Below are positions 1 through 64,000 of a stretch of DNA of 64,000 nt, piece after piece. The stretch comes from Margaritispora aquatica (taxonomy: Eukaryota > Ascomycota > Leotiomycetes > Helotiales > Discinellaceae), in the NCBI GenBank assembly GCA_007644065.1, contig VJWN01000007.1, positions 2,510,167 to 2,574,166 of the forward strand, in the 5' to 3' direction. Below the pieces are notes generated by a model that saw only the letters and a list, made by a program, of their open reading frames with translations, did not search any database and was not told where the DNA came from. Position 1 is the first letter of the stretch. The number at the start of each line of letters is the position of its first letter. Both the position numbers and the translations under genes were made by a program.

Positions 1-816
1 GGCTGCACCATAGCCGATGGTCCCGCCCTCGCACACAACAACATGTCTGCCTTCTGGACCGATCCCAACTGGGTCCTCATGTGGAAACACACCACTCTCT
101 CAGCGCTTATTCCCGAGACAGCGAAGCGAATTCCTCGAAACCTGCTTAAAGATCGAGAGGTGTTGAGACACCAGATGATGGTCGATGCAGATGGTAAGGT
201 GGTCGGGTATGCGCGCTGGATCATGCCTCCATCTGCAGCCAAAGGGGTGGATGATGACATGTGGAGCGTTTGGAAGGAGGCGATTGTGCCTGAGGTGAGC
301 GCCGAGGTGGAGAGGGAGGTGAGGAGAGTGGCGGAAAGTGCAGTTTGGAAGCCGAATGACTTTATGGATGTGTTGGATGTTAAGGTGGAGGAGATCAGTA
401 GGGAGATTAGGGCGAGGAAGGATTGGATGCGTATGTGCCACTATTCGGCTCCCTATTTCAATCTCGTTCATCTCATCTTTGCGAGCGGATTCCAATATCT
501 CTGAGATACGAGAAGCGTAAACTGACGAGCAACAACAGGGCTCGACTACCTGGCAGTGCACCCGGACTCCAAAGGTCAAGGCATAGCCACGGCTTTGGTT
601 GAGAGCGGTATGCGAGAAGCTGAGAAGTTGAACTTGGATATCTTTATCCTTGCCTTTGAGATGGGTAAGGGTGTGTATGAGAGACTTGGCTTTAGAATTG
701 AGAGGGAGTTGTTGCAGGATGATTCCATGTTTGGCGGACCGGGAATTTGGGGAGTTTGGTGGATGCTTTACGAGCAAGATGTTGAAGGCAAGACAAAGAG
801 AGAAAGAGAAACATGA
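1..816 (+). CDS. GNAT-family N-acetyltransferase, 5'-truncated by window edge
   Basis: The reading frame is open from base 1 through a Met at 43, and the residues before that Met (IADGPALAHNN) look like the start of a fungal GNAT domain, so the true start probably lies before the window. Exons are <1..430 and 539..816; the intron has GTATGT donor and ACAG acceptor and keeps frame. Exon 2 carries the acetyl-CoA binding region: LAVHPDSKGQGIATALVE (the Q/RxxGxG/A pyrophosphate-binding motif is KGQGIA), followed by YERLGF, typical of GNAT motif B. Family knowledge: transfers an acetyl group from acetyl-CoA to an amine; the substrate cannot be told. The lysine/arginine-rich tail ends with TGA at 814-816. 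Confidence 0.8.
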
Positions 817-1394
817 TGGAATGCTTTCTTGATAATGGCAACGCCAGTTAGGACTCCAATTGTAATATTGAGGTAGGTTCAAGTAAAATCAGACTAGCTA
901 GTATCTGGTATCAAATGCTATTATAAACCTCTTGGCAAGTGCCATATTTCGGTGATATTAGCCTCTTAGCGAATTTAAGGTACAAAATGATCTTACATTA
1001 AATCCCAAGCTTGATCGTCTTCACCATTCTGGTTGATACCGAGTAGTCAAGCACTTTGGAAGCTGTACTCGGCATACAGTGTTCTCCAAGTAAGATCACA
1101 TTTCGTATAGCTTAATTTGAGCCTAATACCTTGGGTGGAAGATAGACGAAAAAGCAAAGAGGCCAGGATCAAATGCATACGTTTATGCCAGCCTTCCTGC
1201 AGGTGTGTCTACACCAGCTCGGCTATTGGTGCTGTACCACAACCCTGAGCTATATGCTCAGCCGCACATCTGCACTTCTTCAGCTCTGGCATAGCCTTAT
1301 TTGGGGGAAATTAAAGTTGCTAAATACCAGGCTGGAAAGACTTCTACTCAGCATCTGTCATGGTAATTGCATTGTTTTCACAAATTCTTGAAAC
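817..1394. other. intergenic, no gene seen
   Basis: Between the GNAT gene and the DUF2235 gene. Only short, non-conserved reading frames are present. It should contain the terminator of the first gene and the promoter of the second; no clear motif seen. Confidence 0.6.
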
Positions 1395-3553
1395 ATGAGC
1401 ACAACAACCGAGAGTTCAACCTCGCTTGCGCCAAGGAAACGGTTATTCATATGCTGTGATGGGACATGGTGCGATGCAACAACCGCCAAACATGAGGAGA
1501 TTACCAATGTTGCAAGATTTGCGAGATGTATAAAGCCTATTGCTGATGATGGTGCTCATCAAATTGTGTATTATCACAAAGGGCCCATGGAGGGAGCAAC
1601 AGGAAGTGGTAAGTGGTCGGGAAGTCTAAAGCCCACTTTTCGGATGAGGATCATGCTAAGAATATTAGACATCCATCAAAGTATTAGAGATGCCTATTAT
1701 TTTCTATGCCAAAACCATTGTGTCGACTCTAACGGGTCGGATGAAATTTACATGGTGGGATTTTCTCGAGGCGCCTATGCTGCTCGAGCGCTAGCATACT
1801 TCATTAGTGACGTTGGGCTTTTCAACCAGTCATATTTATCTCTGTTCCCGTATATGTATCGACTGTGGCAATTGACTAGAGAAGCGGCTCTAAAGAAAAA
1901 CATATTAAAGAAAAAGAACGCAGAAGAAGGTCCAGCGAAAACGAAAACGGAAGAGAAAAAAGCCGTGAAGGGGGCGACGGAAGCGAACGAAAACGTAGAC
2001 AACCACTTGTCACTGCTCAGAGATCACACAGAGGAATTTTGCACAAACAAAATGCTGAAGAGAGACATCAAGATCGAGGCCTGTGGCGTGTGGGACACGG
2101 TGTGTGCACTGAATAAGCCATGGCCAGATCTCATTGCAGCTTTGAGCACGAAGGAAATTCTAGCGAAAAGACGAGAGCTCAATTGGGTTGGCTCTGGGAC
2201 GCCAAGAGGACTGAGATATGCTTTTCAGGCTTTGGCCTTGAATGAAGAGAGCTATGAGTATCTGCCTGTTTTGTGGGAGGAAAAGCCTGGGAATAAGACA
2301 ATCATCAAGCAAAACTGGTTTAGGGGTGACCATGCTGGGTTAGTATTCCACTCAACGTCTACCCATAACCCACAGAGCTTGCGGGACCTCGTTTTAAATC
2401 AATCAACCTTTGCTTGTGATTCACACAGTGAAACCACAACCAAGGTTAGAGTAATCAAAAGTAGGAACTGACATAAGATAGCGTAGGTGGCGGCCACTCG
2501 GATTCAGGACTTGCTATATTTGCCTTTACCTGGATGCTCGCAAATTTCAGAAAATTTACACCCAACGTCACCTTTGACAAAGCAGTCTTCGTCAATATGA
2601 TGACCCCTATGTCTCTTGTCTGGGATTTTGAGAATATCAAGACTAGACGATATCTGATATACACCCAGATCAAGGACGAAATCTTCAAACTGCAGAGCCA
2701 CGCACCAAACCTAGGTTGTATTGTCCAGTATAATTGCTCCACTTATTGCTGACTACGATGGACAGGAACTCTTGTTCAGCAGGGCAAAGGACCTAGCGTG
2801 AGAAGAGGCTGGTCGGATCCCCTCTGTCGGGCGAAGTATCTCAAACTTTGCCCACTTATACATTTCACTGTACCAATTCTCAAAGCTTGTGATGGCGATA
2901 AAGCAGACAGCAGAAATCCGCTACTGATCGGATTTGATTCTCGTCAAGGCGGAAAGAACCACCCTGTTTTCGTGAACGATATAAGCAAAGAAAAGCTAAC
3001 TGAAGTCCGACCCATGAGCTGGGAGAAAGTGCAGTTCTTTGGCTGGCTACTCAGAGAATGGAAACTGCGAGAAAAAGACCCGGAGAACATAGGTTTGAAG
3101 CGTAGTCTCGCCGCGACACTATATATGAAGTTCAAGGAAACTTATGAGAGCTCCGAATTGTCAACCAAGCATGAGGAATTCATAGCGAGATTACAGGCAT
3201 ATGAGAACATTAAAGACCCTACTAAGATGAGCAAATTCATCACTGATATCCTAACACAGTTCTGGGAGGACTGGGAGGCTGCGCAGATTGACGAGTTCGA
3301 AGAGGTAGTGGTTCCAAGAGCACCAAGGAGAAAGCTAAGCACAGGCGAGCGAGAGTTCGCTATGGGAAGCGAGGAGAGAGTGGATCGCAAATATTCCAAC
3401 AAGTCAAGCACAAAACGGGCATCTTCGGCAGGAGACAGCAGATCAGTTGCGGTGTCATCAGTCGTGTCGGATGTTCCGCAGTCTTTGGGTGAGGTATATG
3501 ATTTTGATGGACCGCCACTTGTGAGGAGGAAAATGCAGAAAGGTGAGTTTTGA
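1395..3553 (+). CDS. DUF2235 (Tle1-like) alpha/beta hydrolase
   Basis: Exons 1395..2338, 2482..2714, 2766..3553 (654 aa). Intron 1 (143 nt) was placed by phase; joining gives AGVGGGHSDSGLA, the conserved catalytic-His region of DUF2235. Visible motifs: KRLFICCDGTW near residue 15, nucleophile elbow GFSRGA (Ser about 124), CGVWDTV (Asp about 234) and H320/D322. Family knowledge: DUF2235 proteins are serine hydrolases related to the bacterial phospholipase effector Tle1; in fungi they are common and mostly uncharacterised. A Lys/Glu-rich low-complexity insert sits at about residues 173-208, and the C-terminus is charged and disordered. A strong GTGAGT donor at 3543 with an AG at 3608-3609 could replace the last residues (stop then at 3621-3623). 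No signal peptide, so probably intracellular. Confidence 0.85.
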
Positions 3554-3837
3554 AATGCATTTGTTGAGCCAACCTGGACGGGTAGTATAAGTGCCTAATT
3601 CTTCATTAGAGCTCGGACTTTAGAAAGGGCTTTTCGCAGAACTGATGGAGGCAGACCAACCAAGATCCTTCTCTCCAACCCTTGAAGTTCGGGAGAGGCA
3701 ATAATTAATATTGAGGAAGATGAGACGAACCGTAGAGGAACGTGGAAGTTAGAAAGATTGAATATTATTCTATTCTTGAATTAGAAGCTTTATACACAAT
3801 ATAAGATTCAATGTGCAGCTCGAGTTGAGACTAGAAG

Positions 3838-5726
3838 TCAAACCTCATCCTCTTTCCACACATCATACTTCTCTTCATTCCTTAGCCAAGACCACCAACT
3901 CTCTTTGACCACTTCCGGAGGTTCCTCGAGCTTCGATTCCTCAACTCTCTTCTGCACTCCGAATTCGTTCCATGGCCCATCAGCAGTTTCCCGCATTCTT
4001 TTCAACTCAAGCTCATCTGCTCCTCTTAATCTCTCTGCTTCATCGACACGGTCCTCACCTCTCGTCCCTTCGGACCAATAATCCAATTCAACTTCCATAC
4101 TCCACTCCCAAGCTCCACCTTCTATTTTAGTCATTACTTTCAAATCATAACAGACGTCGACTTCAAGCGCAACCTCAACTTCTACTTCGCCCTTGGCTCG
4201 CTTAGGCAAATTTTCCAGCTCCACGGTGCCGAGCAGTTTGTTCCCTTTCGCCAGTGATCTCTCGCCTTCATAGATCTTGATCGCGAATTTTTCTTGTCCA
4301 TCTCTCACTGTACCAAATATCTTGGACTTCCTAGTTGGTATCACTGTTCCGTTGTTGAAGATCTTCGCAAATGAACCGTCGGCTGCCTCGACACCAAGAC
4401 TAAGAGGTAAGACGTCGCAGTAAGATATATACACTCCCCAATCAGACTCCCAACCTCGCGCTGCGGAGGCGATACCTCTGATAATGGCATCTTCTGGACT
4501 GATTGACTTGTTCGAAGGGACGTGGTAGGTGCGAGCTTTATGTCCTAGGTGTGCTTCAATACTCGACTGAATGAGTGAGACGTGTGCAGGGTTTCCCGTA
4601 AACATGATTTCCTCGATTTCAGACTTCGTCAGGTTGTTTGAATTCAAGACCTTGTCCACTAAATCACATGCTCTTAATGAAAGTACCTCCGTATCAACGA
4701 TATTCGGAAAAACACTATCACCACATCCCTCATCGGTGGCGAATGGGATAGGTTCACCATCGTCACGAATGATGGCTATATTCGATTGATGCTCCTCGAT
4801 TTGGTAGATCAGTGAGTTGTAAACCTTTGGGCGACATGGATGTGTGTTTTGCGGGGCATTGGAGCCATATGCTAACGAAGCAGCGACCGTGTCAGTGATA
4901 GCACGCTCGACTTCAAGCCCTACCAATGCAGCTGCCTCCTTGACACCTCTTCTTTGCAAATCATTCGATCCAGAGGGAATGGTCATATGTGCATGAGTGA
5001 TTGGAAGCCTGAGTTGATTCGTGGCCATCTGTTTAAGGTCTTTGATGAGATGAGATAGAACGTCTTCGGGCGTGACCCAGGTAGGCTTGAGGTTGGTTTC
5101 TATCTTGATACTTAGAGTGCCGTTTTCAGCTATATTTGTGATGAGGGCGCTTTTTGCAAGCCTCTTTTGGGATTCAGGCAGTGAGAAATTGACTCCAAGC
5201 AAGGAACTTTTTATGTTAGATATGTAAATGGAAAAACGGTCTGAGGTAATATGCAACTCACAATATGTCACATATTGTGTGCTTAGGATCTATATCCATT
5301 CGGTCCTTGGCTTCGAATCCGACCAAAGGTGGTCCTCTTTCAACATAGGCTACGCATGATGGTATGGAGGAGCGACCTTTCTTATCAGTAAAGATTTGAA
5401 GCTTGTCATCTTTGAAAATGGCAGCGCGTGAATATGATCGTCCAAGTTCTATACCGATCACTGACCGCAACGCAGCAATATTAGCTGACAATTACAATCA
5501 TACGAAGTCCGACGCACCAGGACCACATACCATTTTTGGGAGCAGGATAATATGTATTAAAACCAGAGAAAAAGTGTGACCAATCGTTAAGCCAATGCGA
5601 GACTCTGTCTTGAAGGCCGTCTCGAGCAATACCTGAGATCACAGGCCAGCACAAAACGGCAAAAATGCAAATGAAGAGTGCAACGAGAGTTCTCGTCGAG
5701 GGATGTGTTCGCTCTGTCAATTGCAT
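3838..5726 (-). CDS. membrane-anchored, divergent Hsp70-like ATPase
   Basis: Exons (minus) 5726..5531, 5484..5262, 5206..3838; 595 aa, all phases consistent. Residues about 15-36 form one hydrophobic segment (signal anchor or signal peptide). An Hsp70 nucleotide-binding domain follows: phosphate-1 loop GIELGRSYS (BiP-type proteins have GIDLGTTYS), then SSIPSCVAY, LVGFEAKDR and DPKHTI as in canonical Hsp70s. Later come MFTGNPAHVSLIQ (degenerate adenosine motif), the linker-like DVLPLSLGVE and a beta-type substrate domain (GTVIPTRKS). The C-terminus is Glu-rich with no HDEL or EEVD. Family knowledge: Hsp70s are ATP-driven chaperones. Changes at the phosphate loop suggest altered or weak ATPase activity (inference). 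Could act in the ER lumen or as a membrane-tethered co-factor. Confidence 0.85.
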
Positions 5727-7008
5727 TTTGTTTTATTGTTATAGGACACGAAAAGGGGGGACGAGAGTTGTAAATAAGGATTCGCTGTTGGGATTTGGCG
5801 AGACCTGTCCTGATCAGACTGTGGCGAAGCAGGATTACTGGATTTCTGTCATCAATAAAATGCTCAGACTACAATATTGCTAGATTCAATACGAATAGAG
5901 TGACTCATGAAGCACAGACTACTTAGACCCGTATTGCACTGCTGACTGTTTTATACCATACTTGCATCAAAACAGCTATCTTCATAGAAGATCTAGAATA
6001 CTGGCAAGGAGAGACCAGATCTGGTACTTGAGAAGCCAGCAGTAGCATATGGTTTACCGACAACAAGCTTGAAAGAAGAAAGGAAAAATGACAAACAAAA
6101 TATATACAAGTAGGACGGAAGTGTGTTGCGACAGATTTGTGTATTGAAGCAAGACATTGATGAGAATAACTTTCTTACATCATAAAATTACCAAAGGTAG
6201 AGCACAACGCGCACTAAAGAGCAAAGTAAACACAAACAAGCAACGTATAGTGTTGAACTCGACTGGGCTGTTCTTTGCGTCGTTATTGTCCTGAGGCAAG
6301 ATGTTGTGGTAGTGAAGGGGCTGACATTGACTTTTCCGAAGATAAGGTAGGTTTTCTAACACGGACAGTTGTTGCCCCACAAAAACTCCAACATCAACAT
6401 CTCACGATCCTTCTCGCATACTTCCATCCAGGGCATTGCACACAGGAGATATCAGTATTTTCTCGTATTCCAAGGATAATATCAACGTCAATTCGATATT
6501 TCAATTAAAATCAGCGCGCAAGTGCGCGATAATAGAACCCGATGCTTTCCCAGGCAGCAGTTCTAAGCACCCTCACACATTTCGACCATTGGGGCGTGTC
6601 TCAATCCGAGATACCAGATGGAAGCTCTCTCTTGCCTGGTTCTACACTGTTTATATGAGTCTCGGGTCCTCAATCGGTACCGAAAACGCCTACGATGCGC
6701 TCAAGTGGCACGGCGAGTGAATTTGTCGGAGACGTCTATTTTGCGAGGACTGTGATACGCTGCATTGTGATATTCATTTTCAGCCCTAGATGTCTTCATG
6801 CAAGGCTGTTAGCTTTTGTACCGTATACATCTTTAATAACTTATATGAGAATCCTGTTGTATTTGTATAAGAGTGTGCTGATATCCTGTTTCCATTTTAC
6901 TTTGAGTATCAAGCTATGCGAGTTTATCGAGTGCTCTCACCGACCAAAAGAACATTTCAACCTCGTCAATCTCATTTAACCTCCAGAAATCTCTATAGCA
7001 CCATCAAG
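5727..7008. other. 1.3 kb intergenic region
   Basis: No supportable gene. Frames up to about 94 codons occur on the plus strand (6436-6720) but show no recognisable domain and no splice partners. An in-frame ATG at 6916 could extend the next gene. Confidence 0.5.
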
Positions 7009-7895
7009 ATGTATCCTAGTAATAACTCAAGCAAATTCGCAACACATCCATACCCACTGATCGAAACACCAATCCACGCTCAAAACCTCACTGTTTGTCA
7101 ATTCCCGTATCTTCTTCTTTCCTAGACGTTGCTTCTAACAGATCCAAAGAAACCATATGACCAATACTTCCACACAGCCTCCATCATGGCCATCTCCCAC
7201 AACGTCCTCATCCGAGGTCTCAACAGCATTGTCCTACAAGCACCACATGTCCCCAGGCAGCACTACGCTGATTTCATCGCTTACGCTTTGTGCTGGGCAG
7301 AAGTGCTGGACGGACACCACGGTATGGAAGAAGGATCACTGTTCCCCGCCATCGAGAGAATCACCGGCGAAGTGGGTGTCATGGAGGGGTGTATAAAGGA
7401 GCATCGTACGTCTCCCATCCTCCCCAGCCATCTTTCCAAACCAATATACTAACAAGCCCAGATGCTTTCCTCCCCGGTCTCACAGCCTACAAAACCTACC
7501 TGACCTCCCTAACGAGCTCCCCGCAATCCCTCTCGCCCACACATCTACTCTCGCTAATCACCGCCTTCGCGCCGTCTCTCCTCTCCCACATGGCGTCCGA
7601 GATCCCGTCTCTCCTCGCACTCTCGCGCCACAGTGACAAACTCCCACTGCTCCAGCTTATCGAGAAGGAAAGCGCCAAGAGCCCTATGCATCTCAGCGTC
7701 ACAGGTGGGACGCCGTTTTTCTTCAGGCATCTGGATGTGGAGTTTGAGGGCGGGAGGTGGAGCGGGTGGCCAGAGATGCCTGGGTTGGTGTGGTGGGTGA
7801 TGATGCGTACGGTTGGCAGGTGGAGGGGTGGGGTGTGGAGGTTCGCGGCTTGTGATGAGAGGGGCAGGTTGAGGGAGTTGGAGTTTTTGGGGTAG
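7009..7895 (+). CDS. hemerythrin-like domain protein
   Basis: Exons about 7009..7092, 7126..7405, 7462..7895 (265 aa). Intron 2 (56 nt, GTACGT...CTAAC...CCAG) is clear. Intron 1 would be only 33 nt; a 45-nt alternative (7097..7141) also keeps frame. The four-helix hemerythrin pattern is visible: MAISHNVLIRGLNSI, then AEVLDGHHGMEEGSLFP, KEHHAFLPGL and a later helix with LLSHMASEIPSLL; His and Glu residues at these spots usually bind a di-iron centre. Family knowledge: fungal hemerythrin-like proteins are thought to bind iron or oxygen; function is mostly unknown. The frame stays open upstream to an ATG at 6916, adding an Arg/Ser/Thr-rich stretch that could be a mitochondrial presequence. Exact start uncertain. 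Confidence 0.75.
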
Positions 7896-8859
7896 GACTT
7901 GAGGTTTCTGAGGCTGGGTTGGGTTTGAAGGTAACTTACATAATGAGATAGTAATGAGGAAGGTGCTGAGACTTGTGAGAAGTTAAAATTGACTAACTTG
8001 AGCTTGATTCAAACGAATCTAAACTATATATATACTTGGGGGTCAGGTTAAGCAAATCATATAACTTTCAGAGCCTGTACAAAGATTTCGTTAAAGGTAG
8101 TAACATGCATTTCCTCTTATTTTAACCTTGAGATATATTGAAAGGCTATCATATTCCCACTAAATTTCTATTACTTGCTCAAATATCTGCCTTCTTAACG
8201 ATCACAATTAAGCGAGGCCAGAAGCGAAGCAAAAATCCTACCTACCTCGTTTCACATCGGTCAAACGAGCTGTGATAACAATGTGCATTTATTCGATGTC
8301 AGAGATGAGGTATTCATTCGCTTTGAGTTTCTACTTATTGTCAATTACCCAACCCCGCCGTCAACTCAGACCGCCCATCCTCTCGCTCATTCCCCTCTTC
8401 ACGTATCCTTTCCCAAACTGAGCCAATGTAGATTTACGTTAGGAATACTTATATATGCATTGTTCTATTCATCTTTGTTTGGTTATGTTTTAAGATGGGA
8501 GGACTAGTACTGGTATTTGAACCTAAAATGGCTTTAATATTGCTACTTGAAGAAGAAAAGAGGGGGGATCGTCAAAGTATCGAGTAGATGGACGTCCTCT
8601 TACCTAAACAGGCGTGTTGTGCTTGGAGTTAAGGAGTGGTCTATCTACCTTTCTTTGCTTTGCGTCTAGACGTTGAGTCTTGTGGACCATGGATAACATC
8701 ATGCAACGATGCTTGGTTGAGATTTTGGAACGGGGTTGTTAATGGAACATTCTGTGGTTATGCTTGTATGCTAGCAATTAAGTGATATCATAATCTCAAA
8801 CAATTAGCTACTGTTACCTACGCCAACCAGACGCCAAATCAACCATAGAACACACCTCC
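7896..8859. other. intergenic, convergent 3' ends
   Basis: Lies between two convergent genes. AT-rich stretches and a CCTACCTACC motif near 8237; no gene seen. Confidence 0.5.
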
Positions 8860-10437
8860 TCATAACTTCGCCATCGTATCACCCGGCTTTCCATTCATCT
8901 CCTCAACCCTCTTCCTCATCTGCATCCTAATATCCTCCTCACTAACCTTCGTCAGCCCACCGACCTCCACAACCTCGACCTTCAGCGTCTTCGGCTTGAC
9001 GATTTTCCCACTCGTCACCACGGTCTCGGGCTTCGTGACAGCCGCATCCATGAACACCGACCACGTATCAAAGAACACCCTGCTTGCCGGAAGGGCCTCC
9101 ACCACCATCGCAAAGCAGTGCGGCATCGTCTCGTACTGCTCGAACACGACCTTGACGCCGGCTTTGCTCGCCGCGCACGCAACGTACCTGCCCTCGTCGG
9201 TGAGCAGTTCCGTGCCGCAGCTGATATAGATGGGCGGTGCGCCGACCCACGCCGAGACGGGCGCGCAGAGAGGCGAGACGAGCGGGTGCGCGAGCAGGTT
9301 GTCGGCTGCGTAGAGGACTTTACGCGGTGGTGAAGCAGGCCAGATTGAGCAGGAAGGGTAGGTGGGACCTTGTGGGAAGACGGACCGCGCGGGGAGGTAG
9401 TCGTATGTTCTGTTTGTCTCGCAGGAGGGAGAGGAGTGGGTTACGTCGCACCAGGGCGAGCAGGTTGCTACGCCTGCGGGGATGGGGATGGAGCGTTCTT
9501 CGCCGTTCCAGTGGATCTTTTGACCTGTGCGTTGGAATTGGAGGATGGTGAGGAGCAGTACCAGAGAAAGGTTCCCGCCGGCCGAGTCACCTGCGAAGAC
9601 GATGTGTGAGGGATCGACGGCGGTGTGGAAGGAGCCGGCTGGTGGGTAGAGGAGGTTGAGGTAGGATATTAGTGCGTCGAGGAGAGCAGCTGGAAAGGGG
9701 TTTTGTGGTGCGAGTCGGTAGCGGACAGAGAGACAGCGGCCTTTGGTGATTTTGGCTACTTTCTTGCATGTATTCCTATGCGAAGCTGGGTCCACTGCAA
9801 TCTTATATCAGACTTATTCAAGGCTGGTTCCTCATGTCAAACTTACACAGGTAGTATGCCCCACCATGAAAGTACAAGACCGTCGTAGGCGAAGACGCCT
9901 CCTTCATCATCTCCTTGTATTTCTCCTCTTCACTGCAACTTAACTCTTTCGACTCATTCGTTGCACCGGATCTATAACCCGTCCATTCGGCCTCCACATC
10001 CTTCATCTCAGGCTGCTCATACCCGCCTCTCTCCTGCTCATTTGTTGCCATATCATGAATAGCCCCAAACAGGGCCTGCCTGATATCATCTTCCTTCGGT
10101 ACCTGCAGCTTCACCCGAGAAACCCATAGCTTCCCTTTAACTCCCGGATCTCGCACCGTAAGCTTCTGGATCTTGGAGACGGGCTCTGGAGGCGAATCGA
10201 CTATGAAAGACCGTAGGATATTGATCGTCAACTCGGTGCGAAGATCCCAGTGCGAGGAATGCTGCGAGTATCCCAACGTATGTGCCAAAGCCGTCTTGCC
10301 CACAAGAGGAACCTTGGGCAGAAAGGCTTTGATCATCGGTAGCGAGAGAGTGGACTCCATTTCGAGATATATGGCCTTACTGACGAGATCTTTTTGTTGG
10401 AAGTCTAAATAGATATTCCACAAGGAATATAAAGGCG
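8860..10437 (-). CDS. alpha/beta hydrolase fold-3 (HSL-type lipase/esterase), N-terminus unresolved
   Basis: Two clear exons (minus): 10437..9847 and 9794..8860, joined by a GTAAGT...TGCAG intron that restores YFHGGAYYLLDPASHR. Motifs of the hormone-sensitive-lipase family: oxyanion HGGAYY, YRLAPQNPFPAAL, nucleophile GDSAGG, and a late DEGRYVA with CxxMPHCFAM region for Asp/His. Family knowledge: hydrolyses short to medium acyl esters; fungal relatives include steryl-acetate hydrolases, membrane-anchored through the N-terminus. The frame continues upstream of the first in-frame Met (10360) to an acceptor at 10438-10439, so another exon lies further up. An ATG at 10611-10609 opens 19 codons (ADPALGELVATMLNFYR) that look right but no donor with matching phase was found. 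Confidence 0.8.
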
Positions 10438-10611
10438 CTGTGTAAGATGACGAGAAGCAAACAGCTGGAACCTTGGATCACACCGCTTTACGGACTAGAG
10501 TAAACAAATAGGAAAAGTAGAGAGAGAATGTACAACACATTACTTACCCACCTACCGGTAGAAATTCAACATCGTCGCCACTAACTCTCCCAGTGCTGGA
10601 TCGGCTGCCAT

Positions 10612-11171
10612 CAGGAAAAGATGCCGAGGCAAGGTTCAGTTCAATCCGTGGCCTCGTGCCAACGTCTTGGGTTAGGTTTCAAAGAAGTGTGGTGTAACTT
10701 TGATTCTTCTTTTTTCTGCTTGATTCGTGGGAGGAATCAGAGTTGGGTAGAAAATGTTGTTTGCTTCAGGTCATCCAGAGTTCCATCAGATCAGATGGAT
10801 CAGATGCTGCTGTAGTTCAAGGATCCCCCGCATTTCAGGGAGACCCGGTTTAAAAATAAGCCCTGGTGAGCCTGCACGAGTGCACGTCTTACAGATCCAT
10901 CGTGCACGTTGAAAGCTTACAAGCATCTTGCGAAGGGGAAAGATGTCCGCTTGGGCACGGCTGAAACATGTGAAAATGAAAATGGCGGCTTTAGAGCGCA
11001 ATGCGGATTTTGAAACTGTATCATTTTCATCTGGACTTGAAGGGAGAAGACTCTCGGATTTTATAACTTCCATATCATATCATTTCATAGTACAGATTCA
11101 TTATTATCTTCTCATCCGGCAATAGCCATCATCCAAACGCCATCCTATGCTTTCAGATACTGTTTTCAAAT
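10612..11171. other. intergenic region
   Basis: Between the esterase 5' side and the PEX14 3' end. Contains GATCAGATGGATCAGATG near 10787. No gene seen. Confidence 0.5.
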
Positions 11172-12393
11172 CTAAGGAGAGCTTGTTGCTTCCTGAGAGC
11201 TACTTCCAGCACCTGTTGCACTGACTGGGTTGGTGCTCTTGTTTGCTGCAGACATCTGCCATGAGGGTATAGCCGCTCTTCCAACTGGAGCTCCGGTATT
11301 GAAAGGACTTGATGTTCGGCCCTGAAGTGATGCTATTGTTTCTGTACCCGTTCCATTGCTCACGGAAGCCGGTTTGGGGGTCACTGTCTCGGTATTTGAG
11401 TTTCCGTTGATGGTGGTCATACCCTGGGATGATGTTGTTGCAGGCGTGGGTGATGCGCCTCCCATGGTTGTTGTCCGACCATAAGGAGTGCTGGTGTTAG
11501 CCGTGGAAGGGTTCATTCTTTGACCCATGAGAGTTTTTAAACTCTTCAACTCAGTGTTGAGTTCCCTCAACCTGGTGTCTGTACTTTCTTTTTGCCCTTC
11601 CATTGCTTTTGGTATCAAATCTTTGAGTCCACGGACTTCATCGCTAATCCTTCGGGACTCGTCTTCCCTCCTTCGGCTGGCAGTCTTCAAATCACCAATT
11701 ACACTCTCAACTTCTGCTAAGGCAGCGTCTAGCCTTTCTGTTCGTGCCTTTTCTGACTCTTTAAGAGAATCTGTGTCCTTTGCTAGTTGGTCGAGAAGTG
11801 AGAAGGCCTTTTCGAAAGAATCATCGATAGCTTTTTTATCTTGCTCCAATTGAGGTGGTGTCGGGGGCGCTACCATGGGTAACACATATCGCTAGGCTCT
11901 CCATCAGTAATCACTCTCGGACAACATGTTGATGATATATACCTTTGCTACAAAGTACAACCCATATCCCACTCCACCCATCACCGTAGCCATTATGAAC
12001 CAGTCCCTCCAATCTCTCTTTGGAACTTCCGGAGGCGGAGGCTGATGCCATGGATTTTGCTGATATCCTCCATAACCGGGCTGTGGCTGTCGCATAACTT
12101 GTTGTTGAGGAGCATAGCTTGAATAGCTTGCAGGCGTGGACTCGCCGCCTGCTCTTGCTAATGCTGCATCGACTTCTTCCTGGGTAAGATTCTTCGATTG
12201 TAAGAATGCGATTCGGTTCTCGACTGGCGACCCAGCAACACTCGGGTCTTGGAGGACTAAACAATGGATTAGTGTCAAATTGCCGGTTGGCATAGATGAT
12301 TCTCACATGTCACCTAGATTAATTAGTGATTGTTATTAATGAATGGTAAGTGTAACTCACTGCAGACGCGACAAGATCTTCTCTGATAGCCAT
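11172..12393 (-). CDS. PEX14: peroxin-14, peroxisomal import docking protein
   Basis: Exons (minus) 12393..12361, 12313..12307 (7 nt), 12256..11943, 11891..11172; 357 aa. The N-terminal Pex14 domain, rebuilt across the microexon, reads SAVTFLQDPSV then RIAFLQSKNLTQEEVDAAL, the conserved region that binds Pex5 WxxxF motifs and Pex13/Pex19. Then come a Pro/Gln-rich linker, a hydrophobic segment (FIMATVMGGVGYGLYFVAK, about residues 98-116), an APPTPPQLEQDK motif, a coiled coil (about 130-215) and a Ser/Thr-rich tail. Family knowledge: forms the docking complex and translocation pore in the peroxisomal membrane. Each intron has a GTGAG or GTATAT donor. It is divergent from NDC80, 358 bp apart. 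Confidence 0.95.
12307..12313 (-). other. PEX14: 7-nt microexon (exon 2 of PEX14)
   Basis: Reads GTGACAT on the minus strand, flanked by an AATCTAG acceptor and a GTGAGA donor. It supplies Val-Thr and the first base of Phe in the conserved AVTFLQ motif; skipping it would change the frame of exon 3. Confidence 0.85.
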
Positions 12394-12751
12394 TTTGACT
12401 TCGTCAGCTCTGCGACCGTTCGAATCGAACGTGCAATAGTCACAAGAAAGACGAATGCTCTTCGAATCTGGATCAGAAAGCTGGAGATTCTAAGCATGCG
12501 CCATGCGCCGAGTAAAAGGGTGGCCGGAGCCGAGGCTGTCAGGCTGAGTGAAGCTAGACCGTTTTGGGATGTCGTTGCCGTTGTTTACTTTGGGAAGCGG
12601 CTAATTTTTGTTGACATTCAGGCGCATCGCAACTTTCACGACGACGACGTATGCATTGCTTTTGAATTTCACTTCCGACTCTGGAACATATAACTTTGCA
12701 GCAAACTACTAAATTTGAGTACATCATATTTATCAAAATTGCCTCGCCAAA
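12394..12751. promoter_or_regulatory. shared divergent promoter of PEX14 and NDC80
   Basis: The 358 bp between the two start codons must hold both promoters. No TATA box or known operator is obvious; the reading frames in it show no domain. Confidence 0.6.
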
Positions 12752-15064
12752 ATGTCGCAAGACACGGGCTTATACTCAGTGCGACGACCAAGAGAGGTAT
12801 GTTTACATGCGCCTATGATACGAGAATATTTGCTGATGGTTCTCACAGACACTTGGAGGCATTAGCTACAACTCAAATCTCCCACAACCAGCTTCTGCTA
12901 TGAAGCGATCAAACTCGACTTCTGGGAATAATGCGCCTTTCACCGCCAGCCATGGTCGCTCGATGTCTTCTTCACGCCAATCTCTGGCACCTCCTCGACC
13001 CAGCCAACCTCAATTCCAGCGATCCTCCTCTGGGACAAATTTGGCTGAATTAGGAATGTCTTCAGTCAAGCGCTCATCGTTCCAAAATAGCAGTGCTAGG
13101 AAAAGTTATGCGCCTGGTGGTGCCGGAATGGGTCGGCCATCTGCTGATAGTCAAGAGCGAAGGAGCAGTGTTTACAGATCTCGAGCTTCGACCCATGGCC
13201 CAGCTGTCCACCAAAGTTTTTTTCAACAAGCGCCACAGCCTGCTGGCATCCCGGAAGATCCTCGACCATTAAGGAACGGCGCGTACCAGGCCAAAATCGG
13301 ACAAGAACTCTTGGATTACATGGCAGCAAACAACTTTGAGATGGAAATGAAGCATATGCTTTCTCAAAATACAATTAGATCACCAACCCAAAAGGATTTT
13401 GTTCTGATGTTTCAATGGCTCTACCATCGAGTTGACCCCAGTTATCGTTTCCAGAAAGGTGTTGACCAAGAAGTGCCCCCAATTCTTGCTCAGCTACGAT
13501 ATCCATACCAGAAGAAAATTACAAAAAGTTCACTTGCCGCAGTAGGATCGGCAAATTCGTGGTACATCTTTCTTGGACTATTGCACTGGATGATGCAGCT
13601 CGCCCAGATGTTGGATGGGTACGCTGGAAGCCAGTATGACGATGCTTGCGCTGAGGCTGGAGTGGATGTCAGTGGCGACAGGATCATTTTTGGGTTTCTC
13701 AGCGGGGCGTATCGAGACTGGCTACTGATGGATGAGGAAGCCGGTGACGATGACCAAGATCGCGTTCTGGCACCTCATGTGGAAGCGATGGCTCAAGAGT
13801 TCAACCGTTCAAACTCAAAGTACCTAGACGAGATGCACATTCTTGAAGCAGAGCATCAACGTTTGCAAAAAGAAATTGAAACCCTCGAAAAGTCCGGATC
13901 CGAAATCACGGCTCTAGATAGGAACTTTAAGATTATGGAGGAGGACAAAACCAAGTTCGAGGAATTCGACAGGCTTATGGGTCAAAAATCCGAAAAATAC
14001 GAGGCCAGGGTCCAGTTCTTGCAAACAGAATTGGACAAGGTCATGATTGAACTGAAGGAGGCTGACGATGAAAGAGCCAACCTACAAAAGGCCGTTGACG
14101 ATCAGAATATCAGCATGGCTGATATTGATCGCATGAATGCTGAGCGGGAACGGCTGCAAAAGGGCGTTGAGTCAACATCCGTGAGACTGGAAGAGGCAAA
14201 GAAGAAGGTCTCAGAAAAGGAAGGCGAAGCGAGTCGAAAACTTGACGAGCTGGAAAGAATGATCGACAAATACAACAGTCTCGGATATCAGATTGGCCTC
14301 ATTCCATCCACTGCGCCGAATGCCAAAGGCAAAAACTATGAACTTCAAGTCATTGTTAATGAAGGCCCAAACTTTTCATCATCTCAAATGGCTTCGTCCA
14401 CGAATGGCAGTCCGGACAGCGACAGACTTCTTGCGGACCCTTCGACAGGATACCAGCCAGCGCACATACTAAATCTCGACATTCGCGGGCAAGTGAAGAG
14501 CAATTTCACAATCTTGCGAAAAGAGATCTCGGAAAGACGTACTGTTGCTATGGATGAGATGATGAAATATCACGACCTTCTCGATGGTATCAAGGAGGCT
14601 ATTGAAGATAAGCGAGGTGAAGTTGATGCTTTAGAGCACCGAGTCAGGGCAGCCGAAGAAGAATATGAAAAGACGAAAGAGGTTACAACAACGCAAAAGC
14701 TTTCATCTGATGCACAGATTGAGAAGATGGAGAAAGAGTTGGCGAAGATGCGATCAGGTCTTACAGAGTCCGTCCAGCTGATGGAGCAACGCGAAATGAA
14801 TACCAATATTGAGTTAGTCCATTCGTTTAAAGTGTTTAGCATAAACTGACAAATATTAGGTACGAACAGCTCACTCTTCGAGCCAACGCACTTCGTGAGG
14901 AATTGCACACGGAGATTGAGAAGATGCTCAACGATATCATCAAATTCAAGGTTCATGTTCAAAAGAATCTTGAGGACTACGAGGGATTCGTGGTTGATGA
15001 AGTGGAGCATGAGCTCGGAGGGGATGATGACGAACGAGATGATACCCAGGATATGGAGATGTAA
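12752..15064 (+). CDS. NDC80: Ndc80/Hec1 kinetochore protein
   Basis: Exons 12752..12796, 12849..14812, 14860..15064; 737 aa, phases exact. The start is the ATG at 12752, which gives [18 protein letters not shown], a typical ascomycete Ndc80 N-terminus. A basic, Ser-rich tail (residues 1-110) precedes the calponin-homology domain (about 125-260; [50 protein letters not shown] region), then long coiled coils (about 300-450 and 530-715) with a break at about 460-525. Family knowledge: the outer-kinetochore Ndc80 complex binds microtubules through the CH domain and basic tail and pairs with Nuf2 by coiled coil. The tail's many Ser residues are likely Aurora kinase sites (inference). Confidence 0.95.
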
Positions 15065-15497
15065 AGATGGAAGATTGACTACGTTTTTGCTGGAGTCTCG
15101 GTGTTGAGTGGTGTGTAGTGTAGGCGTTATGCCCGGATATATTGGGTATTGTTGAGTGAAGGCATTCTCTGGGTTCGAATAGGACGGGACCTTTTTCATT
15201 GATGGCTAAGACGGGGGTTGTCTGCTGAATACCCAAGGGAATATAATGATTGACAGTTGGCGATTTGTTGATTGGAAGTGATGATGAAAATGAAGTTAAT
15301 GAAATTCTAATGATGTTTTTTTCTTTTTTTTTTCTTTCTTTGATGGCAGTTCATGTAACAATAAAGGTAGGTAACTAGGCAAGGTAGGTTAGGCTCCATC
15401 CGAATCCTCCCTTCCGTTGGAGCTCTCCCTCCAAAGCATCACGTGTTTATGATGGGTCCGAGCACTCCACTGGCTCTGGCTCTGGGCACTTGAGGGA

Positions 15498-15539
15498 GGG
15501 TGAAGGGTGAAGGGTGAAGGGTGAAGGGTGAAGGGTGAA
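15498..15539. repeat. minisatellite GGGTGAA x6
   Basis: Six perfect 7-nt units. Confidence 0.95.
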
Positions 15540-15590
15540 ATCAGGTTGTTGACTTTGAAACGTGCCCTTGAACAAGTTGAGTGAGGAGTG

Positions 15591-15614
15591 CAGGTGCAGG
15601 TGCAAGTGCAGGTG
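15591..15614. repeat. CAGGTG x4 short tandem repeat
   Basis: Four 6-nt units, the third with one change (CAAGTG). Confidence 0.9.
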
Positions 15615-15762
15615 CCTGCCGCCAGCCTCATTTTTCTTACCGTCTCGCCCACCACCACCACCACCTACCACTGTTACCATTGCCACCCTACCTTACCAAC
15701 CCTTCCTCCACTTTCGCCCAGTCGAGGTTGTGTCGTGCTGCAACTACTTTTCCAATCCATCC

Positions 15763-15818
15763 ATCCACTCATCCACTCATCCACTCATCCACTCATCCAC
15801 TCATCCACTCATCCACTC
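15763..15818. repeat. minisatellite ATCCACTC x7
   Basis: Seven perfect 8-nt units, flanked by ATCC-type partial units, about 380 bp before the SR-gene start codon. Confidence 0.95.
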
Positions 15819-16198
15819 ATACATCAATCCATCCATCCCCCATCCTATCCCTATCATAATCCGGCCTAACTAGCATTATCTGCTGCAAGTTCGCGACTTT
15901 TAAAGCGCCGCTTTTCGAGCGTTGGGCGACACAAATAGTCCATCCACCCCCCCCCGCCATCCCATCCATCCCATCCAAATTTTCGCCATCGTCCTACCTA
16001 CATCGTTGAGCAACCGCTCTACACGATTCATTCGCGACGACAAAGTCGACCGTTTCCGAAAGTTCCTAAGTACGCGAAACCTTCCCCACATAGCCTGATT
16101 AGCCTGCGCTAATGATTGCGCTAGTTGGAACGCATTCAAGTAACCTTTTCGCAGACCAACATCGTCCGAAAACCCACGACAACACCATCGCCGCCAAA

Positions 16199-17718
16199 AT
16201 GACAGAAGTATCTTCTACCAGATTGTATCTGGGAAACCTTCCCCGCAGTGTTACCAAGGCAGAGATCGAGCAGCATTTCTCCACACATGGCACTGGAGAG
16301 ATCAAGGAGATTAAGATTATGAATGGATTCGGCTTCATCGAATACAGCGACCCTCTGGATGCACGCGATGTGGTTCCTGGTATGAATATCAACAAACTCC
16401 CATCTGGACACCTTTCTGGACAATCAAATAACATTTTCTAGCCTTCCACGGCTCTGATCTGATGGGCGAACGCCTCACAGTTCAATTTGCGCGTGGTACT
16501 AGAGCTCGCGACGCATTCCCAACCGCAGAGCGCACGGCTCCTCGCCCAAGACGTACTCCTCATCGTATGCAAATCTCTGGCCTTCCCGGAGAAACCAGCT
16601 GGCAGGTCTGTTACCCCCGTTTCTTCCCCCGGACTCTTGGATCGTACATCTTGCTATTTGGACTCTGATCAACTTCGTTTTTGGGACGCCTCCCTGTCAC
16701 AACTGAGATTCTGCTTCTGCTTCGGCGTCATGTTATTTTAGTCCTGGCCCAGCCTCACGCCCTGCTTTGGTATCCATCCCATAGCATTGTGCTAGTGCAT
16801 TGCTTGAGCAGCCTGGGACTTCATGGCTCCTGCCTCCAGTCCATAGAGACCTTTCATATCATTTCCCGACTCCTTTGTGCTATATACGTTGCTTCCCTTC
16901 GTATGACTGGACAGCGAACCATTGTGTTTAGAAAGGAAGTTTAGCCTTGGGATCTTCACCCTTTAACCTGAATTTGGATGGCAACTACCATGGCATGTGC
17001 GAACCAACGTTCCAGGACAACGACTTACATGGATTCTGGATTTAGGACCTGAAAGACTTCGCTCGTCAATCCAGCCTTGACGTCGTCTACTCCGAGACAG
17101 GCCGAGACCGCGATGGCAAAGGGTAGGTTTTTCGCGTTTCTGCGACGTTCGAGTATTGACATGTATGCAGAAGCTTTGTTGAGTTTGAGACTGCAGCTGA
17201 TCTCAAGACTGCTGTCGAGAAGCTCGATGGCCGTGAATTTAAGGGTGTCCGTGTAACGTGCACTGCTGATGTAGGACATATCCGATTCGGTGCTTCACGT
17301 TTCTTTTGCTCATCTCGTTTAGACTCAACCGGACATCCCACGCGACTCCCGAGCTCGATCCCGTTCCCCAGGTCCCCGCCGTGGTGGTGGTTATGGAGGT
17401 GATGACTACGACCGCCGTGGTCCCGCCCGTGGTGGATACAGTCCTCGCCGTGATGGATACCGTGATAGAAGCCCACCCCGCCGTGGCTACTATGATGATG
17501 ACCGTGGACGTTACCGCTCCCCTCCCCGTGCCCGTGGACCAGCTGATGATTACCCACCTCCCCGTGGTCGATTCGAGGATCCCTACCGTCGCGAGTATGC
17601 CCCGGACCCATACGCTGGTGGCAGACCTGCCTATGATCGTCCTCCTCCAAGAGACTATCCTCCAAGAGATGGTCCATATGAGTACGATGCCCCTCCTCCA
17701 CGTCGCCGTTACTGGTAA
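16199..17718 (+). CDS. SR-type splicing factor, two RRMs (Srp2-like)
   Basis: Exons 16199..16379, 16442..16605, 17046..17122, 17171..17270, 17323..17718; 305 aa. RRM1 (about residues 7-77): TRLYLGNLP (RNP2), NGFGFIEY (RNP1), then LMGERLTVQFARG. A short Arg/Pro linker leads to a pseudo-RRM2 with ISGLPGETSWQDLKDF, the SWQDLKD motif diagnostic of SR proteins, and GSFVEFETAADL. The C-terminal half is rich in Arg-Ser, Arg-Gly, Tyr and Pro (RSRSPGPRRGGG, RDRSPPRRG). Family knowledge: binds exonic enhancers and recruits the spliceosome in the nucleus; phosphorylated by SRPK. Intron 2, between SWQ and DLKD, is 440 nt, far longer than its neighbours. The terminal TGG TAA overlaps a GTAAGC donor (see findings). 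Confidence 0.9.
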
Positions 17719-18352
17719 GCACAGTTTCATCATCTGTGTTGACCCTGTATAACAGCACAGATTACTAACAGCATTACAGATCCCGATCAGGACGACGTGA
17801 TTGAGTATGAAGGAAATAAGTGGTTTGATACGAAATTCTATGATGATTACGAATCATTTCAATTGATCGCGTAGGATAAGTGTCGGATCATATCACATTG
17901 CGCGAACGATTATGATGGTGGCTTATGTTTTTCTTGCACTAACCTGCCACCTATCTATGAGGTAGATGGTTCTCACAAAAGCGAATGCAGTACCTTTCTT
18001 TTTCTCTTGAAATTGGAGATTGTGATCGCGGGAGAGGTGTGTACACCATGACACCATTGATGATACGATGACCACCGAGGTCAAACCAGTCGCTTGTACC
18101 CATTAGCAAATAAAATGATCGTTTTTCTATCTTGATTTCCTCTCCAGCCGTCCGTGATTAACGTGATTTTGCAACCTCCACCGTAGAATACCTTACGATC
18201 ACTTTCCTAGATTACCACCACGACAACCCTTCCCCTGCTTCAACTTAGGTAAGGTAGCTAGATAGTAGTACAACAGTCCTCCAAACAATCATCTGACTAT
18301 ATCAATCTCATGATTCTTGAATACGATGGTCGTCCCAAACAGCTGAAAATAC

Positions 18353-18410
18353 CACTACTACTACTACTACTACAACTACTACTACTACTACAACTACTAC
18401 TACTACTACA

Positions 18411-18457
<47 letters not shown>

Positions 18458-18470
18458 AACTACTACAACA
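18353..18470. repeat. interrupted (ACT)n trinucleotide microsatellite
   Basis: About 118 nt of ACT/CTA triplets with interspersed ACA (CAACTA) interruptions. Confidence 0.95.
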
Positions 18471-18550
18471 AGGGGTAAAATGCCACAATACGACCCAGTT
18501 CTCGGTACTCAGAAACAACCCGGAATGCCATCGTAGCAATTGAAAAGTGG

Positions 18551-18570
18551 ACTGCACTGCACTGCACTGC
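18551..18570. repeat. ACTGC x4 tandem repeat
   Basis: Four perfect 5-nt units. Confidence 0.9.
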
Positions 18571-19054
18571 AACCCTCCATACGGGACTTCAATCGCTACC
18601 TATAGCCTGAGCCCAAGGGACAACCTTCCGTGGAGAACAGGTAAGATTACAAAACTGTCCTCGGGATCTTTTTCGGTCCTCTTCAGATATCCAGACTTTT
18701 TGGCTCCTCCTAATCTCACTCTGACACGCTGCTGATGATTAGTTATCACAAGACATAGACCGCTTGATACTCACCCAACAGGAAGATTGTCAATGAAGAC
18801 TAGACGAGCCGAGACGAGAGTTTGGTGGTTGGAGATGCGATATAGTAATCAATTGTTTATTTGCTCTTAATGTTTTATTACTTATAATATACGAATACTC
18901 TTACTGTTACAACGCCAGTACCTGACTACCTTGGCAAGTAGGTAAAATGCCATCTATTGCTGCGCAGCGCTCAAACGCCTTGGATTCCATTTTGAATCAA
19001 CCTTCAACCTTTACCCTTCAACCCTCACCTCACCCCCAAACCATTGAACCTAAA

Positions 19055-20465
19055 TCAAAATTCCCTACTCTCCCCAATATCACACACATCAAACACGCCC
19101 GTCTCAGGCAGTCCCTTCTTCTTCATCGCCAACTTCAGCAACACTGGCGGCTCTAACACATCCTCACTCGTTAATACCCATGTGCCCCAGTGAATACCCA
19201 TCGCTTTCTTACACTTGGTGTCCACGAAGATGTTCACGCTATCAAATGGATTTGCGTGCATCGGGCTCATGATATACCGTGGATCATACGCGCCGATTGG
19301 TATCAAACCCAGATCGAACGGTCCACGCAGCTCACCAATTTGCTTGAATGCTGGACAGTACGGTAAGTCTGCAAACTTGTCGCCGTAGTCATCGACGTCC
19401 TTTGGTAGATCTGGCACAGCGCGGTACCCAGTGTCACCGCCAAACCAGACGGATTTCCCACCCGATACAACGGCCCAGGAACACCAGAGTGTGGCACCCT
19501 TGTCGAATGCTGTGCGTGCGGATGTATGTTGGCATGGGAGGCAAGAGATGCGAGTTGTAATGTCCTGAGAGGGCGTGGATGTGCTCTTGGGCGAGGAATT
19601 GGCAGACGAGGCAGAAGCAGAAGAGATGCGCTTTTCGCCCGTGACAGGAGAGAGAGTGACATCTATGTCATCCCACCAATCCATTTCCTCCACATTGGTT
19701 ATTCCGCAGTCATGGAACCATTTCTTGAGTCCCAAACCAACCAGGAACTGCGCATTGGGGTGTTTCTTGTGCAATGCCAGCACAGTAGGGTGAGAGAGAT
19801 GGTCGTAGTGCGAGTGCGAGATTATGATCAGGTCGACGATGGGAATGTCAGTTATGTCGCAGGGTGTGGGCGTGTATCGCTTTGGACCTAGTTTTGAGAA
19901 TGGCGAGCAGCGGTCCTCGAAGACGGGATCGAAGAGCACGCGCAGACCAGAAGGGAATTCGACGTAGTAGCAGGCGTGGCCGAGCCAGGTTGCGCGAAGA
20001 GAAGTGTTTGGGTTTGTTCGTGTGGGGAGGAATGTTGGTGGGATGACAGTCACCGTTGGAGGGGTTGTGTCTGGGGTATTGAGGCTGCCTGTGAGTTTAC
20101 GCCTGGAGACCAATTAGCTTTGTATTTGTGTGTCAAGAAGTCTAATGTGCGTACTTGATCATGGCCATCATTATGCCTGGCCCAGACCATTCTTTCCATG
20201 AGGGCCATGGATTTGTGAAGCCTCCCGAACTGACGTGGTGAGCTTTCTCTCCTACGTCCTCTGGAACAGGACCCAGATTCTTGGGCGTGCCCATTGTAGC
20301 TGCGTAGATGATTGCTGTCGCCATACCGCCGGTTGCTGCTTGAGCTGGTGCTCGTGTGTAGTTAGGTCCTTGGTGATGGTGCTGCTGTTGTTGATTCTGG
20401 CTATATTTTGGTTTTGACTTAGACTTGGGATTGAGTCTGGAGAAGGTCCGGAGGAAAGCGCGCAT
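19055..20465 (-). CDS. NAPE-PLD-like metallo-beta-lactamase fold hydrolase
   Basis: Exons (minus) 20465..20155 and 20102..19055; 452 aa. The first ATG in frame is at 20465. The N-terminus is basic and Gln/His-rich and may be a mitochondrial or membrane targeting region (MRAFLRTFSRLNP). The metallo-beta-lactamase core shows TWLGHACYYVEF, zinc motif SHSHYDH (about residues 199-205), LPCQHTSAR, WFGGDTGY and GIHWGTW. Family knowledge: these motifs and this order match N-acyl-phosphatidylethanolamine-hydrolysing phospholipase D (NAPE-PLD), which releases N-acylethanolamines; fungal orthologues are conserved but little studied. The C-terminus is LPETGVFDVCDIGESREF. Exact substrate unproven. Confidence 0.88.
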
Positions 20466-22790
20466 TGGTATGGAGAGAAAGGGAAAGAGAAAGAGAAACA
20501 ATTGAAAGGAAAGAAGTAGTGAAGTATATGAAGAAGGAAAATATCAACTCTACGGTATGTTCGGCCGTATCTGACCTGCGTTGAAGGCTGCACAGTGTTG
20601 CGAATGCGATGGAGGGTCGGATATAAGAAAAAGGATCTTGGCTCTATCATTATATTTTGTCCATGGTGATGTGATGTCCGACCTGCCTGCCTTCGCATTC
20701 GCTCAGCGGACTCGGCGGAATGCCAAAGTCCGCTGGGTAGCCTGGATCTGGTCTTGTATTTTGGAAGCTTACGCCACCATTCCTTTGATTAGTGGAGTTC
20801 TGAGATAGCTGTAATTTTCCCCGTGGAAATGATTGACGATTGAATATTTTTGAATTGGATTTAGAGATGTTCAAGTATTCATGTTGTGAGTGAAGGAGAC
20901 AAGAGAGAATGATTGATGGTGGATTTAAGGTTTGAACTTTTTATACATGGATCCGAAACTAGGCTCGGAGATAGTTCCTGGGACATCTACGAGGTCGAGC
21001 TACCTAGCTATTGAACAGACTTGTATATATTCATCTATAGAATTGTAAGATTGCAATCCACATTGGTGAAATATTTTTGGTTCAACTTAAACGACGAAGA
21101 TATTGTAAATGTGTATTGCAATCTTGGGCGATGTCTTGGATCGACTGCCAGTCATCATGTTGCTTTATCACACCGCGCTTTTCAAGCACATATTTCCTGT
21201 TATAGTCAAGCACACCTATCGGTTCTTGTCGCTTCGACAGTTTTATATCTTTCAGACACACAAGTGTCAGATATGTTGAAAAAGTATGAAAATGAAAATG
21301 AAAATGAAAGGGGTTCGTTCTATGGCGACTGGAAGATCAGTACTTCTAGTTTGGGTCAGTTCCCAATCTGACAAAACACAATCACATATGCTTTTTCTGC
21401 ATGTACGGTATATGGCTATTCGTCTATCGCTTGATGTTGTAACGTGCGTTGACACTTTGATTCTTGCTCTATGGCTGCAGCTAAGTGGCGTTTTGACTCT
21501 CTCTCTCACTCATATGGGAAGTGGTTTATCGAGGCAAGCATACACAAGACATTCTTCGTAACAGAGCCAACGTATGTGCTTTCGAATTCGAATCTGATTA
21601 AGTAGCCATGTTATTGCATGTACTGCCTATTACAGCTTGTTCACCTAGTTTTGGGCATGCTCAATGTCATAAAAATCATTTTAGATCCTCTGGTTATGCG
21701 TCAATTCGAAGAATAGTTCGAAATGAATTCGGTGAGCAGAGTACAGCTACTGTGAAGGCACATACTGAAGCGTCTCTCTGATATCTTGCGTATTCAAGTA
21801 TTTGGAATGCTGTCAAGAATTCTGCTGCTGCATCAATTTCATAGTTTGTTATATAAGTGAGTATTATATCGGTATATCCGAAGGACGTCTTCTCGGTCCA
21901 TTCTCAGAGATTGATTTGAAGCATCTCAATGTCCAAGCACTCGATGCAGATTCCCTCGATAGAATTCTCAATGATTGAAATCAACCATACTACTCTAATT
22001 TGCCATGCACTAGAGTGATCCAGTGCTGTGTTCAGGACTGCGGACATTCAGCCTCACTTATTGTCATTTATTTCACATGTTGAGGCAGTGTTAGCTCGAG
22101 CTGTTTGCATTCTTCGTCTCTTTTTCACGGCAGAACGCCATGGGGGTAGGGAAACGAACTTTCATGGTTCTTAACACGACCTTCATGTTCGGATATTCTT
22201 ATTGATTAGCCTCAATGGTTATGAGCGAGCGAGCTAGACATCTGACTACAACTAGCTAGCATCCCACGAGCACAACCATTTATTTGAGAGAACGAATTAT
22301 TATCTTGGGTTGCAAAGTATTCTCATGCCGAGGATCTCTCATGGATCTCGGTTTTCGCCTGCCACAATCATACAAAATGAACGCACATTTCAATATCCAT
22401 CTTGCCTTACTCAAATACTATCTCTTACTCATGCCAGCCCAAGAATGAACGAGAAGGATAAGTGAAATACCATTGGTCTGCCTATGCGAAAAATTCCAGG
22501 TTCATATGGTGACAAATAAGGCCGCCAATGGCACGCCCGAGACGTGCATGCGTTCCGCTTACTCACACCCTGAACGGTGCCTCCGTCTTGCCATGTCTAC
22601 AACTCGCTTAACACAAATAACCAATCTCGAGTTTGGATGGGATCGAGATTTGGCGTTGGGTTGTTGCGATGGAAAGGTATAAGAAGAGCTTGGATGACTG
22701 AGTGATTATCAAACAGCACACTTTCACGATCATCATCCTTCGATTACTTTTCCAGCTCAAGAGATAGCTACCTGACAAATTTGGTTCAAA
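20466..22790. other. 2.3 kb intergenic region
   Basis: No supportable gene. Contains a GAAAAT tandem stretch near 21284-21307 and several AT-rich segments. Confidence 0.5.
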
Positions 22791-23999
22791 ATGAGCGGAA
22801 ATTCAGCACCAGTCGCACAAGCGAAACCAACTATTGTGCTCATCCATGGGCTTTGGTGAGCAACTGTTTTCTTCCTTACACAGCTTGAACTGGAGACGAA
22901 CCCCATCGAAATTCACGTTTTCAAGACACTACTCCTGAGACACTGATCAGCGCTACTGCTTCCCCTTTCCGAGAAATTCGCTAAGAAAATATAGGATGAC
23001 TCCTCTCAGCTGGGAACACTGGATCACCTTCTTCGCTAGCAAAGGTTACACAGCCATCGCGCCTGGCTGGCCTGGAATCGACGAGCGTACCGTTGCTTCC
23101 GTCAAAGATGACCCTTCTGCTCTTGTAAGTCTCTAGCTTCTTCATTCACCTGGTTGCATCACGGTTTGGCAACTCTGGAGACGCATTGCACTAAAGTTCC
23201 CTCCGGCTCTAACCTACACTCCTCGCTTTTATTCAAAATCAACAACTAACACATTCTTCTCACTACACATAGGCCGGCCTCAACATCCACACAATAGTCG
23301 ACCACTACGCCGCCATCATCGCCGCCCTACCCACACCACCCATAATAATCGGCCACTCCTTCGGTGGGCTCTTCACGCAAGTCCTCCTCTCCCGCGGCTA
23401 CGGCGTCGCAGGCGTGGGTATTTCCCCAGGCCAACCCTCCGGCGTCGTCGCTTTACCACCTTCAACGATCAAGTCCTCGCTCGGCATCCTCGGCAACCCA
23501 CTGACCTACAACAAAGCGGTCCCGATCTCTGAGAAGACCTTCCATTATAACTTCGGCAACCACCTGAGCGCTGAGGCCTCGAAGAAGGCGTGGGAGCGCT
23601 ATGCTGTTCCAGCAGCGGCCCATGTCCTGTGGCAAGCGGCGCTGAGTCTGTTTGGTGGTGGTGAGGGCTCTGTGGAATGGGGGAAGAAGAATCGGGCCCC
23701 GCTCTTGTTGCTCGGTGGGACGAAGGATCATGTTGTTCCTGCTGCGGTGGTGGGGGAGCAGAGCAAGAAGTATACTGGTCCGGTGAGTTTTAAGTTCCTT
23801 TTTTGTTTCTTCAGTTGTGGGTGTAGGTCTCGGTGTGGAAGGTGTGCTTGCTACCTAGCTGATGCTAATGTGTATGGTGCAGGCTATCGTCGAAGTTAAG
23901 ATCTTCGAGGGTAGAACACATGGCATTGTCACCCAGGATGGCTGGGAAGAAGTCGCTCAGTATGCACTCAGCTGGGTCGAGGGCAAGACAAAGGTCTAG
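22791..23999 (+). CDS. alpha/beta hydrolase (AB hydrolase-6 type)
   Basis: Exons 22791..22855, 22995..23124, 23273..23782, 23883..23999; 273 aa with exact phases. The start is the ATG at 22791 right after TTGGTTCAAA. Motifs: KPTIVLIHGLW (oxyanion HG), GHSFGG with nucleophile Ser94, GGTKDHVVP (Asp217) and GRTHGIV (His248), giving a complete Ser-Asp-His triad. No signal peptide, so cytosolic. Family knowledge: this group includes small esterases, lactonases and haloalkane-dehalogenase relatives; the substrate cannot be read from the sequence. It is followed by a tRNA and a GST, which may be chance. Confidence 0.88.
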
Positions 24000-24615
24000 A
24001 TGGAAATCCTGCAGCGGCCTTGAGATAGTCTTCTTTGGATAGTTTAGTCGTATTGTATTTGTTTTCCAAGTTCGCATCTTCAGTTTAGCACCGTGCCTCA
24101 ACGTTAGTCTTAGACAGCATTTCGCTCGTTCAGGAAGGAAAGTTTATTACATCACTTCAAGTCATAGAAAGATATTTACTGCACGTATTTCGAAACTTTC
24201 AATACAATCGCCACATATTTGCTTTTAGGTGACTAATTATATATATTCACTCCCAGAGAATGAAGCTTGTGTTTGGATTATCCTCAAAGATGGTAGTAGC
24301 GTATACATCATTTTTCGTAATTATCGAAAATTAGAATCCTTCGTTTTCCCCAAGCTTCAGGAATCACTTCTAAATCTTGAATCTTACATCTAAATGCCAT
24401 TCTAGCACCCATTATCTCTATATGCACATACATATTCAGAACGCTAATTATATAAATTGCCCTGCCACAACTTATATCTCGAGCCCCTCCCCCCAAACGC
24501 ATCTACATGCATCACAGACAGACCCACTCCACAATCCACAATCTACAATCTACAATCCACAAGCCACCCCGCACAACACCTCACCTATCGCCAAAATATC
24601 ATACATTGCAACCAC
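24000..24615. other. intergenic, upstream of tRNA-Ser(CGA)
   Basis: 3' region of the hydrolase, then a short tandem of CTACAATC/CCACAATC units near 24530-24560 and an AAAATATCATA stretch at about 24594 that could act as an upstream TATA-like element for Pol III (inference). Confidence 0.5.
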
Positions 24616-24653
24616 GGCATTGTGGCAGAGAGGTCTAATGCGATTGACTCGAA

Positions 24654-24684
24654 CTCTGTAACTCACCGTTATGGATATATAGAT
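24654..24684 (+). other. canonical tRNA intron (position 37/38)
   Basis: 31 nt inserted after A37 of the anticodon loop, the standard place for eukaryotic tRNA introns cut by the Sen endonuclease. Confidence 0.85.
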
Positions 24685-24710
24685 ATCAATTCTCTTCGGA
24701 GGCGCAGGTT

Positions 24711-24767
24711 GTAAGTTATTCCTGTCTCTTTAAGCCAGTAAGGGAATGTGGTATTAATTCAGAATAG
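24711..24767 (+). other. 57-nt insert in the T loop of tRNA-Ser, spliceosomal-intron-like
   Basis: Begins GTAAGT, has an ATTAAT-like branch candidate at about 24753-24758, and ends AATAG. It splits T54-T55 from C56 of an otherwise perfect TTCAAAT loop. No target-site duplication is seen. Confidence 0.8.
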
Positions 24768-24785
24768 CAAATCCTGCCAATGTCG

Positions 24786-25314
24786 AAATGTGTGACTTTA
24801 TTTTTTTTGGAGGTTTTTTGGGGGGCATATGCTTTTACAACGCTCGAATTCGTTTGCTTGGTGCGGTTCTGTTTGTGGTGTTGTTCAGGGGAGGTAAGCG
24901 AGCTCAGGGAGGCTGGGGGCGTTAGATTGAAAGCTTAATTCATAATTTTCTGTCTTTATTTTGTACAAGAAATCTTTTTTCAATAATTGAAATGTAAGGT
25001 TTCCCATGCCAAAACTATATAACTCGAGTCAACATGATTTCATATCTCGCTTGTTTAGTCGTTGCTCTCGTGTTATTGTTACTTGCTTTTCCTCTACCAG
25101 AGCGCTGACATCATGAGTCGGGCTCCTAAATTTGAGGTCATAGCTCCTTGCTCTAAGCGGGTGTGTGGAACCATATTAGGTTATCGCCGAAGGATGCTTA
25201 GAAAGCGAGTGATGTACACAAATATTGCTATATGCTGAGTCGGAATCGAAGCTAACAAAGCAATCCCTCATCATCCCTTGACCCCTCATCCGGCTAAAGG
25301 TAATAAAATCATAT
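24786..25314. other. intergenic, between tRNA and GST
   Basis: T-rich and G-rich stretches after the tRNA terminator; no gene seen. Confidence 0.5.
24801..24808 (+). terminator. Pol III terminator, T8
   Basis: Run of eight T, 16 nt after the discriminator base of tRNA-Ser(CGA). Confidence 0.8.
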
Positions 25315-26407
25315 ATGAGGCCTCTCTTCCGAGTCGCCCTCCTCCTCGCTCTCACACTCATGTTCCACTCACCTCTCCAACGCCTCTACCAAACCTCCAG
25401 ACACCTCCTCAGAGCCACATCCCCAATCCTATCCCACACACCCAAAGCAATCACAACACGCAGCATGGCCTCATCCACCTCCCCGCCCCGCCCAACCGGC
25501 CTGATCGCCACCTCAGGAATCGAGCTCCTCACCTTCGGCACGCCCAACGGGCACAAAGCCTCCATCCTGCTCGAGGAGCTCAAAGCCGCCTACGGCAAGC
25601 AATACGTCTTCCAGAGTATCAACATAATGGAGAACATCCAGAAGGAAGATTGGTTCGTCAAGCACTCGCCCAATGGCCGGATCCCGGCTATCGTGGATCA
25701 TGATCGCAATGGCTTTAGCGTGTTTGAGGGCGCGGCGATTCTGGCGTATTTGACGAGGCATTATGATGTTGAGCATAAGTTCTCGTTTGAGGACCCGGAT
25801 GATTTGAGTCGGTGCGAGCAGTGGGTTGCATGGCAGCATGGAGGGCTGGTGAGTTTGTTCTTTCGACACTTGTTTATACATTGTTCGGTATTCATCATCA
25901 CATTACTCAATATCAGATGACCTGAGCCCGAATTCTTACTCGAATCTTATACTAACTTAAAAACAGGGCCCAATGCAAGGCCAAGCAAACCACTTCTACC
26001 GACTAGCCAAAGAGCGGATTCCCTACCCGACACAACGCTACGTAGGCGAAACCGAGCGTCTCTACGGAATTCTCGACAAGCAGCTCGCGTCCCGTGACTA
26101 CCTCGTCGGGCCCGGCAAGGGCAAGTACTCCATCGCGGACATTGCCAACTTCTCGTGGGTGAACGTCGCATATTTCGCGGGCGTGGATCTGAGCCGCTTC
26201 CCGAACGTGGAGAAGTGGTGGGAACGCATCAATGCCAGGGAGGCGGTCCAGAAGGGGACGAGCGTGCCGACTGAGAGTCAGCTTGTTAATCAGGCGTATA
26301 GGAGGCGCGTGAAGGAGGAAGACGAGTTTAGGGCGAAGGAGGAGGAGTTGAAGAAGTTGGGGGATGAAGCGAAGGAGAAGTATGGGTATAAGTATTCTTC
26401 TCCTTGA
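25315..26407 (+). CDS. glutathione S-transferase, Ure2-like, with N-terminal leader
   Basis: Exons 25315..25848 and 25967..26407; 324 aa. GST N-domain (about residues 68-150): LLTFGTPNGHKASILLEEL, PNGRIPAIVD (the cis-Pro of the glutathione site), VFEGAAILAYL (the E-S/G motif binding the gamma-glutamyl group). GST C-domain (about 170-290): YLVGPGKGKYSIADIANFSWV, the conserved N-capping/hydrophobic staple region. The N-terminus from 25315 has a hydrophobic then Arg-rich 50-residue leader; a second Met at 25465 (MASSTSPP) starts the usual cytosolic form. Family knowledge: Ure2-like/YghU-type GSTs conjugate or reduce electrophiles and peroxides. The tail is Lys/Glu-rich coiled coil. Tail-to-tail with a drug-efflux pump. 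Confidence 0.9.
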
Positions 26408-26608
26408 GAGGGGGGTGTTTGGTGGAAGTGTAAGAAAGTGTAGAAGGGTGTGTGTAAAGGTGAGACGGAATTGTAGAGCAGCTTTGACTTCTCACTTTAA
26501 AATAACAATGTGGAAACGCAGGAAGATTGCCAGAAGTCTCATATCTACCTAGCCAACTAAATAGTACCTATATACAAGAATCCCCATTTCCCATTCCCCA
26601 ATGCCCAA

Positions 26609-28920
26609 TCACGCAGCAACAGCCACGATCTTCTTCCCCTTGACATTCTTCCACTCGACCAAACACGCACAAATCGTCGCAATGCCGCCCACTGCAATAC
26701 TAATGACATACGCCTGCTGCAGCGCGCCCATATACGCCCTCAGCACAGCCACCAGCTGACTCGGAGACAAGAACTCGCGCAAATAGGTGGCGCCAGCCGA
26801 GATGATGAGGCGTGGATCCACGTCCGGTGCTTGCGCGGCGAGGTTGGTCTTCAGCCCGTTGGAGAAGATGTTCTGTGCGATGGAGATGGCGATCGCGCCA
26901 CCGAGGGAGTTGAAGAATATCGCAATGGCGTTGCCGGTTGGCATGTCTGTTGCGTTGAGGACTACTTGTACGGCTATGAAGGGGACTAGAGGGGGGTGTT
27001 AGTGCTGTGAGGCTAGTGTGGGAGGAGACGTTGCGACGTACTTTGAACTCCTGCTCCAGCGCCGAAGCCGCAGATTAGTTGGTACCCGATCCAGCGTCCT
27101 GCTGTGGAGCCGACGCCGAGGGTGTAGATCAAGCCGGCGCCGACAGTGAAGATTGCTCCTCCGGCGATCATGAAGGGCTTGTACCATCCGAGTGCAGTGA
27201 TGGCGCCTCCGACTATGATAGACGACACTATGATAGAACCCAGGTATGGAATCGTACGAATACCGGAACCTTCTGCTGTTGTGCCTTTCACAGCTTGGAA
27301 GTAGAAGGGTAGGTAAAAAATATGAGCCTGTGTCATGATTAGCTAGAATCAGGAAGTGGGAAGGGAGATGGCTTACATATAAGCCCATGGACAGGAAGCA
27401 CGAATACAAACTAGCCCAGAGCACAGTTTTTTGCCCAAAGATTCTAGGTGGAATAGTGGCTCTGTCACCACGACGAAATTGCTGAGCAATGAAGACAGCA
27501 ATCAATAGTCCGAACCCAAGGAGACATCCCCAGACCTTGGAATCTTTCCATTCATATGTCGTTCCTCCCCATTGCAATGCTAGGAGCAAACAGACAATCG
27601 CACAGATGAGGAACAAAGCACCTAGGAGATCTATCTCCAGGATCTTCTGCTTCGTTGTGAGGCCGCTCGACTTCCTCTGTGGCGGTTTGAAGAACCATGC
27701 GACTGTGATGATTGAGATTGCTCCGAACGGAAGATTAATCTGGTCTATTAGCCAAGTCTCTCATACTGAACAGATGGACTTACCCAAAAGCACCATCGCC
27801 ATGACACTTTGTCGGTAAGGGCTCCACCTAGAAGAGGTCCCACGACCGAGGAGATACCAAACATGCTAGACAATGCGGCGATGAAAATTGCTCGCTTTTC
27901 CAATGGAACACTGAATCCGATAATAGTCATACCTCCAGAAAATAGTGCACTTGCTCCGGCTCCGGCAATTGCTCGTCCAACAATGAGCATGGTCGAATTC
28001 TTCGCGGCAGCGCAAACAATAGAGCCAAGCTCGAAGAGAACAAGTGCGAAGACATAGGTCCATTTGACATTGAAATAGGTATAAATTCGTCCGAAGGAAG
28101 GTTGCAGTGATGTTGTGGTCAGTAGATATGATGAGCCATACCAGCTACCGGTCAATTAGTTTTTGGACTTCATTAGGTGCCTTGAACTGGTACAGCGTAA
28201 TGTCTCCAATCAAGACATACACCAAATCACGAAATTGTTCTCGAAAGGGGAGCTTTTTAGGGATTGAAAAGAATATAGAACTCACCCGACATCTCCTAGA
28301 GAGTCAAAGACTGAGGTAATTTTGGGAATCGCGGTTGCAATGATGGTGTTGTCTACATGGTGTCAGGAAGAGACCTCTTTAATTGCTTCTACACTAAAAA
28401 TTGGACATAATTTCCCCAACAGAGAATGCCGTATGACAACTAGCTGATATAAAATCTCCGACTTACCTAGTGCAACAGTAAACGTAGCCAAGCAAAGTCC
28501 TAAAACCAGTAATGCCAATTGCATGCCCCCAGGATACACAACTTCGTCCTCGCCCTCTCCATCCGATTCTTTCGGTGATTCTTCTCCAACTACAGTCGTA
28601 GTACCCGCAGATTCGTTCCCTTCTACTGGTTCAAGCTCCTCGTGATGTCCCTTCTCTCCACCATGACTCTGCGTCTTCGTTACCGTGGGGGAAGTATGGT
28701 GCTTAAACGCGGTCGCCGCATGCTCGGCTTTCTCGGACGGCTCGCCGACCCAACCTGCTGCTCCTAATACTGGCGCAACCTCAGGAAATGGAGAGGAAGA
28801 ATGATGAGGCAGTGAAGGTCTCCTTGTGGTCGATTTACGCGTCTCACTTTCGGCTGGGATTGTCTGTGTTTCTTCGTGCTGGACGGGACTTCCCGTGGCT
28901 GGCTCGGATGCGCCGGACAT
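26609..28920 (-). CDS. MFS drug:H+ antiporter, DHA2 (14-TM) family
   Basis: Exons (minus) 28920..28467, 28352..28286, 28144..27784, 27739..27377, 27327..27042, 26985..26609; 635 aa, all phases exact. A 130-residue acidic, disordered N-terminus precedes the first helix (MQLALLVLGLCLATFTVAL). DNTIIATAIPKI is the DHA2 motif of TM1; then WYGSSYLLT, GRAIAGAGASAL (motif C-like), VGPLLGGALTD, and SWRWCFWINLPFGA (the DHA2 signature end of TM5/6). About 14 hydrophobic helices. Family knowledge: plasma-membrane efflux of drugs or fungal toxins, often co-located with secondary-metabolism genes; here only a GST is adjacent. The C-terminus ends KNVKGKKIVAVAA. Confidence 0.92.
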
Positions 28921-30247
28921 GATTGGACCTTTTCAGTGGAACTTGGCGCCGATCGAAGCTTCTTCTGCTTTTGTGGGGTTCCAAAACGTGGGAAACGATG
29001 TCTCGTCGGCCCAAGGAATCTATCGCGTGAGACGAAGTTGCAAATTGAAGATATACTATGTACAAGAAGCTGGCGAGGGAAAATGAGACGAAAGAGACCA
29101 GATGAAATGGCGAGCGACGATTCAGAAACTTATTCTACCCTGTCACGGATCGATTGAATCCGGGCAGGACTTGACGGGGACTCCAATTGATTCGGCCAAT
29201 AGTGATGTCGTTCGAATCCGAATACGCTGCATACCCGGACGCCATTCAAAACAATCGAACTGCTGCAAGCGATGAGCGAGGTTGCAGGCTTGTAATTGGT
29301 CAGCAAAGGAGAAACTCATGGGATGTTATGTCTCTTTTGGACTGGGTCTGTGGTCTTGAAAGTATTGAGATGGGCAAGACAAGCCTTAGAATGCTATTTA
29401 CGTATGCCCCAACTTTGGGTGATCATAATGATGGGGAAAGCGGTCCGAAAGCTGTGAAGGAACAAAGGGAGGGGCAATATTGACTCTCCATGTGATTGCT
29501 GACTTCGCCAAAGAGAAATTGATCTGGATGTCTTTCTTTATCTTGGTTGGATCCTCATCGTTCTGGAATAAATTCCAACATTGTAGTCCTCGGTCGAGAA
29601 CACTTGAGTAATATTGAGGCATCAAAATAGGTATGTCCGAATCCATGGATTTGGAGTTCCTGAACCCCTTTGCCCCACGATGTTCAACTGCAGACCTTGC
29701 CACTTTCGTTGTAGTAAGATTCGCAATACCATGCCACAACTAGATGCTCACCTGACACAAAAATCATGCTGGACATGGTATCATTGAGGCTCCTAGTCGG
29801 ATCGCAGAATCATTATCATACGCACATGACATCAAGGAAGATCAATACGGCACGAGAAATGACAAGATATGTGTTCCACGATCCTCGTTCCTTTGTGTGG
29901 CACGAACCGCAATGCAATAAACAGATGTACACTAGTACAATAATTAGGTGGTGATTCGGAATTTCCTTCCAAACGGATCCTCATCGCATATAGCAACCGC
30001 AACTTTTGTCCGCAAAAATTTTCGGTTTGATCTCAGATTGCGCAAGCTGCCAGTAGGACTTTCTTCCCGAAGATTGAGTTTAGTTTCGTCAACGTTATGA
30101 TATTGTTTCGTGAGGCAAAGTACATAGTACACACAGATTTCGCGGTCGAACTAATTCGAAATCGCATCAAGCCCGAGTGGTATAGCCGTCCTGCCACGCT
30201 GATGTTTTCGCAGAACATCTTCAGAGCCCTTCCCAAGTCGATCTTCT
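28921..30247. other. 1.3 kb intergenic region
   Basis: Promoter side of the transporter and 3' side of EMP24. Frames up to about 113 codons (29398-29739, minus) have no recognisable domain; not called. Confidence 0.5.
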
Positions 30248-31023
30248 TTATACAACCCGTTTGACCTATGGAAGTCATAAGCTACCGGCTCAGAACACCA
30301 AAGCGCTCGGATTTGTTCCCGCCTACCTCGAAGAATCGCTTCAACCACCAAACTTGGAAGATGCCCTCACCAACCAAGACTCCCATCTGGAACATGCTCC
30401 ACCACTTAACTCTTGCGTTGGTGCTCTCTGCTGTGTTGCGATGTGTTCGTTCACGGAGAATGATGTATGATTGTTCGTCCTTGACTTGAGCAAGTAATTC
30501 AGACAGTTGGCGAACTAGAGAATATTGTTAGCCGGCACAAGATGTCAGCCGAACGTTCACAACTACCTTCTGCTTCTAAAGGATCTGAAGGCGCTTCAGC
30601 TTCCGGAACGTAGACTATGCCATGCACGTTGAATGAGACATCCTTGCTTGATGCGGACCAATGCTCGTTGCTGAAGCAGTACAGATACTTGCCGTCATGT
30701 TTTGCATCGAAGGAGAAGTCGCCGTTGGATACAGATCTCTCGTGTGTCTCGTAGCCTCCTGCAGGATTCTGAATCTATACAGGAGTCAGAACCTAGGGAA
30801 GATCCTATCCCTTCAATAAACGTACCCAGAAATCAATGTGTAAATTTCCAGCGCCTCCAAATTCCCTATCGCCAACTTGGAAAGTGACCGTCATCTTGTC
30901 GTCCTTGTGCAGCATTTCGTGGAAACATTCTCGCCCATATGCTGCCAGATTGATGTTGTGTGCAATCGCAGAGCCCAGAAGGCTGCTTGCCGCGAGCAAG
31001 ATTGACGAAGTAGAGAATCGCAT
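30248..31023 (-). CDS. EMP24: p24 family cargo receptor Emp24 (p24-beta/TMED2)
   Basis: Exons (minus) 31023..30826, 30774..30567, 30514..30327, 30265..30248; 203 aa, the usual length. A signal peptide (residues 1-21, SLLGSAIA) is followed by a GOLD domain (about 22-115) with the two expected cysteines (RECFHE, YLYCFSN), a coiled coil (EVRQLSELLAQVKDEQSYI) and one C-terminal membrane helix (about 172-193). The 18-nt last exon gives the cytosolic tail FFEVKRVV, which matches the COPI/COPII sorting tail of p24-beta. Without splicing, frame runs 15 codons further to a stop at 30282-30284 and loses that tail. Family knowledge: forms p24 complexes cycling between ER and Golgi and loads GPI-anchored cargo into COPII vesicles. 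Confidence 0.93.
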
Positions 31024-32518
<1,495 letters not shown>

Positions 32519-34775
32519 ATTTGTCATCTACTATTAAATCCGATTGTGTTTTCCAAACTTCACCCCAAGAACAATCGAACGTCCATACTACGATCTCTCA
32601 TATCAATCATTTGGTGCACCTTTCCCAGAACCATTCTTGACTCTTCCAGCGGTTCACTTCCATAAGAGGCGCACGGGTGGTATTGTACGATGAAGAATTG
32701 GGCTACATGGCTTCCCTGGGTCTTCGTCATCGCATCTGGCTCAGGGGGACTCTAGAGCCTTTTCCTCCTATTTTTTCGCGCGCGGTGTGCTTTTTTCAGG
32801 GCCTGTTTTCCGGGACTTTCTACATCTGGCCTTGCAAATCTTTGTGTTTCAGCATGGTATGAAAAGCAGACGGTAGATGGAGGGTCATAGGTAGCCTAGT
32901 CTGAAATTGATCTCACATTAGAAAAGCTAGCTTCCTTTAATGAATCGATGTCTCGAAGTTTGTGTGGCTGTTCTTTTTTGTGAAACAGTGGTGTAAGGCA
33001 TGTCATGCTTGGCAAAGTGGCCGCGCTGCGATGGTGATCCAAACAAACGGGTGGGGGTGTCAAAGTCCTTTGGCAGGTTGGTGAAACAAGTTTGTTCGCT
33101 GAGCTGACCGACAAGAGATATTCTTTGTGAATCCACCGATGCGAAATCCACGATTGTCTCACTCAGCCATGGCGAAATCTGTTCTTTCACAAAGGCAGCC
33201 ACTATTGCTCCCTTCCACCCACAGGCTGGCAGTGTTTTGTCTATGACTGATTCACAGGCAGCTTTGGTTTCCAGTAGGTAGGTACCTAGTTACCTAGCTG
33301 GGCTATGAAGGTCTTATGACATTGAGGGTACATTGAGGGTATGTGTTGGTTTGTTTTTTGCCAGTGAATTTCAAGCTGAAGCTCAATACAAGTGTTTTAC
33401 TAGGCTGGCATGGCGTCTCTTGCTGTGATGTCACAGGCAAATACTGGAATGCGGAAGTTTGGTTCTGTCCCTTAACCTGTGCTGGGAATTCGATTGTGTA
33501 TTATGTATACCTCCAAACCTGTGGTCTGGGATTACAGTAAATAGCGAGTCTGACGATCGATATCTCTATCCTCAACTTGGCCCTCCATCTTTTCCATGGT
33601 CGTTGACTTAGTCTCTTGTTTTTTTCTTCCTTTCTGACAGCTGCTGAACAATTACAAGTCGTGATAGGTACTTCACCGAGTCTCTCCCAGTGTTGGGCTT
33701 TCTTTGGCTATAGCTTAGCTTAGCCCATCTTGTCCGTGAATTTTCGGACAATTCCTTGAAGCTAGAATCCTGCTCTTTTGATCTTCAAGAATTGGTTACA
33801 CCTCCATAGACTCATTCTTCTAGTCATGGACAGTCGCCAACATGGACCTTCAAGGCCTTTGCCGCTGTTCTATATAATGCGACCTAAACGTCTATTTGGG
33901 AGATATACAATATAGTCGAATAAATAACTCGAGGTACATAGCCCCTTCCTAAGCTTGTGTTTCGCTTGGCAAGTCACATGAAGACGGGAAACTGAGGTAC
34001 GGTTTCTGCCGGCTATTTGCCACTTGAGCATGACTCGAGATTCCTGTTTATTATCTTCCATGTACGACTGAAATATCTGAGGGTATAGGAGTCAAGGCTC
34101 AGCGCAAGATTGGAGTAAATGAAAATAGCACCTATAATTGTGAGTATTACGAACAAGAACAGTCAATCCGTTAAATCTCCCGAGGCATGGATGACGATCA
34201 AAATGGTGGAAATAAATATACAAATATTATGATGCTGTAAGATACTGAGAGGAAAACTAGCTTACTGAGACATTTCTAAGAAGTACCTTATGTGATGCTT
34301 AAACCCACCAGCGGTGAAAGAGTTGTCGGACAGAGCGCTTCTCAAAGACTACCTCATTGACACACTGTGATGGTGTAATAGAAATGCATGATACTATAGT
34401 TTTTAGATGTTTAAACTCTCATCACAATCCCATATAAATTGCTTGATATTAGTAGATCCATGCAAGTCTTTCTGCCTTGCTGTTTATTGAAACAGAGATG
34501 TACTCTAATAAAGACAACGACCGTCACTCTCACTCAAATAGCATCAACATATAACGGATTGTTTAGGACAAGCCAATCTGCCCTCCAACTACATCAGACG
34601 ATAGTTTTAAGGTATGGCACCTACATACGATTGCCCACACCGGAATGCACCTGAGGCCGATAACAATCGCCTTTGAACCCTACTTCAAGAAGCAAGAATT
34701 ACTTCAACACTTTCAAATCATGATCTCAATAACAATAAGGTCACAAAAGCAAAAAGCAAAAAGATAACATCGGTT
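32519..34775. other. 2.3 kb intergenic region
   Basis: ARF1 3' region, then sequence with no gene I can support. A TAGGTAGGTACCTAGTTACCTAG cluster lies near 33274-33297. Confidence 0.5.
34758..34762 (-). terminator. Pol III terminator, T5
   Basis: Five T on the minus strand, 13 nt past the tRNA-Ser(AGA) 3' end; a second T5 follows at 34751-34755. Confidence 0.75.
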
Positions 34776-34856
34776 CGACACCTATGAGATTTGAACTCAT
34801 GCTCCCGAAGGAACTAGCTTTCTAGGCTAGCGCGATAACCACTCCGCCAAAGTGCC
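34776..34856 (-). tRNA. tRNA-Ser(AGA)
   Basis: Reads on the minus strand from 34856. Acceptor GGCACTT pairs with AGGTGTC, discriminator G. Anticodon stem CTAGC/GCTAG around loop CTAGAAA gives anticodon AGA (serine). Long variable arm with TTCG loop and T arm TGAG-TTCAAAT-CTCA, all intact; no intron. Confidence 0.95.
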
Positions 34857-35952
34857 TTGTTGTTTGGATGAATGTTTCTAGAGATTTTGAGTATATATAG
34901 ACCAGATTTGTCAATACTCCGGAGATAACCCGGCCCGAATATCATCTGCTCATGTGAATTATAGCTACCTAAGGTAGTCTGTGGGAGCAATAATTTTCAC
35001 AGTACTAAGTTTAAGAACTATTATCAGGACATACTGTTCTATGGGTTGGCATTAGGATACATCTTGCGCTTTTGTGGCTTTCACCTAGGAGGAAGATTGA
35101 GCCATACTTGAAATTGGGCTGCGTTGCACACGGGTGATCAACTAATTCTCCGAATCCTAGGGTAAGCATTGGATGAATCTAAAGCCTCATCACCACAAGA
35201 CGTAGAGTACATTCCTGTATAGCATACATGTCGTTTTTGCTGTGTGATTATATAGACCTAAGGCGTCTTTCTACTACGACACATTATACTTCTGCCCCAC
35301 CAAAGGAAAGCGCGGAAGCAAGTCAATTCTCGGCAGTGCTGCAACCTCCTCTCGACGCAGCCTGTCTGCTGAGTGTGCTCGTATGACGTTGGCTACCTTA
35401 GGTATGGTAAAGGCAGGGGATGCACACCACCACATCGTAGAATCCCAAGTTCTCACATACAAGTGGTCGCGTGAGTCTATTCTAGTCTAGTATTGTCATC
35501 AATTGCTCTCATCTCTCCTCATAAAACCATACTTACCATCCAACACGTGGGGCTCTTCATTGGCTGGAATGTGGACTTACTTGAGGAGGGGAGGGAGATC
35601 CCATAGCGGGCTGAGACATACCTACCTACCTTGAGGGATAACTTTGTTTCCGATGACTAGAAGCCAGAGCATGTGCGGATTAGTAGGGAGTGTCGCCTTC
35701 AATAATTTGTTATATGAGTACCTTTGCCCTCCTTACTCATAACATGTCTGTGTTTTCCATTGCTTTGGTATTGAGGTTTTTTCTTATGGTTTCCCAAGCC
35801 CTTCAAAGTGCCAAAGCTTTGAACCTGTGTCGTCACTTGCCAGCATTCCCTGCCATTTCTGCGTATTTGCTGGCCCTTTGCTGCAAGGTACCATCTAAGA
35901 ATGTGCTCAACCTAAAAACTTTCTCTCTCTCTTCTATTCAATTCATTTCAAA
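34857..35952. other. intergenic before PPN1
   Basis: No gene supported. Contains CCTACCTACCTTGAGG near 35621 and a pyrimidine-rich leader (CTCTCTCTCTTC near 35921) just before the PPN1 start. Confidence 0.5.
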
Positions 35953-38154
35953 ATGCGAGTAAGGATAGTAACCGTATGGTTGGTATCGTTATGCCAATTC
36001 CAAACCTCATCCTCGAAACCTGTGGGCGCACCTCGCCTGCAAGTCCCATTGGGCGACCAATTATCTGAACACAAGGGAGAAGCATCACGACTGCATGGCC
36101 GGTTCCTGCATATTACCGGTATGGGTGTTTTCTTCTGATGTTTGAATCAATTCTAACGTTCTGCAGATCTCCATCCAGATCTTCATTACAAACTTCATGC
36201 TGGCACAGATGAAGAAAATGCATGTCATCGTGGGACGGGCGTTTCTGGTATATATGGCGCCGAGACATCAGACTGCGACACGCCATACGCCTTGCTGGAT
36301 GCAACCTTCAAATGGATAGAAGAGAATGTCAAGGGCACGATCGATTTTGTGGTATGGACGGGCGACTCAGCACGGCACGATAGCGACGAGAAGATTCCTC
36401 GAACAGAGAAGGAGGTCCTGAAGACGAACAGAATAGTCGCAGACAAATTCAATCAAGTCTTTGGGAATAGCAACGACCCGAATAATGGCTTGGCTATTCC
36501 TGTGGTGTCAACTTTCGGCAACAACGATATTCTGCCACATAATATCTTATTGTCCGGACCGAACAAATGGCTGAAAACCTATACGGACATCTGGAACCAA
36601 TTCATACCAGAAGAGCAAAGGCATGGCTTCGAGAAGGGAGGATGGTATTATGTTGAGGTCATCCCAAAGAAGCTGGCAGTCTTCAGCTTGAACACACTTT
36701 ACTTTTTCGACCACAATGCGGCTGTCGACGGTTGCGATCTGAGGTCTGAGCCCGGGTTCGATCATTTCGAATGGCTGCGGATCCAGCTTCAATTTATGCG
36801 GGAGAGGGGCATGAAGGTGATACTTATCGGCCATGTTCCGCCAGCGAGGACCGGCAGTAAGAAGCTCTGGGACGAGACATGCTGGCAAAAGTATACATTG
36901 TGGCTTCAGCAATTCCGAGACATTGTCGTAGGCGGTCTTTACGGACACATGAACATCGATCATTTCATGCTGCAAGACACCAAACAGATCAGCATCTTAT
37001 CCGATGAAGGAGAATCTACCAACCAGATTATCAGGACAACCATGGATGAGGAGCTTACCATATCTTCCGCCAACGATTACTTGGAAGAACTGCGCGAGAA
37101 CTGGTCAAGCTTACCCAATCCTTCTCTTGCGCTGAAGGAATCTCCAGATGATCTTTCTACAGAGAAGAAAAAGAAAAAGAAGGGCAAGAAACCAAGCAAG
37201 AAGGACAAGCTCCTGAAAAAGATCGGTGGTCAATGGGGTGAACGATTTCAACTCACCCTTGCTAGTCCTAGTTTGGTGCCCAATTATTTTCCAACACTTC
37301 GCATTATTGAATACAACATTTCAGGACTTGATCCATCAGCTACTTGGGCTAAAGCCCAAGCAGAGAGCAGAATTCAGAAGGCCTCCTCAGCTGAGGTTAT
37401 GTTGGATTCCGATGTCAAAGCTGTTAATGATGAATTTGTTGATTTCGAGCTCGAAATTGAGGCTGAAGTTTCCAAAAAGAAGCATAAGAAGAAAAGGCCC
37501 AAGAAGCCCAAGAATCCAGACTTGATTGTACCTAAGCCACCATCAAAGACAGCTCCACCAGGTCCTGCCTACTCGCCTCAAACACTGACATTCCTTGGAT
37601 ACACGCAATATTTTGCAAATCTTACCCATATCAACAATGACAACTTTGCGCCCCCTGAGGAGAACCCCGAGGAAGATGTAGAGGCAGATAAATGGAGAGA
37701 GGGTAAACATAAAGGCAAGAAGCCAAAGAACAAGAAACCACACCCAAAACCATTCAAGTTCAATGTTGAATATTCTACCTTCAATGATACGATTTATCAA
37801 CTCGAAGACATGACCGTTAGAAATTACATTAAGCTGGCTCATCGTATTGGTCAGTACAAGCCAGCCAAGGGTGATTCCATAGATGAGTTCCGTCCAGAAG
37901 AGGAAATGGTGGAAGATGCAGCAGAACTAAACGAGGAAGATGTATCTGACAACGACGAAGATGAGAGAGATTTAGACGCATCGGGAAAGAAGAGGCACAA
38001 GAAAAAGAAGCACAACAAGCGGAAATCGAAGAACAAGGTGTGGCTACGTTTTGTGAAGAGGGCTTTCGTGGGAACCTTGGATAAGGAAGAGCTCCAGAAA
38101 TACGAGGATGTCTCATCGGAAAGCTCATTAGAGCCGCACAGCGAGGAGTTATGA
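35953..38154 (+). CDS. PPN1: vacuolar endopolyphosphatase
   Basis: Exons 35953..36118 and 36167..38154; 717 aa. The N-terminus (VRIVTVWLVSLCQF) is a signal peptide or anchor. The calcineurin-like metallophosphoesterase motifs occur in order: HITDLHPDLHY (D-x-H; the intron splits the Asp codon), VVWTGDSARHD (GDxxR), STFGNNDILPHN (GNND), ILIGHVPP and GLYGHMNIDHF (GHxN). This spacing and HAGTDEENACH are typical of Ppn1. The C-terminal half is very Lys-rich (KKKKKKGKKPSKK, KKKHKKKRPKK) with acidic stretches. Family knowledge: cuts long inorganic polyphosphate in the vacuole, sorted there through the multivesicular body and matured by proteolysis. Confidence 0.93.
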
Positions 38155-40099
38155 TTTACTTTGCTTCCGAATTTGCATACTTAGGTTGCGATGCATGGTC
38201 TGGTTTAGCATGGGATGGATGTATGGCGTTAGTGGAGCAGATTTTCCGCTCAGTAGGCGGTATTGGATTTAGAAACTTGGATTTGGGAACTGAATTTGAG
38301 TGTGTATGCATGATACCATGGAATTTGCTTTATGTGTTAGGAGAGCGCATTGTCTTTGCATTTACTGTAGATGTCTAGGAATACATGTTTGAATGAACGT
38401 AATTTTGATACTAGGGCCTGGCCTCAATCTCTAATGTTTGTGACTGACAAAATCGAGCCCACGGCGATGCTCTCCTCAATAGACATTGTCTCTTCTAGTC
38501 TGTGCTGGGTGGCCAGTTATTTTAGTCTATAACAGACTAGTTCCCTCATCAGAAGGGGGGTAGGAGGCGCACTCTACATGATATCGCCGCTTTCTCTTCG
38601 TTCTTCATGAGTAGGGGGTCGATAGCGAGGTTGTGCAGGAGTGGAATGCTTTCCAAGTTTGTCATAAGAGTGTGCTGCTTTATTCGTTGCTACTGTTGCG
38701 CCACTTCATAGACTGTACACTCATGTCGCCCTTTTGATCTAATCCAACCTCGTCAACCTCTGGTGACTTTGGCAAAATTTCGAATGTGAACTGAAAAAGT
38801 ACCAAGCACCAGGTATATGTCGTTGCTGCTTGTTTATTGGTAATTGTCCAGTCTTTTAACTTTCGGCTATAATGCCATGAGCAGGAGGAAGGACTGAGCA
38901 GCCTTCTTCGAGTATTCATCAAGGTTGCAATAAGCAAACAGGATTTTACTATTTCACAAACTTGTTTTAGACTTATTGGCATGTTTAAGGAATTAAGATG
39001 TAGTAGAAGAGCGTACATATGCTTCGTAGCTCGTTCTGTGCATGTTACTGATCAACCGGGTGGGGGGGGGGATCAATCGAGGCTTCTGGAGATTTCTTCC
39101 TAGGCATTACCAACGATCAGAGTTTCTCGGGGGCTTTAAATCCTCAAGAAAACCTTGCAAAGATATTAGAAGTATCAACAGTCATCTTGTATATATGTAG
39201 AGATTTTAGCTCTGGTTTCAGGATTCAAGATTGTGCAAGTGAATGAAGTTTTGGAGCAGACTTTCACTACCTGCCATATGACCTATTCCCGCCTCCGACT
39301 TTGATCGCATTCAATATTACGACTTTTTCGAGCAGTGAAACTTGTCAAATGGGAGAGAATCCGATCAGAGCTGTTCATTTCTCGAATCTCCTCAAGTGAT
39401 ACGCACAATCTTTCAAAATTGTCCATCTGGTCACTGGCCGATTCCGACGATAGGCTGTTCCTGCCATTCTTGTTAATTTCCAAATGAGGATTTCTTAAAA
39501 CTCAGTGCAGTTTCCAAACCGAGAAGGCGTGGCGAGCCCGCCGAGTTAGTAACAACTACTGCTTCTCATCCTTAAATCCATTTTCCAACCTTCAACGACA
39601 ACCTTTTCCCTCGAAACTCGGAGCGAGAGCTTTAAAGGGTCTCTCCTCTTTCTTGACTTTACATCTCTGATGACTCCCGGCATTCTCCTACTGGCCAGTT
39701 TCAAACAACTCTTTCCTCCCCCCCTGTGTGGTGGATCGAGAACAGCTTTGCTGTTGTCAATATTCGTCTCCAAAGCCAGTCTTCACTCACGCACGCACGT
39801 CTACCACACATCACTGTTCAACTCTCCACTGTTGTCAGTTCTGTGAATTAATAGATCAATCTCCTCTGCATGGTGGTAACTTTACCAGACAACTTGAGAC
39901 CAGTTAACTAAACAAATTCCGAAGAAAAGCGTTGGCATCAATCAACATACTATAATCCAAAGTGCTTTATTTTCTCCACCTACGTTGTCTCTATTCCATT
40001 GGTACGACTACAATCAGAATTGTCGTCTTTCCAGCGGCCTACCAGTTTTCGTCAAGGTGACAGTCTCTGAATATACATTATTGAACAACAGGCATCACC
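38155..40099. other. 1.9 kb intergenic region
   Basis: No gene supported. Includes a G10 run at 39062-39071 and the long pyrimidine-rich leader of the next gene (39540-40090). Confidence 0.5.
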
Positions 40100-41401
40100 A
40101 TGAGTTTCCTGAACGGTTTAAATGTTGAGAATCTGTTCCAAGCTATGCAAAATGACCAATCACTTAGCACTATGATGCGAAGTTTGAGCCCAAGACAGAA
40201 CCCTATAGGCGAAGCTGTCTTTGACGAGCTTCTAGGCACTCGAGCCGATATGGGGTTTGAGGAGTTTCAATATACAGGAGGGCAAGAATTTCAGACGCTG
40301 ACTGAAGAGGGCTCAGTACCCAGGTGTATTCCTGCTGGATACACCACCTATGCCTTTTCTTTCTGCCGCAGTACTTTCAACCTACGTAAAAACGAACCTA
40401 TCACGAGACAGAATTTTGTTCCTGAATTGCGATCCTATCGTGATCGTTCTGAGATGTGGTTGAAAGCACTGTCCACTTTTATCAAGCAAGTTGATGAGTT
40501 AGATGAGTTTGCCAGGGAGCACCGGTACTGCATCTCCATTAGCCTGAATGAGAACTACTTCCTCGTCGAAATGATAGCTCCCGATAATTTCCTCATTTTC
40601 AAACGTTGGTGCCGAATATTTACCAGTGATACCCAGACTCAGCAGGCTGGATCCTCTCCAACTGCACCGCTTGTTTCCAATCCACTTTTTCAGCAGAGAA
40701 ATGGACCACCTGTTCCAGAGTTTCTGACTCCTCATGGCCCTCAGGACTTTGATGAGAATGGGGATGAGCTGTCTCCACGCCATCTAGAACCCATGCAGTC
40801 TTGCTTGGGTCCAAAACATTTTGCCTCACCGACAAGCCCACAGGCTCCTGCTAGTAGCCGAAACAAAGAGGCTACCAAAGAGTCTCCTGGTCGTGTAAGT
40901 CATTTCTGCTTAGCGAGGAAAAGCAACCCCTAACTTCTTTAGACTACCAAAACTGGACAGACTCCAAAAACTCCAGCAAATCGTCGTCGCCGTGATCCTA
41001 AAACCCCATCACTTCGAACTCCTGAAACAACTTCTAGATCTAGTGAGCCTCCATCTACTGTTTCTAGACCTTCGAAGAAACGAGCTAGAAAGGTTACAAT
41101 TAAGAAAGAATCGAAGACGCCCGAAAAACCAAAGAAGATTGCAGCTCCTGTCTCTAACAATTCTCCGAATGCCAAAGAGGAGAGTGGAAGCAGTCTTGTT
41201 GACTCACTAGAATTGAAACAGATGCCTATCTTCTATCCTCCACCACCAGTCGCAGCCAATGGTTTCAATCCTTTCTTTAACAGAAATGCTATGCTGCAAG
41301 CTGGAAGCACATACCCTTCATGTCCAATTTCCCAAATATTGAGAAGCAGCCATAGGGGGCTCTCAGACTCTCCATCTACTCTGACAACCGAAAATTATTG
41401 A
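40100..41401 (+). CDS. uncharacterised basic, disordered protein
   Basis: Exons 40100..40894 and 40943..41401; 417 aa; GTAAGT donor, CTAAC branch and CTTTAG acceptor make the intron firm. Residues 1-190 may fold (regular hydrophobics, e.g. EMWLKALSTFIKQVDELDEF, then a strand-rich segment with HRYCISISLNENYFLVEM). Residues 195-370 are disordered, rich in Ser, Pro, Thr and Lys, with repeated K-T-P motifs (PKTPANRRRR, PKTPSLRTPE, KTPEKPKKI) that look like proline-directed kinase sites and a nuclear localisation signal. I do not recognise the family. A nuclear role is inference from composition only. Confidence 0.75.
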
Positions 41402-42130
41402 ATAAATTTGATGGAATTTTGTTCGAGTCTGCCGGGGTTTTAATGAGGGACGTGCGGTATATGAGAAGAGTTGATTGTAACCAAGCGAGGTGTCATCTGT
41501 TTTGGGATTATAAATATTGCTGGTGTATGGCTGGTGCATTTATTGCTGGAGAGAATTTGGAGCAAGGTTGATCGTACGATGGAATTTGCAAAACATGTAT
41601 AGCTTATAGGCATAGTTGCACGACGTAACAGTACCTTGAGGGAAGATTTTAGCTAGCTTGGTACGCAGAGAGTATTTAATGGTTAATGTAATTTGGATCA
41701 GCCTGTGAGAGCTCATATAGTAAAGGTAAGTAAGTTCAACAGAACAACAGAAAGAACAGCCGAAGTTCAAATCGCAAGGTCACTAGAACGAGCACTTGGT
41801 AGCAAATGCAAAGCCCACTAAAACGAGTAGGTGACAATGACTCAAGCATGCATGTCATGGCTTGCGGACTCAATGAATTAATCCCTTTATATGCAACAAG
41901 TTGGATTTGATCAAAATGACAATGATAGTAATATTCTGTACTAAGGTGTTGACGGGTATGTGCAAAAGTGCTCTTGCGAAAATGACGGCAAAGCAAATGG
42001 TATCCGCGTACTTTACAATCCAATACTTGCTCGCTCGCTCGCTAGCGCTCGTCTGCTCATGAAAAGCATAAAGATCAAAAATAGATAAATCATCAAACAT
42101 ACAGGCACCCGGTTCGTTATACAACCACAC
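41402..42130. other. intergenic, convergent 3' ends
   Basis: Between two convergent genes; AT-rich, no gene seen. A CTCGCTCGCTCGCTAGCGCTCG stretch lies near 42030. Confidence 0.5.
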
Positions 42131-44102
42131 TCAGCGCTTCCTCGCCTCACTCTTCCTTCGCCCAAAGTTCTTCCCAAAATATCTCGAGGTAGCAATATAC
42201 GACTTCTTCACCTTCGCATCCAGCGTCTCTGTTACCCACATCAGCAGCCTACTGAAGAAGAACAGGAACATGAACGAGATGCTCATGAGCACCGCAAACG
42301 CGGTCCAGTAGTCCCGGGCTGTGTAGACGCCTGCGAGCTCGCTGATCTGCACGGAGAAGTAGGATGTCATGAGCGAGACGGGGAGGAAGAGGACGGAGAG
42401 CTTGGCGAGTAGGGTTGTGGAGCGGGTGAGGCGCGCTGTAGCTTCGGAGTCTTTTTGTGCGTTGATGTTGAAGTACTGGGCGCGTGTGTTAGCTGCTGTG
42501 GACTTGTTGGAGGAAGAAGGAAGGAGGAGAAAGAGGAGGAGAAGGGGGAGTGCGAACTGTGGATATTAAAGCGTCTTTCTCGGCGAGGAATTCTTTGGTT
42601 TTGTTGAGGATTAGGAGGTCCAATCGATCACCGAGACGCTCGAAGCGCTTGGTGGCCGAGTTTGACAAGACAACGCCTCTGTGCACTGCTTGGGGCATTC
42701 CTACGATGCTCATACTTCGCGGTGTGCTGGATCCGTGAGCGGTGCTTAATTTGGGCTCAGCTTCTCGTAGTGCACGCTCGATCAGGTTCTTGTAGCCTTC
42801 ATAAAGATGCTGGGACTGACGGAGCTGGTATCCAAGGACGTGAAGGCGAGGAATAATCTCGGCTCTTGGTGTGGTTATGGATCTTTTGCCCTGCTTCAAA
42901 TTAGCTTGTGAGAGAGACGCCGAACTCTTCGGTGCACTTACTGCATCGCCAAGAATCATTTTCCGCTATCTGAGTGTTAGCTACTGTTGTAGAGAACGAG
43001 TGATGAAGCTTACTAGATCGCCAAGCTTTTGCTTGTACATGCCCACTGTGATGAAGACAGCTCGCCAGTCATCGAATAGGTAATAGAATAGCAAGCTTGC
43101 TCCTTCCACTCCTTGATAAGACTCCTCTATATCGTGTTGCTTCAAGGCTTGGCGAACTGTCTGCATGGAGATTGGATCTGCGCTAACATGACCAAGATCA
43201 GAGAGTTGGCTCAGCACACTCAATGTGTTCTTGCGTATAGACTTGATGTCTTTCTCATTGTTAACGAATCCAGGATTTTCATGTAATGAGATGACAGTGT
43301 CTATGGTTGTTTAGTGGGGTCATTAGAGGGGTAAAAGTTCTCTTACGGTCGTTGCACAACACCAACCAAGACCATAGTCTTCTTTGCTCGCCTTCTGCTG
43401 AGAATTCATCTACCGATTTCCTCGATGAACCATGCATCCAATTTGCTCCAATACACAAATCTGCTTGAATTTAGCTCCCTGTAACCCCTTATGTTGTGCG
43501 AATCGCATACATCTTGTGCCAAAGTCAATGGACTGATAATTGATCATCTGTTCTGCCAAAGTATAATGGCTGATCTCGCTTTGAACAGCACCACTCTCGC
43601 TTTTGCCCTTATGACCCTCATCATCTATGACCACCGCTCCAAGCTCGACATCGTCGGCCTTCATGGGCACTTTGCGCCCCGTTAATCTGCTTATCTTCTC
43701 CTCCGGCTCTGCGTCTGCCTCTGGGGGCTCTGTTCGCATAATAGCGAGGAGTCTAGGAGAGAACTCATACTTCTGGCCGAGGAGTTTGACAATATCGACT
43801 TGGCGATCCGGAGCCCAGATGTTGCTATTACATTCTCGTTAGTACTTCGTGTTGCTTTAGAGCAAGGAGTTGTCGCAAAGCACCTACATCCATCGCACCG
43901 GTCTCTCTTTCGAGAAAGGTTCGTCTAACAACGTCTCAAAGTTGGCAAGATTCAAATCAAAGGCAACCTGTGCCTCTCCTTTGCCAAACTGGACCACGAA
44001 GTTGCGCGCATTTGGATCTTTCGCTTTTTCCAAGCTTGCTGTATATACAGCTTTGTCGTCGAAATTATCGAACTCGCCGTTGCTTACCATACTGTCGTTC
44101 AT
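42131..44102 (-). CDS. CorA-like membrane transporter without GMN motif
   Basis: Exons (minus) 44102..43888, 43824..43511, 43460..43347, 43300..43014, 42965..42942 (24 nt), 42890..42558, 42475..42131; 543 aa, phase exact throughout. The soluble N-domain (about 1-400) contains INIWAPDRQVDIVKLL, LLCN-type helices and a long alpha-helical stretch before the membrane (KRFERLGDRLDLLILNKTKEF). Two C-terminal membrane helices follow (LFLPVSLMTSYFSV and FAVLMSISFMFLFFFSRLL), then a basic tail. The arrangement is CorA/ZntB-like, but the loop after helix 1 has no GMN. Family knowledge: GMN-less fungal members are common and uncharacterised; Mg2+ transport should not be assumed. Exon 6 could start 3 nt earlier (42893). 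Confidence 0.82.
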
Positions 44103-44550
44103 AGCTGTGCGACGCACATAATCGCATGGAAGAATGAGTAAACATTCTGTTTATATTTCGAGATACTCGCCCAGGTCAGAAGCGCTCTCATGCATCAACA
44201 GGGTGAATAAGGCTGCGGCTGACATGTCTCACAGGGGTGCAAGGTGACACAGCCCGTTGGAGGATTTTTGCGGGGGCTAGAAAGATACACCGAGGATCAT
44301 TAACCATGTTACCTGTTGATAAGTATCTCACCTACAGCACCTACTTACCAATACATGAGTCACATGTACTCTGTTAGATGCTCGATGTATAGGACCTTTC
44401 CAGACTTTTATCTTCTCTAATTGTACTTTGTCAGTTTTTGGAGGTTCTTTGAATCAACGGTCGTGTGCGACTGATGACTATTGTGTCTCGTTATTTCACA
44501 TCGCAAGCGCGTACTCTGACAGTTTGTCTCATTGCCGCACTTTTGCCATC
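44103..44550. other. divergent promoter region
   Basis: Between the CorA-like gene and the second GNAT gene; no gene seen. Confidence 0.5.
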
Positions 44551-45261
44551 ATGACTTATCATACCATTCAAATCCCTCGTGATACGAAGAGTATTCGCTA
44601 TTACGTGGAGAAATACAAGGCGTTCAGGCTCCTATCATTGAAGACCGCACCAGAAGCTTTTGGTTCAACCTACGCGAGAGAGATTGCTTTCACCGATGAT
44701 GTATGGTACAATCGTTTAGCTAATCCGATGGCAACGACATTTATTGCCATGGAATCTGATAGTATAGTCTGTACTATGACTGCTATTGGACCTTTGCCGT
44801 GTACTGTTGAAGAGTATGTGTTTCTGAGTTTCTGCTTGTGTTATTGCATGATGTTGCACAAAAGTTGAAGCAAGTCAATAAGAGCTGATATTGGTACTAG
44901 GTCATCCCCGGGTAGGAATCCTTGGATACCAATTAATCCCGATTCCTCGGAGGATCCGAAGAAGCTACATTATCAATTCAATGGGATGTTTAGCCTTCCT
45001 GAAGCTCGTGGCAAGGGTGTTGCGAAGACCATCATCAAGCACGCTATGAAAGTTGGTACGAAGGAGGCTCTGAAATCAGGGCAAGTGTACACTGCAAGCA
45101 TTGTTGTGGACGCAAACAACCCTGTTGCTATTGCCTTGTACAAGAAATGTGGATTTGCAGCTATCAGGGATGAAGTTATGCCCAATACTACAAGGTTACT
45201 TGTACTTATGGGGTACACAGCGAAAGACATCAATGATAATGAGGAGATAGAGGTCCCCTGA
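44551..45261 (+). CDS. GNAT-family N-acetyltransferase
   Basis: Exons 44551..44813 and 44901..45261; 207 aa. Starts at the ATG giving MTYHTIQIPRDTKSI. Motif A: FNGMFSLPEARGKGVAKTIIKHA (ARGKGVA is the acetyl-CoA pyrophosphate loop). Motif B: VDANNPVAIALYKKCGF. The N-terminal half has the usual substrate helix (RLLSLKTAPEAFGSTYAREI), as in many fungal GNATs of unknown substrate. Frame remains open before the chosen ATG (to about 44428) but that segment is not GNAT-like. Confidence 0.88.
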
Positions 45262-46207
45262 ATTGTACTTAACTTCCCTTTGGTTAGTGATGTTTTTATC
45301 AAGTTCGTCGCTATAAGTAAGATCAGTCGATCTAATGCTCCAATTTAATTTCGTTTTTCATTACTCACCAAGAACTTTTCGTAGAAAGCAATTTCGAGCA
45401 TTCGGTCAAAACTGTACCTTTTTAAGGTTGCCTTTGGTACTGAACAATAGATGATACATTTGGCAGTCTCCACCCAAGTCCTTGGAAAACTGCTTCGAGA
45501 GCAAGGGTCCAGAACAGTAACTTTACACATATCAAAAATTTGAAGTTGACTTGAAGGAACTTGTAGAAGCGAAGGTGAGGTTGCTGGCATTTCCTCTTGA
45601 ATTCACAAGCTGTTTGATACCTACTTAGCTTAGAAATACTTCGCTTAGCTACTTGATTGCACTGCAAAAAACCTCAGTCACATAATTGTCGTGTTTCTGA
45701 TCAAATAGCTCTTGAGATTCCTGCTCAACTACATCATCAGATGCAACCCATGCCACTATAAACTCAAATTCGCGGTAGCAAATGCCATCTCAGCATGAAA
45801 AGGCCCCGCTGTAGATCTTCAGCTGTATTTGCTCTAGAATGTGGCTGAGCACAGCCACATGGAATTGCCACATTTCTTCCTCAGCAAATCACATCAACGA
45901 GAAGTTCAAGAATTCCTCGGATCAGCCATTTACTAAAAGAGAAACAGGGAATTTGGAGAGTTTGACATGCCCGTTCCTCCCATGTTCTGTGTTGGCCATT
46001 GGTGCTTATACTTTTTGGTCTTTTGCCACAGCATGGCATGTATTCTGTTATCATAAGATACCTCTGCATTTCCAGAAATTTTGAACCGTTATATTACAAT
46101 TTAATCATGTTATAGCTTTTGACTTCACTTTTACAGTCTCACACTCCGCCAGTAAATAATTGAAAAACTTGAACAAAGTTAGAGATTCAACCGAATTCAT
46201 AGGCAAG
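45262..46207. other. intergenic region
   Basis: No gene supported; short frames on both strands without domains. Confidence 0.5.
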
Positions 46208-47254
46208 ATGCCATCATCTGTTCGAATTGTTACCATTTTGGCCTTGGCTGCTACCATCTCGCAAGCGAATGCGCAATCCGCTGATTGCGTTCAGAATTGT
46301 ATCGACGACAACACCTCACAAAGTTGTCGCATTGCCGACTTTCCCTGCATATGTCGGCAGTCTTCTGGCAATTTTTTGCCCAACGTTATTACATGTATGC
46401 ACGACACATGTGATAACAACTTGGATAGCAGTGTTTTTCTCACCCCTCTGTCCATTATCTGTCAATTAGCTGGTTCACCTCTCCCGGCTTCAGCGGTGAG
46501 CAGTGCCTTGAGCGCAGGCAGTAGTCTTGCCGCCCAACCGGCGACTGTGACTGCAACGGTTACCCAGGGCCCAGGATCTAGTTTGAATGGTGGAATTGTG
46601 GTTCCCGTGTCAACGACAACCATTCCAGGATCTTACACGACTGCCACATTGAGCGGAGTGACTTTCACATGGGGTGGGCCGGAGACAAGCACGATATTTG
46701 GAGCTTCACCAATATCGACCTCAATGCCAGGTTCGAGTTCATCCTCATCGGCTTTAACCTCGTCGGGTGGCTTTGTTGGCCTCATTCCAATAGTCATCAC
46801 CACTACAAATAGTGCTGGCTCAACATACACCAGCACCATCAGTCGGCCAGGAGCAGTCAGCACATACACGACCACGGACTCGAGAGGGGCCACTGTTGTT
46901 CAAACTTCGACATACACGCAATCCGAAAGCTCGAGTGGTAGCCAAACAACGTCCTTAAGCAGAGGAAGCTCATCTGCATCATCACGTTCAGGCAGCTCCA
47001 CGGCCGCTGGCGGTGGGGCAGGCTCTAGTAGTTCGAGAAGCTCAAGCAATACCGGCAATACGGGTATGCGGACCTCAACTATATTTACGCCAGAGAGGAC
47101 GAGCGCGGGAGGATCGAGTGGGACGTCAACGGCTGGTGGAAGTGGCTCGACGGATAGTGCACCGTTTACGAACACGAATGCTGGAAGCACAGTGAAGAAT
47201 GGAAACTGGTTGGGAATGAGTGTCCTCGTCGCTAGTCTTGGATTTTTGGTTTGA
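46208..47254 (+). CDS. CFEM-domain, GPI-anchored cell-surface protein
   Basis: Intronless, 348 aa. The start is the ATG at 46208, giving signal peptide PSSVRIVTILALAATISQANA; frame upstream is open but lacks another ATG. The CFEM domain (about residues 24-90) has all eight cysteines (DCVQNC, SCRIADFPCIC, TCMHDTC, IICQ) and the heme-binding Asp position in RIADFPC. Then a long Ser/Thr/Gly-rich stalk (about 95-325), probably heavily O-glycosylated, and a C-terminal hydrophobic segment (GMSVLVASLGFLV) after a small-residue site, i.e. a GPI-anchor signal. Family knowledge: CFEM proteins take part in heme/iron capture, wall stability and host contact. Confidence 0.93.
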   Translation: MPSSVRIVTILALAATISQANAQSADCVQNCIDDNTSQSCRIADFPCICRQSSGNFLPNVITCMHDTCDNNLDSSVFLTPLSIICQLAGSPLPASAVSSALSAGSSLAAQPATVTATVTQGPGSSLNGGIVVPVSTTTIPGSYTTATLSGVTFTWGGPETSTIFGASPISTSMPGSSSSSSALTSSGGFVGLIPIVITTTNSAGSTYTSTISRPGAVSTYTTTDSRGATVVQTSTYTQSESSSGSQTTSLSRGSSSASSRSGSSTAAGGGAGSSSSRSSSNTGNTGMRTSTIFTPERTSAGGSSGTSTAGGSGSTDSAPFTNTNAGSTVKNGNWLGMSVLVASLGFLV

Positions 47255-48385
47255 GGTTATGCAATAATGACTGATGGGCAACTAATGGACTTGGTTTTCG
47301 GCGTTGACGGTGTTAATCATATACCAATACCAATAATCGTGTTAATTATTCTGTTATTCATATTTGATATTTTTCCTACAGTGGGTCGCTTAAATCTGGT
47401 GTATATATCCTCCAGCAACACAATGGCACATATGACCATAGACTGAGGAGAATTGAACCATGTATTGACTCTTCGGTTACCTAAGCATCAAAAGAGTCGT
47501 TCTTGGCAGTTTTAAGGCTAAGATCCTAAATCCTGGGGTCAAAGTTTGAGTAAATTAAATAAACTAAATCCAAGATCCAAGACTTAAAATCTAGGCCTCA
47601 AAGATCGTCAGGCTACTCACCAAGCTAGGGGCTAAGCAGACTTAATCAGCACTGAACCTCCTTAACCCACTACCCACTAACTACCTGTCGCAATCTTAGC
47701 GGAGTCTTTGTATTTCTTTGCAAGATCCCCTTAGGCCCTCAGACCTCGTTCGTGGTGCCAGAGGGCGGGAGAGACTTGAGCGCCTTCCATTGAGGCTGAA
47801 GCGTTACTGCGAGAGTGGAAGCCCAGAGGTTGAGATATACCTATCTACACGCTTGCATTGCTTTTGGTGATGTTTGCAAGTTCTTAACTGTGCGGCACTA
47901 GGTTGTACCCCCCCCTCCTCTCCCTTATCTTTCCAGGTCCTTAATATTTTACTGTATGTAGAACAGAAATTGAAAATGTAAGATTCCTGTCCCTGCGCCG
48001 GCAAGTTCAAGTGGAAGCAATGAAACACACACACACACACACACACACAAGATCCTCAGACAGCCCCTCTCGACCCAGGAGGTTGGTAAATTGGTATTGG
48101 AAAGGAAGCGGGACTCCATACCGTATAACCTTCCTCTCCCTGTCTGGTCCTTTAACCACGTCGATAGGTGAAAAAACCTACGTTTATCCCTACCCATCAC
48201 TCACCACACACAGCAAACATAGTAAAAGCATAGTTGAGGGGGACCAAGAAGGTAGATTGTAAGGCTATGGACCCAAGACCTCTTTTACATCCTCATAAAC
48301 CCCAATTCCACACTCAGAGCACCTGTCTTCACCTGACCCAATTTCTCACACCCCACTAGCTACAAGAAGCTTTGCAAGTAAAATC
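47255..48385. other. intergenic with CA microsatellite
   Basis: No gene supported; AAATCC/CTAAATCC-type short direct repeats near 47525-47600 and a dinucleotide repeat (listed). Confidence 0.5.
48025..48049. repeat. (AC)12 dinucleotide microsatellite
   Basis: 25 nt of perfect AC repeat. Confidence 0.97.
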
Positions 48386-48982
48386 TTAGGCTGACCAGCT
48401 GCCACCAGGGACAACATCGAAAGCACAGTTTGCAATGACACTCTTGCTTCCAGCGCCGAACTTATTAACGTCGCCCTGTCTGGCACTGGCGAAACATTTA
48501 TCACCCGTGGTACTGCCTGACGCGAACCAGGTGGTGGCCTTCCCGGTACAATCTGCTGTATCCCAGAACTTGAGGACACAGTTCTGATTTATGTTAGGGT
48601 TGTATCTGGAATTTATACAGTCAGTCTAGTTCATCACATCACGTAGACAACTGTTAGGAGAAAAAGATGAAAGAAAGCAACAAAATTTAGAAGAGCAGAA
48701 AGGACTAGATGACTTACACTTCGGCGCCCCAACCTGCGAAGTTGATGTTGTGGCACTGGCCAGGGGTAATAGAGACTCCCTGGTGTTAGTAAGCCTTAGA
48801 GCAAAGTCGAAGAAGGACATACCGCCCAGTTCTCTAATCGTTGCGCTATCACAGGGATAGGCATTGTAGTTTGACATGACGAAGGGGATGCTGGTGCGTG
48901 CCGTGAGCTCCTTGCCTACCTCGACGGGCGACGCGGTGCAAAGAGCTGCGACAAAGGCAGTAGCAAGGGTGATTTTGTTCAT
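48386..48982 (-). CDS. small secreted cysteine-rich protein (effector-like)
   Basis: Exons (minus) 48982..48823, 48775..48718, 48605..48386; 145 aa. Signal peptide about residues 1-18 (LATAFVAALCTAS). The mature part has six cysteines (YPCDS, GQCHN, QNCVL, ADCTG, DKCFA, ANCAF), an even number suited to three disulphides, and compact beta-type spacing with GWGAEVYNPN, CVLKFWDTADC and FGAGSKSV. Intron 1 must end at a GGGAG acceptor 4 nt after a CAG for the frame to continue, which is unusual; intron 2 is standard (GTAAGT...CCAG). I do not recognise a named family; similar small Cys-rich secreted proteins act as fungal effectors or wall proteins (inference). Confidence 0.8.
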
Positions 48983-50816
48983 CTACATCTTGGGTTAGAT
49001 AAGAATTGACTGGGAAAAATTCCAGGAGGCAAACTTGCCATGTTGAAAAAGAGGTTGGAAAATATTTGGTGTATGGTTTTGAACTTAAGCTGGAGAGATG
49101 CGATTGAATGCTGTTCGAATGTATTGCACAGTGAGGATTGTTGGGCTGTTTATATACCTTTATCTACAGGCTGAGTTCTCTGACTTCAAACCCATGACTG
49201 CCATTCTAAACCTGCCAGGAGGATAATTTCGGGATTTGAACGTAAGCTGAGCTTATGGTCAAGGGGTACAGTACTCGCTAGGAAGTCGCCAGGATTCGCT
49301 TGTTTTGCACCGGAGCTCGTCTTATTGGCAGCTATAGAAAATAATAAACTTAGATAGAAAGTATATCTCAAAATCTAATAGTAGCATACTTTGAAATACT
49401 CCTTTATATATATATATTCTTTTTAACATATTTATAGGATTTTCTTTCGTTGAGAAATTGGGGGGATAGAATGTTAGCTTAGAAATTAAGCGAATTTGGG
49501 GGAAATTTAAGATTTTTGCCAAATTTGCTTTGATTTCTTAATTACCTTTTTAAACCAACCAAAAATAAAAAAGTAAAAATGGTAAAACTTGAGATATTAA
49601 TCTAGTTATTAGATTCTTATATGCATTTTGTTATATATATATATAAATAGTAGCAGACTATAAATTTATGACAATAAAAAGTATGAGTTTTGGTGTGAAA
49701 CTGCCTAATCCCGGTAATCTATTGTCAACTATTATACATTCAAGGAGAAAGAACGCAGTAAGCCGAGTTATCCCAAAGGTCAGGCAGGTCTTCTGAGTCT
49801 ACAAAGAGATGTAAGATACAGAATAGGAACTAAGAACGAAATCTAAGCCAATCAGGCAGACAAGGCTGAAATAAAGAATCTCCAAGAAGACGTATGTGCA
49901 GATACGATACGCATGTAGAAACACCCTAGATCTGCGGCCGACGAGCTGTTGTTAGCTGATTCAGCTTTTCACAGCGGTTAAAACGCACGGAATGAAGAAA
50001 GTTCACCAATACTAACAGCACTGTCAGGGGCTCAGCTGCCAAGCCTCAGATTTTCAAATCCCGAAAAAACACCCACATGACTTCAGTACTATTATTGCAC
50101 TGTATTCACTCAACGGACCCGCTTGATGCACTGTTGAAGCAATCAGCTCATCATACTTCGTAGGAAGGGTAATAAATGCTCATCCTTGAAGAACGGACTT
50201 TACTAAAGGAAGCAGTGATCTGACGGATCCTGAAATATTCATTAACCGATAAGCCCTGCCAATATGGAACGTTCACAAATTGAATTACATTTATCTCGTC
50301 GAGTACTAAAGTGTTAAAACCCCAGTTCTAATAGAGAGCTTACTTCCTAAATAGTATTAAGGTATCCCTAAGGGCTTACACATGGGCTACTCAGACTAAT
50401 ACTAGTTACCATTTTCCTTGACGGCTTATTTGGTATCCGCTCTACTCTAAGGAAGCATATATTATTATCGTTCACTTAACCAGGTTCCGCGGCGTATGGC
50501 GCAAAGCTTGGTAGGCAAGAATGATTCACCTTTGTATACTGCGTGTGTATATCCCTATAGTATTAGAAATTATAACAAGCTGTTAGCCTTTCGGAAATCT
50601 AGCGCCTTTGATGTTTTATCCCTACTCTACAAGTGAGATGACACCAGACATCAGCATGGCTTGTAACTATGTGGCTTCCCGCACCCCGAAGGGTAGTAAA
50701 CATGATAAATCAGTTTATAGCTAAGAATTTGACGGAGGGCGAGCAATATCTATCAGATATTTAGCTTGTAGCAGGTGGTGAAAGGTGCCATCAAGGACAT
50801 TCATTCAAACTTTCGC
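48983..50816. other. 1.8 kb AT-rich gene desert
   Basis: No gene. 49330-49720 is strongly AT-rich with TATATATATA tracts (49408-49418, 49632-49646). The rest (49720-50800) is moderately AT-rich, with no long frame on either strand, as expected of decayed repeat DNA (inference). Confidence 0.6.
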
Positions 50817-52643
50817 TTAGCACGGAGGCTTCACTGCTGAGCGGATCTTGACCATCAGGGGTTTGTGCGACCAAACAAGTCGGACCCTCGATCCTTCAAT
50901 CAAGCTCTCGTCCGGTTTGGCAAGCTCCATATCAAAGTTATAGACGTATCTTGCCAGAATCACCCGTGTCTCAGCATTTGCAACACTGTATGATGTTATT
51001 CACGTTTCTACGATGAGCGGAAAGATGATGGTACTCACTTTTGACCCAAACACTCTCTCGGGCCATGACTGAAAGGTCGAAAGCAAGCTCGGTTATCTGT
51101 ATCAAATTCTGGAGCTGCCATCCACCTTTTAGGCATAAAGTCGTCTAGTCGTGGTGAAGTAATTAGCGATTGTGTGGAATAGAAACATAATGGTATGAAT
51201 TACCCACTCGGTCTGTTCCAATTCCTCTCTGAATGATATCCCGCACAATGTGGGAACGATACCAGCGTGTTAGGAAGGACGTAATTCCCAGCAACGGTGC
51301 AACCCTCCGCACCGACACGACGAGGATGATTCCCGGGGACAGGTGGGTGAACTCTCAAAGCTTCTTTGGGCACAGCAAGCAAGTACGGCTTGTTGCTCAC
51401 GCTTGCAATATCGATCTCGGATTCTGAAGCAAAACTACTTCGTATTTCGTCCTTGAGCTTTGCCTATACCGCAGGATTGTTGCATAGGTGATACACGGCA
51501 CCGATAAGCAGAGTCGCGGCTGTGTCCGAGGCGGCCGTTACGATGATCTCGACGCTGCGTTGGAGCTCACCTAGAGTTAGGCCGTCTGGTTGGTTGAGGT
51601 GAGGGATAGCGTGGGTCATGCTATGGCATTTTCAGCACCTCTATTAATGATAGAGATGGAATCAGAGAACTCACAAGTCAGGCTCAGTGTCTTCGGCTAA
51701 CTGACGCTTGTCTAACAGCTGGTTTAAGAAACTCTTGTGTTGCATTCGTAAGATGACCGCTTTGGTGGGCCAAATTCGCTTCGACTCAGCGAAGACAGTA
51801 AATGCCGTAGAAGTATTGATTCCAATGCCAATCATACCTGGGTTAGTATTGACCGTCAAATATAGAGGTGATTGCTAACCATTTATGACTCTCCCCGTCT
51901 CGACACCTCCCACATCCTCACCCGTCGTCAAGTCCGTCACAATGGCATACGCAACCAAGTGATTCCACTCAGCAATATCCGCCGGCTCGCCAGATTTTGC
52001 ATACTTCCTCAACTGATCCATAAGCATGTCCACAAACCTCCTGACCCTCGGCTCCTGCTCTCTCTGCGCCTTCTCGGTAAATCCCTTCCTAAGAGCCTTC
52101 CGGATGCGTTGATGCCCCTCGTGCGAAGGATGATCAAAAAGGCTTTCTTGCCCGGGAGGAGGCACGTAGTTGCCTTTGGGCATTTCTGGGCGACCGGGCT
52201 TGTTGGCGTAAATGTCTGACCATACTTCGGGACTGATGAAGGAGAGTTCATCTGGTGCTGAGCGAACGACTGGACCGTATTTGTCGTGTGCGCGCTGGAA
52301 TTGCAGCCACCTGAGACCACGGATGCGACCGATGCTGTTGGGAAAGTTGCTGAATGCCCATAGTCTTGGGCCTGGGTAGGAAGCGAGACTATTATTTTGT
52401 GAGACGTGCGATTCGGAGGTTCAGGAACAGGCAAGCTTACGGATGAAAAGACAGGTTGCATATCCCACCGCTTAGAACGTAAATAGAAGTTGTCTGGTGA
52501 CAGTCAGGTTCAAATTTTGATTGTAAGAGATTGTGTAGTATTACCAAGATTAGAGCCCCGTAGAAAACATAAATAATGTTCCATGATATCAAGTCACTAG
52601 GTATTCCAACCTCATATCCAAGTACACGCAGTGCATCGTTCAT
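50817..52643 (-). pseudogene. cytochrome P450 with one in-frame stop codon
   Basis: Exons (minus) 52643..52441, 52388..51880, 51837..51675, 51620..51208, 51144..51039, 50985..50817; 521 codons, all splice sites and phases intact. Features: N-terminal membrane helix (IIYVFYGALILVILHNLL), FHPLASYPGP proline hinge, I-helix TAASDTAATLL (A/G-A-x-D-T), ExxR as KEALR, then RPNDFMPKRW and the heme loop FSHGPRECLG with its Cys ligand, and NVANAETRVILARYVYNFD. The only defect is TAG at 51466-51464, between the I and J helices, which would cut the protein before ExxR and the heme Cys. Family knowledge: fungal P450s of this type oxidise polyketides, terpenes or alkaloids. It could also be a sequencing error. 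Confidence 0.85.
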
Positions 52644-53332
52644 CTTGAAGGAAGTCTCCAACTCGAAATGCTCCCTAAGCTGACAAAGATTGGTTATCTG
52701 ACCAAGGAACACTTTTCAACATCACCAAGATTCTGTCACTTCAATTATCAAACTCGAGATGAAGAAGCACCGCTGGGTGTAGAGTTTGAGTGCGAAGGTT
52801 TACAACATTCGAAACTTCAGATCTTCTTTATTGTGCACCGAATTTTGATGCATCATGACGCGATCGCCGGCCACCGAGTTTAGTGCGGAATATTAGACTC
52901 CTTATGAGGTTCAATAAACCTCCTTTCTTTCGTATCGAAGGCAATATTATTATTCCTCGCCTCTAAACTGACTGACCATTGAAGAATTCCCCCGTAGCAA
53001 TTTGCACAATTTGCGAGTTTCTTCGAGAATTTCCTTCGAACAGAATTTTGTTGGAGTTCTATGAGTTATCTTGGTGATTCGGATAGACGCAAACATCAGC
53101 CTCCGAAGTTGTAGTATATTAGACGTCGCCAAGTATTTCCAGGATGAGCTTATTCGCATCCTCCACACAAGCTTGGACAAGCATATACATTGGATGGTTC
53201 GCTAAGCGAGGGAATAAGACGATAGATAGTCTGAGATTGGGATGTTCATATAAGTGAACAGTTACAATGAATCCTTTCCAGAGAAGTGACTGCCATCGAA
53301 ATCGATAACCCTATACCGTAGCACAAAGAGCG
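52644..53332. other. divergent promoter region
   Basis: Between the divergent P450 and acyltransferase genes (about 690 bp); a shared, possibly co-regulating promoter (inference). No gene seen. Confidence 0.5.
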
Positions 53333-54827
53333 ATGATTTCCAAACTACCCTCAGAAAAGCACGAAGAGTACCTCTTTCCAAGCACCTCAGTCACACAGCA
53401 GCCATCAGCAGTCGACTCAGCTCTCCCACCCATCTACTCGCGCCGCGTCCTCATATTCTCAGACATCCACCCACCAAACCCAAATCCACAAAATGACCAC
53501 TCAGAAACAATCCAAATCCTACGCAACTCCATGGAGAAAACCACTGAGGAATTCCCCATCCTCGCAAACTCAGTCAGCTTCGCTTCTGGTGCCTGGGAGT
53601 TCCTACCCGGAAGCGCGAAACTGCACGTCAAAGAGCTGCCGATGAGTTTTGAGGAGCTAAAGGAGGCGGGTTTCTCGTCAAAGATGTTGAGGCCCAAGGT
53701 GCTGAGTTCGGTGCCGGGGATGATTGATTTTGAGAGGGAGTGGGTTTGTTGTCGTATTCAAGAGAGCTTTATTGACGGCAGGCTTTTGCTATCGGTGTCT
53801 ATTATACATCTTGCTATGGATGGCGTTTCGATCTCCAACGTAAGTATGATTCGACCCACTTGATGTGCGATCTTTTTCTCGGAAGTTGTATCCTAAGAAG
53901 TCGCTACGAGAAGATACAGAATGCCACCAAGCTCAGCAAGTTTAAGTTACTAACCTCTACTACGAGTAGGTTGTACAGGCACTCGCCCGCAATACGTGCA
54001 CGCCAACAAAACCAGCACCCAAAAAGAGCCCCGGCTAACTCGACCGTTCTCGCCTCTCTACCTCCAACTCAACACCTGAAATCTCAAAAATGCCCGCCTA
54101 CCTGATTCTCACCGAAACCTTCAATTTCGCTACCCGAACAGCAGGCGCAATTGCCTCAACCATGTATCGCTTCACCAATACATCACTTTCTCAGCTAAAA
54201 CGAAACTGCTCATATTCACTACCAGAAAGCCAATGGATCAGCACCCAAGACGCGGTATGTGCTCTTATCTTCAGACAGAAGGTCGAGGCTCGCTTAGCTG
54301 CCGACATAATTAAAGAAGACGAAGTAGTGCAGTACTCCTTCCCCGTTGAATACAGGAGTGTTATCGAGCCTCCATTACCCTCTGATTTCGTCGGCAACGC
54401 AGTGATATTCACCGCGACGCCCTTCCTTCTCGTCTCAGACCTGATCGCTTCCTCATGCCTCTCCTTAGCTGCGTCTTCCGTCCGCAAAAACATTCAAGAA
54501 GTCGATAACGCGTATATTGACAACGCCATCGCAGTCATCAAGAGCCTACCCGATCCATGCACATTGAACTTTTACGGCGCCATTAATAGCAAAAGGACGG
54601 GCATTAACTCGACGACGTATAAGAGTTTCGTCATGCCGGACGAGGGGAATGAGAGGATTGGGAGATATGAGGTTATGAGGCTGATAGATGGCGCGTTTGG
54701 GGATGGCATGTTTGTTGTCATGCCGGTGAGGGCGGATGGGATGTGGGAGGTTGTGATTACGCTTGCGGAGGAGGCAATGGAACATTTTGAGGATGAGGAG
54801 TGGAGGAGGTATGCTGTGAAGTGTTAA
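53333..54827 (+). pseudogene. HXXXD-type acyltransferase with one in-frame stop
   Basis: Exon 1 53333..53839 ends at a GTAAGT donor; exon 2 starts at 53970 (GAGTAG acceptor) and runs to 54827. The catalytic motif HLAMDGVS (HxxxDG) is present near residue 160 and continues in phase to VVQALARN. A TAA at 54036-54038 stops the frame 22 codons into exon 2; the same frame then stays open for 263 codons with LDRSRLS, TRTAGAIASTMYRF (the fungal acyltransferase middle region), WISTQDAVCALIF and VVITLAEEAMEHF near the end. The usual second motif DFGxG is not recognisable. No intron that would remove the stop was found. Family knowledge: transfers acyl groups from CoA to secondary metabolites. Confidence 0.8.
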
Positions 54828-55406
54828 CTTGTATTGTAGCGAACTTACAACCTTCGATGTGTAGATTATTTACTTGAGCTCGCCAGCTGTAACTCCACGC
54901 TATGGATGTCTAACCGACATACCTAGGTACAGTCTCGCCTAATTTCAAGACTTCCAACGTCAACCACTTGGCAAATCTGACATTAAAGGTCGCTTCACAA
55001 GCATACCAGTAAACGAAATCTCTGGATGCTTTCCTGTAATTACTGTCAATGGGCGATCGTATTATAACCATCTTTGCTTCCCAAAATATCTTGTATGGGG
55101 TCCTCAGCCGCAGATTGGTGGAAGTGGCGCATCCCCAATCGCTCAATAAGTCTCAGAAATCTAGCAGCCAAGATATTGGTGGCTGACTCCTAGCGTATCA
55201 TTTTTCTATTCTCTATTCATCAACCGAAAAAAAAACACTTACGTTTTCAAGCGCTTTACATTTTATACACGGAGGTACCCCGCTACCAAGTTGCTGTGAG
55301 CAAATATATCAAGACCCACATACATCCCCACAACCCTCACTCAACTCTCCTTACCGTCTCAGAACGAACCGAAAAGAAACCTAGAACCTCCAAATATACT
55401 TTCACA
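54828..55406. other. intergenic region
   Basis: No gene seen; CATACCTAGGTACAG motif at about 54919 and an A8 run near 55229. Confidence 0.5.
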
Positions 55407-55991
55407 ATGAGCAGCGAATTGAACACCCACTTCGGCGACAAAGCCGTGCTCAACGCCATCCTCCGCTCCATGGACAGCTCATCCAACTACACAAGCCTAA
55501 CCAACTACTCGCCCCCCGGCAACGAGCGCTCCGAGCGCGACCACTTCTTTGAAATTCAGCACATCATAGACATATGCATGGAATCGCCACCGCTCTTTGA
55601 TGCGAACGCGCTTTACGAGATCCCCATGGGCTTCTTCATCGTGCTCTCTACCTTTGCCAACGATCACCGCAACATGTACCTCATTTCCAAAGCCGAGAAC
55701 CAGGCCAAGAAGCGCATCGCGCTCTCCGAATACGCGCCGGGGAAGCATAATGCCGCCATTAGCGCGTATTTGTCTATGAGTGCTGTGAAGGGACATGGGA
55801 CTGTGTTGGTGACAGATAATCTGAAGGCCCTGGTTATGGAGTTTGCGGTGAAGGAGGAGAAGTATGCGAGGCTTGCGGCAAACGTGGCGGTTAGGCTGGG
55901 TGTTTTGATGGGATGGATCGATATTGCAGATGTCAATACTGGATCTGATGGGCCTGCTTTGTTGAGTGGCAAGAGGAATGGAAGAGCGTAG
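55407..55991 (+). CDS. uncharacterised 194-aa protein
   Basis: Single exon; the ATG at 55407 sits in CACAATGAG, a good fungal start context. No signal peptide or membrane segment. The sequence is mostly helical by composition (FFEIQHIIDICMES, VMEFAVKEEKYARLAANVAVRLG) with a segment MGFFIVLSTFANDHRNMYLIS. I do not recognise a family. Codon use (C-ending third positions in the first 350 nt) resembles that of real genes nearby. It lies between the broken acyltransferase and the CLC channel. Confidence 0.65.
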   Translation: MSSELNTHFGDKAVLNAILRSMDSSSNYTSLTNYSPPGNERSERDHFFEIQHIIDICMESPPLFDANALYEIPMGFFIVLSTFANDHRNMYLISKAENQAKKRIALSEYAPGKHNAAISAYLSMSAVKGHGTVLVTDNLKALVMEFAVKEEKYARLAANVAVRLGVLMGWIDIADVNTGSDGPALLSGKRNGRA

Positions 55992-56134
55992 GCAATGTGA
56001 AATATGCTGGTCTGAAATTTCCAACAAAGATTGTACTTTTTGAAGTGCGAATATATACAAGTAATTCCAGACCAAACGAAAAGGGTCGGAGTGTAGATAT
56101 ATGAGCAACTAAGTGAGAAATATTCACTTCATCA

Positions 56135-58673
56135 CTAGCTGATGTGCGCTAGTCCCTCTAAATACAGCACCAATCGCTTCTTGATGATAACACCACAGAC
56201 TTTGCCTGTGCCCTCTTCAGTAACAATAACATGTCTTAACCCCAACTTTCCAAACATTTCGACTGCGTACTCCATGGGTGCTTTTGCACAAATCGTCAAA
56301 GGTGTTGTATCAACGAAAGCTGATAATGGTCCTTCTAACAAGTCAACCGGTTCATCATTGTCTAGGACGCCTTCAGTCTCAATTGCAAACTCTAGTTCGC
56401 TTTCTGCGAGATAGCCGTGCAGCATTCCATTATCATCGACGAGAACGAGGCCGGCATCCATAAGTCCTCGCGATCGGAGTTGTGAGAGCTTGAGAGCGAG
56501 CAGTGCTTTTGATGTCTGAAATTTGATACCCACATTCACAGTTATCTCCCGCATTGTACGCTCAGGTGGGATAAGTTGTTCGACAAGTACGCCCTCGTCT
56601 CGCACGATTTTCAATGCGTGCTCTGGATCTAGAAACGGGTGTCCAAGAACGGTTTGTGCGAGGTCATAGACACCCTCGCTACTTAGAGCATCGGCGACCC
56701 ACTTAGCAACCAAGATCGCGACCATGAATGGGGGAATATAATCGACTTCGCCTGTAAGCTCGAACATGATGACGGTGAGTGAAACTGTCATTCGCGACAC
56801 ACCAGCGAGGAAAGCAGCAGCTCCTACCATTGCAAAAATCCCCGGAGATGCGGTAGTAAGGAGTTGCCCGACTAATCGACCAAAAAGAGCTCCAGCGTCC
56901 AAAGCTGGGATAATTATGCCCGAGGGAACCTTGCAACCAAACGTGACTATTGTGAGGACGAGCTTTACCGCTGTACCATAGATAAGCCATCCATAGTAAC
57001 CACTTTTGTCTTCAAGTGCTTCTTGCTCACATACCCAAGATCCTTCGGGTTTGCGGCAGTCCACGAGTAAGTTTCGAATGATGATATCTCCAGGCTCTCG
57101 AGTCAGTGGGTTTGGAAATTGGAGTACAGCCGTTACAAGGACAACCAGTGAAAGTTCGAAGACAGGATTTTTGGAGATAATCGAGTATTTGCGAAAGGTT
57201 TTAGACCACAGAAAGTTCGCTTGACAGAATATACCACCAAATATTCCACCAACTATGCCAAGGAATATGAAAATGAGATAATGGATTGGATCGTAATCGA
57301 TCCCGTAATTTGTTTCGAACAAGACGAGTTTTCCAGTGCCATTTGGGTTGAGAAATTTGAGAATGATCGCTGCAAAGAGCGAGCACAGGAATGCTCGCCA
57401 AAGGACTTTGCGCGGAAAGTATGTACTGATTTCCTATGAAGATGTTAGTGACAGCGATTTGTTTTGTTGCGCGCTCACCAACCTCATATGAGAATAAAAC
57501 ACCACCAATTGGAGCTCCGAAGGCAACACTGAGTCCTGCTGAGCATGCTACACTCAGCATCTCCCTTAGTTTTCGACCATTTTCGGAGTATTTGGGAAAT
57601 AGGTTGGCCACAATATATCCTGCACAGGTTGATATATGGACAAATGGCCCTTCCTTTCCTAAGCACATGCCAGTCGCCACTGCAAACGAGCTTCCAATAG
57701 CCTTCACTACGAGAACCTTCCATCCTAGAAATCCAGGGATGACGAAACCGGAAAGAATTGTTTTGATTTCAGGAATTCCACTACCAGCCGCCATGTACAT
57801 TGTTTTACCATGGGCTTTTTCTTTACTAGGCTCATCGAAACCCCCTGCATGGTGTTGCTCCACAGCTGGGAGGTGGGCCTTATCATAACATGTTAGCAAA
57901 GGACTCTTCCCAAGCCTAAAAGTGGGTAACTAGAACCTCCTCCCCCAAGAATATGGTACCTGATATAAATTCCTGAACCCCCTACTACCCTTTCCATCAT
58001 ACATCTTGGAGCCGGACTGAACAAGAATTATACGTACTTTTGTAGTCATTGTAACAGAACCAGCGATTATCCCGAAAAGCACTGCAAACCCGATGTATAT
58101 TCCATAGGATGCCCAATAATTATCGGACCAAACATTCCATGAAGCACAATCCTCGCCCACATTTTCGAGTAGGCCTAGCACAGGAGTCTTGTTTAAGCAG
58201 CATGCCTCGCGATTTCGTAGCCAATTGCCCTGGCAGTATCCAATTTTGTAGTCGGCTAGTGTCGCTACCGCAGAATCCACTCCAAAGGCAACCAACGCAG
58301 TAAAGATTCCGATCATCGACGCTGCTACCCATCCTTGACTAGAATCCCACAAAGCATAAGCACGACCACTGAAGCTCTTATTCGACTTGATTGACCTGTG
58401 ACGAAAAGAATCCTTTACCTATTGCTCATGTTAGAAGACATTAAACTGATGAAACGAGCTTGTGCTCACCAAATCATGGAGCCAATCTATGGTAGTGTAG
58501 TCATTGTACGGAAGTCTTTCTCCAACAGCTGTTCCACCAAGTTCTTGTTCTTCCTTGGACACATGTGAGGATATAATTGAGCCTGCCCTACTACCTTTCC
58601 TACTAAGTGAAGCAACTCGCGGATCTAACAGTCGTGTACTCTCGTGAGCTTCCTCATCATAGAATCGAGACAT
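56135..58673 (-). CDS. CLC voltage-gated chloride channel / Cl-/H+ exchanger
   Basis: Exons (minus) 58673..58470, 58418..57960, about 57905..57483, 57433..56135; 794 aa. CLC signatures: [10 protein letters not shown] (GSGIPE, Ser at the central Cl- site), GKEGPFVHI with the gating glutamate, [14 protein letters not shown], and GALFGRLVG, plus about 10-12 hydrophobic helices. Two CBS domains at the C-terminus (about 590-790; [18 protein letters not shown] and [18 protein letters not shown]). The gating Glu (GKEGP) is present; the cytosolic half looks like fungal Gef1/ClC-3-type proteins of Golgi, vacuole or plasma membrane. The acceptor of intron 2 is uncertain: the phase needs a GGGAAG acceptor at 57906, while a better TTTTAG just upstream gives the wrong frame. 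Intron 3 uses donor GTTGGT. Confidence 0.9.
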
Positions 58674-60240
58674 GGCTACTGTTCAGCTTGAGCAGCTTGA
58701 GAAGCTTTGCCTTGACCAGCTCTCGGGAGGTGATGAACATGTTGAAGACTTGGAGATCAGATCATGTATATCAAGGAAAGGCAGAAACATAACCCGTTCT
58801 AAGACAGTTGGGGTAACCATCCTTGATCTAGAGCACTTGGTGGCTGAGATATGAGAGATAGATTTCCAGTCTATTGGCGGTCGTTGAATGGTAGAGATAG
58901 AGATAAGAGAAGCTCTGCAGCCAAAGGTCTCGATAAGGATGGAGGGATCATCCAGCCGCGATTGCAGAAGATTAATTGCAGAAGTGACAGTGAGTGGCTT
59001 GACATGTTTGAGTACCTCCAGTTCGTGCAGGTTGACTTGCTGATTGGATGTCACGGGGCATCATTTGGTGTTCCGGAAATGCTTGAGAATGTACCAACAG
59101 GGGTGCAAGAGTTCCATTATGACGAGCATACGGATATGAAAAAAACGCCTTTTCCTTCGCTCATCAGATGTTTGTGTCCAGGTGATGAAGTAGATTCTTT
59201 TGCAGCCTCCAAATTTGAGACAGTCACGGCTTTATTCCCCTAAAACCCCTCCAGGATAGGTTGACACCTGACTCAAGGTAAGTCACATGATATGTGGTTT
59301 GAGGGGATCACAAATATGATCTTGGATCTCTGGATAACACTCTCCACAAGAATATTGTACCTGCCAATATTTGAAGGGAGACAAGATAGGTACTTACATT
59401 AGGTAAGGTAGGATAATGCATCATCAGTCACATGACTTTCATGTGCAGATGGACAGCAAATGGGATTATCCTCAGGTTCTCCTCAGGTCGTTCATGGTTG
59501 GATGGATATCAGTCAGGGTGAGAAAAAGGGGGACTTTCCGCCCCTGGCTAAACCTAATGTGCGTGCGTTTGAAAGAACATGGGGAAAATAAACGAATTAT
59601 CTTGGTACACACGAGACCACTTGTGTGTGCTATTGTATAAGGTAGAAAGCTAGAATTCACTTTAGGGAGCATCCATACTCGAATCATACAAGGAAATTTC
59701 CTTCCTTTAAATCCTAAAGATAACTAAGGTACTTCTGTATCAAACATCTGCTCGGGAAGTTTTAATGAGCAAGACAACTTGCCCCATTTGATCTTGGTGT
59801 TGAAATCTGCCGACTTTGGGCTTCCACCGCCTTGTGATTTCGCAATTTACCTACTCCACACATCCAAGTGGCCATCAGTGCTCACCGTCCTACCAGCCGA
59901 CCTACACATATTTCCCGTGATTGATACATCGCAGACTGTAGGGACTCGCAACAAGTATCCAAACTATCATCACATGCTGCAGACTTGCCTGGGCTTCTAT
60001 TGGACTCTGTGATTTGGATGACGTACGTCTCTTGCCATCAATACCTCTATTGACCGACTTCCATTGGAACAATTCTACGAAAGAGAAACTCCACGTTGCC
60101 TACAAAGGAGAACGATTTGGCAAGTGTTGTGTAAATTATCCCACTGTCTAGCCAGTCAATGATTCAATTGACTAACAATAAGTCTTAGAAATATTTACTC
60201 ACCGACAACCTCCTTGTCTCAACCAGATACAACCCACGAC
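58674..60240. other. 1.6 kb intergenic region
   Basis: Promoter side of the CLC gene. A plus-strand frame 58851-59243 (130 codons) shows no domain and was not called. A TAGGTAAGGTAGG motif lies at 59400-59412. Confidence 0.45.
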
Positions 60241-61601
60241 ATGACGACATCTACCAATGGTCCAGAGCCTGGGGTCGAGACGACCAGTGCACAGAAAGTA
60301 CGATTCATATCTCTCACCTACAATCAGGCCGACTCGCAGACTTCTGCTCTTCGGCTCATCCTGGCTCTTCGTCCGGAGTGGGAGAGTGGGAATCTGGAAT
60401 TTATTCGATTTACGGATGGCATTACAAACACCCTTTTAAAGGTTATCAACAAGACACCAGGGTTGTCGGAGGAAGAGCTTGATAAAGATGCAGTTCTTCT
60501 GCGTGCATATGGACAAGGAACAGACCTGATCATCGACCGAGAGCGAGAGACCCAAAATCATGAGCTTCTTATGCAATACGGACTCGCCCCAGCGCTTTTG
60601 GCTCGATTCCACAACGGAATGTTGTACAAATTCATTCGCGGATCCGTAACTTCACCTGCAGATCTGAGAAGACAAGAAATATGGCGTGCTGTTGCAAAGA
60701 GACTAGCAGAGTGGCACGCAACAGTCCCATGTTTGGCTGCTGTCCGCGCACCTCTATCTCTTGAGATAGAGGGCAGTCAAGAGCTTGGTATTCAAGCACC
60801 TACATGCAGTAGAAAGGATCCTGCCATGCAAGCAGCAATTGACAATGTTGCACCTGGAAAGGCACCGCCAAATGTCTGGACGGTGATGCAGAAGTGGATA
60901 TATGCCCTGCCAACCGGCTCTGCCATTGAGAAGACGCGGCAAGCAGAGCTGCAAAAAGAATTGACTCGACTGGTTCCGGAATTCAGTAACCGGTCGGGTC
61001 TGGGAGAGAACAGCGTACGTTATGCTCTCGAGTCTCCACATAACATGTTTGAATCGAACAGCATGCTAACATTTACCAGCTCGTATTTGCTCATTGTGAT
61101 TTGCTGAGCGGTAACGTGATAATTCAACCACGATCTTCTTCCACAAGCCCAAATGCGCCGGAAGTTGTCAGCTTCATCGATTACGAATATGCCACTCCCT
61201 CACCTGCTGCTTTTGATATTGCCAACCACTTTGCTGAGTGGGGTGGATTCGATTGTGATTTCAACTTGCTACCTACCAAGTTTCAGAGACTAGACTTCAT
61301 CCGTGAATACATTCGAAGCTACTTCTCTCAACTTGGCCAGCAAAAGTCTGCTGATGAGCTGGAGACCGAATCTCAAGTCCTTTTCGCCGAAGTAGACATC
61401 TTCAGAGGTATTCCAGGCTTTTACTGGGGTATTTGGGCCTTGATTCAAGCTACCATTTCGCAGATCGACTTTGATTATGCATCCTACGCTGAAATTAGAT
61501 TAGGTGAGTACTGGGCATGGCGTGCAGAGAGCGACGGAACTCGTCTCGCATCTCAGAAGGAGATGCCACTTCGCGAGAAGCGCTGGGCACAGGACGCTTA
61601 A
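60241..61601 (+). CDS. EKI1: ethanolamine kinase (choline/ethanolamine kinase family)
   Basis: Exons 60241..61014 and 61080..61601; 431 aa. Starts at the ATG at 60241. N-lobe: FIRFTDGITNTLLKV (the nucleotide loop, as GGITN in human ETNK) and VLLRAYGQGTDLIIDRE, typical of ETNK. Catalytic Brenner-like motif HCDLLSGNVI (the intron lies just before it) and choline-kinase motif IDYEYATPSPAAFDIANHFAEW, the DFG-equivalent. Then YWGIWALIQATIS and FDYASYAEIRLGEYW. Family knowledge: phosphorylates ethanolamine, the first step of the CDP-ethanolamine branch of the Kennedy pathway for phosphatidylethanolamine, in the cytosol. The ETNK-type Gly-Gln-Gly-Thr and the short insert favour ethanolamine over choline. 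Confidence 0.93.
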
Positions 61602-64000
61602 AATTGGATTTCATTTTCACAAACTCATACTCACGTACATAAACTCTTGGTTTTGCTGATGTACATACTGATACTCAAAGACGAGACATTGGTAGACGAG
61701 ATCTGGGATATAACTTGGGAGGCCTCAACGCCAGAGAATTGAGCGACTTTTGATTGCAATCGCAGGCACAGCGGTTTGGCGTTTACGGCACCTTCAACGA
61801 CATGCTACACTATTCAACGCCTAACCGGCTGATGTACAGGAAAATTACTTAGCTTACAACTTAATTTGATATCCTTGCCTGTGGTAGGGCTGAACTTCAA
61901 TTGCAGAGTCCTGATGACCTGGTGAGAGCTCAAGCATCGATCCTAGGGTTTTGACGTGAATATTATGACACTTTGCAGACATGTGGTTCAAGTCTAGAGC
62001 AAGAGCTAAACGATACAGTGCCGTCTCGAGGGCAGTTTCACAGTGTGGTATTTCAAAAATCGATCTGGAACTTCGGGTTTGACATCCCTTTGCATGAGCT
62101 GAACATATGTGGTCAATGAGAAATGATAACTGCTAGGTCTAGATTGAGACGAGCATCAAGTACTTTCAGCATGCATGAAGCTCAAATCGGTCACATCATC
62201 TTCCACAGACATCACCAGAGTAGACGTCTTCTTCCTACCCTGAAAGTCAGAAGATTTGGACCCCAAATCTCTATCACCTGGGGTAAACCACACAAGAGGA
62301 TCCCCAAACTCCGTAACATTCTCTATCCCCGATTTATTACCACGAATATCATTACCAAAGCCTGTGGTGTTTAACCGTACTGTGCAAATTGATGCACAAT
62401 TGAACCACAAGGTTACAATTATTTGCCATCAAGGCATCCATCATTCTTGCATCAAACGGCACAGAGATCTGCAATTGTCACATATTTCTAAGTCCATGGA
62501 AACTCCTTGTTTTACTATGGATGAAATCTTCCGTCTTGGGTTCGAAGAGAAGTCAGCATCGCTCAGTCCCCTACCTTAGGAGGAAGCGGTTCTACAGTAG
62601 CGCCACACTAGACATTAACACCGCCCACTTTGCACGGCCACATGGAGCTGGGAATAGCATCACGTTATTTTCTTAATCATCCCAAACAATAGCGGCTAAT
62701 TAACCCCGTGCTCGAATATGACAGTACATGCACTCGGTGAGGATGCTCTCAGCTAGATGTACCTACTTCCTTACCAAGAGAGGGCGAGAGATCAGAGCAG
62801 CTTTCAGAAGCCAATCCGCTACTTTCGAGATATCATTCAACAGTGTCTTGTTCACAGCAGCTTTAGCGGTGAAATTCACTACTAATAAATAGTATTTACA
62901 AATTACTTTCCCTTCTAAATACCATAGCTGCTTAGGCAGTGTTAGAAATCGCGGTTATCCTAATCGGAGTTGACGACTTACTGAATAGAGAAGCTTGAGA
63001 TTCGGACTTCATTCAGTTACGATAGAGCCAATCAGGACAAAGCGCTACTTTGGTGTCTTCTAAAATTCCAGTCCATGGCAATATTTACTTCATACCCATG
63101 GAGATTTAATTTCTGATTTGGATTGAACGTACCTCCGTAAGGTACGCTTAGATAGGCAAAGGTCCGCCAAACCTTGTTCATTCTGACGCTCTTACTGTAC
63201 CAAATATCTCAATCCATCGGTGCTCCAGAGGCGGTGTTCTGCTTTTGGAGGACCTGTGCCGGATATGGGTACCCTGAACTCCAAGATGCCCGTCACATCG
63301 ATTCTGATCCCAGCGTCCTGGATTATGCAACGGATCTCATCTCTCGGCAAAAGGGCCCGTGTCGATCGCCTGTATAATTGGACCAAAATCCTGTCGGGCT
63401 TTCTTCTTTACAGCCAGGCCTGCGCCTTCTCCCACAACAACAACAGACAAACAAACGAGCTCTGTCCGCAAGCAGATCTACAGTACAGCCATAGGAAAAG
63501 GCTGCTATATTTTTGGCCACGGAATTGCCATCAGTAACAACGCATTTGATTTAGCATGTTGGACTATGAACAAATTTGTGTGGTGGACATGCGAGCCCTG
63601 GAAGATCATCTTAACATGATGTCGTCGTGCCCTTAGTAAGACAAACCACAGATGTGGCGCCACGATATCAACGGTTATCAAAAGCCCATACACAAATTGC
63701 CGTCTTCTAGAAATCCTACTGTTTCAACCTAAAGGCTCCGGTAAAGTATGCTTTGAAAGCTCCTGGATCCCTGTAATATGCTCAAGCTGAGCACCAGCAT
63801 GTTCGATATAGCTTTTTCGTTGCTTTGTTCGGATATAGAATTAACGGCGAGAACATCAACTCCGTCCGTCTTGTCGATCCTATACCGCAACCAATTCCTA
63901 GCACCACTGTATTCCTGATCAATTGCGCCTTACGGTACGAGTAACCCACACTGTTCAGGGACCAGGTTACTATCAATGGACTGTGTCTAATTTCTGACAC
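61602..64000. other. 2.4 kb terminal region without called gene
   Basis: Short frames only (up to about 107 codons at 62256-62579 plus and 84 at 62156-62410 minus) with no domains or matching splice partners. A minus-strand frame runs to the window edge (63782-64000) and could be part of a gene beyond it. Confidence 0.4.

Follow-up and report, generated by a model that had tools for sequence, protein, structure and literature searches.

One tRNA-Ser(CGA) gene of Margaritispora aquatica is interrupted within its T loop by a 57-nt segment that has the ends of a spliceosomal intron, in addition to the intron at position 37/38. The gene occupies 24616-24785 of the window (the whole stretch of DNA that was analysed, 64,000 nucleotides), and its cloverleaf can be read only after both segments are left out. 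The split gene with its intron-like insert is confirmed as an observation, and it is unusual. The explanation that we favour, with roughly even confidence, is that a real intron of spliceosomal type has left a redundant copy of tRNA-Ser(CGA) silent or almost silent.

The features of the locus, which is flanked by an alpha/beta-hydrolase frame (23273-23899) and a GST frame (25315-25920), are collected in Table 1. ARAGORN calls no tRNA on the unaltered DNA of 24616-24785, and the Rfam tRNA model gives the unaltered locus 18.5 bits, under its cut-off of 29. Once the 57 nt are omitted, ARAGORN reports a tRNA-Ser(CGA) at a score of 107.3, with an intron of 31 nt; with the 37/38 intron alone omitted and the 57 nt kept, it makes no call. 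Leaving out both segments gives 117.1, the top score among the five tRNA-Ser forms compared (range 115.1-117.1). In this trimmed form all 20 core pairs are present (23/23 including the variable arm), and 18 of 18 positions expected from general tRNA conservation fit. A first-pass annotation of the same DNA had already described a tRNA with a standard 37/38 intron, a second segment in the T loop, intact stems once both are removed and exons without decay; its coordinates and letters for the locus are correct, and the pair count, the conserved positions and the ARAGORN calls agree with that description. The T8 terminator that it placed after the gene is there as well.

Table 1. Features of the split tRNA-Ser(CGA) locus, in positions of the window
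Feature	Position	Strand	Basis
Exon 1 (acceptor 5' strand, D arm, anticodon arm up to position 37)	24616..24653	+	Structure; ARAGORN on joined exons
A box TGGCAGAGAGG, intact by eye	24623..24633	+	Sequence against the A box consensus TRGCNNAGNGG
Canonical 37/38 tRNA intron, 31 nt	24654..24684	+	ARAGORN i(40,31) once the 57 nt are left out
Exon 2 (position 38, anticodon stem 3' strand, variable arm, T stem 5' strand, T54, T55)	24685..24710	+	Structure; ARAGORN on joined exons
B box part one, GGTT	24707..24710	+	Sequence
57-nt spliceosomal-intron-like insert, T55/C56	24711..24767	+	GTAAGT...TAG; sole copy found in the genome
5' splice-site-like hexamer GTAAGT	24711..24716	+	8.08/11.61 bits, Fusarium frequencies in the available text of PMC5677156
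Branch-site candidate TTAAT (minority type TTRAY), A 10 nt before 3' end	24754..24758	+	Motif search
Exon 3 (from C56: T stem 3' strand, acceptor 3' strand, discriminator G73)	24768..24785	+	Structure; ARAGORN
B box part two, CAAATCC	24768..24774	+	Sequence
T8, Pol III terminator-like	24801..24808	+	Sequence
Second T run, T6	24814	+	Sequence

The boundaries of the insert are set by tRNA structure and are thus independent of splice signals. Every removal of 30-89 nt with a start at 24690-24774 was tried as long as 40 nt or more remained and the acceptor 3' strand kept its place, and a removal passed if it produced TTCNA together with 5/5 T-stem pairs; splice signals played no part. A single removal passes, that of 24711-24767, and it happens to start with GTAAGT and end in TAG. 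This is the position between T55 and C56 given in the first-pass annotation, which had also pointed out the GTAAGT start, the TAG end and an internal ATTAAT, all of them present. The boundaries cannot be slid in either direction (the first base of the insert is G against C in the exon, the last is G against T), and no target-site duplication is found in the locus sequence, where the ends of the insert share no base with the opposite flanks. The insert has a G+C content of 35%, compared with 46% in the window.

The 5' end of the insert is of the form GTRNGT and, taken with its exon flank GTT, scores 8.08 of a possible 11.61 bits as a splice site on frequencies printed for 2,022 introns of Fusarium, not of the host, in the available text of PMC5677156. 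By the same measure, scores of 4.15-10.02 bits are obtained for three window introns, in NDC80 and CLC; these were located by tblastn with homologues and bounded by eye, because an unsupervised search of the window for introns gave too much noise. Taking both strands, the window has 127,874 57-mers; with the insert counted, 26 of these reach its 5' splice-site score behind the same flank and three equal both this score and its AG end. The 3' end has a YAG in the form TAG, and the length of the insert equals the median intron length of 57 nt given for a core-gene set of Fusarium (PMC5677156, available text). Thus, the 5' splice site, the AG end and the length agree with fungal introns, as the description of the insert as spliceosomal-intron-like had implied. 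The resemblance has two weak points: the exon flank is TT/GT and not the usual AG/G, and a strict CTRAY branch site is absent from the insert. The ATTAAT contains a candidate of the minority type TTRAY, which accounts for about 4-5% of introns in the available Fusarium data (PMC5677156); by eye, CTGAT, CTGAC and CTAAC can be seen in the three window introns. As many as 25,902 of 127,880 window 57-mers carry (C/T)TRAY at a permitted distance, and the branch motif is therefore weak evidence.

The exons themselves look like those of a gene long maintained. Comparison of the split gene with other tRNA-Ser genes gives six two-sided pair changes against the second CGA gene described below, eight against each of two UGA genes and ten against the AGA gene, with one single-sided change in each comparison. 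From these paired changes and the intact exons, we infer that selection has maintained the split gene as a tRNA through most of its past. Random change breaks such a structure fast: three random substitutions left all pairs and checked positions intact in 795 of 20,000 simulated trials, so that the insertion, if the gene has been unselected since, must be young.

The internal promoter is directly affected. As first described, the B box is split as GGTT/CAAATCC, with 57 bp in between; T55 now precedes G, and the first half reads GGTTG for GGTTC. C56 is the B-box base to which TFIIIC is most sensitive. A substitute B box (GGTTCRANYCC with 0 or 1 mismatch) is absent from both strands of 24316-25085, where the one match with two mismatches lies on the minus strand. 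Between -65 and -25 of the split gene, the best match to TATAWAW is 4/7 and the longest A/T run is 3, the lowest values of the nine tRNA genes compared, and the A/T-rich stretch found upstream of the second tRNA-Ser(CGA) gene is not present here. An upstream TATA signal is relevant because yeast tRNA genes that carry a TATA box can be transcribed in vitro without TFIIIC, according to the available part of PMC3978253. No run of four or more T, which could serve as an internal Pol III stop, occurs in 24600-24800. As a separate observation, a short imperfect repeat, ACAATCTACAATCTACAATCCACAA, is found at 24530-24563, about 53-86 bases upstream of the split gene.

The second tRNA-Ser(CGA) gene of the assembly (42.36 Mb in 49 contigs) lies on another contig, at C16:420965-421066 (locus L072). 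Its T loop, TTCAAAT, is uninterrupted, its core pairs are complete (20/20), and ARAGORN scores it at 115.1. It has a 37/38 intron of 21 nt; introns at this position are also found in two tRNA-Ser(UGA) genes, and the three introns measure 20-24 nt. The number of tRNA-Ser(CGA) genes is at least two in the assembly. Three patterns for Ser(CGA) gave 204, 46 and 43 matches (100, 46 and 43 among those listed), compared with 230, 56 and 51 for the reversed-pattern controls; ARAGORN was run on the loci of 30, 30 and 1 of the matches, and the remaining listed matches were judged by their letters. TCG accounts for 21 of the 148 serine codons in four open frames of the window. Given the intact gene on C16, decoding of TCG need not depend on the split gene. 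The first-pass annotation had proposed a count of tRNA-Ser(CGA) copies in which an intact second copy would suggest that this one is dispensable, and such a copy is what we find. Two further observations concern the tRNA-Ser genes. The D stem of the C16 gene (L072:116-217) has C10-G25, whereas the four other tRNA-Ser genes compared have G10-C25. The window also contains an intronless tRNA-Ser(AGA) at 34776-34856 on the minus strand, its only tRNA called by ARAGORN and Rfam; a 25-base D/anticodon stretch of this gene occurs at four places in the genome, including its own.

A donor for the insert was sought in the same assembly. BLAST searches with the locus and with the insert each match their own locus only, and either half of the insert with up to three mismatches is found at this locus only in the whole assembly. 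As a control, a BLAST query with the Ser(UGA) gene of contig C4 returned itself and copies at 83% and 74% identity and missed both the split gene and the C16 Ser(CGA) gene, so the search is weak for short or diverged pieces; the searches with half-inserts cover near-identical donors, and old, diverged donors could remain. With a single copy of the insert found in the assembly, we reject an introner or mobile intron family, for which the first-pass annotation had suggested a search. A terminal-repeat element is likewise rejected: the 7-bp helix between the ends of the insert was reached by 488 of 5,000 shuffles. Patterns for a tRNA split in the same way were also run. In this genome, the strict form of the pattern finds only this locus (one match in the control), and the relaxed form gives 13 matches compared with 18 in the reversed control, so that the other 12 look like chance. 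In collections of genome contigs (6 stretches) and viral contigs (1 stretch), the patterns of the locus found bacterial or viral sequence without the 3' half; a 14-mer occurs in at least 120 stretches of viral contigs, and none of the 80 listed has a tRNA call.

The silencing that we favour can be laid out as follows. A U2-type GT-AG intron-like sequence would have entered the T loop of one of the two known tRNA-Ser(CGA) genes; it would have originated as an intron, for example by reverse splicing. With C56 of the B box replaced by G and the rest moved by 57 bp, TFIIIC would be expected to bind poorly, and the split B box, the missing substitute and the lack of any TATA-like element found make it most likely that the gene is silent, or nearly so, in Pol III transcription. 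The insertion could be tolerated because the uninterrupted C16 copy presumably supplies the tRNA that reads TCG. The split B box with no substitute, the intact sister gene and published expectation all support this explanation; in eukaryotes, tRNA insertions in the D or T arm mostly affect a single member of a set of synonymous genes, and the genes affected are regarded as supposed pseudogenes (PMC4090602). Our case resembles these in that one of several synonymous genes was struck, and differs from them in its precise intron ends and exons without decay. The main difficulty is one of timing. The undecayed exons require that the insertion be young if it is unselected, yet the donor of a young insertion should still be near-identical and turn up in the assembly, where none was found, unless the donor has been lost, the insert is of foreign origin or the segment never was a copied intron. 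Young, undecayed and donorless fit poorly together, and an old insertion under selection explains the exons and the missing donor more easily. Nor is the 'very recent insertion' put forward in the first-pass annotation a simple reading, as the assembly searches gave no donor copy.

The most serious alternative, which we nevertheless consider unlikely, is that the gene is a working split tRNA, with the T-loop intron removed by the spliceosome, the 37/38 intron by Sen and ligase, and the ends matured by RNase P and RNase Z. It would be transcribed either by Pol III with little help from TFIIIC or by Pol II read-through, the latter of which would account for the lost B box and also for how the spliceosome gains access. 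Such a gene would be expected to have intact exons, as observed, and a 5' splice site close to the consensus, the AG end and a length usual for introns suit it well. The missing donor, which suggests that the insert is not young, and the missing internal Pol III stop also point this way, and there is a precedent in the spliceosomal introns of fungal U3 and U6 genes (PMC5832005, available text). Against it stand the split B box with no substitute, the poorest TATA-like signal among the nine tRNA genes and the redundant intact copy on C16; moreover, the two U6 genes found in this genome are intronless (each matches its model end to end, over 108 and 106 bases), so there is no local precedent. 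For these reasons, maturation by two machineries, as the first-pass annotation had offered, is not supported by our results or is unproven. A nuclear tRNA that needs both spliceosome and Sen and whose transcription, perhaps through read-through by Pol II, dispenses with an intact B box would be a doubtful proposition on present sequence evidence, a shade more so than the splicing scheme taken by itself.

We consider it rather improbable that the 57 bp are a chance or repair-derived insertion in a dying redundant gene, with ends that resemble those of an intron by accident. The redundant copy, the lack of any family or donor found in the assembly, the weak branch site and an end helix of a strength not unusual in shuffled sequence would all agree with such an accident. 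It fits poorly, however, with the rarity of 57-mers that match both ends of the insert and with boundaries that are fixed by tRNA structure.

A second intron of Sen type at a non-canonical place is very unlikely. It would resemble the nuclear tRNA-Ile(UAU) of Cyanidioschyzon merolae, which has introns at 12/13, 37/38 and 53/54 with bulge-helix-bulge motifs (PMC9602550, available text); both genes combine a 37/38 intron with one in the T arm (53/54 there, 55/56 here), and the Sen endonuclease of eukaryotes is able to cleave bulge-helix-bulge substrates (PMC4090602). When the cloverleaf is forced, the fold predicted for our precursor places a 6/4 internal loop and then a 7-bp helix after the T stem. 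In this fold, however, the 3' junction G/C56 lies inside the helix and no bulge-helix-bulge is formed, in contrast to the hBHBh' motifs of C. merolae, and GTAAGT...AG ends would not be expected of Sen. Free folding with RNAfold keeps the T stem in neither the full precursor (z-score -0.82) nor the trimmed mature form; as it misses the cloverleaf of the trimmed form too, it says nothing on what the insert does to the fold. An artefact of assembly or sequencing is just as hard to credit, since searches of the assembly matched the insert nowhere else and its ends are precise and splice-like.

Other known systems share parts of the arrangement. In the nucleomorph of the cryptophyte Guillardia theta, tRNA genes carry insertions in the D and T arms, with excision confirmed there by RT-PCR (PMC4090602); those inserts are 3-24 nt long and belong to a reduced algal nucleus, and section 5 of that paper makes no mention of GT-AG ends. 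The introns of fungal U6 snRNA and U3 snoRNA are closer in kind, being GT-AG introns of about mRNA-intron length in small structured RNAs. According to the available text of PMC5832005, frequent interruption by introns is known among small structured RNAs for U3 and U6 only, and eight genomes have one intron-bearing and one intronless copy of U3. They differ from our case in not being tRNAs and in that the U3 introns have direct evidence cited from S. cerevisiae and N. crassa, whereas the intron of our gene is putative. Eukaryotic tRNA genes are described as limited to one intron in the available text of PMC8450103, and tRNA splicing as spliceosome-independent in that of a 2026 review (PMC13149111). 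The literature searched, whose coverage leaves out most subscription papers, yielded no published example of a nuclear tRNA with a GT-AG intron; the first-pass annotation had likewise known of no established nuclear tRNA case in this position.

If the gene does work as a tRNA, the spliceosome would be able to act inside a tRNA core, and a tRNA gene could outlive the loss of its B box. Even if it is silenced, the locus would be an intron gain caught with boundaries that are fixed by tRNA structure instead of by splice signals. Because ARAGORN and the Rfam gathering threshold both miss the unaltered locus, similar genes may go unseen elsewhere, and further cases may be hidden in other genomes.

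Some observations from the surrounding sequence may be added. The best named relatives of the NDC80 protein in the window are from Phialocephala, Hyaloscypha and Cadophora, genera of the Helotiales, at 83-84% identity. At 1395-2471 on the plus strand, an open frame of 358 aa has a Tle1-like phospholipase domain (PF09994), of a family named after bacterial type VI effectors. In a tRNA family search of the genome, in which 62 of 1,722 candidates were scored, 21 of the 61 matches fall on contig C38, where several come back at a spacing of about 33.7 kb (e.g. at 5297 and 38998); C38 looks like a mitochondrial genome, assembled past its own start.
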